From Pseudomonas sp. N3-W (GTDB lineage Bacteria; Pseudomonadota; Gammaproteobacteria; Pseudomonadales; Pseudomonadaceae): 64,000 nt of DNA. This document shows positions 1 to 64,000 of the stretch, one piece after another. The notes under the pieces were generated by a model that made no database searches, was not told the origin of the DNA, and saw only the letters and a program-made list of their open reading frames with translations. The translations under genes and the position numbers were made by a program. The stretch's first letter is position 1. Every line of letters begins with the position of its first letter. Location: positions 4,793,001 to 4,857,000 of the forward strand of contig NZ_CP103965.1 in assembly GCF_024970185.1 (NCBI RefSeq). The letters are read 5' to 3'.

Positions 1-135
1 GTACCAGGTACCGTCCCGGGCGATGCGCATGTCGATGTCGCCGCAGAAGTCGGGATTCCACAGGTGGACCGGCGGCAAGCCTTTGGTCTTGGGGATTTGC
101 CCCAACAGGTCGTTGGCTTTTTGCGGGCCACTCAT
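1..135 (-). CDS. DUF1285 family protein, N-terminal part only
   Basis: The first 45 codons are present and the gene runs off the window edge. The visible protein begins MSGPQKANDLLGQIPKTKGL and continues with a PPVHLWNPDFCGDIDMRI stretch, which I recognise as the start of the DUF1285 family, small conserved proteobacterial proteins of unknown function. The ATG at 135 is preceded by AAGGAGA at good spacing. It lies just downstream of the DUF4823 lipoprotein gene on the same strand and could share its transcript. The family assignment rests on the N-terminus alone. Confidence 0.8.
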   Translation of the reverse strand, partial: MSGPQKANDLLGQIPKTKGLPPVHLWNPDFCGDIDMRIARDGTWY

Positions 136-151
136 GGCGTTCTCCTTGATA

Positions 152-757
152 TTACTGGTCGCTTATACCGATCAGGCTGCGCGCGTATTCTGCCAACGGC
201 GGCCCAATGAGGTCTTGCGGCTTGTGATCGTGGAACGTCAGTAAACCGCCACGACTCTTGATCCGTGCAGTATCAATCAAATACTGGGTGCTGGTCTCGA
301 TCAACATGATCTGAATCACACCGCTGTCGATGCCCAGGCGATCCACCGACTCCTGATCCAGCCATTCGTCGGAGTTGCCAATACGATCATCTGCCTTGGC
401 GAAACGGGTGTAGAGCAGGTAGTGGGCACCGGCGGCACGGGCTTCGATCATGGCCTCATCAAGGCCTTCCGGGGCGCGGGCGCGACGGACCATCGGGAAA
501 TATTCGACAAAGCCGTTGAAGGCCTCTTCCGCCACCACGTTAGGTCGCGGGTATGAGCTGCCAGGTGGCGCGAAGGCTCCCTGGGCGATGAAAATGAACG
601 AGTCCGGCTGGATACGCAGATTGTTCACGCGACGGCTGTCGCTGTGATCCAGCAGCCCCGAATCGCTCATGTGATAGCGAACACCTTCGCCCATATCGCT
701 GACATTCATGCAGCCACCAAGCGCCAAAACGGCCAGCAGCAAAACCAGGCTACGCAT
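152..757 (-). CDS. DUF4823 family lipoprotein
   Basis: A 201-residue protein with a lipoprotein signal peptide: MRSLVLLLAVLALGGC gives a hydrophobic segment and a lipobox (LGGC) with Cys16 as the lipidated residue. The mature part matches DUF4823, a Pseudomonas family of unknown function; the stretch AGAHYLLYTRFAKADDRIG is typical as I remember it. Asp at +2 is absent (the residue after Cys is Met), so an outer-membrane destination is more likely than inner-membrane retention. It is followed 16 bp later by the DUF1285 gene and preceded by a 171-bp gap holding a REPIN. No catalytic motif was recognised. Confidence 0.8.
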   Translation of the reverse strand: MRSLVLLLAVLALGGCMNVSDMGEGVRYHMSDSGLLDHSDSRRVNNLRIQPDSFIFIAQGAFAPPGSSYPRPNVVAEEAFNGFVEYFPMVRRARAPEGLDEAMIEARAAGAHYLLYTRFAKADDRIGNSDEWLDQESVDRLGIDSGVIQIMLIETSTQYLIDTARIKSRGGLLTFHDHKPQDLIGPPLAEYARSLIGISDQ

Positions 758-856
758 CCTACCCTCCAGAGGCCGGTGACGGAAAACCGGCGAATGGTCG
801 AAGGATGCAGCTTCCGCGCCAGCTCAGGATTATCGTCGCATGATGGAATGCAAGCA

Positions 857-915
857 CGGGCAAGCCAAGCGCCCACAGGTAACTGCACATGACCTGTGGG
901 AGCGTGGCTTGCCCG
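857..915. repeat. REPIN: paired inverted REP sequences
   Basis: Two 24-bp arms (857-880 and 892-915) are inverted with two mismatches and an 11-bp loop. Each carries the Pseudomonas REP core (CCTGTGGGAGCGTGGCTTGC on the right arm). It sits just past the 3' end of moaA and upstream of the lipoprotein gene. The rest of the 758-928 gap shows no gene. REP pairs of this kind are dispersed by RAYT transposases encoded elsewhere; none is in this window. Confidence 0.85.
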
Positions 916-928
916 CGATGAGGCCGGA

Positions 929-1897
929 TCAGCCGCCGATGATCTTCATGATGGTCGCGCCACCGGAGAATGCCACTTCCTGCTTGTCGCCCAAGGCCTT
1001 CACCAGCAGTCGCTGCAACGCCGGCAGAGCCTGATGACGCGGCTTGTCCAGCAAGTCGCCGACATAGTGCCGGTTGCTCGACGACAGGCAGCCATGCAGC
1101 CATCCCGTGGAAGACAGGCGCAACCGCGAGCAGGTCCGGCAGAACGGCACGCTTTCATTGGCGATCACACCGAAGTGCCCCTGCCCGGGAATTTCATAGC
1201 GAACAGCCGTGGCATCCACCGGCGCATTGGCTTGCAGGTATTCATAGCGCTCGCCGATCAGGCTCAGCAACTGCTGGAGGCTGACGAACTGCTGGAGAAA
1301 CGCGTTGTTGTCAGTGGCCAGGTGGCCCATGCGCATCAATTCGATGAACCGCAGCTCGTAGCCACGCTCCAGGCAGTAATCGAGCAACGGCATCACCTGA
1401 TCGAGGTTCTGCCCGCGCAGCGGCACCATGTTGACCTTGATCTTGATGCCGGCCGCAGCGGCCTGATCCATGCCATCGAGCACCGTCGCCAGATCGCCGC
1501 CACGGGCAATGCTGCGGAACGCATTGGCGTCCAGGGTATCGAGGGAAACGTTGATGCGGCGTATGCCGGCATTCACCAGCAGGGGGAGTTTTTTCGCCAG
1601 CAACTGGCCATTGGTGGTCAGGCTGATGTCTTCCAGACCCATTTGCCCGACAGCGGTCATGAAGGCTTCGAGCTTGGGGCTGACCAGCGGCTCGCCACCG
1701 GTGATGCGCAAGCGCTCGATACCCGCCGCTTCGATCAGATAGGCCACGCCGCGCGCCATGGCCTCTGCCGACAATTCATCCTGCGCAGCCACCAGCCGCT
1801 TGCCGTTGGGCACGCAGTAGGTACAGGCGTAGTTGCAGGCTGAAGTCAGGCTGATCCGCAAATTGCGAAAACGCCTGCCTTGACGGTCAACGATCAT
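929..1897 (-). CDS. moaA: GTP 3',8-cyclase MoaA (molybdenum cofactor synthesis)
   Basis: MoaA is a cytosolic radical-SAM enzyme that rearranges GTP to 3',8-cyclo-7,8-dihydro-GTP, the first step of molybdopterin synthesis. The 322-residue protein has the N-terminal SAM-cluster motif C-x3-C-x2-C (SACNYACTYC), the GGEP motif (RITGGEPL), the C-terminal second-cluster motif C-x2-C-x13-C (CRTCSRLRLSSTGWLHGC) and the essential terminal Gly-Gly. I chose the ATG at 1897 because GGAG lies 5 nt upstream; TTG (1918) and GTG (1903) in frame lack a ribosome site. A molybdenum hydroxylase operon that would need this cofactor lies at 20.8-25.1 kb. A 12-bp-arm palindrome lies 30 bp upstream. Confidence 0.95.
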   Translation of the reverse strand: MIVDRQGRRFRNLRISLTSACNYACTYCVPNGKRLVAAQDELSAEAMARGVAYLIEAAGIERLRITGGEPLVSPKLEAFMTAVGQMGLEDISLTTNGQLLAKKLPLLVNAGIRRINVSLDTLDANAFRSIARGGDLATVLDGMDQAAAAGIKIKVNMVPLRGQNLDQVMPLLDYCLERGYELRFIELMRMGHLATDNNAFLQQFVSLQQLLSLIGERYEYLQANAPVDATAVRYEIPGQGHFGVIANESVPFCRTCSRLRLSSTGWLHGCLSSSNRHYVGDLLDKPRHQALPALQRLLVKALGDKQEVAFSGGATIMKIIGG

Positions 1898-1926
1898 GAG
1901 CACTCCGGCAGAAGTCAATGTGAGCC

Positions 1927-1958
1927 GCTAAAACTTGACTCACAAATCAAGTTTTAGC
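1927..1958. promoter_or_regulatory. Perfect palindrome upstream of moaA
   Basis: GCTAAAACTTGA (1927-1938) and its exact complement (1947-1958) flank an 8-bp centre. It lies 30 bp before the moaA ATG and 78 bp after the TetR-regulator stop codon. There is no T-run after it on the minus strand, so it is a poor terminator. It could be a regulator-binding site or a hairpin in the moaA leader. The function is unknown. Confidence 0.5.
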
Positions 1959-2035
1959 AAGCCCCAAGCCTGAGTATATTCCTGTGGTACTGCGCCATGT
2001 AGCGAATTAATGGCGCAATCAGGCAGCTGAATGGA

Positions 2036-2674
2036 TCAACTGCTCGGCGTGTCGGTATCGCGCTTGCGCTTGTTGCCCATGCGTACGCCAATGTCCATCA
2101 GGAACTGGAAGAAGCCTTCCTGATCTTCCAGCACATTGCTCCAGAACGGCGAGTGATACAGGGCTACCGCGCCGTGCACCAGCGCCCAGGACGCGCAGTA
2201 ATGGAAGTACGGTGGCACATCCTCAAGCTTGCCTTCGCTGATCCGGCCCTTGATCAACAGGGTCAGGCGTTCGAAATTCGAGGCACGGATCTTGTGCAGC
2301 TCCTCGACCATCTCCGGCACCTGATTGCCCTTGACCACCTTCTCTTCCAGGCGATCGAACAATCGATAGCGTTGCGGATCGCGCATGCGGAATTCGAAGT
2401 AGGCCCGGGACAGCGCTTCCTTGTCCTTGTCGACATCGGCTGAATGCAGCAACTCGTTCAAATCGCGCTCGTAGTCGAGCATCAGGCGCAGGTAGATCTC
2501 CGCCTTGGATTTGAAGTGCTTGTAGATCGTGCCTTTGCCGATACCGACGGCATCAGCAATCATCTCGACGGTGACACTGTCTTCACCTTGGTCGAGGAAC
2601 AGCTTGAGCGCGGTATCGAGAATTTCTTGCTCGCGGCGACGAAACTCACGGACCTTACGAGGTTCTTTATGCAT
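2036..2674 (-). CDS. TetR family transcriptional regulator
   Basis: A 212-residue regulator. Residues 12-60 form the TetR helix-turn-helix (REQEILDTALKLFLDQG, then TVEMIADAVGIGKGTIYKHF); the remainder is an all-helical ligand-binding domain without a motif that identifies the ligand. It corresponds in position and sequence to PA2957 of P. aeruginosa as I remember it. The ATG at 2674 has no strong Shine-Dalgarno sequence, but the family N-terminus MHKEPRKVREFRRRE fits this start. The 200-bp upstream region is shared with the divergent sRNA rgsA. A role in regulating its neighbours cannot be read from sequence. Confidence 0.88.
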   Translation of the reverse strand: MHKEPRKVREFRRREQEILDTALKLFLDQGEDSVTVEMIADAVGIGKGTIYKHFKSKAEIYLRLMLDYERDLNELLHSADVDKDKEALSRAYFEFRMRDPQRYRLFDRLEEKVVKGNQVPEMVEELHKIRASNFERLTLLIKGRISEGKLEDVPPYFHYCASWALVHGAVALYHSPFWSNVLEDQEGFFQFLMDIGVRMGNKRKRDTDTPSS

Positions 2675-2876
2675 AAGAAAAGGTCTGTTGGGGTCAAAAT
2701 TCGAAGCCGCGTATTATGCCTAACTTGCGCAAAAATGCACGGATCATCCGAGCTTATCTGTGTTTCTTGTTCAATTCAGGCAAACCCACCGCTTGATGAG
2801 AACTCAACCGAAGCGCCCGTATTCCAAATTTGTTTAAAAACCGGGGCAGGTAAACTGGACTCGTCGAGATACTGAT

Positions 2877-2884
2877 CAATACTT
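2877..2884 (+). promoter_or_regulatory. Putative sigma-S type -10 element of rgsA
   Basis: CAATACTT matches the sigma-S -10 consensus CTATACTT at 7 of 8 positions. A start about 6 nt downstream (near 2890) with the terminator end at 3008 gives an RNA of about 119 nt, the reported size class of RgsA. In P. aeruginosa and P. fluorescens rgsA is known to depend on RpoS. The exact start is inferred. Confidence 0.5.
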
Positions 2885-2889
2885 GAACT

Positions 2890-3008
2890 GTCGGCGGGGC
2901 ATCTCCCCCAAGTGCCGCGCTGATAAAGGTACCAAAGGACCGCGTGCCTTTTGTTTTACTCCTAATGGTCTTAACCCGGATTCACCCCCCAGAACCCGGG
3001 TTTTTTTT
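2890..3008 (+). ncRNA. rgsA: RgsA (P16) small regulatory RNA
   Basis: An orphan intrinsic terminator with no ORF in front of it, between the TetR gene and tatD, marks a small RNA gene. The location next to tatD and the size of about 120 nt match RgsA, the RpoS-dependent, Hfq-binding sRNA linked to oxidative-stress resistance (known family). In P. aeruginosa RgsA has been reported to repress acpP and fis. The sequence supports this here: nt 2951-2968 are identical, apart from one missing base, to the strand complementary to the acpP leader (9432-9450), so RgsA could cover the acpP ribosome site. The 5' end is estimated from the -10 element. Confidence 0.8.
2973..3008 (+). terminator. Intrinsic terminator of rgsA
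   Basis: AACCCGG (2973-2979) pairs with CCGGGTT (2996-3002) around a C-rich 16-nt loop, followed directly by eight T (3001-3008). It ends 10 bp before the convergent tatD stop codon. Confidence 0.85.
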
Positions 3009-3017
3009 GCCTGCGAT

Positions 3018-3803
3018 TCACCCTTTCACATGCGCCAGCGGAAACAATCGCTTGAAGTTCTGCGTCGTCTGCTCGGCAAATCGCTCATAGGATTCGCCGC
3101 GCAGCATTGCCAGAAACTCCGCCACCTCACGTACATACTGCGGCAAATTCGGTTTGCCGCGATACGGGATCGGGGCCAGGTACGGCGAGTCGGTCTCTAC
3201 CAGTAGACGGTCAGCCGGGACTTTACTGGCCACATCGCGCAAGGCGTCGGCATTGCGGAACGTGACAATCCCGGACAGGGAAATGTAATAACCCATGTCC
3301 AGCGCCGCCTTGGCCATGTCCCAGTCTTCGGTAAAGCAATGCAGCACACCGGCCTGGGGAAGCGCTGCGTCACGCAGCAAGGTCAGGGTATCGGCGCGAG
3401 CGCCACGGGTGTGGATGATCACCGGTTTGCCGGTTTGCCGAGCGGCTTGCAGGTGCAGCCGAAACGATTCCTGCTGCAACTCGGCAGCTTCCGGCTCGTA
3501 GTGATAATCCAGGCCGGTTTCACCGATGGCCACGACACGCGGATGATTGAGTTCGCGCAGCAACCAGTCCAGCGCCGGAGCAGCACCCGGCTGCACGTCC
3601 AGCGGATGGACGCCCACCGAACAATCGACGTCGTCGTACCGCTCGGCCAGGGCCTTGACGTCGGCGGCGTTGTCGACACTGACGCCGATACACAGAAAGT
3701 GCCCCACCCCGCGCTGCCGGGCCGCTTCAAGGGCGGCATCCAGAGAGCCATCGTGGGCGGCGAGGTCGAGACGATCAAGGTGACAATGGGAATCTACAAG
3801 CAT
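3018..3803 (-). CDS. tatD: TatD family metal-dependent hydrolase (DNase)
   Basis: A 261-residue TIM-barrel protein of the TatD family, 3'-5' exonucleases/deoxyribonucleases with a two-metal site. Visible metal ligands: HCH in VDSHCHLD (residues 6-8), the Glu of IGETGLDYHY, His in VIIHTRGA, His in GVLHCFTE and Asp in LLVETDSPYLAP. Length is typical (about 260). It resembles the YcfH branch, found beside holB-pilZ in many gamma-proteobacteria. It lies 15 bp after pilZ on the same strand, so it is probably the last gene of the tmk-holB-pilZ-tatD transcription unit. The biological substrate is uncertain. Confidence 0.92.
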   Translation of the reverse strand: MLVDSHCHLDRLDLAAHDGSLDAALEAARQRGVGHFLCIGVSVDNAADVKALAERYDDVDCSVGVHPLDVQPGAAPALDWLLRELNHPRVVAIGETGLDYHYEPEAAELQQESFRLHLQAARQTGKPVIIHTRGARADTLTLLRDAALPQAGVLHCFTEDWDMAKAALDMGYYISLSGIVTFRNADALRDVASKVPADRLLVETDSPYLAPIPYRGKPNLPQYVREVAEFLAMLRGESYERFAEQTTQNFKRLFPLAHVKG

Positions 3804-3818
3804 AGAAAAGGCGGCTAC

Positions 3819-4175
3819 TTACATCGTATGAGTGGGACGGTCGGACTTGAGGGCTCCGGCCAGATGGGTTTCGATTCGACTGCGAGCGGTGTTGTCGCCA
3901 TCATTGAACTGCACGCCAACGCCGGCCGCACGATTGCCCTGGGCGCCTTTGGGGGTGATCCAGGCGACCTTGCCGGCGACCGGGATTTTCTCGGCCTCAT
4001 CCATCAGGTTCAGCAGCATGAAGACCTCGTCGCCCAACTTGTAGCTTTTGTTGGTCGGGATAAACAGGCCACCGTTCCTGATGAAGGGCATGTACGCCGC
4101 GTACAGCACGGACTTGTCCTTGATGGTCAGGGACAAGATGCCGTTACGCGGTCCCTGGCTGACGGGTTCATTCAT
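3819..4175 (-). CDS. pilZ: Type IV pilus biogenesis protein PilZ
   Basis: A 118-residue protein nearly identical in layout to P. aeruginosa PilZ (PA2960), which is required for type IV pilus assembly and acts with PilB and FimX. It begins near GPRNGILSLTIKDKSVLYAA and ends KSDRPTHTM. It is the founding PilZ-domain protein but lacks the RxxxR motif needed to bind c-di-GMP, as does the P. aeruginosa protein. I chose ATG 4175 (MNEPVSQ) because GGAGG lies 7 nt upstream; the in-frame ATG at 4190 overlaps that ribosome site. It lies between holB (32 bp) and tatD. Confidence 0.95.
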   Translation of the reverse strand: MNEPVSQGPRNGILSLTIKDKSVLYAAYMPFIRNGGLFIPTNKSYKLGDEVFMLLNLMDEAEKIPVAGKVAWITPKGAQGNRAAGVGVQFNDGDNTARSRIETHLAGALKSDRPTHTM

Positions 4176-4207
4176 GCAGACCTCCACCATTGATGCTCAG
4201 AGTCTAG

Positions 4208-5831
<1,624 letters not shown>

Positions 5832-5841
5832 TTAGTCAAAG

Positions 5842-7020
5842 TCATTGCGCGTTTTGCGGCGTGGCGGCGTCAGGCGCAGGGGCCGGCGCAGGCGTTTGCG
5901 GCGGCACCTGTGGCACGGCCTCCGGCGCGGTGTCGGGCGAAGCTGCCGGGATCGGAGCTTCGGCCTCCGGCGTTACCGGCGCGGTGGTCGGCGCCGGACT
6001 GGAACGGTAATCGGCGCGGCGCTTGAGCTGAAACTCACGCACGGCGGTGTTATGAGCGTCGAGATCATCGGAAAACACATGGCTGCCATCACCACGCGCA
6101 ACAAAATACAGACTGTTGCCCGCCACCGGGTTGAGCGCCGCATGAATCGCTTCGCGCCCGACCATGGCAATGGGCGTCGGCGGCAAACCGCTGATCATAT
6201 AGGTGTTGTACGGGGTCGCCTCTTTGAGATGGGCGCGGGTCAATTTGCCGGTGTAGCGGTCACCAAGGCCGTAGATCACGGTCGGATCGGTCTGCAGCAG
6301 CATGCCAATGGCCATCCGCCGCACAAATACCCCGGCGATCTGCCCGCGTTCTTGCGGTACGCCTGTTTCCTTTTCCACCAGCGAGGCCATGATCAGTGCC
6401 TGATAGGGTTCGGTATAGGGCGCATCGACAGAACGCTTGTCCCACTCTTTGGCGAGAACTTCGTCGAGACGCTCATAGGCCTTCTTCAGCAACTCGGCGT
6501 CGGTCATGCCGCGTACAAAGCTATAGGTGTCCGGAAAGAAGCGGCCTTCTGGGAACACGCCGCTGTGGCCAAGCTTGTCCATCACCTGGCTGTCGCTCAG
6601 ACCGGTCAGGGTTTGCTTGAGTTTGTCGTCCTTGGCCAGCGCGGCGCGTACCTGGCGGAAGTTCCAGCCTTCGACCAGCGTCACGTTGTATTGCACCACT
6701 TCACCGCGCTTCCACAGATCAATCAGACCGTCGACGGTCATGCCGGGCAACATGCGGTATTCGCCGCTGTGGATCGGGGTGCCGGCGAGATTGAAACGCC
6801 AGTAGATACGCAGCCAGAAGGCGTCCTTGATCACGCCGTCGGTTTCCATCCGGATGAACGTACCGGTCGGCGTGGCGCCTTTGGGCACGTCCAGCAGCTC
6901 TTCCTGAGTGATGTTCAGCGGCTGTTCCAGCGCCGAATGGATTTTCCAGGCAGAAGCGCCCAACAGCAGGCCTGCCAGAACAAGTCCGGTTTCCAGCAGC
7001 AGCAAGAGTTTACGTCTCAC
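5842..7020 (-). CDS. mltG: Endolytic murein transglycosylase MltG
   Basis: An inner-membrane lytic transglycosylase thought to terminate nascent glycan strands. The 392-residue protein has one N-terminal membrane helix (about residues 4-22), then the YceG domain with the catalytic glutamate in ASLVEKETGVPQER and the conserved PTVIYGLGD and PTPIAMVG motifs. The last 50 or so residues form a Pro/Ala/Thr-rich tail not part of the fold. The start is GTG at 7020, immediately after the pabC stop. The pabC-mltG-tmk-holB order is conserved. Confidence 0.94.
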   Translation of the reverse strand: MRRKLLLLLETGLVLAGLLLGASAWKIHSALEQPLNITQEELLDVPKGATPTGTFIRMETDGVIKDAFWLRIYWRFNLAGTPIHSGEYRMLPGMTVDGLIDLWKRGEVVQYNVTLVEGWNFRQVRAALAKDDKLKQTLTGLSDSQVMDKLGHSGVFPEGRFFPDTYSFVRGMTDAELLKKAYERLDEVLAKEWDKRSVDAPYTEPYQALIMASLVEKETGVPQERGQIAGVFVRRMAIGMLLQTDPTVIYGLGDRYTGKLTRAHLKEATPYNTYMISGLPPTPIAMVGREAIHAALNPVAGNSLYFVARGDGSHVFSDDLDAHNTAVREFQLKRRADYRSSPAPTTAPVTPEAEAPIPAASPDTAPEAVPQVPPQTPAPAPAPDAATPQNAQ

Positions 7021-7023
7021 GTA

Positions 7024-7839
7024 TCAGGCATCCAGTAGTGCGCGGGCAAGGGTTTGGAGTTTACGGGTGAGCGGCCCAACCGGCCAGCTCAGCGCTGCAT
7101 AGGCGCGTACCGGCCAGACACCGTACACGCTGTTGCAGACAAAGACTTCATCGGCCCATTGCAGCTGATCGAGGGTGATGTCGGTGATTTGCGTCGGGAT
7201 TGCCGCCGACTCGGCTTGAAACAATAATTCAGCGCGCATCACGCCGGCAACGCCGCAACGTTTCAGATCGGCGGTCATCAACACACCGTCGCGCACCAGA
7301 AACAAATTGCTGAACACGCCCTCGATTACCCGACCAGCGTGATCGAGCATCAAGCCTTCGGCGTGTTCGGTGTCTTGCCATTCGGAACGGGCGATCACCT
7401 GCTCCAGGCGATTGAGGTGCTTGAGGCCGGCCAGCAGCGGCTGCGTGGAAAGCCGTGTCGCGCAGGGGAACAGGCGGATGCCCTCCTCGCCAAGTGCGGC
7501 AGGATAAACAGACGGAGGATTGCCTTGCAGAATGCGTCGGGCGCAAGCCGACGGATCAGGTGCGTAGCCGCGCAAGCTGTCGCCGCGCGTGAGGATCAGC
7601 TTGAGAACGCCCTCACCCAATGCACCGGCATAGGCCAGCAGCTCGCTGCGAATCAGCGAGTGATCGGCAGCGATTGCCAGACGCGAACAACCCTCGGCCA
7701 GTCGCGCCAGGTGCCGGTCCAGCAACATTGGCTGCCCGCCACGCACCGCGATGGTCTCGAACAGACCATCACCGTAAGCCAGGCCGCGATCTTTCAGCGA
7801 CAGAGCGTCAGCCGGCTGACCGTCGACCCAGCTGTCCAT
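7024..7839 (-). CDS. pabC: Aminodeoxychorismate lyase
   Basis: A PLP enzyme of the fold-type IV (branched-chain aminotransferase-like) class that releases pyruvate from 4-amino-4-deoxychorismate to give p-aminobenzoate for folate. 271 residues; the PLP lysine is in the GLKHLNRLEQ segment and the HAGRVIEGVFSNLFLVRDG motif is typical. Its ATG overlaps the fabF stop (TGATG), so translation is likely coupled. Location between fabF and mltG is the standard one for pabC. Confidence 0.94.
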   Translation of the reverse strand: MDSWVDGQPADALSLKDRGLAYGDGLFETIAVRGGQPMLLDRHLARLAEGCSRLAIAADHSLIRSELLAYAGALGEGVLKLILTRGDSLRGYAPDPSACARRILQGNPPSVYPAALGEEGIRLFPCATRLSTQPLLAGLKHLNRLEQVIARSEWQDTEHAEGLMLDHAGRVIEGVFSNLFLVRDGVLMTADLKRCGVAGVMRAELLFQAESAAIPTQITDITLDQLQWADEVFVCNSVYGVWPVRAYAALSWPVGPLTRKLQTLARALLDA

Positions 7840-9083
7840 CAGCCGGCGAACCGGCGGAACACCAGCGAGCCGTTGGTACCGCCAAAACCGAAGGAGTTGG
7901 ACAACACCACGTCGATGTCCATGTTGCGCGCCGTGTGTGGCACAAAATCAAGGTCACAGCCTTCATCCGGCTCATCGAGGTTGATGGTCGGCGGGGCTAC
8001 CTGGCTGTTGATGGCCAGCACGCTGAAGATCGCCTCGACCGCGCCAGCAGCACCCAACAGGTGACCGGTCATCGACTTGGTCGAACTGACTGCCAGCTTG
8101 TAGGCGTGATCGCCGAATACCGACTTGATCGCGCAGGCTTCCGCCAGGTCGCCGGCCGACGTCGAGGTGCCGTGGGCGTTGATGTACTGGACTTGATCGC
8201 CATTGACCTTCGCATCGCGCAGGGCATTGGTGATGCAACGTGCAGCACCGGCGCCGTCGGCGGGAGGCGAAGTCATGTGGTAGGCGTCGCCACTGGTGCC
8301 AAAGCCGATCAGCTCGGCGTAGATGGTCGCGCCACGGGCCTTGGCGTGCTCCAGCTCTTCGAGCACCAGCGCACCGGCGCCATCGGACAACACGAAGCCA
8401 TCACGGCCCTTGTCCCATGGACGGCTGGCGCGGGTCGGCTCGTCGTTGCGGGTCGACAGTGCACGGGAGGCACCAAAGCCGCCCATGCCCAGACCGCAGG
8501 CGGCCATCTCGGCGCCACCGGCAATCATCACGTCGGCTTCGTCGTACATGATGTTGCGGGCCGCCATGCCGATGCAGTGCGTACCAGTGGTACACGCGGT
8601 GGCGATGGCGTAGTTAGGCCCCTGTGCACCCAGATGGATGGACAGGAAACCGGAAATCATATTGATGATCGAGCCAGGCACGAAGAACGGTGAAATTCGA
8701 CGGGGGCCGGAATCATGCAGGGTGCGGCTGGTTTCTTCGATATTGGTCAGGCCGCCGATACCCGAACCCATGGCCACGCCGATGCGTTCACGGTTGGCGT
8801 CAGTGACTTCCAGACCACTATTGCGTATTGCCTGAAACCCTGCGGCCAGACCGTACTGAATGAACAGGTCGAGCTTGCGCGCTTCCTTGACCGACAGGTA
8901 TTCCTCGACATTGAAGCCCTTTACCGAGCCGCCAAAGCGGGTGGAATAGGCAGAAAGGTCGGTGTGATCGATCAGACCAATGCCACTGCGGCCAGCCAGA
9001 ATGCCCTGCCAACTGCTCGGCACATCCGTGCCCAGTGGCGACAACATACCCATACCGGTGACTACGACGCGTCTACGCGACAC
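7839..9083 (-). CDS. fabF: 3-oxoacyl-ACP synthase II (FabF)
   Basis: Condenses malonyl-ACP with acyl-ACP in fatty-acid elongation. The 414-residue protein shows the Cys-His-His triad: Cys in [12 protein letters not shown], His in [11 protein letters not shown] and His in [11 protein letters not shown], plus the C-terminal [13 protein letters not shown]. The start is GTG at 9083 ([12 protein letters not shown]), with AAAGGAGAG 7 nt upstream; the ATG at 9116 adds residues foreign to the family. It is separated from acpP by a hairpin terminator (9128-9162), so read-through or a local promoter must supply it. Confidence 0.96.
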
Positions 9084-9127
9084 AGCACTCTCCTTTTTCA
9101 AATGACGACTTTGCATCAGGCCTAAAG

Positions 9128-9162
9128 AAAAAACCGCACGCCGTGATGGCAGTGCGGTTTTT
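9128..9162 (-). terminator. Hairpin terminator between acpP and fabF
   Basis: AAAAACCGCAC and GTGCGGTTTTT form an 11-bp stem around a 12-nt loop, with A/T runs on both sides so it can act in either direction. Placed 30 bp after acpP, it probably makes the very abundant short acpP mRNA while letting some transcripts reach fabF. Confidence 0.75.
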
Positions 9163-9191
9163 CCATGACAGCAAACAACGATTACAAGCTA

Positions 9192-9428
9192 TTAAGCCTG
9201 GTGGTTAGTAACGTAATCGATTGCAGCTTGTACAGTAGTGATCTTCTCAGCTTCTTCGTCAGGGATTTCGGTCTCGAATTCCTCTTCCAGAGCCATCACC
9301 AGCTCAACGGTGTCAAGGGAGTCGGCACCCAGGTCTTCAACGAAGGAAGCAGAGTTAACCACTTCTTCTTCTTTAACGCCCAGTTGCTCGGCAACGATTT
9401 TCTTGACGCGCTCTTCGATGGTGCTCAT
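9192..9428 (-). CDS. acpP: Acyl carrier protein
   Basis: The 78-residue, highly acidic carrier of growing acyl chains. The 4'-phosphopantetheine site is Ser37 in [11 protein letters not shown]. Its leader (9429 to about 9474) contains the ribosome-binding region complementary to RgsA. A promoter is visible upstream, so acpP can be transcribed apart from fabG. Codon use is that of a highly expressed gene. Confidence 0.98.
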
Positions 9429-9431
9429 ACC

Positions 9432-9450
9432 TTGTTTTCACTCCTAATGG
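9432..9450 (-). promoter_or_regulatory. Predicted RgsA binding site on the acpP leader
   Basis: In the acpP mRNA this stretch includes an AGGAG. Its complement on the plus strand is ACTCCTAATGG (9440-9450) and TTGTTTT (9432-9438). Both blocks recur contiguously in rgsA at 2951-2968, with C9439 the only extra base. Pairing would therefore be 11 bp plus 7 bp with a single bulge, covering the ribosome site. Repression of acpP by RgsA is reported in P. aeruginosa; the duplex here is read from sequence. Confidence 0.75.
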
Positions 9451-9480
9451 ACAAATTCAGGCAGCTGGCCAGTGGGTAAG

Positions 9481-9508
9481 TGTATAGAAAGACTTTTCAG
9501 CTTTTCAA
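9481..9508 (-). promoter_or_regulatory. Putative sigma-70 promoter of acpP
   Basis: On the minus strand TTGAAA (9503-9508), a 16-bp spacer and TATACA (9481-9486) give a plausible promoter, with a start near 9474 and a leader of about 45 nt. The rest of the 9429-9625 gap is A/T-rich and shows no gene. Confidence 0.5.
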
Positions 9509-9625
9509 CTGAAAGCTTCACTCCTCAAACCCTGCGACCCGCTGCCTATAAATAGATTGCAGCTTTATAACGGATTTTAGACAGCTCGTATGACATTTTT
9601 TTGAAGCAATCCGTCACATTTTAAC

Positions 9626-10366
9626 TTACATGTACATCCCGCCGTTAACCGGGATTGTAGCCCCGGTCACGTATGCCGCACCATCGGATGCAAGAAAAGC
9701 GACCACCGAAGCGATCTCTTGGGCCTGCCCCAGGCGGCCCAGCGGAATTTGCGTCTGCAAGGCTTCGCGCTGCGCCTCGGGCAATTCGCGGGTCATATCG
9801 GTGTCGATGAACCCTGGGGCTACCGAGTTGACCGTAATCGAACGCGAACCGACTTCACGCGCCAGTGCACGGCTGAAACCTTCCAGACCGGCCTTGGCGG
9901 CGGCGTAGTTTACTTGGCCTGCGTTGCCCATGGCACCCACAACCGAGCCAATACTGATAATTCGCCCCCAACGAGCCTTGGTCATGCCGCGCAATACGCC
10001 CTTGGACAGGCGAAACAGACTGTTCAGGTTGGTATCGATGACGTCATGCCACTCGTCGTCTTTCATGCGCATCATCAGGTTATCGCGGGTGATGCCGGCA
10101 TTATTGACCAGGATCGCCGGCGCGCCGAACTGCTCCTGAATGCTCGCCAACACGGCCGCCACGGACTCGTCGCTGGTGACATTGAGCTCCAGGCCTGTGC
10201 CTTGAACACCATGCTCTTTCAGGGTCGCGGCGATGCGCTCGGCACCCGCTGCGGAGGTCGCGGTGCCCACAACGATGGCACCCTGACGACCCAGTTCCAG
10301 GGCGATGGCCTGGCCGATACCACGGCTGGCGCCGGTGACCAGTGCAACTTTACCTTGCAGACTCAT
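9626..10366 (-). CDS. fabG: 3-oxoacyl-ACP reductase FabG
   Basis: NADPH-dependent reduction of 3-oxoacyl-ACP in fatty-acid elongation. A 246-residue SDR protein with the cofactor motif VTGASRGIG, NNAG (LVNNAGITRD), the catalytic Ser (ISIGSVVG) and YxxxK (NYAAAKAG). The ATG at 10366 (MSLQGKVALV) has AGGAGA 8 nt upstream; the in-frame ATG at 10417 would add an unrelated extension. It lies 16 bp downstream of fabD in the fabD-fabG-acpP-fabF order. Confidence 0.96.
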   Translation of the reverse strand: MSLQGKVALVTGASRGIGQAIALELGRQGAIVVGTATSAAGAERIAATLKEHGVQGTGLELNVTSDESVAAVLASIQEQFGAPAILVNNAGITRDNLMMRMKDDEWHDVIDTNLNSLFRLSKGVLRGMTKARWGRIISIGSVVGAMGNAGQVNYAAAKAGLEGFSRALAREVGSRSITVNSVAPGFIDTDMTRELPEAQREALQTQIPLGRLGQAQEIASVVAFLASDGAAYVTGATIPVNGGMYM

Positions 10367-10382
10367 GCAAGCTTCTCCTGAT

Positions 10383-11321
10383 TCAGGCCAACGCTGCGCG
10401 GGCGGCAGCGAAAGCATCTGGGGTATTGAGGTTGGATGTCGCCACGCCTTCGGCGCAACGCTTGTTCAGGCCGGCAAGCACCTTGCCAGGACCACACTCG
10501 ACCAGTTGGGTCGCGCCCTTGGCCGCCAGTGCCTGGACCGATTCGACCCAGCGAACCGGCTTGTAAAGCTGCTCAAGCAGATCGCGCTTGAGGGTTTGCA
10601 GATCCGCAGGCACATCGGCGCTGACGTTCTGCACCACAGGAATCTGCGGTGCCTGCCAGTCGATGGCCGCGATGGACTCGGCGAAACGCTCGGCCGCCGG
10701 ACGCATCAATTCGCAGTGAGACGGCACGCTGACCGGCAACGGCATGGCGCGCTTGGCACCACGCGCCTTGCAGCCTTCAATGGCACGCTCGACCGCAGCC
10801 TTGGCACCGGCAATAACGACCTGGCCCGGGGAGTTGAAGTTGACCGCACTGACCACTTCGCCTTGCGCTGCTTCAGCGCAGGCCGCCAGAACGTCAGCAT
10901 CGTCCAGACCCAGAATAGCGGCCATGCCACCCTGCCCGGCCGGAACGGCTTCCTGCATCAGTTGGCCGCGACGCTCTACCAGCTTCACCGCGTCGCCCAG
11001 AGTCAGGCTGCCGGCCGCGACCAGCGCGCTGTATTCACCCAGGCTGTGCCCGGCGACATAAGCCGGACGTGCGCCGCCTTCAGCCAGCCACAGACGCCAC
11101 AGGGCGATCGAAGCGGTCAGAATGGCCGGCTGGGTTTTGTCGGTTTGATTGAGTTGTTCTTCCGGCCCCTGCTGGGTCAGTGCCCACAGGTCGTAACCCA
11201 GGGCATCGGAAGCTTCTTTGAACGTTTCGAGGACCACCGGGTGTTGCGCGCCCAACTCGGCCAGCATGCCGAGGGACTGCGAACCCTGTCCTGGAAAGAC
11301 AAATGCGAGGGAAGCAGACAT
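10383..11321 (-). CDS. fabD: Malonyl-CoA:ACP transacylase FabD
   Basis: Loads malonyl groups from CoA onto ACP. The 312-residue protein has GQGSQ (FVFPGQGSQS), the active serine in AGHSLGEYSALVA and the distal His/Gln region (VSVPSHCELM). I chose ATG 11321 (MSASLAFVFPGQ); the in-frame ORF upstream is not conserved. The ribosome region is GGGG 8 nt before the ATG, embedded in a segment that can pair with RgsA (see findings). The 125-bp gap to plsX may hold a separate promoter, but I could not define one. Confidence 0.96.
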   Translation of the reverse strand: MSASLAFVFPGQGSQSLGMLAELGAQHPVVLETFKEASDALGYDLWALTQQGPEEQLNQTDKTQPAILTASIALWRLWLAEGGARPAYVAGHSLGEYSALVAAGSLTLGDAVKLVERRGQLMQEAVPAGQGGMAAILGLDDADVLAACAEAAQGEVVSAVNFNSPGQVVIAGAKAAVERAIEGCKARGAKRAMPLPVSVPSHCELMRPAAERFAESIAAIDWQAPQIPVVQNVSADVPADLQTLKRDLLEQLYKPVRWVESVQALAAKGATQLVECGPGKVLAGLNKRCAEGVATSNLNTPDAFAAARAALA

Positions 11322-11329
11322 GTAACAAG

Positions 11330-11341
11330 CCCCTAATGATC
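11330..11341 (-). promoter_or_regulatory. Possible RgsA pairing site at the fabD ribosome-binding site
   Basis: The fabD leader reads GAUCAUUAGGGG, which can pair with RgsA nt 2959-2970 over 12 consecutive positions, two of them G-U. It covers the Shine-Dalgarno sequence. This is a prediction from sequence only; the sRNA segment is anti-Shine-Dalgarno-like, so shorter matches occur by chance. Confidence 0.35.
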
Positions 11342-11446
11342 TTGTCGTCGGAGAATTGACGTCCCGCCTTGGGGACGCAAGAAACTGACAGTTGGATGGC
11401 CAATTGAACTGAGCGGTCACATTTAAGCATTGTCCGACGAAAACGC

Positions 11447-12457
11447 CTAAAGCAACAAATCCTCCAGACGACCGTGAAGACGCTGCGGCAGATTCTCCTG
11501 GATCTCGATCAGCGCACGCTCAATGGCGCTCTGAAAGCCCTGGACCCCGGCCGAACCGTGACTTTTCACCACGATGCCCTGCAAACCGAGGAAGCTGGCA
11601 CCGTTATGCCGCGCAGGCGCCAGATCGGCCTGCAAGCGCTTCATCAACGGCAACGCCAACGCACCCACCATGCGTGAGGCGAGGTTTTTGCGGAACAGCG
11701 CCTCGATACGCCCGGCAATCATGGTCGCCAGGCCTTCGCTGGACTTGAGCAGGATATTGCCGACAAAACCATCACACACCACCACATCGGCCTCGCCACG
11801 GTACAAACCATCGCCCTCGACAAAACCGATGTAGTTGATACCGCGAGCGGCCTGCAACAAGGTTGCCGCCAGCTTGACCTGCTGATTGCCCTTGATGTCT
11901 TCGGTGCCGATGTTCAGCAGCGCGACGCGAGGCCGCACGATGCCCAGCGTTTCTGCGGCAACCGAACCCATCACTGCAAATTGCAACAGGTGCTCGGCAC
12001 TGCAATCGACGTTGGCGCCCAGATCGAGCAACTGGCAATAACCCTTCTGGGTTGGAATCGCCGCGACCATCGCTGGCCGGTCGATGCCTGGCAAGGTTTT
12101 GAGCACAAACCGCGACAAGGCCATCAGCGCACCGGTATTACCGGCACTGACGCAGGCCTGGACCTTGCCATCACGCAGCAACTCCAGCGCCACACGCATC
12201 GACGAATCCGGCTTGCCGCGCAACGCCTGGGCAGGCTTCTCGTCCATGGTAATGACTTCGCTCGCAGGCGTTATCGACAGGCGCGCGCGATCCACAGCCG
12301 AATGACTGGAGAGCAGTTCTTCCAAAAGGGTTGGTTGACCGACAAGGGTCAGGTGCAGCGAGGGCGTAGCAGACAGGCAAGCAAGACTGGCCTGAACAAT
12401 GCTGCGGGGACCGAAGTCCCCGCCCATTGCGTCAATCGCGATGACTTGAGCAGACAA
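11447..12457 (-). CDS. plsX: Phosphate acyltransferase PlsX
   Basis: Converts acyl-ACP to acyl-phosphate, the acyl donor for PlsY in phospholipid synthesis; peripheral at the membrane. A full-length 336-residue protein starting [17 protein letters not shown], the family signature, with conserved SAGNTGALM and VCDGFVGNI segments. It follows rpmF by 4 bp in the conserved yceD-rpmF-plsX-fab order. Confidence 0.96.
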
Positions 12458-12461
12458 GTGA

Positions 12462-12644
12462 TTACTCGTCAGCGCCCTTGTCGATCACTTTACGGCCACG
12501 GTATACGCCTTCTGGCGATACGTGGTGACGCAGGTGAATTTCACCAGTGGTTTTTTCTACAGACAGAGTGCTTGCCGTCAGGGCGTCGTGCGAACGACGC
12601 ATGTCACGGGCAGAGCGGGATTTTTTGTTCTGCTGAACAGCCAT
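12462..12644 (-). CDS. rpmF: 50S ribosomal protein L32
   Basis: A 60-residue basic ribosomal protein beginning [20 protein letters not shown], with the conserved LSVEKTTGE and [14 protein letters not shown] segments. TTAGGAG precedes the ATG. It lies 13 bp after yceD and 4 bp before plsX, linking ribosome and lipid synthesis in one transcript. Confidence 0.98.
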
Positions 12645-12657
12645 AATTGATTAACTC

Positions 12658-13185
12658 CTAAACGTTTGGGTCACGCTTTAACTGCGCCAATACACTGAAC
12701 GGGTTGGACCGCGTTACCTCGTCCTCGCTCGGTTCGGGCTCATCGAGACCCGCCGGCTGCTGGCATTCTTCCGGATGATGAGCAGGCACAATGGGCAAGG
12801 CGAGCAGAAGCTCCTCCTCGATCAGTGACTGCAGATCCAAAGGATCTTCGCCCAGTTCCAGCACGTCATAACCTTTCGGCAACGACTGGGTATTCGCACC
12901 CTCCTTCACCACAGCATAACTGCATTCGCTGTGGATCGGCAGGGTGACCAGCTCAAGACAACGCTGGCAAACCATTTTGACCTCGGTGTCGATAAAGCTG
13001 TGGATGACCACAGATTTACGTTCATCTCGTTCAAAAACGAATTTAGCCTGCACCGTACCGACAGTGTCGGAAAGCGGGTCGCAGAGTCTCTCCAAATCGG
13101 CCAGCAGCATTTCACCTTGAAGGGTGGTGCCACGATCAGCCAATTTGCGCGGGTCAACGTGAGGTGGAATCGGGTCATTCAACAT
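12658..13185 (-). CDS. yceD: YceD family 23S rRNA accumulation protein (DUF177)
   Basis: A 175-residue DUF177 protein; E. coli YceD affects 23S rRNA accumulation and sits upstream of rpmF, as here. The C-x2-C of MVCQRCLELV and a downstream Cys (EECQQP) are present. The family N-terminus MLNDPIPPHVDPRKLADR places the start at ATG 13185. There is no Shine-Dalgarno sequence, and the -10 hexamer of a near-consensus promoter ends only 9 bp upstream, so the mRNA is probably leaderless. The in-frame start at 13209 overlaps the promoter and is rejected. Confidence 0.92.
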   Translation of the reverse strand: MLNDPIPPHVDPRKLADRGTTLQGEMLLADLERLCDPLSDTVGTVQAKFVFERDERKSVVIHSFIDTEVKMVCQRCLELVTLPIHSECSYAVVKEGANTQSLPKGYDVLELGEDPLDLQSLIEEELLLALPIVPAHHPEECQQPAGLDEPEPSEDEVTRSNPFSVLAQLKRDPNV

Positions 13186-13194
13186 AGGCGCAGC

Positions 13195-13222
13195 ATTATA
13201 GGGATGCACCCAGCCATGTCAA
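13195..13222 (-). promoter_or_regulatory. Near-consensus sigma-70 promoter of yceD-rpmF-plsX
   Basis: On the minus strand a perfect TTGACA (13217-13222), a 16-bp spacer and a perfect TATAAT (13195-13200). Transcription should start near 13187, one to three bases before the yceD ATG at 13185. Confidence 0.85.
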
Positions 13223-13290
13223 AGGAAATTCAACCCTGTCCGCCACTTGGAAGCCCCGCTAGAATTCGCCCCTGCCTTTTGGAGATGCGC

Positions 13291-13869
13291 ATGCTGCCTT
13301 TATTACTCGCTTCAAGCTCGGTCTATCGCCGGGAATTGCTGGCCCGCCTGCAGCTACCGTTCGTCTGCAGCGCTCCTGATATCGATGAAAGTCACCGCCC
13401 GGGCGAGTCCGCCATCGAACTGGTAAAACGCCTCGCCAAGGAAAAAGCCCAGGCCCTGGCCGACAGCCACCCCGCTCACCTGATCATCGGCTCGGACCAG
13501 GTCGCAGTACTTGGCGAACGCATCATCGGCAAGCCGCACACCTTCGAAAAAGCCCTCGAGCAGTTATTGGCCGCCAGCGGCGCCAGCGTGACATTCCTGA
13601 CGGGCCTCGCCCTGCTCAACAGCCGGACCGGCGACTGCCAGGTTGATTGCATCCCCTTTACCGTGCACATGCGCACACTCGATCAGGCGCGCATCGAGCG
13701 CTATCTGCTCGCCGAGCAGCCCTACGACTGCGCTGGCAGCTTCAAGGCCGAAGGTTTGGGGGTGAGCCTGTTTCAGAGCACCGAAGGCCCTGACGCCACC
13801 AGCCTGATCGGCCTGCCGCTGATTCGCCTGATCGACATGCTGCTGGCCGAGGGCGTGCAGATACCCTGA
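13291..13869 (+). CDS. Maf family nucleotide pyrophosphatase (YceF type)
   Basis: A 192-residue Maf-fold protein. The YceF branch hydrolyses 7-methyl-GTP to its monophosphate and is thought to remove modified nucleotides. Family motifs: LLASSSVYRRELL at the N-terminus, the DES...RPGE loop (DIDESHRPGES), ALA (KAQALAD), GSDQV with the catalytic Asp (IIGSDQVAVLGE), GKP and YDCAGSFK. I chose ATG 13291 with GGAG 6 nt upstream; the ATG at 13285 lies against the ribosome site. It is transcribed divergently from yceD-rpmF, a conserved neighbour. Confidence 0.92.
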   Translation: MLPLLLASSSVYRRELLARLQLPFVCSAPDIDESHRPGESAIELVKRLAKEKAQALADSHPAHLIIGSDQVAVLGERIIGKPHTFEKALEQLLAASGASVTFLTGLALLNSRTGDCQVDCIPFTVHMRTLDQARIERYLLAEQPYDCAGSFKAEGLGVSLFQSTEGPDATSLIGLPLIRLIDMLLAEGVQIP

Positions 13870-13871
13870 AG

Positions 13872-13918
13872 GTCAAAAGATCGCCGCCTTCGGCAGCACC
13901 TACAAAGGCTGCGATCTC
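13872..13918. repeat. Imperfect inverted repeat of the AAAGATCGCAGCC family
   Basis: TCAAAAGATCGCCGCC and, inverted, GGCTGCGATCT flank a short centre just after maf. The same family recurs at 39478-39540 and 54996-55044. It is a second Pseudomonas extragenic palindrome type, distinct from GTGGGAGC REPs. Confidence 0.7.
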
Positions 13919-13926
13919 ATGATGCT

Positions 13927-14060
13927 AAAAAACCGGCCACGAACGCCAATGCCGGTCAGTTAAGGATTTGGACACCATAAACCTTGCGGGAGCGAGCCTG
14001 CTCGCCCCCACAGGTTTTGTGTCTTAACTGACCGGCATTAGCCACGAAGGCCGGTTTTTT
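13927..14060. terminator. Bidirectional terminator with a REP hairpin inside its loop
   Basis: Outer arms AAAAAACCGGCC (13927-13938) and GGCCGGTTTTTT (14049-14060) are perfectly complementary, as are inner 17-bp arms (13948-13964 and 14023-14039). The 58-nt loop holds a complete REP hairpin (13986-14015, GCGGGAGCGAGCCTGCTCGC). It separates convergent maf and sppA and can stop both. The layout suggests a REP inserted into, or captured by, an older terminator. Confidence 0.75.
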
Positions 14061-14077
14061 TTGTGCAGCAAAAATAC

Positions 14078-15067
14078 TTAGCGCAAGGACGGACCGCCAA
14101 AACCCATCCACATCGCCAACTGCTCGGCAACACTGGCACCCAGCTTTTTCGAGAAGCGGTCAAACGGCGATTCCTGAACGGTGAAGTCCACCACTTCCTT
14201 TTCGCCAATCACATCACGCGCAACCGAGCTGGTATTGCCCAGGCCATCGATCAAGCCCAGCGGCAAAGCCTGCTCGCCCGACCAGACCAGCCCGGAGAAC
14301 AGCTCGGGATGCTCTTTATCCTTGAGACGATCACCACGGCCCTTTTTCACGCTGTCGATGAACTGCTGGTGCGTCGTGTCCAGCACGCTTTGCCAGAACT
14401 TGGTTTCTTCAGGCTTTTGCGGCTGGAACGGATCGAGGAACGACTTGTGTTCGCCCGAGGTGTAGGTACGGCGTTCGACGCCGAGCTTCTCCATCGTGCC
14501 GACAAAGCCGTAACCGGCCGCCGTCACGCCAATGGAGCCCACCAGACTCGCTTTGTCGGCATAGATCTGATCCGCCGCACTGGCGATGTAGTAGGCACCG
14601 GAAGCACCCAGGTCCGAGATCACCGCATACAACTTGGTATCAGGATGCAGAGCGCGCAGACGCTTGATTTCGTCGTACACATAGCCCGACTGCACCGGAC
14701 TGCCACCCGGGCTGTTGATGCGCAGGATGATGCCCTTGACCTTGGTATCTTCGAACGCAGCACGAAGTGCACCGACAATATTGTCAGCACTGGCCGGCTC
14801 CTTGTCAGCGATCACACCGGTGACGTCGATGACCGCGGTGTAGGTGGAGCTGCGACTCGCACTCTTCTCCATGTCCCCCAATGGCACGAACAGCAGCAAC
14901 GCGCCAAACAGATACACGAACGTCAGCAATTTGAAGAAAATCCCCCAGCGACGCGAACGACGCTGCTCCTGCACGCTGGCCAGCAGGGTCTTTTCCAGCA
15001 GCCTCCAGCTTCTTTCGTCACCGCTCTCTGCGCTCGCCTTGGCGGGCGCCTTCCATTCGTCGGTCAT
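14078..15067 (-). CDS. sppA: Signal peptide peptidase SppA-type S49 protease
   Basis: An inner-membrane serine protease that degrades cleaved signal peptides, short 36-kDa type. The 329-residue protein has a membrane helix at about residues 43-62 (WGIFFKLLTFVYLFGALLLF) and then the S49 domain with NSPGGSP, the nucleophile serine in DLGASGAYYIAS and the lysine of the Ser-Lys dyad in YADKASLVGSIG. It is followed by the large terminator and preceded by the HAD phosphatase gene on the same strand. Confidence 0.9.
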   Translation of the reverse strand: MTDEWKAPAKASAESGDERSWRLLEKTLLASVQEQRRSRRWGIFFKLLTFVYLFGALLLFVPLGDMEKSASRSSTYTAVIDVTGVIADKEPASADNIVGALRAAFEDTKVKGIILRINSPGGSPVQSGYVYDEIKRLRALHPDTKLYAVISDLGASGAYYIASAADQIYADKASLVGSIGVTAAGYGFVGTMEKLGVERRTYTSGEHKSFLDPFQPQKPEETKFWQSVLDTTHQQFIDSVKKGRGDRLKDKEHPELFSGLVWSGEQALPLGLIDGLGNTSSVARDVIGEKEVVDFTVQESPFDRFSKKLGASVAEQLAMWMGFGGPSLR

Positions 15068-15091
15068 GCCATCTACCCCAGCAAAAATCCA

Positions 15092-15754
15092 TTAAGCCCG
15101 CTGAGTCAGCCAGGCGTGCAATTGCGAAAAATGATCAATGGCCAATCGCGGCTCGAATAATTTAAGCGCATCAATCGACTGCGCGCCGTAGCTGACAGCC
15201 ACCGAATCCATGCCGGCATTACGCGCCATCTGCAAGTCGAAGGACGAATCGCCCACCATCAGCGCCTGCTCCGGGCGAACGCCGCAATGGGCAAGGATCT
15301 GCTCAAGCATCAGAGGGTGAGGCTTGCTGGCGGTTTCATCCGCGGCACGAGTGATGTCGAAATATGTTTCCCAGCCGTGCGCTTTCAGCACCCGGTCCAG
15401 ACCGCGACGCGCTTTGCCGGTGGCGACCGCCAGGTGATAGCCGTCGGCACGAAACGCCTCCATTGACTCGACAACACCCTCGAACAAGGGCGAAGGGACG
15501 GCTTCGGCGGCAATGTAGTGATCGGCGTAGTGCTGGCGGAAGGCGATCAGCTCGTCATCACTGATGTGCGGGTACAGGGTGCGAATCGCTTCCGGCAACC
15601 CCAGGCCGATAATGCCTTTGACGGCAAAATCGTCACACAACTGAAATCCGGAGCGCTCGGAGGCGACATGCATCGCCTCGACAATCCGACCAATGGAATC
15701 GGCCAGCGTACCGTCCCAATCGAAAATCAGCAGTTTGTAATCAGATGGGTGCAC
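15092..15754 (-). CDS. HAD-superfamily phosphatase (phosphoglycolate phosphatase-like)
   Basis: A 220-residue HAD subfamily IA hydrolase. Motif I is [10 protein letters not shown] (nucleophile Asp), motif [11 protein letters not shown], and motif III/IV is [15 protein letters not shown]. The helical cap is between motifs I and II. It resembles Gph/YjjG-type small-molecule phosphatases; the substrate is not readable. Its ATG overlaps the end of rluC by 14 bp, so it is expressed with rluC and probably sppA. The rluC-HAD-sppA order is conserved in Pseudomonas. Confidence 0.88.
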
Positions 15755-16703
15755 TCAGGCGCTCCACGGTTTTGGCCCACATCTCGTCGACAGGCGCCTG
15801 CAACTTCAATTCGCCACCGTCGGGCAGCGGCACGGTCAGCATGTAAGCGTGAAGGAACAGGCGCTTGCCGCCCAGATCGCGGATTTCCTTGCTGAAATCG
15901 TCATCGCCGTACTTGGTATCGCCGGCAATGCAGTGCCCGGCGTGCAAGGTGTGTACACGGATCTGATGCGTACGCCCGGTGATCGGCTTGGCTTCGATCA
16001 GGGTGGCAAAGTCGCCGAAACGACGCAGGACCTTGAACACGGTCACCGACTCCTTGCCCTCCTCTTCGTCGACCTCGACCATGCGCTCGCCGGAGCGCAG
16101 ATTGCTCTTGCCCAGAGGCGCACGGACCTGCTTGATCGAGGCCGCCCAGTTACCGCGGACCAGCGCCATATAGCGCTTGTCGATACCATCGCCGCGCAAC
16201 GCCATGTGCAAGTGACGCAGCATGCTGCGCTTCTTGGCAATCATCAGCAGGCCCGAGGTGTCACGGTCGAGACGGTGAACCAGCTCAAGCTCCTTGCAAT
16301 CGGGACGCAACTGACGAAAGGCTTCGATCACCCCGTAAGTCAAGCCGCTGCCACCGTGAACCGCGATGCCGCAAGGCTTGTTGATCACGATCAGCGCCTT
16401 GTCTTCGAAGATAATCGAAGCCTCAAGGCGCTGCAGCAAGCCTTGAGCCAACGGCACAGGCTCGTCGCGCTCGGGCACGCGAACCGGTGGCACGCGCACG
16501 ATATCGCCCGCCTGCAGCTTGTATTCGGGCTTGATCCGACCTTTGTTCACCCGCACTTCGCCCTTGCGCAAAATGCGGTAAATCAAGGTCTTGGGCACGC
16601 CTTTGAGCCGAGCGAGAAGGAAGTTGTCAATTCGTTGGCCGGCATATTCCGGCGAGACCTCAAGCAGTTGTACGCCTGGGGTCGTAGGGGCAGTAGTCGT
16701 CAT
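15741..16703 (-). CDS. rluC: 23S rRNA pseudouridine synthase RluC
   Basis: Makes pseudouridines 955, 2504 and 2580 in 23S rRNA (E. coli numbering). The 320-residue protein has an N-terminal S4 RNA-binding domain ([20 protein letters not shown] onward) and the RluA-type catalytic domain with the nucleophile Asp in the [11 protein letters not shown] motif, then GRTHQIRVH. It is adjacent and divergent to rne, the usual arrangement in gamma-proteobacteria. Confidence 0.94.
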
Positions 16704-16732
16704 GGCGCGGATGATAACAATTTTTTATGGAA

Positions 16733-16761
16733 TTGAAGCACTTAATCATTGCTGCTATAGT
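16733..16761 (+). promoter_or_regulatory. Putative sigma-70 promoter for rne
   Basis: TTGAAG (16733-16738), a 17-bp spacer and TATAGT (16756-16761) on the plus strand. Start near 16768 predicts an rne leader of about 636 nt. A further promoter closer to rne is not excluded. Confidence 0.6.
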
Positions 16762-16767
16762 CGCGAA

Positions 16768-17403
16768 CGCCGCCAAAAGCGGCCTGGCCAGCGGACTAAC
16801 GGTCAAAAACCGGCCCTGACCAACGCAATTCACCAGGACGCGAGGCCGTCCTACGGGGCTTTCGCTACGTAACGGTGGAGTTTGCAGCTGTAACAAGCGC
16901 AGGTGACATGAGGCCTGAATCAAACCGCAAGGCAGAGTTTTCACTCGTTTTGCGCGCCAATATTCACGGCCAGTTCACAAAGTGCAGTCAGTTGCGAATG
17001 ACCCCGAGCGAACGCTTCGGAAACAACGCCTAAATTAGCCATGATGCGTGACCTCCCCTTTCGGAGCTCACGGTAAATGCCAACCCGCTGCGGATTCTGC
17101 GCGCGGCAGCACCCGAATTATCAGGGATACGTGTAGGGTGGAGATGCACAACCGCTGGACTGTGTAGCAATAGGCTTCATCAAGACGCTTCATCTCGTCC
17201 ACAGCCGCTGGTTGATTCCTCCTCCTGACTGAGTGCTTAAGTAGCCACAGCAAGCAGGACGCGTACGTCGCAACACCAGCCCAATTGGTTGGGGTTCGCT
17301 AGACACTGGAGTGTCCAACCACTCCTGACGCACCTGACACCGACCGTGAGAAGTCGTGTGTGCCGAACGCCGTTTCCGGCAGCCCGGAAACCGACGGTAC
17401 TAC
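16768..17403 (+). ncRNA. Long structured 5' leader of rne
   Basis: This 636-nt stretch has no convincing ORF but many hairpins: GCCGC/GCGGC at 16769-16783, AGGAC/GTCCT at 16834-16852, and a perfect 8-bp stem GTTTCCGG/CCGGAAAC with a 4-nt loop at 17373-17392, only 11 nt before the rne ATG. RNase E is known to regulate its own mRNA through 5'-leader structures in E. coli, and a separate motif (rne-II) has been described for Pseudomonas. Whether this leader is that motif needs a covariance-model search. Confidence 0.55.
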
Positions 17404-20400
17404 ATGAAAAGAATGCTGATTAACGCAACTCAACCCGAAGAGTTGCGTGTTGCACTGGTAGATGGCCAGCGCCTCTACGACCTGGACATCGAATCCGGTG
17501 CACGCGAGCAGAAGAAGGCCAACATCTATAAAGGCCGGATTACTCGCATCGAACCAAGCCTTGAGGCTGCCTTTGTCGATTTCGGCTCCGAGCGCCACGG
17601 CTTCCTGCCCCTCAAAGAAATCTCCCGCGAATACTTCAAGAAAGCCCCCGAAGGCCGCGTCAACATCAAGGACGTCCTGACCGAAGGCCAGGAAGTCATC
17701 GTCCAGGTTGAAAAAGAAGAGCGTGGCAACAAGGGCGCCGCCCTGACCACCTTCATCAGCCTGGCCGGTCGCTACCTCGTTCTGATGCCTAACAACCCGC
17801 GTGCCGGCGGTATCTCCCGCCGCATCGAAGGCGAAGAGCGCAACGAACTGCGTGAAGCCCTGAACGGCCTGGTCGCACCGGCCGACATGGGTCTGATCGT
17901 GCGCACTGCCGGCCTTGGCCGCAGCAGCGAAGAAATGCAGTGGGACCTCGACTACCTGCTGCAACTCTGGACCGCCATCAAAGAAGCCTCGCTGGATCGC
18001 TCCGCGCCATTCCTGATCTATCAGGAAAGCAACGTGATCATCCGCGCCATCCGCGACTACCTGCGCCAGGACATCGGCGAAGTGCTGATCGACAGCGTTG
18101 AAGCCCAGGACGAAGCCCTGACCTTCATCCGCCAGGTGATGCCGCAGTACGCCAGCAAGATCAAGCTGTACGAAGACAGCGTTCCGCTGTTCAACCGTTT
18201 CCAGATCGAAAGCCAGATCGAGACCGCTTTCCAGCGCGTCGTTGAACTGCCTTCCGGCGGCTCCATCGTTATCGATCCAACCGAGGCCCTGGTGTCCATC
18301 GACATCAACTCGGCGCGCGCCACCAAAGGCAGCGACATCGAAGAAACCGCCCTGCAGACCAACCTTGAAGCCGCCGAAGAAATCGCCCGTCAGTTGCGCC
18401 TGCGCGACATCGGCGGCCTGATAGTCATCGACTTCATCGACATGACCCCTGCCAAGAACCAGCGCGCCGTGGAAGAGAAAGTCCGCGAATGCCTGGAAGC
18501 CGACCGCGCTCGCGTGCAAGTCGGTCGCATCTCGCGCTTCGGCCTGCTGGAAATGTCCCGTCAGCGCCTGCGTCCATCGCTGGGCGAAAGCAGTGGCATC
18601 GTTTGCCCGCGTTGCAACGGCACCGGCATCATCCGTGATGTTGAATCGCTGTCGCTGGCGATCCTGCGCCTGATCGAAGAAGAAGCCCTGAAAGACCGTA
18701 CCGCCGAAGTTCGCGCACAAGTGCCGATCCCGGTGGCCGCGTTCCTGCTCAACGAAAAACGCAACTCGATCACCAAGATTGAACTGCGCACCCGTGCCCG
18801 CATCGTCATTCTGCCGAACGATCACCTCGAAACGCCGCACTTCGAAGTTCAGCGCCTGCGTGATGACAGCCCGGAAGCCCACGTCAACCAGTCCAGCTAC
18901 GAAATCGCTGCTGCCGCTGCTGAAGTGGAAGAAGTCCAGCCAGCCGCTGCGACCCGCACCCTGGTTCGCCAGGAAGCTGCGGTCAAGACTGCTCCGGCCC
19001 GTGCCAACGCACCCGTGCCGACCGAAGTCGTCGCAGCTCCGGTTGCAGCTCCAGCCGTCGCGCCAGAACCAAGCCTGTTCAAAGGTCTGGTGAAGTCGCT
19101 GGTCAGCCTGTTCGCCACCAAGGAAGAGCCTGTTGCACCGGTAGTGGTTGAAAAACCGGCCACCGAGCGTCCGGCCCGTAACGAAGAGCGTCGCAACGGT
19201 CGTCAGCAGAGCCGCAACCGTAACGGTCGCCGTGATGAAGAACGCAAGCCACGTGAGGAACGTGCTCCGCGTGAAGAACGCGCACCACGTGAGCCACGTG
19301 AGCCACGCGAAGCCCGTGAAGAAACCCCGGCAGTAGTAGCCCGCGAAGAACGCGCTCCACGTGAAGAGCGTGCACCACGCGCCCCTCGTGAAGAACGTGC
19401 ACCGCGCGCGCCACGCGAAGAGCGCAAGCCACGAGGCGAGCGCGAAGAGCGTCCGGTTCGTGAACTGCGCGAACCTCTGGATGCTGCTCCGGCTGTTGCT
19501 GGTGTTGCTGTTGCTGCCACCGCTGAAGAGCGTCCGGCCCGTCAGCCACGTGAAGAACGCGCGCCACGCCCACCGCGTGAAGAGCGTCAGCCACGTGCCG
19601 AGCAAACCGCTGCTGCCGTCGCCGAAGAAGAACTGCCAGGCAACGAAGAGCAACTGTCGGAAGACGGTCAGGACGGCGCCGAAGGCGATCGTCCACGCCG
19701 CCGCTCCCGGGGTCAGCGTCGTCGCAGCAACCGTCGCGAGCGTCAACGTGATGCCAACGGCAACGTGATCGAAGGTTCGGAAGAGTCCGAATCGGCTGAA
19801 GGCACCGAAGCTGGCGATGCGCCAAGCGCTGCCGATCTGGCTGCAGGCCTGGCGGTCACCGCCGCAGTTGCCAGCACCGTGATCAGTGCACCGGCTGAAG
19901 CACAAGCCAACGAGCAAGCTGAACGCGCTACTGCTGCCGTTCAGGAAACCGCTGCTGTTGAAGCGCCAGTGGTTGAAGCAACGACGCCGGTAGAAGCTGT
20001 TGTTGTGCCGGAAGTTGAAGTCGCTCCGGTTCGTGAAGCCCAGCCAGAAGTGGCAGCGTTTGCAGAACCTGCCATCGTGACTGAAGCGCCTGCCGTGGTA
20101 GCCGAACCGGTTGTTGAAACCGTTTCTGAAACCGTGACCGAGGCTGTTCGCGAAGTTCGTGAAGAGCAAACCGCGTTCAACTGGGTTGCCGAGCCAGCGG
20201 TCGTTGAAGCACCAGCACCAACGCCAATCGTTGAAGCTCCAGTTGCAGAAGCCATGGTTTCCGAACCCGTGGTTGCTGCTGCCGAGCCTGCGGCAGTGGT
20301 TGAAGCGCCGGTTGTCGCCGAAGTGGTTGCACCGGTAGTTGAAGCCGCTCCAGTCAGCGCCCTGACTGAAAATGGCCGTGCACCGAACGATCCGCGTGAA

Positions 20401-20631
20401 GTGCGTCGTCGCAAGCGTGAAGCCGAGCGTCTGCAGAAGGAAGCCGAACTGGCAGCCGCTGCGGCACCGGCTGCTGTTGAAGCGGCACCGGTCGTAGCTG
20501 AAGTCGTCGAGGCAGCCCCTGCCCCGGTTGCCGAAGCGGCTGCTGAACCTGCTGCCCCGACCACTGACGAAGTGGTAGAGCAACACGCCCCGGCCCTGGA
20601 AAAAGAGCACGAGCATAAACCCCTCGCCTGA
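17404..20631 (+). CDS. rne: Ribonuclease E
   Basis: The essential endoribonuclease of mRNA decay and rRNA/tRNA processing and scaffold of the degradosome, 1075 residues. The catalytic half begins [20 protein letters not shown] and has an S1 domain (about 35-125), catalytic aspartates in [15 protein letters not shown] and [10 protein letters not shown], and the Zn-link CPRC ([10 protein letters not shown]). After about residue 520 the protein is disordered: an amphipathic segment ([16 protein letters not shown]), likely the membrane anchor, then Arg-rich repeats of the EERAPRE type that resemble RNA-binding regions, then a long Val/Glu/Ala/Pro-rich tail. I chose ATG 17404; it has no strong Shine-Dalgarno and lies just below a hairpin. 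Confidence 0.96.
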
Positions 20632-20645
20632 TTCCATCGGCCACT

Positions 20646-20682
20646 AAAAAGCCCCGCCTGGTGACCCAGGCGGGGCTTTTTT
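20646..20682 (+). terminator. Intrinsic terminator of rne
   Basis: AAAAAGCCCCGCCTGG and CCAGGCGGGGCTTTTT form a 16-bp stem with a 4-nt loop and a T-run, 14 bp after the rne stop. The A-run on the other side could also serve the convergent mocA-like gene. Confidence 0.95.
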
Positions 20683-20694
20683 ATGTCTGAACAT

Positions 20695-20717
20695 CGGGCG
20701 AGCTCGCTCCCACGGGG
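20695..20717. repeat. Single REP core
   Basis: CGGGCGAGCTCGCTCCCACG is the complement of the GTGGGAGCGAGC-type REP core. It stands alone in the gap between rne and the mocA-like gene. Confidence 0.7.
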
Positions 20718-20761
20718 TTCGAGGCGGGTCACAAAAGAGCAACTGCACCCTTAGATATGCG

Positions 20762-21358
20762 TCACGTTTGCTTGAAGACCAACGCCTGCGGCACATCCAC
20801 ATCCCACAACACCCCAGGATCATCCACTGCCACCTCGACCACCCGCGCCTGCGTAAATAACGGCCTGGCCCCACGATCACCGGACAGCGCCATCAACCCC
20901 GGCCCCAGACTTCGGCCAAACCCCACCGGGTGCCCATACTCGCCTTCCAGCACCGGTACGCTGACGCCATCTTCCACAATTCCCGCCACCACCCGCTCAA
21001 TCGTCGACGGCAGAATAAACGGCATATCACCCAGCACCACCAACCAGCCATCAAGCTGCGGACACGCCGCGACCCCAGCGGCAATGCTGTCGCCCATGCC
21101 CGTGGATTCGATCAGCACAATTTCGCACCCATAAGCCTGGGCCATGCGAATCACCTGCGGGCGATCCTCGGTGGTGACCAGCACCCGTCGCTCAAGCGTC
21201 GCCGGCAAATTCCCCAGTACCTGCTCAGTCACCGAGCGCACAGCACCATCACGACCCGTGCAATCCGCCAGCAGCTTGTCTTTGTCGGCACCGGCGACGT
21301 GTCGAAAGCGACTGCCCTGTCCCGCCGCCAACACGATGACACCCACCGCCTCGCTCAT
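20762..21358 (-). CDS. MocA-like molybdenum cofactor nucleotidyltransferase
   Basis: A 198-residue NTP-transferase of the MobA/MocA type. The N-terminal signature is VIVLAAGQGSRFR; the LGDMPF motif carries the metal-binding Asp and HPVGFGR is the substrate loop. MocA converts molybdopterin-Mo to the cytosine dinucleotide form used by xanthine-oxidase-family hydroxylases. The start overlaps the xdhC stop (ATGA), and the operon encodes such a hydroxylase. This makes a CMP-transferring role the best guess; MobA-type GMP transfer is less likely. Confidence 0.85.
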   Translation of the reverse strand: MSEAVGVIVLAAGQGSRFRHVAGADKDKLLADCTGRDGAVRSVTEQVLGNLPATLERRVLVTTEDRPQVIRMAQAYGCEIVLIESTGMGDSIAAGVAACPQLDGWLVVLGDMPFILPSTIERVVAGIVEDGVSVPVLEGEYGHPVGFGRSLGPGLMALSGDRGARPLFTQARVVEVAVDDPGVLWDVDVPQALVFKQT

Positions 21359-22338
21359 ACGCCCTCCTGCACCGGTTTCTTCTGCTTCAATTCGACGCCG
21401 TTCTTGATTGCCACAATCTCTGACATCAACGACAAGGCGATTTCTGCGGGTGTGTGGCTGCCGATATGCAAACCAATCGGCCCGTGCAAGCGCTCGATGG
21501 ACTGTGGAGACAGACCCAGAAGCGCCAGATTCTCCCGCCGCTTCTGACTGTTGACCCGAGAGCCCAGGGCGCCGACGTAGAACGCGCTGGAGTCCAGTGC
21601 CGTGAGCAGGGCCATGTCGTCCAGACGCGGGTCGTGGGTCAGGGCAACGATGGCGGTGCGCTCATCGGTCTGGATGTTCAGTACCGCTTCATCGGGCATG
21701 CCCGGGACAAAGCGGCCATGCTGCTCTTCCCAGCCATGCACAAACTCGCTGCGCGGATCACAGATCAACACTTCGAAATCCAGCAGCCGGGCCATTTCTG
21801 CCACATACCGCGACAATTGCCCCGCGCCAATCAGTAACAGTCGCCAACGCGGTCCGTAAATGGCGCGCAGGGTGCTGCCATCAAAGCTCAACACATCGCT
21901 CTTGTGCGCCGGCTGCAACACCACCTCACCAGTAGCGATGTCCAGCGAACGGGCGACAATTTCATGGGCCTCGCACCGGGCCAGCAACTCGGCCACCCAC
22001 GCTGGATCGCCGATCCGCTCTTCGGTCAGGCGCAAGGTGCCACCGCAAGGCAAGCCGAATCGCGCGGCTTCCTCACGGGTCACGCCATAGGTGATCATTT
22101 GCACGGGCGGACCGTCCGGCGTAATGCGCCCATCGTGCAACCGCGCAATGACGTCGTCTTCAACGCAGCCACCAGACACCGAGCCGATCACCGCGCCATC
22201 CTCACGCAGCGCCAACATGGCACCCGGTGCCCGAGGCGCAGTGCCCCAGGTCTGGACCACGCTGTAGAGCATCACCCGCTGTCCGGCACGCCGCCATTGC
22301 AGCACAGCGCGCAGAACGTTCAGGTCAACGCTGTCCAT
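21355..22338 (-). CDS. XdhC family molybdenum-enzyme maturation factor
   Basis: A 327-residue XdhC/CoxI-family protein. These bind the molybdenum cofactor, promote its sulfuration and insert it into xanthine-oxidase-family enzymes. The N-terminal XdhC domain has GSVSGGCVEDDV (the conserved Cys) and CGGTLRL; the C-terminal Rossmann domain (about 160-300) has LLLIGAGQLSRYVAEMA. Its ATG overlaps the iorB-like stop and it overlaps the mocA-like gene, so all are one translationally coupled operon. Confidence 0.92.
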   Translation of the reverse strand: MDSVDLNVLRAVLQWRRAGQRVMLYSVVQTWGTAPRAPGAMLALREDGAVIGSVSGGCVEDDVIARLHDGRITPDGPPVQMITYGVTREEAARFGLPCGGTLRLTEERIGDPAWVAELLARCEAHEIVARSLDIATGEVVLQPAHKSDVLSFDGSTLRAIYGPRWRLLLIGAGQLSRYVAEMARLLDFEVLICDPRSEFVHGWEEQHGRFVPGMPDEAVLNIQTDERTAIVALTHDPRLDDMALLTALDSSAFYVGALGSRVNSQKRRENLALLGLSPQSIERLHGPIGLHIGSHTPAEIALSLMSEIVAIKNGVELKQKKPVQEGV

Positions 22339-24668
22339 CAGGCTTCAGCCTTCTGCCAGCCTTGCAACTGATAGCGAACCGGCAAATTGCGAATGCGTTT
22401 GCCGGTCGCGGCGAAGATCGCATTGCACAGCGCCGGGGCAATTGGCGGCACACCTGGCTCACCGACACCGCCCAACGGCACATCCCCCGGCGGCGTGACC
22501 AGATGCACTGCCACCTCCTTCGACGCCAGCGACATGCGCGCCACCTCGTACATATGGAAGTTGTCCTGCTGGACCTTGCCGTCCTTGAAACTGATCTCAC
22601 CCAATACCGCATTGCCCAGGCCCATGACGCAGGCGCCTTCGAACTGTGAGCGAATCCGCTCGGGGTTGATCTGCGGCCCGCAATCCACGGCGATATCCGC
22701 CTTGTGCACGATCAGCGTACCGTCATCCTTGACCTCGACCTCAATCACCGCCGCCACATAGGTGACGAAGCTGTAATGCACCGCCAGACCCAGGCCTCGG
22801 CCCCTGGGCAATGTGCGCCCCCAGCCAGCAGCCTTGGCGGCGGTTTCCAGCACCGTGCGCAGACGCCCGGTGTCGATTGGATAACGCTCCGGGGATTCAC
22901 CGTAGTTCCACTCTTCGCTCAAGGTACGCGGATCGATCTGACGATCCGGACCCAGCAAGCTGATCTGATACTTGAGCGGGTCCTGCCCGGCCTTGTGCGC
23001 CAGCTCATCGACAAAACTCTGAATTGCAAAACCGTGGGGGATGTTCGACACCGAGCGATACCAGCCGACCCGGGTGTGGACCGTGGCCTCCGGGTTTTCC
23101 AGACGCACATTGGGAATCGCGTAGGCCATGTTGGTGAAACCCATGCCCAGCTCGAAAGCCGCTTCGTGATTCATCCCCGGCGCGAACAACGCGGTGATAC
23201 TCGGCGCCACGGTGCGATGCAGCCAACCGGAAGGCAGGCCGTCTTTGTTCAGGCTGGCTTTCAGGTATTCGGCGGACACGGTGTGGAAATACGAACAATG
23301 GATGTCGTCTTCACGGGTCCATTGCACACGCACAGCCTTGCCGGGAAATTCCTTGGCCAGGATCGCGGCTTCGATGACGAAATCCGGCTTGGATTTGCGA
23401 CCGAAACCGCCGCCCAGCAACGTGACATTGAAGGTGACGTTATCGAAGGGCAGCCCCAGGCGTTCGCTGATTCGCTCGCGAGTGACCTGCGGTGCCTGGC
23501 TCGGCGCCCAGGCCTCGCACACGCCATCCTTGAAGCGGGCAATGGCAACCATCGGCTCCATCGGCGATTGCGCCAGGTGCGGCAAGTAGTAGGACGCTTC
23601 GAGCGTGCTGCTGGCTGCGCTCAACGCCTTGTCGATATCGCCGGTATTTCGCACGACTTTGCCGGGCTTGAGCGACGCCGCTTCCAGCTCCTTGCGATAG
23701 GCAATCGAGTTGTAACTGGCGTTCGGACCATCGTCCCACTCGATTTTCAACGCGTCGCGGCCCTTGATGGCGGCCCAGGTATTGCTGGCGATCACGGCGA
23801 TGCCGCCCAACGGCTGAAACTCCGATGGCAACGGGCGGCCTTCTATCTGGATAACCTTGATCACGCCGGGCACTTTCAAGGTCGCGCCGTCATTGAAGGA
23901 TTTGACCTTGCCGCCATAAACCGCCGGGCGGGCGATGGTGGCGTAGAGCATGTCGTCGAAATGCACATCAGCGCCGTAGACCGCCCGACCGCTGACGATG
24001 TCTGCGCCGTCGATGGCCCTGACGCCCTCCTTGCCGATGTAGCGAAACTCTGACGGTTGCTTGAGCCGCAGGCTGTCACGGGCCGGCACCGCCAACGCAC
24101 CCGCTGCGACAGCCAGGGCACCGTAGCCCAGTTCGCGGCCGGTCGGTTGGTGGATGACTTTGTGCAGTTGCGCGCGGCATTCACCAAGTGGCACTTTCCA
24201 CTGATCAGCGGCGGCCTGTTCGAGCATGGTCCGGGCGGCGGCACCGCAACGGCGCATCGGCTCGTACCAGTGGCGCATGCTGCGCGAGCCATCGGTGTCC
24301 TGGTTGCCGTAGCGAACTTCATCACCCGGCGCCTGTTGAACCTTGACCAGCGCCCAATCGGCATCCAGTTCGTCGGCCACCACCATGCTCAGGCTGGTGC
24401 GTACGCCCTGGCCCATTTCCGAGCGGTTGCACACCACGGTCACCGTGCCGTCGGCGGCGATGCTGACATACACCTTCGGGTCATCGACCCAGCCGTTGGG
24501 CATGCCATCGGCGCCGAACTGCTTCGGCTTGTCTTCGGCGAACGCGTCCTGCCAGCCCCAGCTCGCAGCCAGCACCAAGGCGCCGGTCGCGCCCACACCT
24601 TTAAGAAAGCCGCGACGACTGAGATTCGTCAGGTTGCTCAGGGCAAAATCATTCGGTAGCTGGCTCAT
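22338..24668 (-). CDS. Molybdopterin-binding large subunit, isoquinoline 1-oxidoreductase type (aldehyde oxidase family)
   Basis: A 776-residue subunit of the xanthine-oxidase family, IorB-like. It carries a twin-arginine signal ([19 protein letters not shown], about 18-37), predicting export as a folded enzyme. Cofactor motifs include [12 protein letters not shown] and the C-terminal [14 protein letters not shown] with the presumed catalytic Glu. I chose ATG 24668 (MSQLPNDF); the ORF upstream overlaps the small subunit. Family members oxidise N-heterocycles or aldehydes; the substrate here is unknown. The small subunit (2Fe-2S) overlaps its start; no cytochrome c partner is adjacent. Confidence 0.9.
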
Positions 24669-25138
24669 GCCTTGGCCTCTTTCAAGTGAGTCGAGGCCTG
24701 GCGGATTGCGGTCTTGATGCGGTTGTAGGTGCCGCAACGGCAAATATTGCCAACCATCGCTTCTTCTATCTGCTCGTCGCTGGGGTTCGGGTTGACCTTG
24801 AGCAGCGCGGTGGCGGACATGATCTGCCCGCCCTGACAGAAACCGCATTGGGCCACGGCAGTGTCGAGCCAGGCTTGCTGGACGATCTGGCCAATCGGGT
24901 CGTTGTGCAGTTCATCGATGGTGGTGACGTTTTGCCCGGTTACCGCGCTGATTGGCGTAATGCAGGCACGCGCTGGCTGGCCGTTGATGTGAATCGTGCA
25001 GGCCCCGCACAAACCCATGCCGCAGCCGAATTTTGTTCCTGGATGACCGCCCGCCACATCACGAATAGCCCAAAGCAGCGGCATCTCGTCAGGAACGTCC
25101 ATTTTGTGTGGTTGACCGTTGAGTATCAGGGTATTCAT
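24665..25138 (-). CDS. [2Fe-2S] small subunit of the molybdenum hydroxylase (IorA-like)
   Basis: A 157-residue electron-transfer subunit with two 2Fe-2S clusters: a plant-ferredoxin type (CGMGLCGACTIHINGQPARA followed by Cys) and an alpha-helical type (CGFCQGG and CRCGTYNR). It passes electrons from the molybdenum site. It has no signal peptide, so export would have to be by riding with the Tat-tagged large subunit. I chose ATG 25138 with AAGGG 7 nt upstream rather than GTG 25144. First gene of the iorAB-xdhC-mocA operon; the 230-bp region upstream shows no gene or clear promoter. Confidence 0.92.
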   Translation of the reverse strand: MNTLILNGQPHKMDVPDEMPLLWAIRDVAGGHPGTKFGCGMGLCGACTIHINGQPARACITPISAVTGQNVTTIDELHNDPIGQIVQQAWLDTAVAQCGFCQGGQIMSATALLKVNPNPSDEQIEEAMVGNICRCGTYNRIKTAIRQASTHLKEAKA

Positions 25139-25316
25139 GGGCACGCCCTTTTGGTTCGGTTATGGGCCCGGCAATCTGCCGCCGAAGGTTGGCGGTGGTT
25201 CACACAGATCGACTCAGGCTGGTGGGGCTCTCTTATGCAGGCGACATCATCTGCATCGGGCCTTTGGTGGAGCGAAGATTTGCATCGTTAGGTGGCTAAG
25301 TTAACCCGGCATTAAC

Positions 25317-25353
25317 AAAAAAGCCCTGCACAATGAAGTTGTGCAGGGCTTCG
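25317..25353 (-). terminator. Intrinsic terminator of the murB operon
   Basis: AAGCCCTGCACAA (25321-25333) and its complement (25339-25351) form a 13-bp stem with a 5-nt loop. On the minus strand the hairpin runs into six T, 23 bp after the murB stop. Confidence 0.9.
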
Positions 25354-25375
25354 ATGATCGCTTTGAAGCGTAGCC

Positions 25376-26395
25376 TCAATAGCGATTGGGCTCCATTTCC
25401 AGATCGACATGGAATCGTTGCGAAATGTCTTTCTGGATGCGTTGCGCCAGCTCCAGCAATTGCAGCCCGGTCGCAGTGCCGTAGTTGACCAGCACCAGCG
25501 CCTGCAACTTATGCACACCAGCATCGGCTTCGCGGAATCCTTTCCAGCCAGCCCGCTCGATCAACCAGCCCGCCGCCAGCTTCATCTGCCCGTCGGGTTG
25601 CGCATAGGCCACCAGGTCCGGGTATTCCAGCTTGAGCTGTGCCACCAGCGCCGCCGATACCAGCGGGTTCTTGAAAAAACTGCCGGCATTGCCCAGCACC
25701 CGCGGATCAGGCAGTTTTTCGCTGCGGATGCTGCAAATCGCCTGGCTGACATCGCTGGGCGTCGGATGATCAATGCCCTGTTCGGTCAGGCGCTGACGCA
25801 CCGGGCCGTATTCCAGGTGCAGATGGGCGGTTCGACTCAAGACAAAACGTACCCGCAGGATCAACCAGCGCCCCGGCAGTTGCTTGAACAGGCTGTCACG
25901 GTAACCGAAGTTGCAGTCATGCAGACTGAAGTCGCGCAGCTCGCCGGTCTGGCGATCCAGCGCGGTGAGGCCGGCAAATACGTCCTTGATTTCGACACCG
26001 TAAGCGCCGATGTTCTGCATCGGTGCCGCGCCGACGGTGCCGGGGATCAGGCTGAGGTTTTCCAGTCCCGACAAACCCTGCGCCAACGTGTGCTGTACGA
26101 ACGGATGCCAAGGCTCGCCTGCCTCGGCTTCAATCACGACCTTGCTGGCGTCATCGCTCAATATCCGAATGCCACGCGTGGCCATGCGCAGCACCAGCGC
26201 CTGGACATCCGCCGTCAGCAACAGGTTGCTGCCGCCACCAATCACCAGCAGCGGCACCGCGCTTGCTGCCGCACAAGCCAGCGCTTCACGCACGTCGGCA
26301 TCGCTGTGCGCCTCGGCAAACAATTGTGCGCGAACGTCCACACCAAAGCTGTTGAACGGTTTCAGGGAAACCTGTGACTGCACCTGCAAACTCAT
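25376..26395 (-). CDS. murB: UDP-N-acetylenolpyruvoylglucosamine reductase
   Basis: The FAD enzyme that makes UDP-MurNAc for peptidoglycan. The 339-residue type I MurB has the FAD-binding VIGGGSNLLL, the active-site GAYGVEIKD and the proton-donor serine in GNAGSFFKNP. Its ATG overlaps the phosphatase gene stop (ATGA). It is the last gene of the exbB-to-murB operon and is followed by a terminator. Confidence 0.95.
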   Translation of the reverse strand: MSLQVQSQVSLKPFNSFGVDVRAQLFAEAHSDADVREALACAAASAVPLLVIGGGSNLLLTADVQALVLRMATRGIRILSDDASKVVIEAEAGEPWHPFVQHTLAQGLSGLENLSLIPGTVGAAPMQNIGAYGVEIKDVFAGLTALDRQTGELRDFSLHDCNFGYRDSLFKQLPGRWLILRVRFVLSRTAHLHLEYGPVRQRLTEQGIDHPTPSDVSQAICSIRSEKLPDPRVLGNAGSFFKNPLVSAALVAQLKLEYPDLVAYAQPDGQMKLAAGWLIERAGWKGFREADAGVHKLQALVLVNYGTATGLQLLELAQRIQKDISQRFHVDLEMEPNRY

Positions 26396-26856
26396 AGCCG
26401 TCCCTTCAGTTCGATCACCAGCAGATCGCAGGCTTGTTCGATCAAGTCCAGCACCTGTTCGAAGCCCTGCTCGCCGTCGTAATACGGATCCGGCACTTCA
26501 TCGACTGTCGATTCGTAACGGCGCAGGAACAGATCCAGCTCGGCCTTGCCCTTGGCCGGTTGCAGGGCCTTGAGGTTGCGCAAGTTGCTGTTATCCATCG
26601 CCAGGATCAGGTCGTAGGCGGCGAAATCGGCACGGGACACTTGCTGGGCGCGTTGGGCCGAAAGATCGTAGCCACGCAACTTGGCCGCCGCCTGGCTGCG
26701 CTTGTCCGGGGCCTTGCCGACGTGCCAATCACCGGTGCCGGCGGAGGCAACTTCGACCTGATCGGCCAGCCCCGCCTCGCGCAGCTTGTGCCGCAATACA
26801 CCTTCAGCCGTGGGCGAACGGCAAATGTTGCCCAAGCAGACGAACAGAACCTGCAT
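26392..26856 (-). CDS. Low-molecular-weight protein tyrosine phosphatase
   Basis: A 154-residue phosphatase with the P-loop C-x5-R-S (VCLGNICRSPTAEG, Cys at about residue 7) and the general acid Asp in VPDPYYDG. I chose ATG 26856 ([10 protein letters not shown]), which shares its A with the kdsB stop (TGATG). It corresponds to P. aeruginosa ptpA (PA2978) in position. Bacterial members dephosphorylate tyrosine kinases or small substrates; no partner kinase is in the window. Confidence 0.92.
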   Translation of the reverse strand: MQVLFVCLGNICRSPTAEGVLRHKLREAGLADQVEVASAGTGDWHVGKAPDKRSQAAAKLRGYDLSAQRAQQVSRADFAAYDLILAMDNSNLRNLKALQPAKGKAELDLFLRRYESTVDEVPDPYYDGEQGFEQVLDLIEQACDLLVIELKGRL

Positions 26857-27620
26857 CAGGCCTCCAGAATGCGACGAACGCGTTCGAGGTCTTCGAGGGT
26901 GTCGATACCGGTAGGGGGTGCAATGAGTGCATCGCCGACGTGAATCCGCACGCCATGCCACAGCGCTCGCAGCTGTTCCAGGGACTCGGTATTTTCCAGC
27001 CAGCACGGGCCCCAGCTCACGAAGTCCTGCAGGAAACCGGTGCGGTAAGCATAAATGCCGATGTGGCGGCGATACGGCACGCCTTCCGGCAGTTTTTCCG
27101 GGTGCTTGGCAAACGCCTCACGGGCCCACGGCAATGTCGCCCGACTGAACGTCAGCGCCAGGCCGTTGAGATCGGTAACGACCTTGACCACGTTGGTGTT
27201 GAACAGGGTTTCGACGTCTTCGATCGGCTCGGCCAGGGTGGCCATGCGCGCTTCGGCATGAGCCGCCAGGTTGGCAGCGACCTGATCGATCACGCACGGC
27301 GGGATCAACGGCTCGTCGCCCTGAACGTTGACGACGATGGCGTCCGGCGCCAGACCCAGCTTCGCCGCGACCTCAGCCAGACGGTCGGTGCCGGAGTTGT
27401 GGTCTTCACGGGTCAGCACCACGTCGGCACCAAACCCCTTGCAGGCCTCGACAATGCGCGCATCGTCAGTGGCTACGACTACGCGCTGGGCGCTGCTTTT
27501 GCTCGCCTGTTCCCAGACGTGCTGGATCATCGGCTTGCCGGCGATCAGCAACAGCGGTTTGCCCGGCAGGCGGGTGGAGGCGTAGCGCGACGGGATGACA
27601 ACGGTAAAGACTGGGGTCAT
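26856..27620 (-). CDS. kdsB: 3-deoxy-manno-octulosonate cytidylyltransferase
   Basis: Activates Kdo as CMP-Kdo for lipopolysaccharide core synthesis. The 254-residue protein has [21 protein letters not shown] and NVQGDEPLI, typical of the family. It overlaps the Trm112-like gene by 4 bp and the phosphatase gene by 1 bp. Neighbouring lpxK serves the same lipid A/LPS pathway. Confidence 0.96.
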
Positions 27621-27802
27621 TTATCCAGACGCTCATCGGTGGTCAGGGTACGGGCCTCGGTTTCAAGCATCACCGGAATACCGTCACGGATAGGGTAAGC
27701 AAGGCCGGCGCCTTTGCTGATCAGCTCGGTCTTGTCGGCGCTGAGCTTGAGCGGGCCTTTGCAGACGGGGCAAGCGAGGATGTCGAGCAATTTGGTGTCC
27801 AT
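27617..27802 (-). CDS. Trm112-like zinc-ribbon protein (YcaR/UPF0434 family)
   Basis: A 61-residue protein starting [18 protein letters not shown], with a C-x2-C motif but no second Cys pair. Members of this family sit between lpxK and kdsB in many proteobacteria; the function is unknown, though Trm112 proteins activate methyltransferases in eukaryotes. I chose ATG 27802, with AGGGA 6 nt upstream; the ATG at 27808 abuts that site. Confidence 0.9.
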
Positions 27803-27827
27803 GAGCATTCCCTGGATAAAAACGGAG

Positions 27828-28838
27828 TTAAGGCAAAAGTCGGGCCGGCAGCAGACGCATCAGCTGCGTGTCGAACCAGGCCACGAAGGCCGGCGACGGC
27901 ACGGCATCGACCGCCAGATACCACCAATCGGCGGCGGCAAAGGCGCGGCACTTCACCGCGTCCTTTTCGGTCATCACCAACGGCAATGACGGGGTGAAAT
28001 TCAAGGCCTGCACGCTGTATTCGGCGTGGTCGGCAAACGCGTGGGGCACGGGCTGCCAGTGTAGCGTTTCGAGGGTTTTGAAGAAACGTTGCGGGTTGCC
28101 GATCCCGGCCACGGCATGCAGGCGCTGGCCTGGGGCGAAGTGGTCCAGCGACTGGCGCTCGCCGGTTTGCAGATTGACCAGGGCGCTGGGCTGCAACTGA
28201 AAGGCAAACCCGTCATTGCGATCCACCAGGGCGCCGTTATAAAGCACCGCGTCGACACTTTGCAGGCGCTCGACTGGCTCACGCAGCGGACCGGCAGGCA
28301 GGCAACGTTGATTGCCCAGGCCGCGAGCGGCATCGATCAGCACCAGTTCCAGATCCCGCGCCAGGCGGTAATGCTGCATGCCGTCATCGGACAGGATCAG
28401 GTCCAGCGGTTCGCTGGCCAGCAGCGCTTTGACGGCATTGCTGCGATTGGGGTCGATCATCAACGGCACGCCGGTGCGCTGCACGATCAACAACGGCTCA
28501 TCGCCAGCGACGTCGGCGCTTTGATCGGCCTCGACCCGCCACGGCAATTGAGGCGGTTTGGCGCCATAGCCACGGCTGACCACGCCAACCCGCAAACCGC
28601 TGCGCTGGCAGTGCTGGATCATCCACAGAATCAGCGGCGTCTTGCCGGTACCGCCCACCGTGATATTGCCGACCACGATCAATGGCACTGGCGGCTGATA
28701 GATTTCGCCCTCGCCCGCCAGAAAACGCTGGCGCTTGCCCATGACCACACGCCGATACAACCACTCCAGTGGCCGCAGCAGTTTCAGGGCCGGATGGCCG
28801 TTGTACCAGGCGTCGAGCAAACGATCGGACATGGCCAT
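27828..28838 (-). CDS. lpxK: Tetraacyldisaccharide 4'-kinase (lipid A)
   Basis: Phosphorylates the lipid A disaccharide at the 4' position on the inner face of the inner membrane. The 336-residue protein has the Walker [13 protein letters not shown] after an N-terminal amphipathic/membrane segment, and the DDGMQH motif with the catalytic Asp. The ATG shares a base with the exbD stop (TGATG). Confidence 0.95.
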
Positions 28839-29266
28839 CAGTGCGCCGGCGCCGCCTCGACAGTGGTCATGCGCAAGTGGCTGAAACCGAGCTTGCCGGC
28901 AGCGTCCATGGCGGTAATGACGGCTTGATGCTGCGTCTTGCCGTCAGCGCTGATGGTCAGCGGCAGCTTGGTGTCGCCATTGGACTCTTTCTGCAAAGCG
29001 TCCATCAGGCTGGCCAGATCGTTCTTGGGCAACAACTGGTTATTGACCGAAAACACGCCGTCGGCGTTGATCGCAATCTCCAGTTGCTTGAGCTGCTGGT
29101 CTTCTGCGGGCGAGCCGCTGACGGCTTCGGGCAGGTCGACGCGCAATTGGGTTTCACGGGTAAAGGTGGTGGTCACAACGAAAAACAGCAGCAGGACAAA
29201 CACCACGTCGATCAGCGACACGAGATTGATGTCCACGTTCTCCCGTTGCTTGCGGCGGAATTTCAC
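28838..29266 (-). CDS. exbD: ExbD/TolR family biopolymer transport protein
   Basis: A 142-residue inner-membrane protein with one N-terminal helix ([20 protein letters not shown], about 14-33) carrying the conserved Asp of proton-driven ExbD/TolR/MotB proteins, then a periplasmic domain. It pairs with the upstream ExbB protein to form a proton channel that energises a TonB- or Tol-like partner. No tonB gene is adjacent. Its place ahead of lpxK is conserved in Pseudomonas. Confidence 0.92.
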
Positions 29267-29898
29267 GCTTTGCCCTCGGCCAGATCAACGTCACGGTCAC
29301 CCTGCACCACTTCAACCAGCTTGATGGCTTCCTGCTCCATCCCCACCACCAGCTCATCGATGCGCCGTTGCAGGAACCGGTGGAAGAATACCGACGGGAT
29401 ACCGACGATCAGGCCCGATGCCGTGGTGATCAAGGCTTTGGAAATACCGCCGGCCAGCACCGCAGCGTTGGTGGTCATGCCCGTACTCATGAACGAACTG
29501 AAGATATCGATCATGCCCAGCACCGTGCCCAACAGACCCAGCAACGGCGCCATGGCGGCGATGGTGCCCAGCGCATTGATGTAGCGCTCCAGCTCGTGGA
29601 TAACCCGGGCGGCGGCCTCTTCGATGCACTCTTTCATGATCTCGCGACCATGTTTGGAGTTGGCCAGGCCCGCGGCGAGGATCTCACCCAGCGGCGAATT
29701 GGCGCGTAATTCCTTGAGTTTTTCCTTATTGAGCTGCTTGTCCTTGATCCAGACCCAGACCTGCCCGAGCAGATGCTCCGGGGTCACACGGCTGGCGCGC
29801 AGGGTCCACAGACGTTCGGCGACGATCGCCATGGCCGCGATGGAGCTCAGAATGATCGGCAGCATCATCCAGCCGCCGGATTTGACCAATTCCCACAC
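29263..29898 (-). CDS. exbB: ExbB/TolQ/MotA family proton channel protein
   Basis: A 211-residue protein with three membrane helices (about 8-28, 105-130 and 150-175; GTIAAMAPLLGLLGTVLGMI is the family signature). I chose the GTG at 29898 (VWELVKSGGWMMLP), with AGGGGG 8 nt upstream; the in-frame ORF to 29988 adds non-conserved residues. First gene of the seven-gene exbB-exbD-lpxK-Trm112-kdsB-ptp-murB operon. Confidence 0.92.
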   Translation of the reverse strand: MWELVKSGGWMMLPIILSSIAAMAIVAERLWTLRASRVTPEHLLGQVWVWIKDKQLNKEKLKELRANSPLGEILAAGLANSKHGREIMKECIEEAAARVIHELERYINALGTIAAMAPLLGLLGTVLGMIDIFSSFMSTGMTTNAAVLAGGISKALITTASGLIVGIPSVFFHRFLQRRIDELVVGMEQEAIKLVEVVQGDRDVDLAEGKA

Positions 29899-29997
29899 AG
29901 TGACAGCCCCCTCGAAAAAGTGCGCCACTCTAACATAGGGGGATCGGTCCACCGAAGACTGTGATGTCGCATCCGGTCGGGCTTTCATAACGTGCGG

Positions 29998-32232
29998 TTA
30001 TGGACCAAGGGGTGGCGGATCGCGCCAGAAGCGCCGCTCCAGGCGCATCGTCGAGGGCGGCTGGAAACTCCCCAGTTGCAAACGAATGGCACCGTGCTCG
30101 GCGCTGTCGTAGATCGCCATCCCAAGTTTTGCATAGCGTGCAATGACAGTCGGGTGTGGGTGGCCGAACGAATTGCCCTGGCCACGGGACACCAGTACCG
30201 CCTTGAATTGCAGCCCGGCCAGCAACGCCATCGACGACGAACTGCGGCTGCCATGGTGCGGCGCCTGCAACCAGTCGGTTGGCACCGCAAGCGGGCTATC
30301 GAGCAGCGCCCGCTCGGTGGGGACGTCGATGTCACCGGTCAACAGGAGTCGCTCGCCGCTGGCCTCAATCTGCAACACGCAGGATTTTTGATTGCTGTCG
30401 CTGGCCGCCGACCATTGCCAGAGCTGGAAGTGGACACCGTCCCAGACCCATTGCTCGCCACTTTCGCAAGGTCCGGCCTGCAATGCGCTGGACAGGCCAT
30501 CGGGGTCACCGCTGACTGTTCGCTGTACTGGCAGCCCGTTGGCCACGGCGTATGCGCCGCCGGCGTGATCGGCGTCGGCGTGACTGATGAGCATCAGGTC
30601 GAGGCCCTTGACCCCGAGTTTGCGCAACGCGGGCAACACCACCCGCTCCCCCAGATCGGAATCGCGCAAACGCGGCCCGGCGTCATACAACAACGTGTGA
30701 TGCCGGGTGCGGACGAGAATGGCCAGCCCCTGGCCGACATCCAGTTGCCAAACCTCGGCCATGCCCTCAGGCAGCAACTGCCGGGGTGGAAAAACCAGCA
30801 ACAGCAGCATCGGCCATCCCAACGGTCGCAACGGCACGCCACGCGGCAGCAATAACAGGACGGCCCCCAGAGCCCCTATCGCCCAGCACCAAAGAGGAAT
30901 GGCCACTGGCACCCACGCGGGCAGTTGACCGGCCATCAATGCCAGCCCCTTGAACATCAGTTCGATCAAACCGCCCGCCAGCCACAGCAGCCACTCCCCC
31001 ACATAAGGCAGCGGCAGCAACAATGTCCCCAGCAGGGCCGGAGGCAGCACCACCAGACTGATCCATGGCACCGCCAGCAGATTGACCAATGGCCCGCTGA
31101 CACTGATCGGCAACCCCAGCACCAGCAACAGCGGACACAAGCCGATTGCGATCAGCCATTGCGCTCGGGTCCAGGTCTGCCACCAGCGCCAGGGACCGAG
31201 GCGGCCGCCAAACGTGAAAATCAGCACCGCCACCGCAGCAAAAGACAACCAGAAACCCGGTTGCAGGCTGGCCAACGGATTGAGCAGCAGAACACCGTCA
31301 AAGGCCAGCAACAGCGGCCACCAGGCCCCGAGGTGACGAAAGCGCAAGCGCCATAACAGCACCAGACCGATCATTACGCAGGCGCGCCGCACCGGTACAT
31401 CGAAGCCGGCCAGCAAGCCATAGCCAAGCGCCGCCGCGAACGCCAGGCCACAAGCCCACGGCAACCAGGGTAGGCGCCCGGGCCACAGGCCATAGCGGGC
31501 CAACCCGGCGATGAGCAAATAGACCGATCCGGCCAGCAAACCGATGTGCTGCCCGGAAATCACCAGCAAATGAACAGTGCCGGTGTCCTGTAACACCTGC
31601 CAGTCCTCGCGGCTCAGCCCGGCGCCGTCGCCCAGCACCAATGCCGCCAGTGCTCCCTCCCGCCCCTGAGCGTCAACACTGAGCAGGCGCTGTCGGATAC
31701 CGTCGCGCCAGGCCCGCTGCGCCGGGGCCAGGCGCTGACCATCCTTGACCGAGCCAGTCGCGCCGATGCCTTGCGCCAGCAGCCAGGCCCCATAGTCAAA
31801 GCCATGAGGGTTGAGCAGCCCGGTCGGGCGCTTGAACTTCACCGCCAGGCGCCAGCGCTCGCCGCTCTGGACAGGCGGACCAGCATGCCAGGCCAGACGC
31901 ATCAACGACGGCAATGTCCCGCGCCGCGACTGTGCATCTGCGAGTTCGAAGCGCACCACCGTGTCGTTACTCTGCGGCAAGCCCGTGACCCGCCCTTCGA
32001 CCCAGCGCGTTTCGCCATCAAGCTTGATCGACAAGCGGTCATTCAACGCCGACTGCGCGTAGCCACAGGCCCAACTGAAGCCGAACAGATAAAACGCCAG
32101 TGGATACGTTCTGAACGGCAGGAGCATCAACCCCACCACCGGCAGCAACAGCCAAACCCATACCGGCGGCAATGCCGGTAAAAAACGTAACGTCAGGAGC
32201 CCGAGCCCCAGCGCCACCATCCCTGTGCGCAT
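29998..32232 (-). CDS. comEC: DNA internalisation competence protein ComEC/Rec2
   Basis: The 744-residue inner-membrane channel for single-stranded DNA uptake. The N-terminal part has several membrane helices and a DUF4131 soluble domain, the middle is the Competence domain (LLVISGQHIGLLAG onward), and the C-terminal part is a metallo-beta-lactamase-like domain with SHADADHAGG and HHGSRSS. I chose ATG 32232 (MRTGMVALG), with AAGGA upstream. No other competence gene is in the window; natural transformation cannot be inferred from this alone. Confidence 0.93.
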   Translation of the reverse strand: MRTGMVALGLGLLTLRFLPALPPVWVWLLLPVVGLMLLPFRTYPLAFYLFGFSWACGYAQSALNDRLSIKLDGETRWVEGRVTGLPQSNDTVVRFELADAQSRRGTLPSLMRLAWHAGPPVQSGERWRLAVKFKRPTGLLNPHGFDYGAWLLAQGIGATGSVKDGQRLAPAQRAWRDGIRQRLLSVDAQGREGALAALVLGDGAGLSREDWQVLQDTGTVHLLVISGQHIGLLAGSVYLLIAGLARYGLWPGRLPWLPWACGLAFAAALGYGLLAGFDVPVRRACVMIGLVLLWRLRFRHLGAWWPLLLAFDGVLLLNPLASLQPGFWLSFAAVAVLIFTFGGRLGPWRWWQTWTRAQWLIAIGLCPLLLVLGLPISVSGPLVNLLAVPWISLVVLPPALLGTLLLPLPYVGEWLLWLAGGLIELMFKGLALMAGQLPAWVPVAIPLWCWAIGALGAVLLLLPRGVPLRPLGWPMLLLLVFPPRQLLPEGMAEVWQLDVGQGLAILVRTRHHTLLYDAGPRLRDSDLGERVVLPALRKLGVKGLDLMLISHADADHAGGAYAVANGLPVQRTVSGDPDGLSSALQAGPCESGEQWVWDGVHFQLWQWSAASDSNQKSCVLQIEASGERLLLTGDIDVPTERALLDSPLAVPTDWLQAPHHGSRSSSSMALLAGLQFKAVLVSRGQGNSFGHPHPTVIARYAKLGMAIYDSAEHGAIRLQLGSFQPPSTMRLERRFWRDPPPLGP

Positions 32233-32368
32233 AAGCCCGTCCTTGAGAGTCCCCTCCCTAGGCATAGCCGTCCCGACGCATGGCTGTCGTTATCAATTGT
32301 CACAAAGTCTGAATGGGCGCTTCATGGAATCCAGACATACTTGCCGCCTGAACCGACCGAGAAGCCTT

Positions 32369-32884
32369 ATGCCCCGGCGCTTATTCAAACGTTACATGCC
32401 AGACCCAACCAGCATCAGGGAACACAAATCCTTACGCTTTCTCGGCACCCTGCTGCATGACCCGAACCTCTGGCACCTCAATCGCCACTCGGTAGCCCGG
32501 GCCATGGCGGTGGGTCTGTTTGCCGCGTTCCTGCCGATTCCGTTGCAGATGCTGGTGGCGGCGATTCTGGCCATCATGGTCCGGGGCAACATGCCGATTG
32601 CCGTCAGCCTGGTCTGGCTGACCAACCCGATCACCATGCCGGCCGTGTTCTTCTGCACTTATAAGACCGGTGCCTGGCTGATGAATGTGCCCGCCCGTTC
32701 GATGCCGGACGCATTGACCTGGGAATGGATCAGCGGCGAGCTTTCGACGTTATGGCAACCATTTCTGCTGGGTTCGGTGGTAACGGGGCTGGTGCTTGGA
32801 GCATTGGCCTATTGCCTGACCATGCTGTATTGGCGCTGGTGGGTGGGAAGGCAGTGGAAGCGGCGCAAGCAACGCCGGATGTGA
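32369..32884 (+). CDS. DUF2062 family membrane protein
   Basis: A 171-residue protein with a basic N-terminus (MPRRLFKRYMPDPTSIREHK) and DUF2062 helices at about 47-70, 75-100 and 130-155, ending in a basic tail. Function unknown. It is divergent from comEC, which is conserved in Pseudomonas. I chose ATG 32369; the longer in-frame ORF starting at 32225 overlaps the comEC start region. It ends 6 bp before a strong terminator. Confidence 0.88.
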   Translation: MPRRLFKRYMPDPTSIREHKSLRFLGTLLHDPNLWHLNRHSVARAMAVGLFAAFLPIPLQMLVAAILAIMVRGNMPIAVSLVWLTNPITMPAVFFCTYKTGAWLMNVPARSMPDALTWEWISGELSTLWQPFLLGSVVTGLVLGALAYCLTMLYWRWWVGRQWKRRKQRRM

Positions 32885-32890
32885 GAATGC

Positions 32891-32922
32891 AAAACGGCCT
32901 CCGAGGTGGAGGCCGTTTTTTT
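32891..32922 (+). terminator. Intrinsic terminator of the DUF2062 gene
   Basis: AAAACGGCCTCC and GGAGGCCGTTTT form a 12-bp stem with a 5-nt loop, followed by a T-run. Confidence 0.93.
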
Positions 32923-32993
32923 GTGGTGTCTGGACTGACCCCTTCACAAGTAAGCCCATGCCCACAGGGGATCTTTGGTGCGACATGGATTCA

Positions 32994-33025
32994 GTGTGGG
33001 AGCGAGCCTGCTCGCGAAAGCAGGC
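32994..33025. repeat. Single REP hairpin
   Basis: GTGTGGGAGCGAGCCTGCTC followed by GCG forms the classic Pseudomonas REP hairpin, at the 3' end of the ABC permease gene. Confidence 0.85.
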
Positions 33026-33039
33026 GACACGGTCCCGAA

Positions 33040-33819
33040 TCAGGTACGCATCCCGCGCCCACTCACCAGCAACCGCGCACAACCGACATACAGCACCACG
33101 GTCGCCACCAGCATGAAGGTAATCGCCACGCTGATCTTGATGTCCGACACCCCGAGAATGCCGTAACGGAAGGCGTTGACCATGTGCAACACCGGGTTGG
33201 CCAGGGACACGGTCTGCCAGAAAGGCGGCAGCAAGGTGATGGAATAGAACACCCCGCCCAGGTACGTCAGCGGCGTCAGTACGAAGGTCGGGATGATCGA
33301 GATATCATCGAAGTTGCGTGCAAACACGGCGTTGATGAAGCCCAGCAGCGAGAAGATCGTCGCCGTCAGCACCACCACCAGCAGAGTGATGCCCAGGTGA
33401 TGCACCTGCAAATGGGTGAAGAACAGCGACAGCAGCGTCACGATAACCCCGACCATCAACCCGCGCAGCACGCCGCCCAGGGTGTAGCCGATCAGAATCG
33501 TGTGCGGCGATACCGGCGACACCATCAATTCCTCGATGGAGCGCTGAAACTTGCTGCCAAAGAAACTCGACACCACGTTGCCATAGGAGTTGGTGATCAC
33601 CGACATCATGATCAGCCCCGGCACGATGTACTCCATGTAGGTGAAGCCACCCATGTCGCCGATCTGCCGGCCAATCAGGTTGCCGAAGATGACGAAGTAC
33701 AGAACCATGGTGATCGCGGGCGGCAGCAGGGTCTGCGGCCAGATCCGGGTAAAACGCCGGACCTCACGGTAAACGATGGTATTGAGCGCGACGAGGTTGG
33801 GCTGCAGCTCGGAACTCAT
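33040..33819 (-). CDS. ABC-2 type exporter permease (YadH-like)
   Basis: A 259-residue permease with six predicted membrane helices and the ABC-2 signature region (EELMVSPVSPHTILIGYTLGG). Its start overlaps the ATPase stop (ATGA). The pair matches E. coli YadG-YadH, a probable exporter of unknown substrate. Each half is a separate polypeptide, so the transporter is likely a tetramer of two ATPases and two permeases. Confidence 0.9.
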   Translation of the reverse strand: MSSELQPNLVALNTIVYREVRRFTRIWPQTLLPPAITMVLYFVIFGNLIGRQIGDMGGFTYMEYIVPGLIMMSVITNSYGNVVSSFFGSKFQRSIEELMVSPVSPHTILIGYTLGGVLRGLMVGVIVTLLSLFFTHLQVHHLGITLLVVVLTATIFSLLGFINAVFARNFDDISIIPTFVLTPLTYLGGVFYSITLLPPFWQTVSLANPVLHMVNAFRYGILGVSDIKISVAITFMLVATVVLYVGCARLLVSGRGMRT

Positions 33820-34748
33820 ACCGCCACCTTCGACAGATTTTTCTCCACCAGGGACACGAACAACTCCTCAAGGCGATTGGTTTTGTTGCGCAGGCTCAGC
33901 ACTTCGATGTTCTGCTGCGCCAGTTGGGTGAACAGCGCGGTGATGCCCATGGCCTTGTCCACCTGCACCTCCAGCGTATGGCCGTCGACAAGGCGGGTCG
34001 GATATCCCAGCAGCTGTGGCGTGGTGTTCAGCGTGTTCTTGACGTCGAGCAGGAAAGTTTCCACATGCAACTGGCTGAGTAACTGCTTCATGCTGGTATT
34101 TTCGACGATGGTGCCGTGGTCGATGATGCCGATGTTGCGGCACAACTGCTCAGCCTCTTCCAGATAATGCGTGGTGAGGATGATGGTAATGCCTTTCTGG
34201 TTCAGTTCGGTGAGGAACGTCCACATCGAACGCCGCAGCTCGATATCGACCCCTGCCGTCGGCTCGTCGAGGATCAACAGGCGCGGTTCGTGAACCAGTG
34301 CGCGGGCGATCATCAGCCGGCGCTTCATGCCACCGGACAGCGAACGGGACGGCACATCGCGCTTGTCCCACAGGCCCAGTTGGGTCAGGTACTGTTCGGC
34401 GCGTTCCTTGGCGATTTTCGCCGGAATGCCGTAGTAACCGGCCTGGGTCACGACAATGTCGAAGGTCTTTTCGAACTGGTTGAAGTTGAATTCCTGGGGC
34501 ACCACGCCGATGGAGCGCTTGAGCTGCGCAGGATTCTTGTCCAGGTCGTGACCAAAAATATTCACTGTGCCGCTGGTCTTGTTCACCAGGGTCGAGAGAA
34601 TGCCGATGGTCGTGGATTTGCCAGCGCCGTTGGGGCCGAGCAAGGCGAAGAAGTCACCTTCGGCAACATCCAGATCGATACCACTCAAGGCCTGGAAACC
34701 GTTGCCGTAGGTTTTGGTTAGCTGCCGGATGGACAGAGCGGAACTCAT
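33816..34748 (-). CDS. ABC exporter ATP-binding protein (YadG-like)
   Basis: A 310-residue ATPase: Walker A GPNGAGKST, Q-loop VVPQEFNFN, signature LSGGMKRRL, Walker B LLILDEPTAGVD and the switch His (ILTTHYLEEAEQ). The C-terminal extension is typical of ABC-2 exporters. I chose ATG 34748 (MSSALSIRQLTK); the Shine-Dalgarno is weak. The 133-bp gap upstream holds a hairpin (GGCGGCGAC arms) downstream of the GST gene that may act as its terminator. Confidence 0.92.
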   Translation of the reverse strand: MSSALSIRQLTKTYGNGFQALSGIDLDVAEGDFFALLGPNGAGKSTTIGILSTLVNKTSGTVNIFGHDLDKNPAQLKRSIGVVPQEFNFNQFEKTFDIVVTQAGYYGIPAKIAKERAEQYLTQLGLWDKRDVPSRSLSGGMKRRLMIARALVHEPRLLILDEPTAGVDIELRRSMWTFLTELNQKGITIILTTHYLEEAEQLCRNIGIIDHGTIVENTSMKQLLSQLHVETFLLDVKNTLNTTPQLLGYPTRLVDGHTLEVQVDKAMGITALFTQLAQQNIEVLSLRNKTNRLEELFVSLVEKNLSKVAV

Positions 34749-34881
34749 ATCGGATTTACGCACCAAGAAGGGAAGAAAGGAATAAACAAGGGCGGGCGGC
34801 GACTGAAACAACCACGGCGCATGAATGCAATGGTGCTTGTCGCCGCCACACAAGTACAGTCAAGTGTGTCGATAGTGAGTA

Positions 34882-35505
34882 TTAAGTCAACGCAGTCATG
34901 ACCGCTTTTTGGTACGCCGGACGTTGTTTCAATCGGCCATACCAGGCTTCAAGGTGTGGCGCGGGCGCACGTTCGATGGGCATTTCGAACCAGGCATAAA
35001 TGAAACAGCCAAGCGGGATATCGCCCATGCCGATCCCGTCGCCAGACAGATACGGTTTGCTCGCCAGCGCCTGATCGGCCATGGCCAGCAACTGCTCGCA
35101 CTCCTTGATTGCCGCATTGATGGCCGGCCAGTCCTGTTTGTCCTTCGGGGTGCGCAACACGCCCCAGAACACGGTGCGAAACGGGCCGGCAAAACTCGAA
35201 GTGGTCCAGTCCATCCATTTTTCCGCCGAGGCGCGAGCCTGGAGGTCTGCCGGATACCAGGCCGAATCACTGGCATGCCGGGCCATCAGGTAACGAACGA
35301 TGGTGTTGGATTCCCACAACACAAAACCGTCATCCTCGATCACCGGCACCCGGCCGTTGGGGTTCATCGCCCGGTATTGCGGTGTGTCCACGACACCAAA
35401 GGCGCCGCCCGCATCAATCGCTTCATAGGCCAGGCCGAGCTCTTCGGCGGCCCACAATGGCTTTCTGACATTCGACGAATTTTTCCGACCCCAGATCTTC
35501 AGCAT
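34882..35505 (-). CDS. Glutathione S-transferase family protein
   Basis: A 207-residue protein with an N-terminal thioredoxin-fold domain starting MLKIWGRKNSSNVRKPLWA, where a Ser pair could be catalytic, the cis-Pro (RVPVIED) and the Glu-Ser glutathione motif (LWESNTIVRYL), followed by an all-helical C-terminal domain. The substrate is not readable. It is monocistronic to judge from spacing. Confidence 0.9.
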   Translation of the reverse strand: MLKIWGRKNSSNVRKPLWAAEELGLAYEAIDAGGAFGVVDTPQYRAMNPNGRVPVIEDDGFVLWESNTIVRYLMARHASDSAWYPADLQARASAEKWMDWTTSSFAGPFRTVFWGVLRTPKDKQDWPAINAAIKECEQLLAMADQALASKPYLSGDGIGMGDIPLGCFIYAWFEMPIERAPAPHLEAWYGRLKQRPAYQKAVMTALT

Positions 35506-35548
35506 GACCGCCTCTTTTTGGATGAATGCGCAGGCAGCATACGCCGGA

Positions 35549-36208
35549 TCAGCCGCGACTCAAATCGCTCTGCATGTCGCCCAGCAGCGTAGGCGACTGC
35601 TCGCCGAACAAATGCGGATAGCACTTTTGCAGGTGCTCGAAAAAGAACACTTCGGGGACATCGGCGAACTGGCCATGATCCACCAGATACTCCATCAACT
35701 GCTCACCGTCGCGGTTGAAAGGGTGGAAAACACTGTCGTTGATCCCGTCGAACTCCAGCGGCGCCACATTGAACAGTTCACAGAGTTGCTGGTTGAACGC
35801 CGGCGTCGCCTTGACCCAGCGATCATTGAGATACAGTTCGGTGTAACCGTGCATGGCGAACATGTCGCTCTTGAGCAGTTCGAGCAGGCGCGGCGTAGAC
35901 AGGTGATTGCGCACGTCCGCCAGGCCGATGCGCGCCGCAATGCCGCAATGCCGCGCCGCACCGGCCAACAACGTGGCCTTGGGCACGCAATAACTTTCCC
36001 CGGTCGCCAGCGCATAGCTGCCACATAAGGTGTTCGGGTTGCGGCTGAAGGTATAGGGGTTGTACCGCACGGCTTCGCGCACGGCGTAATAGAGATTGAT
36101 CGCCTGCTCGAGCGGGTTACGACTGGCACCGCGGTGTTCTTCGGCGAACTCCATCACTGAGGGATGGTCACTATCGATGAAGCGGCCGGGACGCAGATAC
36201 TCGTGCAT
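35549..36208 (-). CDS. Transglutaminase-like superfamily protein
   Basis: A 219-residue protein. The Cys of ESYCVPKATLLAGAARHCGI (residue 74) and the His of MHGYTELYLND (residue 120) match the transglutaminase-like (papain-type) core. At the usual third position, after RWVK, the sequence is ATP rather than the canonical DPT, so the catalytic Asp appears replaced. I chose ATG 36208 (MHEYLRPGRF), preceded by AGGAGA; the frame stays open upstream only because it reads antisense through fadE. The biological role is unknown. It is divergent from fadE. Confidence 0.85.
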   Translation of the reverse strand: MHEYLRPGRFIDSDHPSVMEFAEEHRGASRNPLEQAINLYYAVREAVRYNPYTFSRNPNTLCGSYALATGESYCVPKATLLAGAARHCGIAARIGLADVRNHLSTPRLLELLKSDMFAMHGYTELYLNDRWVKATPAFNQQLCELFNVAPLEFDGINDSVFHPFNRDGEQLMEYLVDHGQFADVPEVFFFEHLQKCYPHLFGEQSPTLLGDMQSDLSRG

Positions 36209-36457
36209 GAGAACGATCTCCTGGGGAAGCCCCGAGTCTAGCGACAGGTTCAGCACAGAGATAACGACGTTTCGGCCAAACATGGGCGCATTGCCGCGCA
36301 GTTGGCGAACGATTTCCCACGCGTGTTGCCCACCGAACCTACAAATTTCATCCATGGTTTCCCACGATTTCAAACACATCGCTCTGACCACCCTGTTTTG
36401 CGGATGCCGTCTAAGCTCTGAAGGTTGGTTTTGCCCTGGTTTCACGGAGGATTGAAT

Positions 36458-38905
36458 ATGCTGTTGTTGTGGATACTGGTTTTGGTGGTCGGCGTGGCCT
36501 TTCTGGCTCATCGCCGTATCGCCCCGCTGCCCGCCTTGGGCATCGTTGCCGTTTATGTCGTGGCGATGGGCGCCTTCAGCCGTGCGCCGGGCTGGTTGCT
36601 GCTGATTTTGTGGATATTGATCGCCGCCGTCGCGGCGCCGTTGCTGCTGCCCGACCTGCGTCGCAAATTCTTCAGCGCGCCGCTGTTCAACTGGTTCCAG
36701 AAAACCTTGCCGCCGATGTCGCAAACCGAGCGCGATGCCATTGATGCCGGCACGGTGTGGTGGGATGGCGAGCTGTTCAGCGGGCGTCCGGACTGGAACA
36801 AACTGCTGTCCTATCCAAAAGCGCAACTGAGTGAGGAAGAACAGGCCTTTATCGACGGCCCGACCGAAGAACTCTGCGCCATGGTCAGCGACTGGCAGAT
36901 CGGCCAATCCATGGATCTGCCGCCCGAAGCCTGGAGCCACATCAAGGAACACGGCTTTTTCGCCCTGATCATCCCCAAGGAGTTCGGCGGCAAGGGCTTC
37001 TGCGCCTACGCCCACTCCCAGGTCGCGATGAAACTGGCGACCCGCAGCGGCGACCTCGCGTCCACCGTGATGGTCCCCAACTCCCTCGGCCCAGCCGAGC
37101 TGCTGCTGCATTACGGCACCGACGAACAACGCAATCATTACCTGCCGCGGCTGGCCCGTGGTGACGATATCCCGTGCTTCGCCTTGACCGGCCCGCTGGC
37201 TGGCTCCGACGCCGGGGCGATGCCCGACACCGGAGTCATCTGCAAAGGTGAATGGGAGGGCAAGGAAACCCTGGGCCTGCGCCTGAATTGGGAAAAACGC
37301 TACATCACCCTGGGCCCGGTCGCCACCCTGCTCGGCCTGGCCTTCAAGGCCTATGACCCGGACCACCTGCTGGGTGACAAGGAAGACCTGGGCATCAGCC
37401 TGGCGCTGATCCCGACCGATACCGCCGGCGTTGAAATCGGCCGTCGTCACCTGCCGCTGGGCGCCGCGTTCATGAACGGGCCAAACCAAGGCAAGGACGT
37501 GTTCATTCCGTTGGACTTCCTCATCGGCGGCCAGGAAATGCTCGGCAAGGGCTGGATGATGCTGATGAACTGCCTGTCGGTTGGGCGTTCGATCTCGTTG
37601 CCGGCAGTCGGCACCGGTGCGGCCAAGTTCACCAGCCTGGTGACCGGCCAGTATGCGCAGGTGCGTGAACAGTTCAACGTCCCGCTGTCGGCCTTCGAAG
37701 GCATTCAGGAGGCCATGGCCCGTATTGGCGGTAACGCCTGGATGATGGACGCTGCGCGGATGCTCACCGCCAACGCGGTGGATCTGGGAGAAAAGCCCTC
37801 GGTGCTGTCGGCGATTCTGAAATATCACCTCACTGAGCGCGGCCGTGAGTGCATCAGCCACGCCATGGACGTGCACGGTGGCAAGGCAATCATCATGGGG
37901 CCGAACAACTACCTGGGCCGCAGCTGGCAAGGCGCGCCGATCTTCATCACCGTGGAAGGCGCAAATATTCTCTCGCGTAACCTGATGATCTTTGGCCAGG
38001 GGGCGATTCGCTGCCATCCTTTCGTTCTCAAGGAAATGGCCCTGGCAGGTCGTGAAGACAAGGATCAGGCACTCGTCGAGTTCGATGGCCTGCTGCTCAA
38101 GCACATCGGTTTTGCCGTGAGCAATGCCGCCAGCACGCTGGTGTTGAATCTTGGATTCGGGCATTTCGAACACGCGCCGGGCAACAAGCTGAGCCAGAAT
38201 TATTTCCGCGCCCTGAACCGTCAAGCCGCCGCATTCGCCATGCTCGCCGACCTGAGCATGATGCTGCTGGGCGGCGAACTGAAACGCCGCGAACGCCTGT
38301 CGGCACGGCTGGGGGACGTACTCAGCAACATGTACCTGGCGTCCGCCGCGCTCAAGCGCTATCACGACCTCGACTCACCGGAGCACATGGCGCCGCTGTT
38401 CGCCTGGGCGATGGAAGAAAGCCTGGGCCAGTCGGAACGTGCGCTGGATGAACTGCTGACCAACTTCCCGAGTCGGGTGTTGGGCGTACTGTTGCGGGTG
38501 ATCGTGTTCCCGTTTGGTCGTCGCCACAAAGGGCCGTCGGATAGACTCGACGCCGAAGTGGCGGCCGTGATTGGCCGAGCCAAAGGCGATCCGACGCTGG
38601 AGGAGTTGCTGGCCGGGTGCTACCGCCCACAATCAGCTGACGACCCGGTCGGCGCGCTGCAACATGCCAGCAACCTGCTGAGTGCCGCACAACCGTTGCA
38701 GAAAAAACTGCATGTGGCGCTCAAAAGCGGTCAGGTCAAACCGACAGCTGGCGAACATGCCATCGATGCGGCCCTGGAGGCCGGCGTGTTGCAACCGGTT
38801 GAAGCGCAGACCCTGCGAGACGCCGAAGCGGCGCGACGCAACGTGATCGACGTCGACGATTTTGCCAAAGAGGAACTGGCACCAGCTGAGGGCAAAATCC
38901 GCTGA
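36458..38905 (+). CDS. fadE: Acyl-CoA dehydrogenase FadE (long, membrane-anchored type)
   Basis: First step of fatty-acid beta-oxidation. The 815-residue length equals the E. coli FadE class. Two N-terminal hydrophobic helices (about 2-20 and 25-65) precede the dehydrogenase domains; FACFALTG-like contact CFALTGPLAGSDAG and the acyl-CoA dehydrogenase DVHGGKAIIMGPNNYLGR are visible, followed by the DUF1974 C-terminal region. ATG 36458 has GGAGG 8 nt upstream. The 249-bp gap to the divergent transglutaminase-like gene should hold both promoters; I saw no clear FadR/PsrA box. Confidence 0.93.
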   Translation: MLLLWILVLVVGVAFLAHRRIAPLPALGIVAVYVVAMGAFSRAPGWLLLILWILIAAVAAPLLLPDLRRKFFSAPLFNWFQKTLPPMSQTERDAIDAGTVWWDGELFSGRPDWNKLLSYPKAQLSEEEQAFIDGPTEELCAMVSDWQIGQSMDLPPEAWSHIKEHGFFALIIPKEFGGKGFCAYAHSQVAMKLATRSGDLASTVMVPNSLGPAELLLHYGTDEQRNHYLPRLARGDDIPCFALTGPLAGSDAGAMPDTGVICKGEWEGKETLGLRLNWEKRYITLGPVATLLGLAFKAYDPDHLLGDKEDLGISLALIPTDTAGVEIGRRHLPLGAAFMNGPNQGKDVFIPLDFLIGGQEMLGKGWMMLMNCLSVGRSISLPAVGTGAAKFTSLVTGQYAQVREQFNVPLSAFEGIQEAMARIGGNAWMMDAARMLTANAVDLGEKPSVLSAILKYHLTERGRECISHAMDVHGGKAIIMGPNNYLGRSWQGAPIFITVEGANILSRNLMIFGQGAIRCHPFVLKEMALAGREDKDQALVEFDGLLLKHIGFAVSNAASTLVLNLGFGHFEHAPGNKLSQNYFRALNRQAAAFAMLADLSMMLLGGELKRRERLSARLGDVLSNMYLASAALKRYHDLDSPEHMAPLFAWAMEESLGQSERALDELLTNFPSRVLGVLLRVIVFPFGRRHKGPSDRLDAEVAAVIGRAKGDPTLEELLAGCYRPQSADDPVGALQHASNLLSAAQPLQKKLHVALKSGQVKPTAGEHAIDAALEAGVLQPVEAQTLRDAEAARRNVIDVDDFAKEELAPAEGKIR

Positions 38906-39005
38906 TCGGACGAGCCATCATGTCACTCACATGTAGCTCTTCATATAAAATCGGGCGCAGGGGCTTTATACTCCCGCGCCCGTTTTGCTCTTGAGGACTT
39001 ATCTC

Positions 39006-39413
39006 GTGTCCAACGTCGTTGCCGATCATCTCGTCTTGCTCGACCACCTGCGCAGCATCCTGGTCGCCGTGGGTGAGGCCGAACAGGTTCCCGAAGAAAG
39101 CCATGCCCTGTTCCTGGAGCGCTTCGACGAACTGCGTGCACTGCTGCCGGTCGACCCGATCGAAAGCCAGTACCTGGGCCAGGACATCCTGTGCCAGGTC
39201 ATCACCCGTTACCCGCAAATTGCCCACCTGGTCCCGCGCGACCTGCTGTGGTACTTCGCCGGCGACTGCCTGCATTACATGCCCGATGACGAAATCGACC
39301 TGTATCAAGCTCTGGAAGAGCGTCGTTTCGAAGCCGAACAGAACGACGAACCGTTCGACTGGAATCAGGAAAAACAGCTGCTGGCGATGTCCAATCAGGA
39401 CAGCAAGCACTGA
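39006..39413 (+). CDS. Conserved PA2817-like protein
   Basis: A 135-residue acidic, helical protein starting at GTG 39006 (VSNVVADHLVLLDHLRSI) with GAGGA upstream. It resembles the uncharacterised P. aeruginosa PA2817, which lies near a fadE-like gene and tRNAs. The segment DDEIDLYQALEERRFEAEQN is notably acidic. No enzymatic motif or membrane segment was seen. It is followed by its own terminator. Confidence 0.75.
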   Translation: MSNVVADHLVLLDHLRSILVAVGEAEQVPEESHALFLERFDELRALLPVDPIESQYLGQDILCQVITRYPQIAHLVPRDLLWYFAGDCLHYMPDDEIDLYQALEERRFEAEQNDEPFDWNQEKQLLAMSNQDSKH

Positions 39414-39430
39414 TCCCGAATCAGTGATGC

Positions 39431-39466
39431 AAAAGGCCCGCATGGTGATCCATGCGGGCCTTTTTT
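39431..39466 (+). terminator. Intrinsic terminator of the PA2817-like gene
   Basis: AAAAGGCCCGCATGG and CCATGCGGGCCTTTT form a 15-bp stem followed by a T-run, 17 bp after the stop codon. Confidence 0.93.
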
Positions 39467-39477
39467 CATGTTCAAAG

Positions 39478-39540
39478 ATCAAAAGACCGCAGCCTTCGGC
39501 AGCGCCTGCAAATGATCGGCGCAGGCTGCGATCTTTTGAT
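39478..39540. repeat. Inverted repeat of the ATCAAAAGATCGCAGCC family
   Basis: Two 18-bp arms (39478-39495 and 39523-39540) are inverted with one mismatch. Same family as 13872-13918 and 54996-55044. It lies 6 bp from the end of the LysR gene. Confidence 0.85.
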
Positions 39541-39546
39541 GTTGTT

Positions 39547-40545
39547 TCAGAGCAACCCATCGCCCTCTGGCAACTCGTATTGCGCCGCGACCACGCCCAA
39601 GGCACTTGGCTTGCCACGCTTGCTCAAGGTCGGCTCCTTCTCCAGGCATTCCACCAGATAGTCGATAAACACCCGCAGCTTGGGCGGCAGGTAACGAGTG
39701 GGCGAATGCAGCAGCCAGGCGCCGCCATGGTAGGAGGCCAGGAACGTCCAGTCCGGCAACACCTGCACGATCAGGCCCTGCTCCAGTGCATAACGCGCAG
39801 TGAAATACGGCAGGCTGCCAATGCCGATGTGCTGCAACACCGCACCCAATCGCACGCCAGTGTGGTTGGCGGCATACCGCCCGCGCACACCGACGGTCAC
39901 CGCCTTGCCGCCCTTCTTGAATTTCCAGCGCGCATCGCTCGGGGTTTCGCCCAGATAGATGCAACTGTGGTTGAGCAGATCGTGCGGATGAGTCGGCGTG
40001 CCGTGTTCGGCCAGGTACTGCGGCGTTGCGCAGAGCAAGTGGTCAATGGTCAGCAGTTGACGTCCGACCAGCCCGGCTGGAGGGCGATCGGTTATCCGAA
40101 TGGCCAGATCGACGTTGTCATCGATCAGATCCACCTGCCGGTCTTCGAGCAACAATTCCACGTCGACTTTGGGATAGCGCCGCAAAAACTCCGGCATATG
40201 CGGGTGAATCACAAAGCGTCCCACGGCCTTGGGCACACTGACCCGCACCAACCCTTCCGCCTCGTGGGTGAACTGACCGCTGATTTCCATCACCGACTTG
40301 GCAGCGCTGACCATCTCCTGACAACGCTTGAACACCTCTTCACCGCCATCGCTCAAGCGCAACTTGCGTGTGGTGCGCTGCAACAGGCGGGTGGCCAGGG
40401 CCTTTTCCAGACGCGAGATGCTGCGGCTGACCGCCGAAGGCGAAGAACCCAATTGACGAGCCGCTTCGGAGAAACTGCCGGTCTCGACGACTTTGACGAA
40501 AATCGCCATTTCACCCAACAGCGGTAGCGGAAGATTTATGCTCAC
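39547..40545 (-). CDS. LysR family transcriptional regulator
   Basis: A 332-residue LysR regulator: winged helix-turn-helix at about residues 10-70 (FVKVVETGSFSEAARQLGSS, SAVSRSISRLEK) and a periplasmic-binding-like effector domain from about residue 95. It is divergent from the AlaX-oxygenase-LysE genes with only 90 bp between starts, so it is the natural candidate to regulate them. The effector is unknown; a modified amino acid would fit the neighbours (inference). Confidence 0.93.
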   Translation of the reverse strand: MSINLPLPLLGEMAIFVKVVETGSFSEAARQLGSSPSAVSRSISRLEKALATRLLQRTTRKLRLSDGGEEVFKRCQEMVSAAKSVMEISGQFTHEAEGLVRVSVPKAVGRFVIHPHMPEFLRRYPKVDVELLLEDRQVDLIDDNVDLAIRITDRPPAGLVGRQLLTIDHLLCATPQYLAEHGTPTHPHDLLNHSCIYLGETPSDARWKFKKGGKAVTVGVRGRYAANHTGVRLGAVLQHIGIGSLPYFTARYALEQGLIVQVLPDWTFLASYHGGAWLLHSPTRYLPPKLRVFIDYLVECLEKEPTLSKRGKPSALGVVAAQYELPEGDGLL

Positions 40546-40575
40546 AGCGCAACAGTCCTTTGATGTTTGAACGGA

Positions 40576-40604
40576 TTATCACGCAATTCCACGCTTCATA
40601 TAAT
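40576..40604 (+). promoter_or_regulatory. Sigma-70 promoter of the AlaX-type gene
   Basis: TTATCA (40576-40581), a 17-bp spacer and a perfect TATAAT (40599-40604), predicting a start near 40611 and a leader of about 25 nt. It lies between the divergent LysR and AlaX genes, where a LysR site is expected. Confidence 0.65.
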
Positions 40605-40635
40605 AAAAATAGAAACTTTAATAAGGGCATGGAAT

Positions 40636-41262
40636 ATGACGCTTCGCCTCTTTTTCCATAGTGATGACCTCAAGGCCAATGTGGAAGTCCTGGATTGCAC
40701 GCCCCACGAGAATGAGTTTGCAGTCGTTTTGCGCGCCACGCTGTTCCACCCTCAAGGTGGCGGACAGCCCTGTGATACCGGCTGGATCGGTGAAAGCCAG
40801 GTGCTGCGCGTGGTGCAGGACCCGGACCGGATCATCCATTTTGTCGACCACCCGGTAAAACTCGGCATGACCCAGATCCGGGTCGATGAGCAACGCCGCC
40901 GATTCAATACCCGCATGCATTCGGCCGGTCACCTGATCGGGCACTTCGTGCAAGCCATGGGCTGGATGCCGATCAAGGCCCACCACTGGCCGGATGAAGG
41001 TCGCGTGCAGTTCAAGCCGGGGGACGCGGCGCAGGAAGTCGACGCCGACACTCTCCAGCACGGCATCGAACAGTGGATCGCCAACGACCTGCCGCGTCTC
41101 ACGTCCTTGCGCGAAGGCGCCCGGGAAATCGGTTTCGGTGAGCTGCCGGCCTACGGCTGTGGCGGTACCCATGTACGCAGCCTGAAGGATCTGGGCACGG
41201 TCACGATCGCCTCCCTTTCGCAGAAGAAGGGAACGCTGTCAGTCCATTACTCAGTGGATTGA
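40636..41262 (+). CDS. Alanyl-tRNA editing protein, AlaX family
   Basis: A 208-residue free-standing relative of the AlaRS editing domain; such proteins hydrolyse mischarged aminoacyl-tRNA. Zinc/catalytic motifs are complete: HxxxH at His95-His99 (RMHSAGHLIG) and CxxxH at Cys175-His179 (YGCGGTHVR), with the N-terminal glycine-rich motif HPQGGGQPCDTG. I chose ATG 40636 with AAGGG 8 nt upstream. The usual substrates are Ser- or Gly-tRNA(Ala); here the next genes encode an amino-acid-type oxygenase and a LysE exporter, so a non-standard amino acid is possible (inference). Confidence 0.9.
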   Translation: MTLRLFFHSDDLKANVEVLDCTPHENEFAVVLRATLFHPQGGGQPCDTGWIGESQVLRVVQDPDRIIHFVDHPVKLGMTQIRVDEQRRRFNTRMHSAGHLIGHFVQAMGWMPIKAHHWPDEGRVQFKPGDAAQEVDADTLQHGIEQWIANDLPRLTSLREGAREIGFGELPAYGCGGTHVRSLKDLGTVTIASLSQKKGTLSVHYSVD

Positions 41263-41269
41263 GCATTTG

Positions 41270-41323
41270 GGGCGATGTCGGATTGTCATCGCCCGACGCC
41301 GGGGGAGCCCGTATTCACGGGCT
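41270..41323 (+). promoter_or_regulatory. Two hairpins between the AlaX and oxygenase genes
   Basis: GGGCGATG/CATCGCCC (41270-41277 and 41287-41294) and AGCCCGT/ACGGGCT (41306-41312 and 41317-41323) form two stems in the 92-bp gap. Neither has a proper T-run. They could partially terminate, stabilise mRNA ends or mark a second transcription start. No promoter was evident. Confidence 0.4.
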
Positions 41324-41354
41324 TGGTTGACTAACCGTTAGATGGACCTGAACC

Positions 41355-42125
41355 ATGATGCTTGACGTCGAGCGTCTCGATGAGACGTGCATAAAAAAAC
41401 TGGCCAACGAAGAAGTCCTCGCCATCCGCGTCAAAGGCTTTGTGCCTCAACCGCTGGCGATCGAGATAGGCGACAAGATTCTCGCCCCCGGTTTCGAGGG
41501 CTACATCAACGCACCCAGTATCGGCCGCATCGGCATGGCGTTTTATGAAGCGGAAAACCAGCCACTGCTGATCGAAGACTACTTCGAACGTGCTACCAGC
41601 AACATTGCCGAACTGCGCAGCCGTTGTGCACCCTACTCCTCCCCCGTCGACACCCTGCGCTGCATGCTGGATGAGTCCTGGCCGGCGGGCGCACACCTGG
41701 AAAATCTCTACGGTCGCAAGATGTATGTCGGATTGTCCCGGGTAGTGAAACCCGGCGTGTGTTTCCTGGCCCATCACGACATTTTAGCCAAGGACGCCCC
41801 CGACAGCTTTCAGGCCAGAAGCCTGGAGGCGCAGTTCGCCTGCAACGTCTATCTGAACATGCCCAGCGAAGGCGGCGCGTTGCAGATGTGGGACCACGAC
41901 ATCACCCCGGATCAATTCGATGAAATGCGCGGCGACAGCTATGGCATCGACCCGGCATTACTCGGCCCACCCACCCTGGAAGTTCGCCCTGATCCAGGTG
42001 ATTTCATCATGTTCAACTCGCGCTGCATGCACTCGGTAACGCCGGGCGTAGCAGACCCACGCTTGAGTCTTTCATTTTTTGTCGGCTATCGCGGCAATGC
42101 TTCCCCCCTGACCTTCTGGAGTTAA
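41355..42125 (+). CDS. Fe(II)/2-oxoglutarate-dependent oxygenase, BesD/HalD-like family
   Basis: A 256-residue double-stranded beta-helix oxygenase. The iron-binding triad is His140-x-Asp142 (FLAHHDILAKDAP) and His226 (SRCMHSVTPG), with a 2-oxoglutarate-binding Arg236 (PRLSLSFFVGY). The overall pattern (GRKMYVGLSRVVKPG, RGDSYGI, SPLTFWS) recalls the free-amino-acid halogenase/hydroxylase group that includes BesD. Halogenases have Gly instead of Asp in HxD, so this one should hydroxylate. The stop is one base from the lysE-like ATG, so the two are co-expressed. ATG 41355 or 41358 may be the start. The substrate is unknown. Confidence 0.82.
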   Translation: MMLDVERLDETCIKKLANEEVLAIRVKGFVPQPLAIEIGDKILAPGFEGYINAPSIGRIGMAFYEAENQPLLIEDYFERATSNIAELRSRCAPYSSPVDTLRCMLDESWPAGAHLENLYGRKMYVGLSRVVKPGVCFLAHHDILAKDAPDSFQARSLEAQFACNVYLNMPSEGGALQMWDHDITPDQFDEMRGDSYGIDPALLGPPTLEVRPDPGDFIMFNSRCMHSVTPGVADPRLSLSFFVGYRGNASPLTFWS

Positions 42126-42126
42126 G

Positions 42127-42765
42127 ATGCCTTCGAATTACCTGGGCGAGTTTCTGGCGCTGGCGACCATTCACTTTCTGGCCGTGGTCGCTCCCGGTCC
42201 CGATTTCGCCGTGACCATCCGTCAGAGTGTCCGTTTTGGCCGACTGGTCGGCATTTGCACCGCGCTGGGCATCGGTGCGGGTATTTCCGTGCACGTGCTC
42301 TATACCTTGCTAGGCGTTGGTGCGCTGATGCACACCACGCCCTGGCTGCTGACCGTGGCCAAGGTGGTAGGCGGCGCCTACATCTTGTACCTCGGTGTCA
42401 GTTTGCTGCGCAGCAAACCCAAGACGGTCCTGGAGGGAGACAAAGTGGCAGATGAGCCGGTGGTCGAGCAGACGCTGATGAAGGCGTTCACTACCGGCTT
42501 CCTGACCAATGCCACCAATCCGAAAGCGACGCTCTTTTTCCTGGCGATCTTCACCACCATCGTCAGTGCAACGACACCACTGCAGATTCAGGCAATGTAC
42601 GGAATGTGGATGTGTTTCGTGAACGCGCTGTGGTTCGTCATCGTCGCGCTGTTCTTTTCCAGCGCCAAGGTGCGCTTGCTGTTCATGCGCATGGGACACT
42701 GGTTTGAACGCACCATGGGCGTGATTCTGATTCTGTTCGCCGGGCGGCTGATTCTGTCGATGTAA
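42127..42765 (+). CDS. LysE family amino-acid exporter
   Basis: A 212-residue inner-membrane protein of the LysE/RhtB family with about six helices and the signature PGPDFAVTIRQS near residue 24; the second conserved region is TNATNPKATLFF. The family exports amino acids and relatives. It is one base downstream of the oxygenase gene and is followed by a terminator, ending the operon. Substrate specificity cannot be read. Confidence 0.92.
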   Translation: MPSNYLGEFLALATIHFLAVVAPGPDFAVTIRQSVRFGRLVGICTALGIGAGISVHVLYTLLGVGALMHTTPWLLTVAKVVGGAYILYLGVSLLRSKPKTVLEGDKVADEPVVEQTLMKAFTTGFLTNATNPKATLFFLAIFTTIVSATTPLQIQAMYGMWMCFVNALWFVIVALFFSSAKVRLLFMRMGHWFERTMGVILILFAGRLILSM

Positions 42766-42780
42766 GCTGCCAAACATACA

Positions 42781-42817
42781 AAAGGCCCGCTCAGTCTGAC
42801 TGAGCGGGCCTTTTTAC
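42781..42817 (+). terminator. Intrinsic terminator of the oxygenase-lysE unit
   Basis: AAAGGCCCGCTCAGT and ACTGAGCGGGCCTTT form a 15-bp stem with a 3-nt loop followed by T residues. Confidence 0.93.
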
Positions 42818-42840
42818 AGGGTGAAGCCAAATAACGCGCA

Positions 42841-42875
42841 AACAAAAACGCCGCTCAATGAGCGGCGTTTTTGTT
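42841..42875 (-). terminator. Terminator of the tRNA cluster
   Basis: AACAAAAACGCCGCT (42841-42855) and its perfect complement (42861-42875) around a 5-nt loop. On the minus strand it lies 5 bp after the last tRNA. It is symmetrical and could act both ways. Confidence 0.88.
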
Positions 42876-42880
42876 GAATA

Positions 42881-42956
<76 letters not shown>

Positions 42957-42959
42957 AAA

Positions 42960-43035
42960 TGGCGTCCCCTAGGGGACTCGAACCCCTGTTACCGCCGTGA
43001 AAGGGCGGTGTCCTAGGCCACTAGACGAAGGGGAC
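42960..43035 (-). tRNA. tRNA-Glu (TTC)
   Basis: A 76-nt tRNA starting GTCCCCTTCGTCTAGTGG, anticodon TTC (CTTTCAC), T-loop GTTCGAATC, encoded CCA. It is 3 bp upstream of tRNA-Gly in transcription order and identical to the copy at 43219-43294. Confidence 0.98.
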
Positions 43036-43140
43036 ACGCTAACTGAAACACATGGTGTGTATTTCAGTGCCCAAATACGCATCCGAAGATGGCGTTTCTG
43101 GTTTCACTCAGTGCTGCCCGAAAGCAACACTGTTTAAAAT

Positions 43141-43216
<76 letters not shown>

Positions 43217-43218
43217 AA

Positions 43219-43294
43219 TGGCGTCCCCTAGGGGACTCGAACCCCTGTTACCGCCGTGAAAGGGCGGTGTCCTAGGCCACTAGACGAAGGGGAC
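43219..43294 (-). tRNA. tRNA-Glu (TTC), second copy
   Basis: Identical to the tRNA at 42960-43035. First tRNA of the cluster, transcribed from the promoter at 43357-43385. Confidence 0.98.
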
Positions 43295-43356
43295 ACACGT
43301 ACAACATTCACTCCCTACCGCGTTTCGCTGTGTGCTTTACGCTGTAAGTGGCGCGC

Positions 43357-43385
43357 ATTCTATGGATGGATTGAGGGGTCGTCAA
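43357..43385 (-). promoter_or_regulatory. Promoter of the tRNA cluster
   Basis: Minus-strand TTGACG (43380-43385), 17-bp spacer, TAGAAT (43357-43362), then a GC-rich GCGCGCC discriminator typical of stringently controlled stable-RNA promoters. The rest of the 43295-43676 gap shows no gene. Confidence 0.8.
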
Positions 43386-43676
43386 CCCCCTGAGATAAAT
43401 TTATTTAAATCAATGACTTCGCCCTGCTTTAAGGCCCGATTCCAGCTTTTCCGTCGACCGGGGTTTGACGCCTATATTCTGGCACTCGCCAAGGCGCTAT
43501 AGTCCACCTCAGGTTATAGATGATGGCAATCTGCACATCGACCGCTATTACTTATATAAGCAGCCAGGCGGCCGATACAGGCAGAGCGACAACCGATTCA
43601 ACTCGTCGAGCGGCTCTATGCGCCCCCAGGCCAAGCCACTACACTCGCACGCGAACCCTATAAAGAGGTCTTACCG

Positions 43677-44447
43677 GTGACACCACTCATGATCACCCTG
43701 CTAGTCGTAGCCGGGATCGCACTTTTGATCGCCATTGGCTACATGAACCATGTGGTGGAAAACAACAAGCTGGAAAAGGCCCGTACCAAGGTTGAACTCA
43801 ACGACCGCCTGCGTCGCTGTGGCGAAATCACCGAGACCTTCCCCGGCCAGTTGATGACACCGGCGCTCAAACTGCTGCTGACCCGACTGGAACTGAACGT
43901 CTGCCAGCGTTTGCTGAACCTGGACAAAACCAGTGCCAACCTCAAGGCGCGGATTGCCGAGCTCAACACACTGGTTGCCCAAGGCGAATCGATCCCGGTG
44001 AATAATCCACCGTCGCCGATTCAGACCGAAGCCAAAGCCAAGGACGTACGCTTCCTGCTCGAAGCCCTGCACGGCCAGATTACCCGCGCCGCCCAGGACG
44101 GTTTCCTGCCGACCAACGAAGCCAAACGCTGGATCCGCGAAGTTCGCCACATCCTGGTACTGCTGCACATCGAGTTCTTCAACAACCTCGGCCAGCATTC
44201 CCTGCAACAAAACCAGCCTGGCCAGGCCCGCCTGGCCTTCGAACGCGGCGTGCAATACCTGCGCAAACAGCAGGAACCGCAGATCTACGCCGAACAGCTC
44301 GAATACCTGGAAAAACTCCTGGCCCGCGCCAATGCACAAGTCATGGACAAAACCGCACCGGCTGAAGGCGAGGTGAACCAGTTGACCGAAGGCTTGAAAG
44401 ACGTCGAGGCCGAGGCAGACTGGAAGAAGAAAGTGATCTACGACTGA
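43677..44447 (+). CDS. Membrane-anchored protein of unknown function
   Basis: A 256-residue protein with one N-terminal membrane helix (about residues 4-25, MITLLVVAGIALLIAIGYM) and a mostly helical, charged cytoplasmic part rich in Leu/Gln/Glu that could form coiled coils or TPR-like helices (QPGQARLAFERGVQYLRKQ). The start is GTG 43677 with AGAGG upstream; ATG 43689 is a weaker choice. I do not recognise the family with confidence, although orthologues occur beside this tRNA cluster in other Pseudomonas as I remember. Confidence 0.8.
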   Translation: MTPLMITLLVVAGIALLIAIGYMNHVVENNKLEKARTKVELNDRLRRCGEITETFPGQLMTPALKLLLTRLELNVCQRLLNLDKTSANLKARIAELNTLVAQGESIPVNNPPSPIQTEAKAKDVRFLLEALHGQITRAAQDGFLPTNEAKRWIREVRHILVLLHIEFFNNLGQHSLQQNQPGQARLAFERGVQYLRKQQEPQIYAEQLEYLEKLLARANAQVMDKTAPAEGEVNQLTEGLKDVEAEADWKKKVIYD

Positions 44448-44463
44448 TCTGATCAGTTAGATG

Positions 44464-44490
44464 AAGCCACCGGGAGGTGGCTTTTTTTTG
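44464..44490 (+). terminator. Intrinsic terminator of the 43.7-kb gene
   Basis: AAGCCACC and GGTGGCTT form an 8-bp stem with a GGGA loop followed by eight T, 16 bp after the stop codon. Confidence 0.92.
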
Positions 44491-44546
44491 CCTTGGTTTT
44501 TTGGAATTTGGGTGTTGCCGGGAGGCGCTGGGCGGCTGGCAGGAGG

Positions 44547-44999
44547 CCTTCGCAGGCAAGCCAGCTCCCACAGTTGGACTGGGTGCATCAGGGGGAGATT
44601 GGTCGGCTGTCAGGCCGCCTTCGCAGGCAAGCCAGCTCCCACAGTTGGACTGGGTGCTTCAGGGAGAGATTGGTCGGCTGTCAGGCCGTCTTCGCAGGCA
44701 AGCCAGCTCCCACAGTTGGACTGGGTGCATCAGGAGGAGATTGGTCGGCTGTCAGGCCGCCTTCGCAGGCAAGCCAGCTCCCACAGTTGGACTGGGTGCT
44801 TCAGGGAGAGATTGGTCGGCTGTCAGGCCGCCTTCGCAGGCAAGCCCGCTCCCACAGTTGGACTGGGTGCATCAGGGGGAGATTGGTCGGCTATCAGGCC
44901 GCCTTCGCAGGCAAGCCAGCTCCCACAGTTGGACTGGGTGCATCAGGGGGAGATTGGTCGACTGTCAGGCCGCCTTCGCAGGCAAGCCAGCTCCCACAG
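44547..44999. repeat. 71-bp tandem repeat array carrying REP cores
   Basis: Seven copies of a 27-bp REP core (CCTTCGCAGGCAAGCCAGCT...CACAG; complement of CTGTGGGAGCTGGCTTGCC) begin at 44547, 44618, 44689, 44760, 44831, 44902 and 44973, exactly 71 bp apart. The 44-bp linker (GTTGGACTGGGTGC...GGCTGTCAGGCCG) is also repeated with few changes (CATCAGGGGG alternating with CTTCAGGGAG). There are six full units and a final core. All cores face the same way, unlike REPINs. No CRISPR: linkers are not unique. Confidence 0.95.
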
Positions 45000-45415
45000 A
45001 AAAGCAAAAGCAAAAGCAAAAGCAAAAACAGATCGGCGTACACCCTGCCCTTCACCACTCAACAGGCCGAGCGTTAGCTCGCCTGCAGCTCTTGATCTAC
45101 CCGCCCCTTCGGGAGGCCGAGTGGAGGTGTTTATCTGGGGGTGGGCGCGTAGCGCCGTGCGGCGAAGCCGCACACATCGAGAGGAGGTCGTCGCGAAGCA
45201 GACCGTAGGCGATGCCCCCAGATGAATACCGGAGCGAGGGAACGCCGAGCCCTAGCGAGGCGCCGTACGCTCGGGGCGAGACTTTTTGGTTCCTTTTGTG
45301 GCGCTTGACAAAAGGGACTCGCCGTAAGGGCGAAACCATAATCCGCCATTACCGCAGCAACGGATATACACCCAAACCCCAGGAGCATGGTCGGCCCAAA
45401 GGCCGCCAAGGACAC
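45000..45415. repeat. Interspersed Pseudomonas element with AAAAGC hexamer tract
   Basis: A run of about 4.5 AAAAGC hexamers (45000-45028) is followed by a stretch I recognise as a dispersed Pseudomonas repeat (landmarks GGCGCCGTACGCTCGGGGCG, CTCGCCGTAAGGGCG and AACGGATATACAC). ORFs in it have poor codon character and match nothing I know as a real protein. It directly follows the 71-bp array and ends near the chemoreceptor gene. No transposase or clear terminal repeats were seen; boundaries are approximate. Confidence 0.6.
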
Positions 45416-45423
45416 ACCAAAGA

Positions 45424-47388
45424 TCAAAGGCGAAAGTGCCCAACCATGCCCTTCAACTCAACCCCCAACTGCGCCAGCTCAATACTCGAAGCCGCATTCC
45501 CACGCATCGCCAACGAAGACTGATCCGCACTGGCACGAATACTGGTGACACTGCGATTAATCTCCTCAGCCACCGAACTCTGCTCCTCAGCCGCCGCCGC
45601 AATCTGCTGATTCATCTGCTGAATCAACGACACCGCCGCCGCAATACTACCCAAGGCACTCTCAGTCTGAAGCGCATCACTGACCGCCAGCTTCACCAAC
45701 TCCCCACTGCTCTGAATCTGCTGCACCGACGATTGCGCCGCCGAACGCAAGGCACTCACCAACCGTTCAATTTCTTCAGTCGACTGCTGAGTGCGCTTGG
45801 CCAGCGCCCGCACCTCATCAGCCACCACTGCAAAGCCCCTGCCCTGTTCACCCGCCCGCGCCGCCTCGATGGCCGCATTAAGCGCCAACAGATTGGTCTG
45901 CTCGGCCACACTTTTGATCACGCCAAGTACCGTGCCGATGTTCTGAATCTCGGCACTCAGGCTTTCAATACTGGAACTGGCCGAGGTGGCAGAGTCCGCC
46001 AGCTGCTCGATCCGCGCCATGCTCTGACGCACCACCTGCTGACCGTTTTCGACCTTGTCATCCGCCGTCTGCGCGGCCTGGGCGGCCTCTTCCGCGTTTC
46101 GCGCCACGTCATGCACAGTCGCAGTCATCTGGTTCATGGCCGTCGCAACCTGCTCGGTTTCTTCCTTCTGGCTGCTGACTTCCAGATTGGTCTGCTCGGT
46201 AACCGCCGACAACGATTGCGCGGAACTGGCCAACTGCTCGATCCCTGCCTGTAAACCACTGACAATACTGCTCAGACCGGCGCCCATTTGTTGCATGGCC
46301 TGCATCAACTGGCCGATCTCATCGCGGCGGGTCACTTCCACCGTCGCACTCAAATCCCCCGCGGCAATCTGCTGTGCCACGCGGATCACACTGCGCAACG
46401 GTGCCACAATCAATCGGGTAATCACCCACGCAGCGATCAGCCCCGCCAGCAATGCCAGCGCCGATGAGCCAATGATCAGCAACGAGTTCTTTTTCAGCTC
46501 AGTCTGCATCGCCCCGTCTTCAGCAACATAGGCTTGGTCAACCCGCTCGACCACCTGGCCGGCGCGCTGATGCAATTGCTCATAAACGGTCTTTTCCTGT
46601 TCCAGCAGACCGGTGTACTCGGTCAGTTTGTCGCTGAAACTGGCGATATGACCGGCAACTTCATTGAGAACGGTTTGATAGCCCTCATCCTTGACCGTGG
46701 TTTTCAATTGCCCGACCTGGGTCAGCGCTTGATCAGCCTGCTCGATCTTGCCCTTGCCGCCGCTGTCATCGCCCTTGCGGCTCTGGTCCAGACGAACTCG
46801 CGCTTCGTTCATGGCTTGTAACATCAGCCTTGAAACCTGGCTGACCTGATTGGCCTGCTCAATGAACTGGGCACCGTCCTTGCCTTCGGAATCCTTCAAG
46901 GCATAGGCGCCATCATCTGCCAGCCCTGCCTGCAACACATCGAGGTTATTGGCGACGCTGGACACCGACCAACTGGCCATTTCCAGGGCCAGGTCCTTGG
47001 CTTGGGTCAGTGACACGAACTCATCAAAAGCCTTGCGATAGGCCTGCAGCGACTGCTCGACATCGTTCATCACCGGCACGTTGACCACCGACTGCGCCTT
47101 CAACTGGTCAGCCAGGGCAATCAGCGCATCCACTCCCTGATGCAGGGCATCAGCGGTCTTGGGGTTGCCGTGCAAGGCGTACTCCTGTTCAAGCAGGCGC
47201 ACCTTGAGCAAACCGCTGTTGAGCGACGACATCTGCTTCAGACCGTCAAAGCGATGGCTGATGGTTTGCAGCGACCACACGCCAATCGCCGCCACCAGCG
47301 CCGTCAACAGCAGCACCAGTACAAACCCGACACCCAGTTTTTTCGCCATACCGAGGTTGGCAAAACGTCCTTGCACGGCCGAAATCAT
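45424..47388 (-). CDS. Methyl-accepting chemotaxis protein with HBM-type sensor domain
   Basis: A 654-residue chemoreceptor. Membrane helices at about 18-38 and 303-325 flank a roughly 265-residue all-helical periplasmic domain whose length and helical character suggest the helical bimodular (HBM) type known from McpS-like receptors. HAMP follows ([20 protein letters not shown]) and then the signaling domain with the conserved hairpin tip ([20 protein letters not shown]). The ligand is unknown; organic acids or amines are typical for HBM receptors. It has no C-terminal CheR-binding pentapeptide. Confidence 0.9.
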
Positions 47389-47496
47389 TGCGCGTAGCCC
47401 CCTGCCATAATCTGTTACCGGAGATTCGCAACGGCCTTACCTCAGCACAAGTCTCTGGCATCGGAATAATGGCAAAAAGCTACGTCAGCGTCGCTT

Positions 47497-48891
47497 TCAG
47501 GACGCTGGAGGTCGATCCGAAGCGGTGGCCTGGAAAAATCCGCGAGCACGCGGGTCGCACGCATAAGCCACATTGATTCGCAGCCAGTTACCGGCCTCGC
47601 CACCGGGGCTGAAGGCCGTGGCAGAAGACAACAAGATGCCGAAGCGGCGTGCCTGGATTTGCACCTGAGCGTAGTCGCACACCCGCGACCTTGCCCAGAT
47701 GAACAGCCCTCCCGCCGGCTTGCCAAAAACCTGCCAGCCGGCGTCTTCCAGTATTTGCAAGGCAGCAGCCCTGTCGGTGTTCAGGCGCTGGCGCTGACGC
47801 TGGACCAGTTTGCGATAGGCGCCGCTGGCCAACAGGCTGGCCAGCACCGACTCGCAAAACCGTGAAGCGCCCATGCTGCTGATCATCTTGACCTCGGCGA
47901 GCCTTGAAACAACCTCGGCGCCGGCCACTACAAAACCCACCCGCAACGAGCTGCTGAGGGTCTTGGAGAAACTGCCTACATAAATTACTCGCGCGTCGTC
48001 CAGCGCCGCGAGGCGTGTGCCGGGAGGATTGTGCAAGTCAGCGTACACATCGTCCTCGATCACCAACATGCGATGGGCGTTGCTCAACTGCAGGACCCGC
48101 TGTGCCACTGCGAGTGTCAGGCTGCTGCCGGTCGGATTTTGGTGAAAGCTGTTGATGAATAATGCGCGTGGACTGTTCTCGACCAACAACCGTTCCAAAA
48201 CCTCTGTATCGGGTCCGTGTGGTGTGCGCGGCACCTCAAGCATGCGGATCCCGTGTAATCGGAGCAAATCGAACAGGTGGGCAAATCCGGGACTCTCCAC
48301 CACGACGCAATCACCGGGTTTGAGCAAGGTGCGTACGATCAGATCGAGCCCCTGAGTGGCACCGGCCGTGGTCAGGATCCGGCTTTCATCCACCGAGATA
48401 CTCAACAGCTTGAGACGTTTGAGAATTTGTTGTCGCAACGTGGGTAAGCCCAGTGGCGTGCTGTAATTGAACAACCCGGCCATATCGGTGCGCGTCACCT
48501 GGCGGATTGCGTAGCTAAGGTCGTCCGTCTCGCGCCAGCTCTCGGGCAGACCGCCACAACCGAGCCTCAACTGAGTCGGCGGCACATCGGAGCAGTCCGC
48601 CACCGCAGCACCTTCCAGCCAGGGAAGATCCGATGCCCCCTTCAGCTCGGGTGCCGACGTGGCAACAAAGAACCCCGAACCATGGCGCGAGGCCAGAATG
48701 CCTTGGGCGACCAGCCGCTCACAGGCTTCGACGACACTGGACTGACTCAGCAGATTATTGCGGGCGATATGCCGTACAGAGGGCAAGCGAGTCGCTGGGG
48801 GCAGGCCGTTCTGGCGGATCCATCCAGCGAGTTCATCGACGATTTGCTGTACGACTGGCACCATCGCCTGTCGATCGATTCTCAACTCCAT
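47497..48891 (-). CDS. MocR/PdxR-type GntR regulator with aminotransferase domain
   Basis: A 464-residue protein. Residues 1-75 are a GntR winged helix (RLPSVRHIARNNLLSQSSVV) and residues 95-455 a fold-type I aminotransferase-like domain with the PLP lysine in YVGSFSKTLSSSLRVGF. MocR proteins sense PLP or amino compounds and usually control nearby genes. Its immediate neighbours are the chemoreceptor and an SDR gene; the target is unclear. Confidence 0.92.
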   Translation of the reverse strand: MELRIDRQAMVPVVQQIVDELAGWIRQNGLPPATRLPSVRHIARNNLLSQSSVVEACERLVAQGILASRHGSGFFVATSAPELKGASDLPWLEGAAVADCSDVPPTQLRLGCGGLPESWRETDDLSYAIRQVTRTDMAGLFNYSTPLGLPTLRQQILKRLKLLSISVDESRILTTAGATQGLDLIVRTLLKPGDCVVVESPGFAHLFDLLRLHGIRMLEVPRTPHGPDTEVLERLLVENSPRALFINSFHQNPTGSSLTLAVAQRVLQLSNAHRMLVIEDDVYADLHNPPGTRLAALDDARVIYVGSFSKTLSSSLRVGFVVAGAEVVSRLAEVKMISSMGASRFCESVLASLLASGAYRKLVQRQRQRLNTDRAAALQILEDAGWQVFGKPAGGLFIWARSRVCDYAQVQIQARRFGILLSSATAFSPGGEAGNWLRINVAYACDPRARGFFQATASDRPPAS

Positions 48892-49036
48892 GAGCTAGCA
48901 AACTCCTGTCCGTTTTGCTGAAAACAGTTAATCACAGGAGTACGTCGGAAGCCGTGCGACAAAGCCGCCAAAGATGGCAAATCTAACCATTTGAAACACA
49001 ATATCCGGCGCTACTGACGGAACCGCCGGCACCTTG

Positions 49037-49062
49037 AAAAAAACCGCACCAATGCGTTTTTT
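49037..49062 (-). terminator. Probable terminator of the SDR gene
   Basis: AAAAAACGCA / TGCGGTTTTTTT (minus strand) form a short stem with one bulge and a long T-run, 14 bp after the SDR stop. Confidence 0.65.
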
Positions 49063-49075
49063 CCTACACCGTCTT

Positions 49076-49837
49076 TCAAAAAGCGGTAACACCGCCATCG
49101 ACCGCCAGCGAATGGCCCGTGGTAAATGCCGCCCCGTCACTGCACAGATAAAGCACCGCGCTGGCGATTTCCTCGACCTTGCCGATGCGCCCGACCGGGT
49201 GCATGGCGTTGGCGAATTCGGCTTTTTTCGGGTCCGCTTCGTAGGCCCGACGGAACATGTCGGTGTCAATCACCGCAGGGCATACCGCATTCACGCGGAT
49301 TTTTTTCTTGGCGTACTCGATGGCTGCCGATTTGGTCAGGCCGATCACCGCATGCTTGGAGGCCGCGTAAATACTCATTTTCGGTGCCGCACCCAGGCCT
49401 GCCACTGACGCCGTATTGACGATGGCGCCGCCGCCCTGAGCCAGCAACAACGGCAACTGGTACTTCATGCACAGCCAGACGCCCTTGACGTTGACGCCCA
49501 TGATCGCGTCGAACTCATCGAGCGTGCCGTCGGCCAACTTTCCTTTTTCGATCTCGATGCCGGCGTTGTTGAAGGCATAGTCGAGACGACCGTAGGTGTT
49601 TACGACTTCATCCATCAGATTTTTTACATCGCTTTCCACGGTGACATTACAGCGCACGAAGGACGCTTCACCTCCAGCTGTACGAATCAACGCCACGGTG
49701 CCCTCGCCGCCAGCAGTGTCCAGATCCGCCACCACCACTTTCAGCCCTTCAGCGGCGAACGCGAGGGCAGTCGCCCGGCCAATACCATTGGCCGCGCCGG
49801 TGACTACGGCTACCTGACCGGAAAACGTCATGCTCAT
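49076..49837 (-). CDS. Short-chain dehydrogenase/reductase (glucose 1-dehydrogenase-like)
   Basis: A 253-residue classical SDR: cofactor motif VTGAANGIGRA, Asp near VVVADLD that favours NAD(H), NNAGIE, the catalytic Ser (NTASVAGLG) and YAASKHA with Tyr and Lys. I chose ATG 49837 (MSMTFSGQVA), with GAGGA 8 nt upstream. The substrate is unknown. It is divergent from an MDR oxidoreductase gene, with a possible shared operator between them. Confidence 0.9.
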   Translation of the reverse strand: MSMTFSGQVAVVTGAANGIGRATALAFAAEGLKVVVADLDTAGGEGTVALIRTAGGEASFVRCNVTVESDVKNLMDEVVNTYGRLDYAFNNAGIEIEKGKLADGTLDEFDAIMGVNVKGVWLCMKYQLPLLLAQGGGAIVNTASVAGLGAAPKMSIYAASKHAVIGLTKSAAIEYAKKKIRVNAVCPAVIDTDMFRRAYEADPKKAEFANAMHPVGRIGKVEEIASAVLYLCSDGAAFTTGHSLAVDGGVTAF

Positions 49838-49947
49838 TGCTGTGTCCTCGAAGAGAGATTGCGCGGATCGCATGATTACAGTCTAGGCACAGAGGCCTGC
49901 GGGACGGCAGCACTATCAAAAGCCCGGTTAAGCGTTCATGAGTGGCA

Positions 49948-49975
49948 GTGATAGAACCTGTGGGCCAACTATCAC
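49948..49975. promoter_or_regulatory. Possible operator between SDR and MDR genes
   Basis: GTGATAG (49948-49954) and its complement CTATCAC (49969-49975) are centred 21 bp apart, two helical turns; a third copy, CACTATCA, lies at 49911-49918. They lie in the 234-bp divergent gap. The regulator is unknown. Confidence 0.4.
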
Positions 49976-50071
49976 CACACTGGATCGACTTGCATTCGCC
50001 AGGTCAGCCAACCTTGCGGCATCGCCGATGAAGGTCTATCAACAAGGCTTCATTCATCTTGAGTGTTTGTC

Positions 50072-51076
50072 ATGACTACCCAGACCAATCGCCAATTCTT
50101 GCTCGCCAAACGTCCGGTGGGCGCGGCGACCCGAGAAACGTTCACCTATCAGCAGGTTCCGGTCGGCGAGCCGGCGGCGGGGCAGATCCTGGTCAAGAAC
50201 GAATATCTATCTCTGGACCCGGCCATGCGTGGCTGGATGAACGAAGGTAAATCCTACATCCCGCCGGTGGCGATCGGTGAAGTCATGCGCGCCTTGGGCG
50301 TAGGCAAAGTCATCGCCTCGAACAACCCGGGATTTGCGGTCGGCGACTACGTCAACGGTGCGCTGGGTGTGCAGGATTATTTTCTCGGCGACCCCCGGGG
50401 TTTCTACAAGGTTGATCCGAAACTGGCACCGCTGCCACGTTACCTGTCGGCGCTTGGCATGACCGGCATGACGGCTTATTTCGCCCTGCTGGATGTCGGC
50501 GCGCCGAAGGCCGGCGATACCGTGGTGCTGTCGGGCGCGGCCGGTGCGGTAGGCAGCATTGCCGGGCAGATTGCCAAGATCAAAGGGTGCCGAGTGATCG
50601 GGATTGCCGGTGGTGCGCACAAGTGCAAATTTCTGATCGATGAGCTGGGTTTTGACGGCGTCATCGACTACAAGAACGAAGACCTGCTCGCCGGTCTCAA
50701 GCGTGAATGCCCGAAAGGTGTAGACGTGTATTTCGACAACGTCGGCGGCGACATTCTTGACGCCGTGCTCAGCCGCCTGGCAATGAAGGCACGGGTGGTG
50801 ATTTGCGGCGCAATCAGCCAGTACAACAACAAGGAAGCGGTCAAAGGCCCGGCCAATTACTTGTCGCTGCTGGTCAATCGTGCGCGCATGGAAGGCTTTG
50901 TGGTGATGGACTACGCGACGCAGTTCGCCGCCGCCGGGCAGGAGATGGCGGGCTGGATGGCCAAGGGGCAGCTCAAGAGCAAGGAAGACATCGTCGACGG
51001 ACTGGAGACATTTCCAGAGACGCTGATGAAGTTGTTCAGCGGGGAAAACTTCGGGAAGTTGGTGTTGAAGGTTTAA
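50072..51076 (+). CDS. NADP-dependent MDR oxidoreductase (CurA/leukotriene reductase-like)
   Basis: A 334-residue zinc-free medium-chain dehydrogenase/reductase. YLSLDPAMRGWM and the Rossmann signature LSGAAGAVGSIAGQIAK are typical of the prostaglandin/leukotriene and curcumin reductases, which reduce activated C=C bonds. I chose ATG 50072 (MTTQTNRQFLLAK), though GTG 50063 is in frame. A REP hairpin with an adjoining T-run follows it and may end the transcript. Confidence 0.9.
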   Translation: MTTQTNRQFLLAKRPVGAATRETFTYQQVPVGEPAAGQILVKNEYLSLDPAMRGWMNEGKSYIPPVAIGEVMRALGVGKVIASNNPGFAVGDYVNGALGVQDYFLGDPRGFYKVDPKLAPLPRYLSALGMTGMTAYFALLDVGAPKAGDTVVLSGAAGAVGSIAGQIAKIKGCRVIGIAGGAHKCKFLIDELGFDGVIDYKNEDLLAGLKRECPKGVDVYFDNVGGDILDAVLSRLAMKARVVICGAISQYNNKEAVKGPANYLSLLVNRARMEGFVVMDYATQFAAAGQEMAGWMAKGQLKSKEDIVDGLETFPETLMKLFSGENFGKLVLKV

Positions 51077-51085
51077 CCCAAAACC

Positions 51086-51117
51086 AATGTGGGAGCGAGC
51101 CTGCTCGCCCCCACATT
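51086..51117. repeat. Single REP hairpin between convergent genes
   Basis: AATGTGGGAGCGAGC and GCTCGCCCCCACATT form a stem with one mismatch, and TTTTG follows. It lies between the convergent MDR and pyrF genes, so it may also act as a terminator. Confidence 0.85.
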
Positions 51118-51135
51118 TTGATCTTCAGTGTTTGA

Positions 51136-51834
51136 TCAGGCGATTTCGGCAACCACAGCCGCCAATGCCTTCGCCGGATCCGCCGCCTGGCTGATCGGGC
51201 GGCCGATCACCAGATAGTCGGAACCGGCAGCCAGCGCCTGGCGCGGAGTCAGGATGCGGCGTTGATCGTCCTGGGCGCTGCCCGCTGGACGAATCCCCGG
51301 CGTCACCAGTTGCAACGACGGATGTGCCGACTTCAGCGCCTGGGCTTCCAGGGCCGAGCAGACCAGACCGTCCATCCCGGCTTTTTCAGCCAGAGCGGCC
51401 AGGCGCAGCACCTGTTCCTGCGGCTCGATGTCCAGGCCGATACCCGCCAGGTCCTCACGCTCCATGCTGGTCAGCACGGTCACGCCAATCAGCAGCGGCT
51501 TGGGGCCGGTGAGCTGGTCGAGCACTTCACGACAGGCCGCCATCATGCGCAGGCCGCCGGAGCAGTGTACGTTGACCATCCACACGCCCATTTGCGCGGC
51601 GGCCTTGACCGCCATCGCGGTGGTGTTCGGGATGTCGTGGAACTTGAGGTCCAGGAACACTTCGAAACCCTTGTCGCGCAGGGTGCCGACAATTTCCGAC
51701 GCGCAACTGGTGAACAGTTCCTTGCCGACTTTGACCCGGCACAGTTTCGGATCCAGTTGATCGGCCAGTTTCAGTGCGGCGTCACGGGTGGGGAAATCCA
51801 GGGCGACGATGATAGGAGTCTGGCAGACGGACAT
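51136..51834 (-). CDS. pyrF: Orotidine 5'-phosphate decarboxylase
   Basis: The last step of UMP synthesis. The 232-residue protein has VALDFPTRD, the catalytic DxKxxD ([12 protein letters not shown]) and the phosphate-binding ITPGIRP-like VTPGIRP with [12 protein letters not shown] chose ATG 51834 ([13 protein letters not shown]). Full-length and of the usual size. Confidence 0.96.
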
Positions 51835-52115
51835 GTGCGGGCTCTCAGGCAGGACGAAATCGGCGCGCATTGTAGCGGAACCAGCGGCGCTGCGGGACCC
51901 GATGATCGGTAAATCATCGACGCTGTTGTATCCAGACTAGACTCTGAAGTAATTGTGTCAAAACAGATACACACAGGACACGCCTGCAACATGTGCCCTG
52001 ACTACCTTCGGTAGCCGAAACACCTCCTTACAGCACTTCCCGCCTTCGGGCAGGACGCCTATGCTGAAGCCACAACCTCGCAGCCCATCTTTGTGGTTGG
52101 CAGCCTCTCTGGCAG

Positions 52116-52886
52116 ATGAATTCACGCATGCAGAACATTCAAGCACCTGTGAACGATGATCAAAAAGCACTCGGCGACGACAAGCGCTGGAGCATCCGTG
52201 CGCTGATCGTCGACGATGACGTCCCGATTCGCGAACTGATGATGGATTACCTGGCCCGCTTCAATATCAACGCCAGCGGTGTCACCGACGGCGCGGCCAT
52301 GCGCCAGGCACTGCAAGCGGAGCATTTCGACGTGGTCGTGCTTGATCTGATGCTGCCCGGCGAAGATGGCCTGTCCCTGTGCCGCTGGCTTCGCGCAGAG
52401 TCGGATATCCCGATCCTGATGCTCACCGCACGCTGCGAACCTACCGACCGGATCATCGGCCTGGAACTGGGTGCAGATGACTACATGGCCAAGCCCTTCG
52501 AACCTCGGGAGCTGGTCGCGCGTATTCAGACAATTCTGCGCCGGGTGCGGGACGATCGTACTGAACAGCGTGCGAATATTCGCTTCGACAACTGGCGCCT
52601 GAACAGTGTGCTACGCCAATTGATCGCCGCCGACGGCCTGGTAGTGCCGCTGTCGAACGCTGAATTCCGTCTGCTCTGGGTCTTCATCGAACGCCCGCGT
52701 CGAGTGCTCAGCCGCGAACAATTGCTGGATGCTGCCCGTGGCCGCTCGATCGAAGCCTTTGATCGCAGTATCGACCTGCTGGTCTCGCGCCTGCGGCAGA
52801 AACTCGGCGATGACCCCAAGGCCCCGCAGTTGATCAAGACCGTTCGCGGTGAAGGTTATCTGTTCGACGCACGAGACATCGGCTAA
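52116..52886 (+). CDS. OmpR family response regulator
   Basis: A 256-residue regulator with a receiver domain (residues 28-140: acidic pocket DDD33-35, phospho-acceptor Asp77 in VVVLDLMLPGEDG, Thr104, Lys126) and a C-terminal OmpR-type winged helix (from about 150). The stop overlaps the kinase ATG (TAATG), so the pair is coupled. ATG 52116 or 52128 may be the start; neither has a strong Shine-Dalgarno. Two short TTCG-loop hairpins lie in the 150 bp upstream. It resembles P. aeruginosa PA2881/PA2882-type systems as I remember; the signal is unknown. Confidence 0.9.
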   Translation: MNSRMQNIQAPVNDDQKALGDDKRWSIRALIVDDDVPIRELMMDYLARFNINASGVTDGAAMRQALQAEHFDVVVLDLMLPGEDGLSLCRWLRAESDIPILMLTARCEPTDRIIGLELGADDYMAKPFEPRELVARIQTILRRVRDDRTEQRANIRFDNWRLNSVLRQLIAADGLVVPLSNAEFRLLWVFIERPRRVLSREQLLDAARGRSIEAFDRSIDLLVSRLRQKLGDDPKAPQLIKTVRGEGYLFDARDIG

Positions 52887-53938
52887 TGCGGGTGCGCTTC
52901 GATACGCTGTTCGGACGCCTGTTTGGCGTGCTGTTGGTGGCGATTATCCTGGCGCACCTGTTGGCGTTTCTCTGGTTTCACCATTACGGCCCACCGCCGC
53001 CGCCGCCCTTCCCGCCAGAATTTGCCCATCCGCTGGACGGACAACGTCTGCCAATGGATCCGCGTTTTCAGCCGCGACCACCGCGCCCCTGGTTCGGCGG
53101 CCCCCTGGTACCGCTGACCACTCAGTTCATCTCGCTGATCATTGCGGCCTGGTACGGTGCCAAACTGCTCAGCCGACCCATCCAGCGCCTGAGTGATGCT
53201 GCCGAGCGCCTGAGCGAAAACCTCGACAGCCCGCCACTGGATGAATCCGGTCCACGCGAGGCACGACAAGCTGCCCATACATTCAACAAGATGCAGCAAC
53301 GCATCCGAGAACAGGTGCAACAGCGCTCGCGGATGCTCGGGGCGGTGTCCCATGACCTGCGAACGCCGCTGTCACGGCTAAAACTGCGGCTCGAACAGAT
53401 CGACGACGAAAAGCTGCAAGGCCAGATGCGTCAGGATCTGGATGACATGATCCACATGCTCGACGCCACCCTCACCTACCTGCACGAACACCGCACCAGC
53501 GAAGCCCGGCAGTGGATGGACGTGCAGGCGCTGGTAGAGTCCCTGTGTGAAAACGCCCAGGATCAGGGCTCGGACGTGCAGGCCAGCGGCCATTGCGCGC
53601 CGCTGCAAGTGCAGCCGATGGCGTTGCGTTCCTGCGTCAACAACCTGCTGGATAATGCCCTGCGCTACGCGGGGCAGGCGCTGATCGAACTGCAGGACAA
53701 TCGCGAGCAACTGATCATCCGGGTGATCGACCATGGGCCGGGCATTGCGGCGGATAAACGCGAAGCGGTGTTCGAGCCGTTCTTTCGTCTGGAAGGCTCG
53801 CGTAACCGCAACTCCGGCGGGGTCGGCCTGGGCATGACCATCGCCCGCGAAGCGGCGGAGCGTCTGGGCGGGCAGTTGAGCCTGGAAGAAACACCCGGTG
53901 GTGGCCTCACCGCCGTGATCAACCTGCCGCGCACCTGA
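52886..53938 (+). CDS. Sensor histidine kinase
   Basis: A 350-residue inner-membrane kinase with helices at about 12-30 and 76-92 and a short periplasmic loop of some 45 residues that is strikingly rich in Pro, His and aromatics (HHYGPPPPPP start, FQPRPPRPWFGG end). HAMP covers about 93-145; the phospho-acceptor is His156 (AVSHDLRTPLSRL). N-box (NNLLDNALRYAG) and G-box (DHGPGIAADK, GGVGLGMTIA) are intact. A loop this small more likely senses a small cation or a membrane state than a large ligand (inference). Confidence 0.92.
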   Translation: MRVRFDTLFGRLFGVLLVAIILAHLLAFLWFHHYGPPPPPPFPPEFAHPLDGQRLPMDPRFQPRPPRPWFGGPLVPLTTQFISLIIAAWYGAKLLSRPIQRLSDAAERLSENLDSPPLDESGPREARQAAHTFNKMQQRIREQVQQRSRMLGAVSHDLRTPLSRLKLRLEQIDDEKLQGQMRQDLDDMIHMLDATLTYLHEHRTSEARQWMDVQALVESLCENAQDQGSDVQASGHCAPLQVQPMALRSCVNNLLDNALRYAGQALIELQDNREQLIIRVIDHGPGIAADKREAVFEPFFRLEGSRNRNSGGVGLGMTIAREAAERLGGQLSLEETPGGGLTAVINLPRT

Positions 53939-54083
53939 TCGCACACAAATCCCACAGGATTCAGCCCCGTTTGATACGTGTGTGTACCCATCGGTACAAA
54001 CCCCACAAACCCACGACAACTTGCCCCCTGAGGCTGCATGAGCCGGTGCCCCCGCCGGTTTTTCATCCCAGGGAGTCAGTCCA

Positions 54084-54947
54084 ATGGTCGGTAGCATCAG
54101 CAGTAACTACCCGAGCTATACCAGCACGAGTACCAGCACCACCGCGGCCGATAGCGCCCGCCGCGAGCAGTTCCAGAAAAACCTGTTCGCCAAGCTCGAC
54201 ACCAATGGTGACGGCACCGTCAGCCAGGACGAACTGAAGGCCGCTCAGGCGAAGAAGCCCAACAGCCACATGCTGGCGAACCTGAGCAAGAACTTTGCCG
54301 CTCTGGACAGCGACAACAGCGGTGGTCTGAGCAGTGAAGAAATGGCGGCGATGGCACCGCCCCAACAGTCGCAGGATCAGCCGCCGAGCACGGAACTGGC
54401 TGATGCGCTGCTCAGCGTGCTGGACACCAATGGTAATGGCTCAATCAGCAGCGACGAGCTGAGCAAGGGCTTGAGCAGTGTTGGCAGCAGTGCCGACAGC
54501 TCGCAGATATTCTCGGCCCTGGACACCAATCAGGACGGCACCGTCAGCGCGGACGAACTGGCCGCCGCCCTGTCCCCACCGCCGCCACCGCCTCAGCAGG
54601 TGTCGGGCGACCAACTGTTCAGCCAGCTCGACAGCGACGGTGATGGCAGCATCAGCGCAACCGAACTGAGCAGCGCCCTACAGGCCAGCACGGGAACTTC
54701 GTCGACTTCAACTTCCACCGACACCAGCGCCGCGTTACTCAAGGTACTGGACACCGACGGCAGCGGCGGCGTCAGCAGCAACGAACTCAAGGCCGCGCTG
54801 CAAGCCGGTCGTGAGCAAAACAGTGGGAGCTCCACCGCTCAGTCGACGTTGAAAGAAGCCCTGAATGCAATGATCGCCAGCATCAGCAAGCAATACGCCC
54901 AGGAAAACGTCACGACCGTGGGTACAAACCTGAACGTGGCGACCTGA
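54084..54947 (+). CDS. EF-hand calcium-binding protein, XopAW-like
   Basis: A 287-residue Ser/Asp-rich protein with six EF-hand loops at about 39-50, 75-86, 114-125, 147-158, 183-194 and 223-234 (for example DTNGDGTVSQDE and DSDGDGSISATE). It resembles a Pseudomonas family annotated as XopAW-like after a Xanthomonas effector; no type III signal can be claimed. There is no Sec signal. It is 145 bp downstream of the two-component pair on the same strand, with a possible promoter (TTGATA, 18 bp, TACAAA) between, so calcium-linked control by that system is an idea only. Confidence 0.88.
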   Translation: MVGSISSNYPSYTSTSTSTTAADSARREQFQKNLFAKLDTNGDGTVSQDELKAAQAKKPNSHMLANLSKNFAALDSDNSGGLSSEEMAAMAPPQQSQDQPPSTELADALLSVLDTNGNGSISSDELSKGLSSVGSSADSSQIFSALDTNQDGTVSADELAAALSPPPPPPQQVSGDQLFSQLDSDGDGSISATELSSALQASTGTSSTSTSTDTSAALLKVLDTDGSGGVSSNELKAALQAGREQNSGSSTAQSTLKEALNAMIASISKQYAQENVTTVGTNLNVAT

Positions 54948-54995
54948 ATAACAACATCGCGCCTACGCTGAACCACAAAATCCCGTAGGCGCTGC

Positions 54996-55044
54996 CGCAG
55001 GCTGCGATCTTTTGATCTTGAAAATCAACAGATCGCAGCCTGCG
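54996..55044. repeat. Inverted repeat of the AGATCGCAGCC family
   Basis: Perfect 15-bp arms (54996-55010 and 55030-55044) around a 19-nt loop. It lies between the convergent EF-hand and AI-2E-family genes, 7 bp from the latter's stop. Confidence 0.88.
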
Positions 55045-55050
55045 GGAGGC

Positions 55051-56103
55051 TCAGCGTCGCTCGTCCAGGCGTGCCTGACTCTTGCTCCAGTCCGTCAGCA
55101 GGCTGTAAGCCACCGCCAACAGCGTCGGGCCAATGAACAGGCCGATAAACCCGAACGCAATCAATCCGCCAAACACCCCCAGCAACACAATCACCAACGG
55201 CAGGTTGCCGCCGCGACTGATCAGGTACGGCTTGAGCACGTTGTCCACGCCACTGATGATGAACGTCCCCCAGATCCCGAGAAACACGGCCATGCCGTAC
55301 TCGCCCTTCCAGGCCAGCCACGCCGTGGCCGGAATCCAGATCAGCGGCGGTCCCATCGGGATCAGGCTCAGCAGGAACGTCACGATACCCAGCACCAACG
55401 CACCCGGCACACCGGCAATCAGGAAGCCGATCAGCGCCAGAATCGCCTGGGCCGCCGCCGTACCGATAACGCCGTTGACCACCCGCTGCACTGTACCGGC
55501 CACCAGTTCGATGTAATACCCGGCGCGCTCGCCGATCAGCCGTTGTAGCAGGCCGTGAACAAAGGCCGCCAGCCTTGGCCCGTCGCGGTAGAAAAAGAAC
55601 ACGAAGACAATGCTCAGCGTCAGCTCGAGGATGCCGCCGCCGATCTGCGCACTGCGCGCCAGTAACCAGTTGCCGACCTGCCCCAGATACGGCTTGATCG
55701 CCAACATCATCGCCGCGCCCTGCTCGTCGATGCTGTTCCAGAGGCCAACCAGCCGCTCACCCACCAGAGGAATGCTTGCCAGCCAGGTCGGCGCCTCGGG
55801 CAGGCCATCGACTTGCACATCCTTGATAAACACCACGGCATCGCGCACGTGGTCGGCCAGGTTCAGCCCCAGCCATACCAGCGGCACCGCCACCAGCAAC
55901 ATCCAGCCCAACGTCAGCAGCGCCGCAGCCAGGGATTCTCGGCCATTGAGCCAGCGGGTCAGCAGACGCATCAGCGGCCAACTGGCAAACGCCAGCACCG
56001 CGCCCCAGAACAGCGCCGACCAGAACGGCGCCATCACCCAGAAGCTCGCGCCAAACAGCACCAGGAGCAGGATCTGCACCAACAGCCGATCGTTATTGAG
56101 CAT
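55051..56103 (-). CDS. AI-2E family (YdiK/PerM-like) membrane transporter
   Basis: A 350-residue inner-membrane protein with about seven helices (first at 8-28, MAPFWSALFWGAVLAF region) and the conserved region near LFIGPTLLAVAYSLL. The family includes TqsA but most members have unknown substrates, so the autoinducer label should not be read literally. 70 bp from the DUF4892 gene on the same strand. Confidence 0.88.
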   Translation of the reverse strand: MLNNDRLLVQILLLVLFGASFWVMAPFWSALFWGAVLAFASWPLMRLLTRWLNGRESLAAALLTLGWMLLVAVPLVWLGLNLADHVRDAVVFIKDVQVDGLPEAPTWLASIPLVGERLVGLWNSIDEQGAAMMLAIKPYLGQVGNWLLARSAQIGGGILELTLSIVFVFFFYRDGPRLAAFVHGLLQRLIGERAGYYIELVAGTVQRVVNGVIGTAAAQAILALIGFLIAGVPGALVLGIVTFLLSLIPMGPPLIWIPATAWLAWKGEYGMAVFLGIWGTFIISGVDNVLKPYLISRGGNLPLVIVLLGVFGGLIAFGFIGLFIGPTLLAVAYSLLTDWSKSQARLDERR

Positions 56104-56172
56104 GTAGGGTCTCGAAAAAGTCAGTCAACAGAAGAGTAGGCGAACGCGCGGAACGCGCTCGCCGGATGCAGC

Positions 56173-56991
56173 TTATCGCAACAGCTCGATGTGCAGGCCA
56201 GTGCCTTCGAGGCTGCCGGTTTCCATGCGCGCCGCTCGCACGCCTTGAGATATCAGCGCCTGTCGCCAGGCTTCGGCGCTGGGCCCGGAAATACTGATAC
56301 GCAAGGTGGTGTCCAGGTTCAGGCCACGGGACAGCAAGCGCAGCCAGTTGTCATCCGGGGCGCCCTTGAGCCTGAGCAATTGCAGGTCGCCGGTATCTTT
56401 GAGCTGGCGCAGCAGTGTCGCGGAGGTTGGCAGCAACTCGCCCAAGGGCGTAGCCGCTTCAAACTGCTCGACATGCAGGTACGCTTTGCGATTGCCACGA
56501 GTAATGCTGTACAGCGCCACCAACGTATCGTCCTTTGGCGCCGCCAGTCGGAGCAGCAAATACGCCTGTTGTTCATCGGCACCGAACAGCTTGGAATTGC
56601 CGAAGACCTCATTGGCCCACAGGCTGCTTTCGCCGCAGTCCCGGGCCTGGCACCAGAACAGCAGTTCGGCGCCCTGCTTCTGCAAGGCCTCGCGGGCCAC
56701 CGTAAAGGCTTCGGTGGCCGAGTGTTCGGGTGGCAATTCGTAGGTCACCGACGTGGTTTGGCCGCGGGCGCTGACCTGACCGTCGAAACGCAGCTGCCCG
56801 CTGATCTTGCGGATGGAGCCCAGCGGATAGACCCGCTCAAGCTCCACTGGCGGGCGATAGTCGACGATCTGCGCATCGGCCAGGCGCGGCACGATCGGCA
56901 GGTCCTGGCTACCGGGTACGTCGGCGGCAAATAGCAAAGGACTGAAACAACACAATGTCAGCAGGCTGAGTGAACGCATCGGCCGGGTCAT
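56173..56991 (-). CDS. DUF4892 family exported protein
   Basis: A 272-residue protein with a Sec signal peptide (MTRPMRSLSLLTLCCFSPLLFA, likely cleaved after Ala-Phe/Leu-Phe-Ala). The mature part matches DUF4892, a periplasmic family of unknown function. The ATG at 56991 overlaps the stop of a 27-codon remnant (ATGA), so it may be translated by coupling; an alternative start is 56979. Confidence 0.82.
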   Translation of the reverse strand: MTRPMRSLSLLTLCCFSPLLFAADVPGSQDLPIVPRLADAQIVDYRPPVELERVYPLGSIRKISGQLRFDGQVSARGQTTSVTYELPPEHSATEAFTVAREALQKQGAELLFWCQARDCGESSLWANEVFGNSKLFGADEQQAYLLLRLAAPKDDTLVALYSITRGNRKAYLHVEQFEAATPLGELLPTSATLLRQLKDTGDLQLLRLKGAPDDNWLRLLSRGLNLDTTLRISISGPSAEAWRQALISQGVRAARMETGSLEGTGLHIELLR

Positions 56992-57071
56992 CGGATCAGC
57001 ATGCCCTGGGCACCCTTGGAGTCACTGGTGTTGTGGCCATTCGGGGTCGCAGCAGTGTAAAGCTCTATCAT
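56988..57071 (-). pseudogene. Remnant of a YfcG-type glutathione S-transferase gene
   Basis: With a good ribosome site (GGGAG), a 27-codon ORF begins MIELYTAATPNGH, which is the N-terminus of YfcG/YghU-type glutathione S-transferases as I remember them. It then changes to NTSDSKGAQGMLIR and stops, overlapping the DUF4892 start. The rest of a GST (about 190 residues) is absent. A deletion joined its first 13 codons to this position. It may now serve as a short upstream ORF. Confidence 0.65.
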
Positions 57072-57121
57072 GGTTGTCTCCCATTTCAACCCGCCCAGCC
57101 TCGACAGTTGCCCGGCGCAAG

Positions 57122-57976
57122 TCAAGGAACGGCGAAGAACCGATTGAAACAGTCTGCGACAAGAGCGGCGCCGGATTCATCATTCAGGTGCAAATGGTGG
57201 CCGCCTGGCAGCTGTTCACGGCTAAAGGGTAGACGCTCCAGCAATTCGGAGTGCTTGGCGAGCATGCCGTCAGCTGCAAACACCAATTGCGCAGGACAAC
57301 TGACCCGCTGGACGAAGGCCATGGCCTGCTCCTGGGTCAGACGCAGCGGCGAGGCCAGGGTCAGTCGGTTGTCAGTGCGCCAGGTGTAGCCGCCCGGCAC
57401 CGGCATCAAGCCGCGCTGGGCCAGCAGTTCGGCGGCTTCTCGACTGACCGCCACCAAGCCTTTCATCCGCGCTTCAACCGCCCGCTCCAGGGTGCTGTAG
57501 ACCGGTTTGCGTTTCTCTCGTAGGTCCAGCTGAGCCTGTAGGGCCATGCCCATCCGTTTGGCGGCGTTTTCGCCGCTGTCCGTAGGAGGAATTACACCGT
57601 CGATCAAGGCCAGATGGCTCACCCGTTCCGGTAACGAACCGGCCAGCACCAGAGAAACGATGGCCCCCATGGAATGCCCCAGCAGTCCGAAACGCGTCCA
57701 GCCGAACTGCTCGGCGACTTGCAACACATCATGGGCGTAGTCCCACAGGGCATAACCGGCGCCAGGCGGGCGATGTCCGGAATGACCGTGTCCTGCCATG
57801 TCCAGGGCAATGATGCGCAAGCCGTGAAGCTTGGGCGCCAACCGGGCGAAGCTGTTGGCGTTGTCCAGCCAGCCATGCAGGGCAATCACCGGCAAGCCGT
57901 CTTCAGGGCCGAACAAGTGCGCGGCCAGTTCAATGTGCGGCAAGCTCAGGCGGACTTCTTCGACGACGTGGCTCAT
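57122..57976 (-). CDS. Alpha/beta hydrolase (second of a pair)
   Basis: A 284-residue alpha/beta-hydrolase with the oxyanion-hole motif LHGWLDNANS, nucleophile Ser in GLLGHSMGAIVS and the C-terminal His in PGGHHLHLND. No specific substrate. Its ATG overlaps the upstream hydrolase gene's stop (ATGA), and the proteins are related in fold but not near-duplicates. Confidence 0.9.
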   Translation of the reverse strand: MSHVVEEVRLSLPHIELAAHLFGPEDGLPVIALHGWLDNANSFARLAPKLHGLRIIALDMAGHGHSGHRPPGAGYALWDYAHDVLQVAEQFGWTRFGLLGHSMGAIVSLVLAGSLPERVSHLALIDGVIPPTDSGENAAKRMGMALQAQLDLREKRKPVYSTLERAVEARMKGLVAVSREAAELLAQRGLMPVPGGYTWRTDNRLTLASPLRLTQEQAMAFVQRVSCPAQLVFAADGMLAKHSELLERLPFSREQLPGGHHLHLNDESGAALVADCFNRFFAVP

Positions 57977-58779
57977 GCGCAATCCTGTTGACGGCGACCT
58001 TCCCAGCGGCTAAACAGGTTTTTCAGCAGCGTGGCGGTGTCCTGTGGGCGTTCAAGGGGAAACATGTGGCCGCCGGGCATGCTCAGGGATTCGCCCAGGG
58101 GCATGCGCCCGACGGAGCTGGCGTGGTGGCGCATGACCACACGGCTTTTATGCCCGCGCACCACCGCCAGCGGCACTTTCAGCTGGCGGGCCCGGCCTGG
58201 GCTGGTGTGAGGCACACCACGATAGATGCTGATTTCCGTGGCCGGGTCGAAGCGCAGCCGCAGTTTGTCGCCGACCTTGTGCAAACCGTGTTGCAGGTAA
58301 GCGTCAAAACACTCTGGATCGAAACCGCGGAACAGGGTCTTACCGGCGAAATAGCGGCGAGCGCTTTCAAGATCGGCAAACTCTTCCCGACGCCCCAGCG
58401 TACGACCGGCCGGCGTCAGGCGATCGATGAAACCAAAGCGCTTGGCGGCAAGAATCACCCATTGATCGGCGCGGGTAAGTACCGGTGAATCCAGCATCAC
58501 CACCCCGCGATACAGCTCGGGGCAACGCAGGGCGGCGTGCAGGTGCAGTACGCCGCCGAAGGAATGGCCAACGCCCCAGACCGGCTCCGGCTGCTGTTTC
58601 AAATGATGAATCAGCTCGTCCACCAGGTTGTACCAGTTGTCATCCGCCGGGAAACGCGGGTCGTGGGCATGCTGCTCCAGATGCGTCACCTGATACTCAG
58701 GTGCCAACGCCGCGAACAACTTGCCGTAGGTGCCCGAAGGAAACCCGTTGGCGTGGGCGAAAAAGATCTGCTGCGACAT
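57973..58779 (-). CDS. Alpha/beta hydrolase (first of a pair)
   Basis: A 268-residue alpha/beta-hydrolase starting MSQQIFFAHANGFPSGTYGK, with the nucleophile Ser in GVGHSFGGVLHLHAA and the C-terminal His in PGGHMFPLERP. It probably acts on an ester or thioester; not identifiable. I chose ATG 58779 over TTG 58788. Translationally coupled to the following hydrolase. Confidence 0.9.
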   Translation of the reverse strand: MSQQIFFAHANGFPSGTYGKLFAALAPEYQVTHLEQHAHDPRFPADDNWYNLVDELIHHLKQQPEPVWGVGHSFGGVLHLHAALRCPELYRGVVMLDSPVLTRADQWVILAAKRFGFIDRLTPAGRTLGRREEFADLESARRYFAGKTLFRGFDPECFDAYLQHGLHKVGDKLRLRFDPATEISIYRGVPHTSPGRARQLKVPLAVVRGHKSRVVMRHHASSVGRMPLGESLSMPGGHMFPLERPQDTATLLKNLFSRWEGRRQQDCA

Positions 58780-58910
58780 ACCGGTCAATCCATCAACGAG
58801 AGCAAGCGTTGATTGTCCGCAAGACGACGCCCTACAGCAATGACCGTAACTGCCAGGAATGATGACAGTCAGGCCAGGGTTATGAGCAACGCTGGATCAC
58901 CCGGGAAAAT

Positions 58911-59042
58911 TGTGGCGAGCGAGCTTGCTCGCGCTCGGGGACCTGGTAGCCGCAAATCCGGCGCATGCGCTACCACCGGGATACCGTGGTGGCAAGGCTG
59001 GAGCCGCTGCGCGACCCAGCGGGAGCAAGCTCCCTCGCCACA
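58911..59042. repeat. REPIN: inverted REP pair with long spacer
   Basis: TGTGGCGAGCGAGCTTGCTC begins the left half (58911) and the right half ends CTCGCCACA (59042). Left and right are inverted with a spacer of about 80 bp that itself contains a GCGCATGCGC-like and TACCGTGGT palindromic stretch. The 58780-59077 gap shows no gene. Confidence 0.75.
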
Positions 59043-59077
59043 GAGTTTCATCCCTGCCATAGGTCTTTGTGCAGTGA

Positions 59078-59521
59078 TCAACGCGCAGGCGGATTCTCGC
59101 CCAATGGCACCACAGCCATGGTCAACCGCGACACACAACTGGCCTTGCCTTCATCACTGCTCAAACGGATATCCCACACATGCGTGGTGCGGCCAATGTG
59201 AATCGCCCTGGCCACTGCCGTCACCCGCCCGGTGCGCAGGCCACGCAAGTGGTTGGCGTTGATTTCCAGGCCCACGCAATAAAACTTGCTGGCATCGATG
59301 CACAGGTAGCTGGCCATGGAACCGACTGTTTCGGCCAGCACCACCGAGGCACCGCCGTGCAGCAAACCGTATGGCTGGTGAGTGCGATGGTCGACGACCA
59401 TGCTCGCGGTCAGGGACTCGTCATCAAACGCTTCGAAGCGAATATCCAGCACTTCGCCGATGGTGTTTTTCTGGATCGCATTCAGCTGTTCAATGTTGGG
59501 AGCGGTACGCCACAGACTCAT
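59078..59521 (-). CDS. Hotdog-fold thioesterase (PaaI/EntH/MenI type)
   Basis: A 147-residue hotdog thioesterase with the HGG motif and catalytic Glu (YGLLHGGASVVLAETVGSMA). The YbdB/YdiI/EntH branch hydrolyses acyl- or aryl-CoA. It lies 32 bp downstream of the acyl-CoA ligase gene on the same strand, so a fitted role is recycling CoA from that ligase's products (inference). Confidence 0.9.
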   Translation of the reverse strand: MSLWRTAPNIEQLNAIQKNTIGEVLDIRFEAFDDESLTASMVVDHRTHQPYGLLHGGASVVLAETVGSMASYLCIDASKFYCVGLEINANHLRGLRTGRVTAVARAIHIGRTTHVWDIRLSSDEGKASCVSRLTMAVVPLGENPPAR

Positions 59522-59553
59522 CGCAGACTTCCTTTATGGATGTTGTTCGTGCC

Positions 59554-61221
59554 TCAATCCTGCCACAGCACCGCCTCGCTACGCTCACTCCATTCTTCAA
59601 AACGGGCGCCGTAGGCGGCTTCGATCACGTTGCGTTTGATCTTCAGGGTCGGCGTCAGAAAGCCGTTTTCCACCGCCCAGCTGTCCTTGACCACCACCAG
59701 ACGGCGCAAGCGTTCGTGCTTGTCGAGAACACCGTTGACCTCTTCCAGGAGTTTTTCCAGGCTCAAATGCAGGCCCGCCCGCGCCGTGCCGCCCGCATCC
59801 TGCTGCCCCGCCGCCGACAGCACGCACAAACCCAGCGGCGCGCTCAGGCCATCGCCCACCACGCACACCTGTTCGATGCGCGAATGCACCGCCAGACGGT
59901 TTTCAATGGGGGCCGGGGCGACGTATTTGCCTTTGCTGGTCTTGAAGATTTCCTTCAGCCGCCCGGTGAGTCGCAGGTTGCCGTCGGCATCTTGTTCGCC
60001 CTTGTCGCCGGTGCGCAGGAAGCCGTCATCGGTGATGGTCTCGGCGGTTTTCTGCGGTTCCTTGAAATAGCCGAGCATGGTCGCGCCGCTGCGCACCATG
60101 ACCTCGCCCGTGTCGTCAATCCGCACCTCGACTTCGGGACAAGGCTTGCCGATCCAGCCGGGCTTGTTATCACCCGATCGGCCAATGTGCGAGTAACCGC
60201 AGCTTTCGGTCATGCCATACACCTCCAGCACGTCCAGCCCCAGCTTGCGATACCACATCAACAAGGTCTGCGGCACCGGCGCGGCGCCGGACAGTGCAAC
60301 GCGCAAGGCGTCCAGGCCCAGACCGGCGAGCACCTTGTTCCCTACTCGCTTGCCGATGATTGGCAGACCCAGCAGAAAATCCAGACGCTTGGCCGGGATC
60401 TTGCCGTACACGCCCATCTGGAATTTGGTCCAGATACGCGGCACGCCGAACAGCGCGGTGGGCCGCGCACGCTGCAGATCAATCAGGAAGGTGTCGAGGC
60501 TCTCGGCAAAGAACACGGTTTGCCCGGTGTAGATCGACGCCAGCTCGACGAACATCCGCTCCGCGACATGGCACAGCGGCAGATACGACAGCAGGCGATC
60601 CGACTCGTTGAGGCCGAACAATTGAGTGCCGTGAGTGGTGGCGAAACCCAGGTTGCCGAAACTGTGCATCACGCCTTTGGGCATGCCGGTGGTGCCGGAG
60701 GTATAGATGATGGTTGCCAGTTGCCCGGCTGCGGGTCTGGGGTCGTCACGGATCGGCGAACTGGCTTGCAGGTCGGCCCAACTGAAATCAAACGTGCCGG
60801 GCGCATGCAGCGGCAGGCTGACCGTCGGCAGATCGGCGCTGACACCACGGGACATGCCGGGCCAGTCATCGAGTTTGCCGATGAAGGCCAGCATCGCTTG
60901 CGAGTGGTCCAGCACCTGAGCCACGGTTTCGGCGGTGAGATTGGGATAGAGCGGCACCGACACATGCCCGGCCATCCAGATGGCGAGGTCGGCGATGATC
61001 CAGTGGGCACAGTTTTTCGAGATCAGGGCGATGTGGCTGCCTTGCGGCAATTCCCGCGCGCGCAACCAGTGGGCGGCGCAGCGCGCCTGATGGCCGACGT
61101 CGGCCCAGGTCAGCGTTTCAACCTGACCGCCGCCGACGGGCTGGACCAGAAAGCGCTGGCGAGGGTGACGGGCTTCGCGCTCGTAGAAGACGTCCAGCGG
61201 CAAACGAAAATCGGCAGACAT
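59554..61221 (-). CDS. AMP-dependent acyl-CoA synthetase (long-chain FAA1-like)
   Basis: A 555-residue ANL-superfamily enzyme that activates a carboxylic acid as acyl-AMP and then acyl-CoA. Motifs: ATP-binding TSGTTGMPKG, YGMTES and RTGDKGEQDADG with the conserved Asp. The class resembles long-chain acyl-CoA synthetases (FAA1/FadD15). I chose ATG 61221, with AGGAG 7 nt upstream. A 28-bp palindrome lies 39-66 bp upstream of the ATG. It is co-directional with the thioesterase. Confidence 0.9.
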   Translation of the reverse strand: MSADFRLPLDVFYEREARHPRQRFLVQPVGGGQVETLTWADVGHQARCAAHWLRARELPQGSHIALISKNCAHWIIADLAIWMAGHVSVPLYPNLTAETVAQVLDHSQAMLAFIGKLDDWPGMSRGVSADLPTVSLPLHAPGTFDFSWADLQASSPIRDDPRPAAGQLATIIYTSGTTGMPKGVMHSFGNLGFATTHGTQLFGLNESDRLLSYLPLCHVAERMFVELASIYTGQTVFFAESLDTFLIDLQRARPTALFGVPRIWTKFQMGVYGKIPAKRLDFLLGLPIIGKRVGNKVLAGLGLDALRVALSGAAPVPQTLLMWYRKLGLDVLEVYGMTESCGYSHIGRSGDNKPGWIGKPCPEVEVRIDDTGEVMVRSGATMLGYFKEPQKTAETITDDGFLRTGDKGEQDADGNLRLTGRLKEIFKTSKGKYVAPAPIENRLAVHSRIEQVCVVGDGLSAPLGLCVLSAAGQQDAGGTARAGLHLSLEKLLEEVNGVLDKHERLRRLVVVKDSWAVENGFLTPTLKIKRNVIEAAYGARFEEWSERSEAVLWQD

Positions 61222-61259
61222 GCGACTCGCTCCTGTGATTTTTGGTCTGGAGCAAGCGT

Positions 61260-61287
61260 AGTCAACCAAGCAAGTGCTTGGTTGACT
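61260..61287. promoter_or_regulatory. 28-bp palindromic operator upstream of acyl-CoA synthetase
   Basis: AGTCAACCAAGCA and its exact complement TGCTTGGTTGACT with a 2-bp centre. It lies 39-66 bp upstream of the synthetase ATG on the minus strand. Its size, perfect symmetry and position fit a TetR-family operator; many regulators of fatty-acid or aromatic acid activation belong to that family. No regulator gene is next to it. Confidence 0.65.
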
Positions 61288-61321
61288 ATTTCACATAAAA
61301 AATCAGCAGCAACGCTGGACC

Positions 61322-61410
61322 TGTGGGAGCGTGGCTTGCCCGCGAAAGCATCGACCCGCTCTGTCTGATACACCCCAGCGCCTGCATCGCGGGCAAGCCA
61401 CGCTCCGACA
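61322..61410. repeat. REPIN: paired inverted REP sequences
   Basis: Arms TGTGGGAGCGTGGCTTGCCC (starting 61322) and its inverted copy ending at 61410 have one mismatch over 24 bp, with a 41-bp spacer. It lies between the synthetase promoter region and sixA. Confidence 0.9.
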
Positions 61411-61419
61411 AAAAACGGT

Positions 61420-61872
61420 TCAGGGGTGTTTGATGCCGTTGAGTTTCATGGCGCCCGCCAGCGGCATATCCCCTTCCAGCTCGGCCAGGCCGGCTGTCTT
61501 TACCGCTTCCGGCTCTTGCACATGGCCGTGCTGCAAATAACCCAGCAGGTTGCCCACCAGCGGGTTGTGACTGACCAGCAGGGCATAATCCACCGACACC
61601 AATTGCTCGGCCACCGCTTGCGGGCGGTTGTCCGGGGTCAGCCATTCGACCGTGCGAATTTCCGGCTCGAAACCCAGCGCCTCACGCACCAATTGCGCCG
61701 TTTGTTGCGCTCGCAGATACGGGCTGGCGTAGATGGCGCTGATCGGCTGGCCGATCAGTTCGGCGGCGCTGCGCAGCGCTTCCTCGCGGCCATGGGCGGT
61801 CAGTGCCCGTTCGGAGTCCGGGCGCGAGCCGTAGGGCTCGGCCTCACCGTGACGCAATACCCAGAGTTTCAT
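61420..61872 (-). CDS. sixA: Phosphohistidine phosphatase SixA
   Basis: A 150-residue histidine phosphatase superfamily protein with the RHG motif (LWVLRHGEAEP) and the second His in LLVSHNPLVG. E. coli SixA removes phosphate from histidine of NPr in the nitrogen phosphotransferase system. It overlaps the DUF4389 gene by 4 bp. Confidence 0.92.
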   Translation of the reverse strand: MKLWVLRHGEAEPYGSRPDSERALTAHGREEALRSAAELIGQPISAIYASPYLRAQQTAQLVREALGFEPEIRTVEWLTPDNRPQAVAEQLVSVDYALLVSHNPLVGNLLGYLQHGHVQEPEAVKTAGLAELEGDMPLAGAMKLNGIKHP

Positions 61873-62216
61873 AGTTTGGGTTCCTCATCTCGGACCGGAT
61901 GCGGCGCCGCTGCCACCACATGTGGCGCTTCGCCTTCCGGTGTGCGCGGCGCTGGCCAGTCGGCGAACGGCCAGGGTTTCTGGTCGCTGTGGAAACTGCC
62001 GAAACGGCCGATCTGCGCCAGGAACTGGCTCAGGCTGTCGCCGAAATTCATCAGGCTGGCGCTCGGCGCGCCGTAGATCAAACGGTAGATCAGCTGCACC
62101 AGCACCACCGCGCCGAGGATGAACTGCGCCACCTGCCAGACCAGTATGTAGACGATCATCCACAGCACTCGCAGCAGGATGGATTCATATTTGGCTTCTG
62201 CTTTCGGATCGTTCAT
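61869..62216 (-). CDS. DUF4389 family membrane protein
   Basis: A 115-residue protein with two adjoining hydrophobic stretches (about residues 14-48, LRVLWMIVYILVWQVAQFIL) and a hydrophilic Pro/Ala/Glu-rich C-terminus; it matches DUF4389. ATG 62216 has a GGAG upstream. Function unknown. It lies between gpsA and sixA, an order conserved in Pseudomonas. Confidence 0.85.
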   Translation of the reverse strand: MNDPKAEAKYESILLRVLWMIVYILVWQVAQFILGAVVLVQLIYRLIYGAPSASLMNFGDSLSQFLAQIGRFGSFHSDQKPWPFADWPAPRTPEGEAPHVVAAAPHPVRDEEPKL

Positions 62217-62237
62217 GTCTCGCTCCTGCTCCGGCAC

Positions 62238-63263
62238 TCAGTTGAAACCGCTGGTGGAAATGAAATCGACATCGGTTTTCGGTTCGCCACGCATCAACAG
62301 ACCAATCACCTGCTCAAGCGTGCGCCCTTCAAACAGGATCGCGTGCAACCCGGCGACCAGCGGCATGTACACCCCGACCTCCTGAGCCTTGGTCTTGAGC
62401 ACCTTGAGCGTATTGACGCCCTCGGCAACTTCTCCCAGGCGCGTGACGGCGTCTTCCAGGCTCAAACCCTGACCGAGGGCAAAGCCGACCTGATAGTTGC
62501 GGCTTTTAGGCGATGAGCAGGTAACGATCAAATCGCCAACGCCGGCCAGGCCGAGGAATGTCATCGGGTTGGCGCCCTGATTCACTGCAAAGCGGGTCAT
62601 CTCCGCCAGCGCCCGGGTGATCAGCATGCTCTTGGTGTTTTCTCCCATGCCCAGCGCCACCGCCATGCCGGCAATGATCGCGTAGACGTTTTTCAGCGCC
62701 CCGCCCAGTTCCACGCCGAAACGGTCGGCGCTGGCATAGACGCGAAAAGTGCGACCGTGCAGGGCTTCCTGAACCCGCTGGCACAGTTCTTCGTCTTCGC
62801 TGGCGACCACCGTGGCGGTCAGTGCGTGTTCGGCGATTTCACGGGCCAGGTTCGGCCCGGACAGCACGCCGATGCGCGCCTGCGGAGCGATCTCTTCGAG
62901 GATCTCGCTCATCAGTTTGAAGGTGTGGGCCTCGATGCCTTTGGTCAGACTCACCAGCAACTTGCCGCTCAACTGTTCGGCATGGGGCATCAACACCGAA
63001 CGTAGCGCGCTGGATGGCAGTGCGACAAAGCACAGGTCGCAGTCTTGCAGGGTTGCTTGCAGGTCAGTGACGGCGGTCACACCCGGCAGAATCTTGATGC
63101 CCTTGAGGTAACGCGGGTTCTCGCGATTGACCCGAATGGCCTCGGCTTGCTCGGGGTCACGCATCCACTGCCGGACCTGATGCCCGTTCTCGGCCAGAAG
63201 ATTTGCCACGGCGGTCCCAAAACTTCCGCCTCCCAGGACCGCAATTGGGCGCTGTTCAGTCAT
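62238..63263 (-). CDS. gpsA: Glycerol-3-phosphate dehydrogenase [NAD(P)+]
   Basis: Makes sn-glycerol 3-phosphate for phospholipids. The 341-residue protein has the Rossmann motif [15 protein letters not shown], the conserved KGIE ([11 protein letters not shown]) and the catalytic Lys in [14 protein letters not shown] chose ATG 63263 ([11 protein letters not shown]); the ORF to 63341 adds unrelated residues. First gene of gpsA-DUF4389-sixA; a TATAAT lies 38 bp upstream. Confidence 0.95.
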
Positions 63264-63300
63264 ATGCAATCCGTTTATCCATACCAGTGGCGATGTCGGC

Positions 63301-63329
63301 ATTATACGGGGCGGTCCAGTGGCGGACAG
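63301..63329 (-). promoter_or_regulatory. Putative gpsA promoter
   Basis: Minus-strand TATAAT (63301-63306) with a weak -35 CTGTCC at 17 bp (63324-63329). Start near 63294, leader about 30 nt. Confidence 0.5.
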
Positions 63330-63458
63330 CCCCCGCGTCAATTACCGACACTTGTAGGAAGAAGACCAACAAAGCCGAGGAAAATGCCAGCAACGTGAAT
63401 GAAAAGTCGTGTCGCTCGGTTAACATGCGCGCCACTTTATCGCTATCAAGGCCGTGTC

Positions 63459-64000
63459 GTGTTTTTTGCTTCTTCCTCTCCTCGCTCGCCGCTGCTGCTG
63501 CTGGCGCTGATCTTCAGCCCGCTGTCATTGGCCGATGACCTGTTTGTCGACAACGAGCCACTGCCCCAGGTGCTGACCGCCACGCGCCTGAAGCAGTCGC
63601 CGGCCGCCGTGCCGGGGAGCATGACAGTACTCGACAGTGAGCTGATCAAGGCCAGCGGTGCCCGGGATATCAGCGAATTACTGCGCCTGGTGCCGGGGAT
63701 GATGGTCGGCAACATCAGCGGCAATCAGGCGGTGGTGAACTACCACGGCACCAACGCCAGCGAAGCGCGACGCATGCAGGTGCTGATCGATGGCCGCTCG
63801 GTGTACCGCGCCGGGCTGGCCACCGTGGACTGGAGCGATATTCCGGTGGCCATGGAGGACATCGAACGCATCGAAGTCTTTCGTGGCCCCAATACCGTCA
63901 GCTATGGCGCCAACGCGCTGATGGCGGTGGTCAACATCATCACCCGCAACCCGGCCGACAGCCATGGCACGCGGCTGAAAGTCACCCGTGGCCAGCGTGG
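63459..64000 (+). CDS. TonB-dependent receptor, N-terminal part
   Basis: The first 180 codons of an outer-membrane receptor that runs off the window. From GTG 63459 (AAGG 7 nt upstream) there is a signal peptide (SPLLLLALIFSPLSLA), then a TonB-box-like region (LPQVLTATR) and the plug domain: SAPAAVPG-type KQSPAAVPGSMTVLDSELIK, the RRMQVLIDGRSVYR motif and VVNIITRNP. The closest group is BtuB/copper-vitamin-type receptors with a short plug. The substrate is not readable. Confidence 0.88.
   Translation, partial: MFFASSSPRSPLLLLALIFSPLSLADDLFVDNEPLPQVLTATRLKQSPAAVPGSMTVLDSELIKASGARDISELLRLVPGMMVGNISGNQAVVNYHGTNASEARRMQVLIDGRSVYRAGLATVDWSDIPVAMEDIERIEVFRGPNTVSYGANALMAVVNIITRNPADSHGTRLKVTRGQR

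What the first reader, a model, noticed from the sequence alone, without database searches (positions are those of the whole stretch)
2951..2968. RgsA can mask the acpP ribosome-binding site encoded 6.5 kb away
Plus-strand TTGTTTT+ACTCCTAATGG in rgsA (2951-2968) recurs at 9432-9450 with a single inserted C (9439), and there it is the strand complementary to the acpP leader. The RNA duplex would be 18 bp with one bulge across the acpP AGGAG. It independently supports both the RgsA call and a direct link from the RpoS stress response to fatty-acid synthesis.
Basis: partly seen in the sequence, partly recalled or inferred. Interest (0 to 1): 0.75.

Follow-up and report, generated by a model that had tools for sequence, protein, structure and literature searches.

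The report
Small RNA blocks acpP start (known)
A stress-induced small RNA in this Pseudomonas genome can pair with, and so block, the ribosome landing site of a fatty-acid-making gene; the same link was already reported in a related species, so the finding is correct but not new.

Summary
RgsA is a real Rfam hit (179.8 bits, cut-off 88.4), and its 11-mer ACTCCTAATGG occurs only at these two places in the 6.67-Mb genome. Hfq-dependent repression of acpP by RgsA pairing was published for P. aeruginosa (Lu et al. 2016, PMID 27381272; seen here only through citing papers). So: already known.

What I add is its limits. (1) In 60 rgsA-acpP pairs of the genus the RgsA core is invariant, and acpP is the strongest of nine leaders tested (mean -26.0 against -9.5 to -15.6 kcal/mol). 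(2) There is no co-variation. (3) The full acpP complement also stands in a family member (G161) where I found no RgsA, so the match does not independently prove RgsA. (4) RgsA-like RNAs with the same core occur in other families of the order, including Ketobacter-type genomes whose acpP leaders do not pair beyond the Shine-Dalgarno. acpP thus looks like a lineage-specific target laid on an older anti-Shine-Dalgarno core. pal (oprL) and four other genes of this genome carry near-matches before their starts.

The parts
2890..3008 (+). rgsA transcript (predicted ends), about 120 nt
   Evidence: Rfam RF00628 at 2805-2999, 179.8 bits. The Rfam model includes about 87 nt upstream of the start (passage of PMC3709562); size 120 nt and start deduced from the RpoS -10 (passage of PMC2375449). 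The start in this genome is inferred.
2877..2883 (+). CAATACT, probable RpoS-type -10 element of rgsA
   Evidence: Resembles the published consensus (T/G)CTATACT; own reading. An RpoS gene is in the genome (TIGR02394, 459.1 bits).
2958..2968 (+). RgsA core ACTCCTAATGG that pairs with the acpP leader
   Evidence: Mostly unpaired in the predicted fold of 2890-3009; opening cost 1.0 kcal/mol. Identical in 60 of 60 genus pairs, as part of ACTCCTAATGGTCTT.
2951..2957 (+). RgsA extension TTGTTTT
   Evidence: Not well conserved: 27 of 60 genus sequences.
2974..3008 (+). RgsA terminator hairpin and T run
   Evidence: Sequence; fold.
9192..9428 (-). acpP, acyl carrier protein (78 aa)
   Evidence: ORF; PF00550 59.5 bits.
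9432..9450 (-). acpP leader stretch CCATTAGGAGTGAAAACAA that pairs with RgsA; its G opposite 9439 is bulged
   Evidence: duplex; opening cost about 6 kcal/mol.
9441..9445 (-). AGGAG Shine-Dalgarno of acpP, 12 nt before the start codon
   Evidence: Sequence.

Best explanation
rgsA makes an RpoS-dependent, Hfq-binding small RNA whose exposed linker ACUCCUAAUGG pairs with CCAUUAGGAGU over the acpP Shine-Dalgarno, helped in this species by UUGUUUU/AAAACAA. In stationary phase or stress this would block ribosome loading on acpP mRNA and lower acyl carrier protein. Shown here: sequences, energies, conservation. Shown elsewhere, in P. aeruginosa: RpoS and Hfq dependence and acpP repression. Inferred: that it acts in this species at these bases. 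Across the wider order acpP looks like a target added on top of an older, general anti-Shine-Dalgarno core.
For: Exact complement; RgsA Rfam hit and RpoS gene. Core invariant in 60 of 60 genus pairs; UAGGAGU in 59 of 60 acpP leaders and the full CCATTAGGAGT in 34 of 60. Mean duplex -26.0 kcal/mol against -9.5 to -15.6 for eight neighbouring leaders. Mean z -4.1 against leaders shuffled around a fixed Shine-Dalgarno; at most 2 of 200 shuffles reach it in 48 of 60. Published acpP repression needing RgsA 71-77 and Hfq (passages); counted from 2890 here, 71-77 is TCCTAAT, and from 2888 ACTCCTA. Hfq CLIP peak at the RgsA 3' end (passage).
Against: No co-variation: cognate pairs -26.01 against -25.86 for swapped ones, 813 of 5000 permutations as low. 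The extension is not conserved (27 of 60). The leader motif persists without detected RgsA (TAGGAGT in 13 of 16 leaders, full complement in G161). Eight genus genomes of 60 have the duplex at -20.0 or weaker among the ten weakest listed, down to -16.2. In one genome a holB leader reaches -27.0. Nothing was measured in this organism.
Confidence: 0.85

Rival explanations
1. Mostly a by-product: RgsA carries a generic anti-Shine-Dalgarno core kept for other mRNAs, and acpP has an independently conserved strong leader. Pairing can happen but is not what selection maintains in acpP.
For: Full complement in G161 without detected RgsA and TAGGAGTGAAAACAAG in 5 of 16 RgsA-less leaders; no co-variation; core kept outside the family while acpP pairing is lost; 6 of 11 sites with up to one mismatch in this genome lie before an ORF start.
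Against: In the genus the complement reaches well beyond the Shine-Dalgarno; acpP repression by pairing is published for P. aeruginosa (passages).
Confidence: 0.12
2. Chance resemblance of two short strings.
For: An 11-mer is expected about three times in a genome of this size on both strands, by simple calculation, and the backwards control occurs once.
Against: It falls on a Shine-Dalgarno, carries a 7-nt extension, and strong pairing recurs in the genus, unlike eight neighbouring leaders.
Confidence: 0.03

Closest known systems
RgsA repression of fis and acpP in P. aeruginosa (Lu et al. 2016, PMID 27381272; paper not held, known here from passages in citing papers)
   Same: Same sRNA family, same target gene, pairing with the mRNA, RpoS and Hfq dependence as reported there.
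   Different: Other species.
RgsA/P16 of P. fluorescens CHA0 and P. syringae DC3000 (PMC2375449, PMC3709562; passages only)
   Same: Same RNA, RpoS control, role in peroxide resistance; P. syringae RNA reported to interact with Hfq.
   Different: In the passages I saw, no acpP target is named for these species.
Hfq-dependent sRNAs that mask Shine-Dalgarno sequences (for example RyhB on sodB, described in a passage of PMC2375449)
   Same: Block of ribosome access by pairing.
   Different: Different RNA, inducer and regulon.

Membership tests
RgsA (Rfam RF00628) | Match to the covariance model above the gathering score | tested here: met
   179.8 bits against 88.4, full model 1-194; the only match in the genome.
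RgsA (Rfam RF00628) | Place next to tatD | tested here: met
   tatD-like ORF 3018-3803 minus directly downstream; tatD neighbour described in a passage of PMC2375449.
RgsA (Rfam RF00628) | RpoS-dependent promoter | tested here: inconclusive
   CAATACT at 2877-2883 resembles the consensus, and an RpoS gene is present; dependence not measurable here.
RgsA-acpP regulation | Complementarity to the acpP ribosome-binding site | tested here: met
RgsA-acpP regulation | Co-variation of the two partners across species | tested here: not met
   The RgsA core never varies in 60 of 60 genus pairs, and cognate pairs are no stronger than swapped ones. This feature is not required for membership.
RgsA-acpP regulation | Hfq dependence; regulation restored by compensatory mutations | not testable with these tools
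   Needs the bench; the 2016 paper is not held.

The most novel reading that the evidence does not exclude
RgsA is an ancient, probably RpoS-driven sRNA of the whole order, with a near-invariant anti-Shine-Dalgarno core ACUCCUA(A/U)UGGUCUU that serves older targets still unknown. Strong acpP pairing was gained mainly in the Pseudomonas lineage. In this genome pal (oprL) is a candidate further target: its leader UCAUUAGGAGU fits the core by 10 pairs plus one G-U.
Probability: 0.5. Interest if true: 0.5.

Novelty: already known. Interest (0 to 1): 0.25.

Why it matters
The link from RpoS stress control to fatty-acid synthesis through RgsA is published. The comparison adds that the pairing is strong across the genus, is not needed to explain the acpP leader by itself, and appears younger than RgsA. 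That points to older targets of a very conserved core, which can be sought by comparing leaders across families.

Tried and rejected
Chance match: judged unlikely.

Co-evolution of the partners as proof: tested, not found.

Compensatory change in genomes with the ACTCCTATTGG core: the acpP leaders of G382 and G358 fit their own core better in energy than the A-core. But G370, G381, G341 and G346, with the A-core, have leaders that would also fit the T-core better, and 9 Ketobacter-type genomes show no excess pairing. No compensatory pattern is claimed.

Conservation of the pal site: not tested. Twenty stretches guessed by position in seven relatives held no pal or gcvH gene.

Corrected on checking: I first counted 4 of 11 near-match sites before a start; a recount gives 6 of 11.

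First alignment A1 had G370 on the wrong strand and was replaced by A2. The consensus fold of A2 is weak (-6.4 kcal/mol); 8 of 14 predicted pairs have a sequence with both sides changed. A2 leaves out the genomes with altered cores (G342, G368, G391) and also G365, G353, G382, G358 and G341.

Rows dropped or shifted: L054 has no acpP (contig end). L069's leader was trimmed by 3 nt for a misplaced start. The starts of L038, L039 and L166 are uncertain. G150 and G153 gave no core by my pattern. Of the 18 family genomes without RgsA, acpP leaders were read in 16 (not G213, G229) and the acpP-to-tatD region in 15 (not G213, G221, G229). L319 (Pelagibacteraceae) looks like a chance pattern hit; its genome gave no acpP.

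Full report
What is there. The two strings are as described: 2951-2968 TTGTTTTACTCCTAATGG and 9432-9450 with one extra C at 9439. The first lies in RgsA, an Rfam hit of 179.8 bits at 2805-2999 against a cut-off of 88.4, the only match in the genome. The model includes the promoter region (passage of PMC3709562); the transcript should start near 2890, after CAATACT, judging by the published RpoS -10 consensus and the 120-nt size (passages of PMC2375449). The second lies opposite the leader of acpP (9192-9428, minus). The mRNA reads CCAUUAGGAGUGAAAACAAGGUAUG, so the duplex covers the AGGAG.

Is it chance. ACTCCTAATGG occurs exactly twice in the 6,674,931-bp genome, both strands; its backwards control once. 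The number alone proves little. With up to one mismatch there are 12 sites against 96 for the control. Leaving out rgsA itself, 6 of these 11 sites lie 4-12 nt before the start of an ORF of 78 aa or more: acpP, pal (OmpA-family lipoprotein; the name pal is my reading), gcvH (PF01597), a putative porin (PF16930), a short-chain dehydrogenase (PF00106) and a fimbrial protein (PF00419). This enrichment is partly expected, since the motif contains a Shine-Dalgarno. The acpP tile ranks 9th of 143,780 overlapping tiles of a sampled 864 kb, 5th as a site including RgsA's own complement. It is lower than all of 500 roughly predicted Shine-Dalgarno starts, a set that missed acpP itself. The core costs 1.0 kcal/mol to open, the acpP leader about 6.

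Conservation. RgsA is found in 149 of 149 genus genomes and in 180 of 198 genomes, 14 of 19 genera, sampled from the family. I fetched 60 rgsA-to-acpP regions of the 148 other genus genomes: the 39 with the weakest RgsA scores and 21 others. acpP was found in 59 of 60, at 6.2-9.0 kb from rgsA. With the window that makes 60 pairs. ACTCCTAATGGTCTT is identical in 60 of 60 RgsA sequences; TAGGAGT stands in 59 of 60 acpP leaders, CCATTAGGAGT in 34 of 60; RgsA TTGTTTT in 27 of 60. The predicted duplex averages -26.0 kcal/mol (range -16.2 to -30.4), against averages of -9.5 to -15.6 for the leaders of tatD, pilZ, holB, tmk, mltG, fabF, fabG and fabD in the same loci (n 25 to 60 each); single control leaders reach -27.0 (holB) and -23.0 (fabD). 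Against leaders shuffled around a fixed Shine-Dalgarno the mean z is -4.1, and in 48 of 60 at most 2 of 200 shuffles reach the real value; in other genera of the family z is -0.5 to -3.1 in the 8 of 10 that could be scored.

Results against a simple reading. Cognate pairs bind no better than swapped ones (813 of 5000 permutations as low). Eighteen of 198 family genomes have no RgsA match, and with laxer filters only weak ones (best E 0.006, while 8 of 14 unrelated control genomes also give matches at E<=1). In the 15 whose acpP-to-tatD region I fetched, tatD is there in 15 of 15, and ACTCCTAA appears nowhere except opposite acpP itself. Yet of 16 such acpP leaders 13 keep TAGGAGT, 5 keep TAGGAGTGAAAACAAG, and one, G161, keeps the whole CCATTAGGAGTGAAAACAAGG. 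The leader is therefore not kept by RgsA alone, and the match cannot serve as independent proof of RgsA. A displaced, very divergent RgsA in those genomes is not excluded.

Wider view. Among 27 genomes of other families of the order, 12 have an RgsA match at E<=0.01, one of them above the cut-off (106.8 bits); 1 of 14 distant control genomes also matched at that loose level, so the weakest may be chance. Of these 12, 7 have the core ACTCCTAATGGTCTT, 2 the T form ACTCCTATTGGTCTT, and 3 (G342, G368, G391) altered forms; all 12 have a C-rich stretch before a T run after the core, and a sequence like AATACTT or ATACTT upstream in most (own reading). Three (G365, G382, G342) lie 5.5-6.8 kb from acpP on the same contig, as in Pseudomonas; next to three others (G370, G381, G368) a homologue of the window's tetR neighbour is found. 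In an alignment of 14 diverse members, chosen by me and without the altered cores, ACTCCTA(A/T)TGGTCTT is otherwise invariant. acpP leaders in these other families mostly do not pair beyond the Shine-Dalgarno: z of -2.3 or lower in 4 of 12, and in 0 of 9 T-form genomes of the Ketobacter type (z -1.1 to 1.2). RgsA thus seems older than its strong pairing with acpP.

Literature. Lu et al. 2016 (Mol Microbiol 102:244) reported RgsA repression of fis and acpP; the paper is not held. I saw passages only: PMC9308961 (base pairing; region 71-77 needed, and 141-175; Hfq required), PMC8395346 (Hfq-dependent inhibition of fis and acpP translation), PMC5686131 (base pairing with acpP1 mRNA), PMC7154689 (Lu et al. 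cited as a success of comparative target prediction), PMC6890931 (Hfq peak at the RgsA 3' end) and PMC6215814 (RgsA lowers RpoS, without evidence of pairing). For RgsA outside Pseudomonas, listings (15 of 620 shown) gave one paper, PMC6755748, whose passage mentions RgsA of Azotobacter vinelandii in oxidative stress. I found none placing it outside that family, in an open-licence library only.

Verdict. Observation confirmed; interpretation supported, with the independence claim set aside; already known. The part worth following is the age, and the unknown older target, of the RgsA core.

Noticed in passing
L299-L303, L304-L310, L315-L318, L320, L322-L325: RgsA-like RNAs in other families of the order, including Ketobacter-type genomes, with the core ACTCCTA(A/T)TGGTCTT, C-rich loops and a terminator.
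   Followed up: partly
L201:1000-1511 minus (own genome, near 5170214): pal (oprL)-like gene whose leader TCATTAGGAGTTTCACGATG fits the RgsA core by 10 pairs plus one G-U; predicted -19.2 kcal/mol with 2945-2976.
   Followed up: partly
L200, L194, L196, L198 (own genome): gcvH, a putative porin, a short-chain dehydrogenase and a fimbrial gene whose Shine-Dalgarno regions match the RgsA complement with one mismatch.
   Followed up: partly
L203 near 1840, minus (own genome): fis leader GACGGAGAAGGGGTGGCCGCATG; a whole-RgsA duplex is predicted at -33.8 kcal/mol, not over the same core only. fis is a published RgsA target in P. aeruginosa.
   Followed up: no
2957 in the window against L223-L224, L299-L302: Many RgsA outside this genus have CACTCC where this genus mostly has TACTCC or similar; the acpP complement also has CACTCC. 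The bulge at 9439 thus reflects a base lost or changed on the RgsA side.
   Followed up: no
17127-17394 +: rne-II 5' element of the ribonuclease E gene, 262.6 bits.
   Followed up: no
42884-43294 -: A pair of tRNA genes present twice in a row with identical scores.
   Followed up: no
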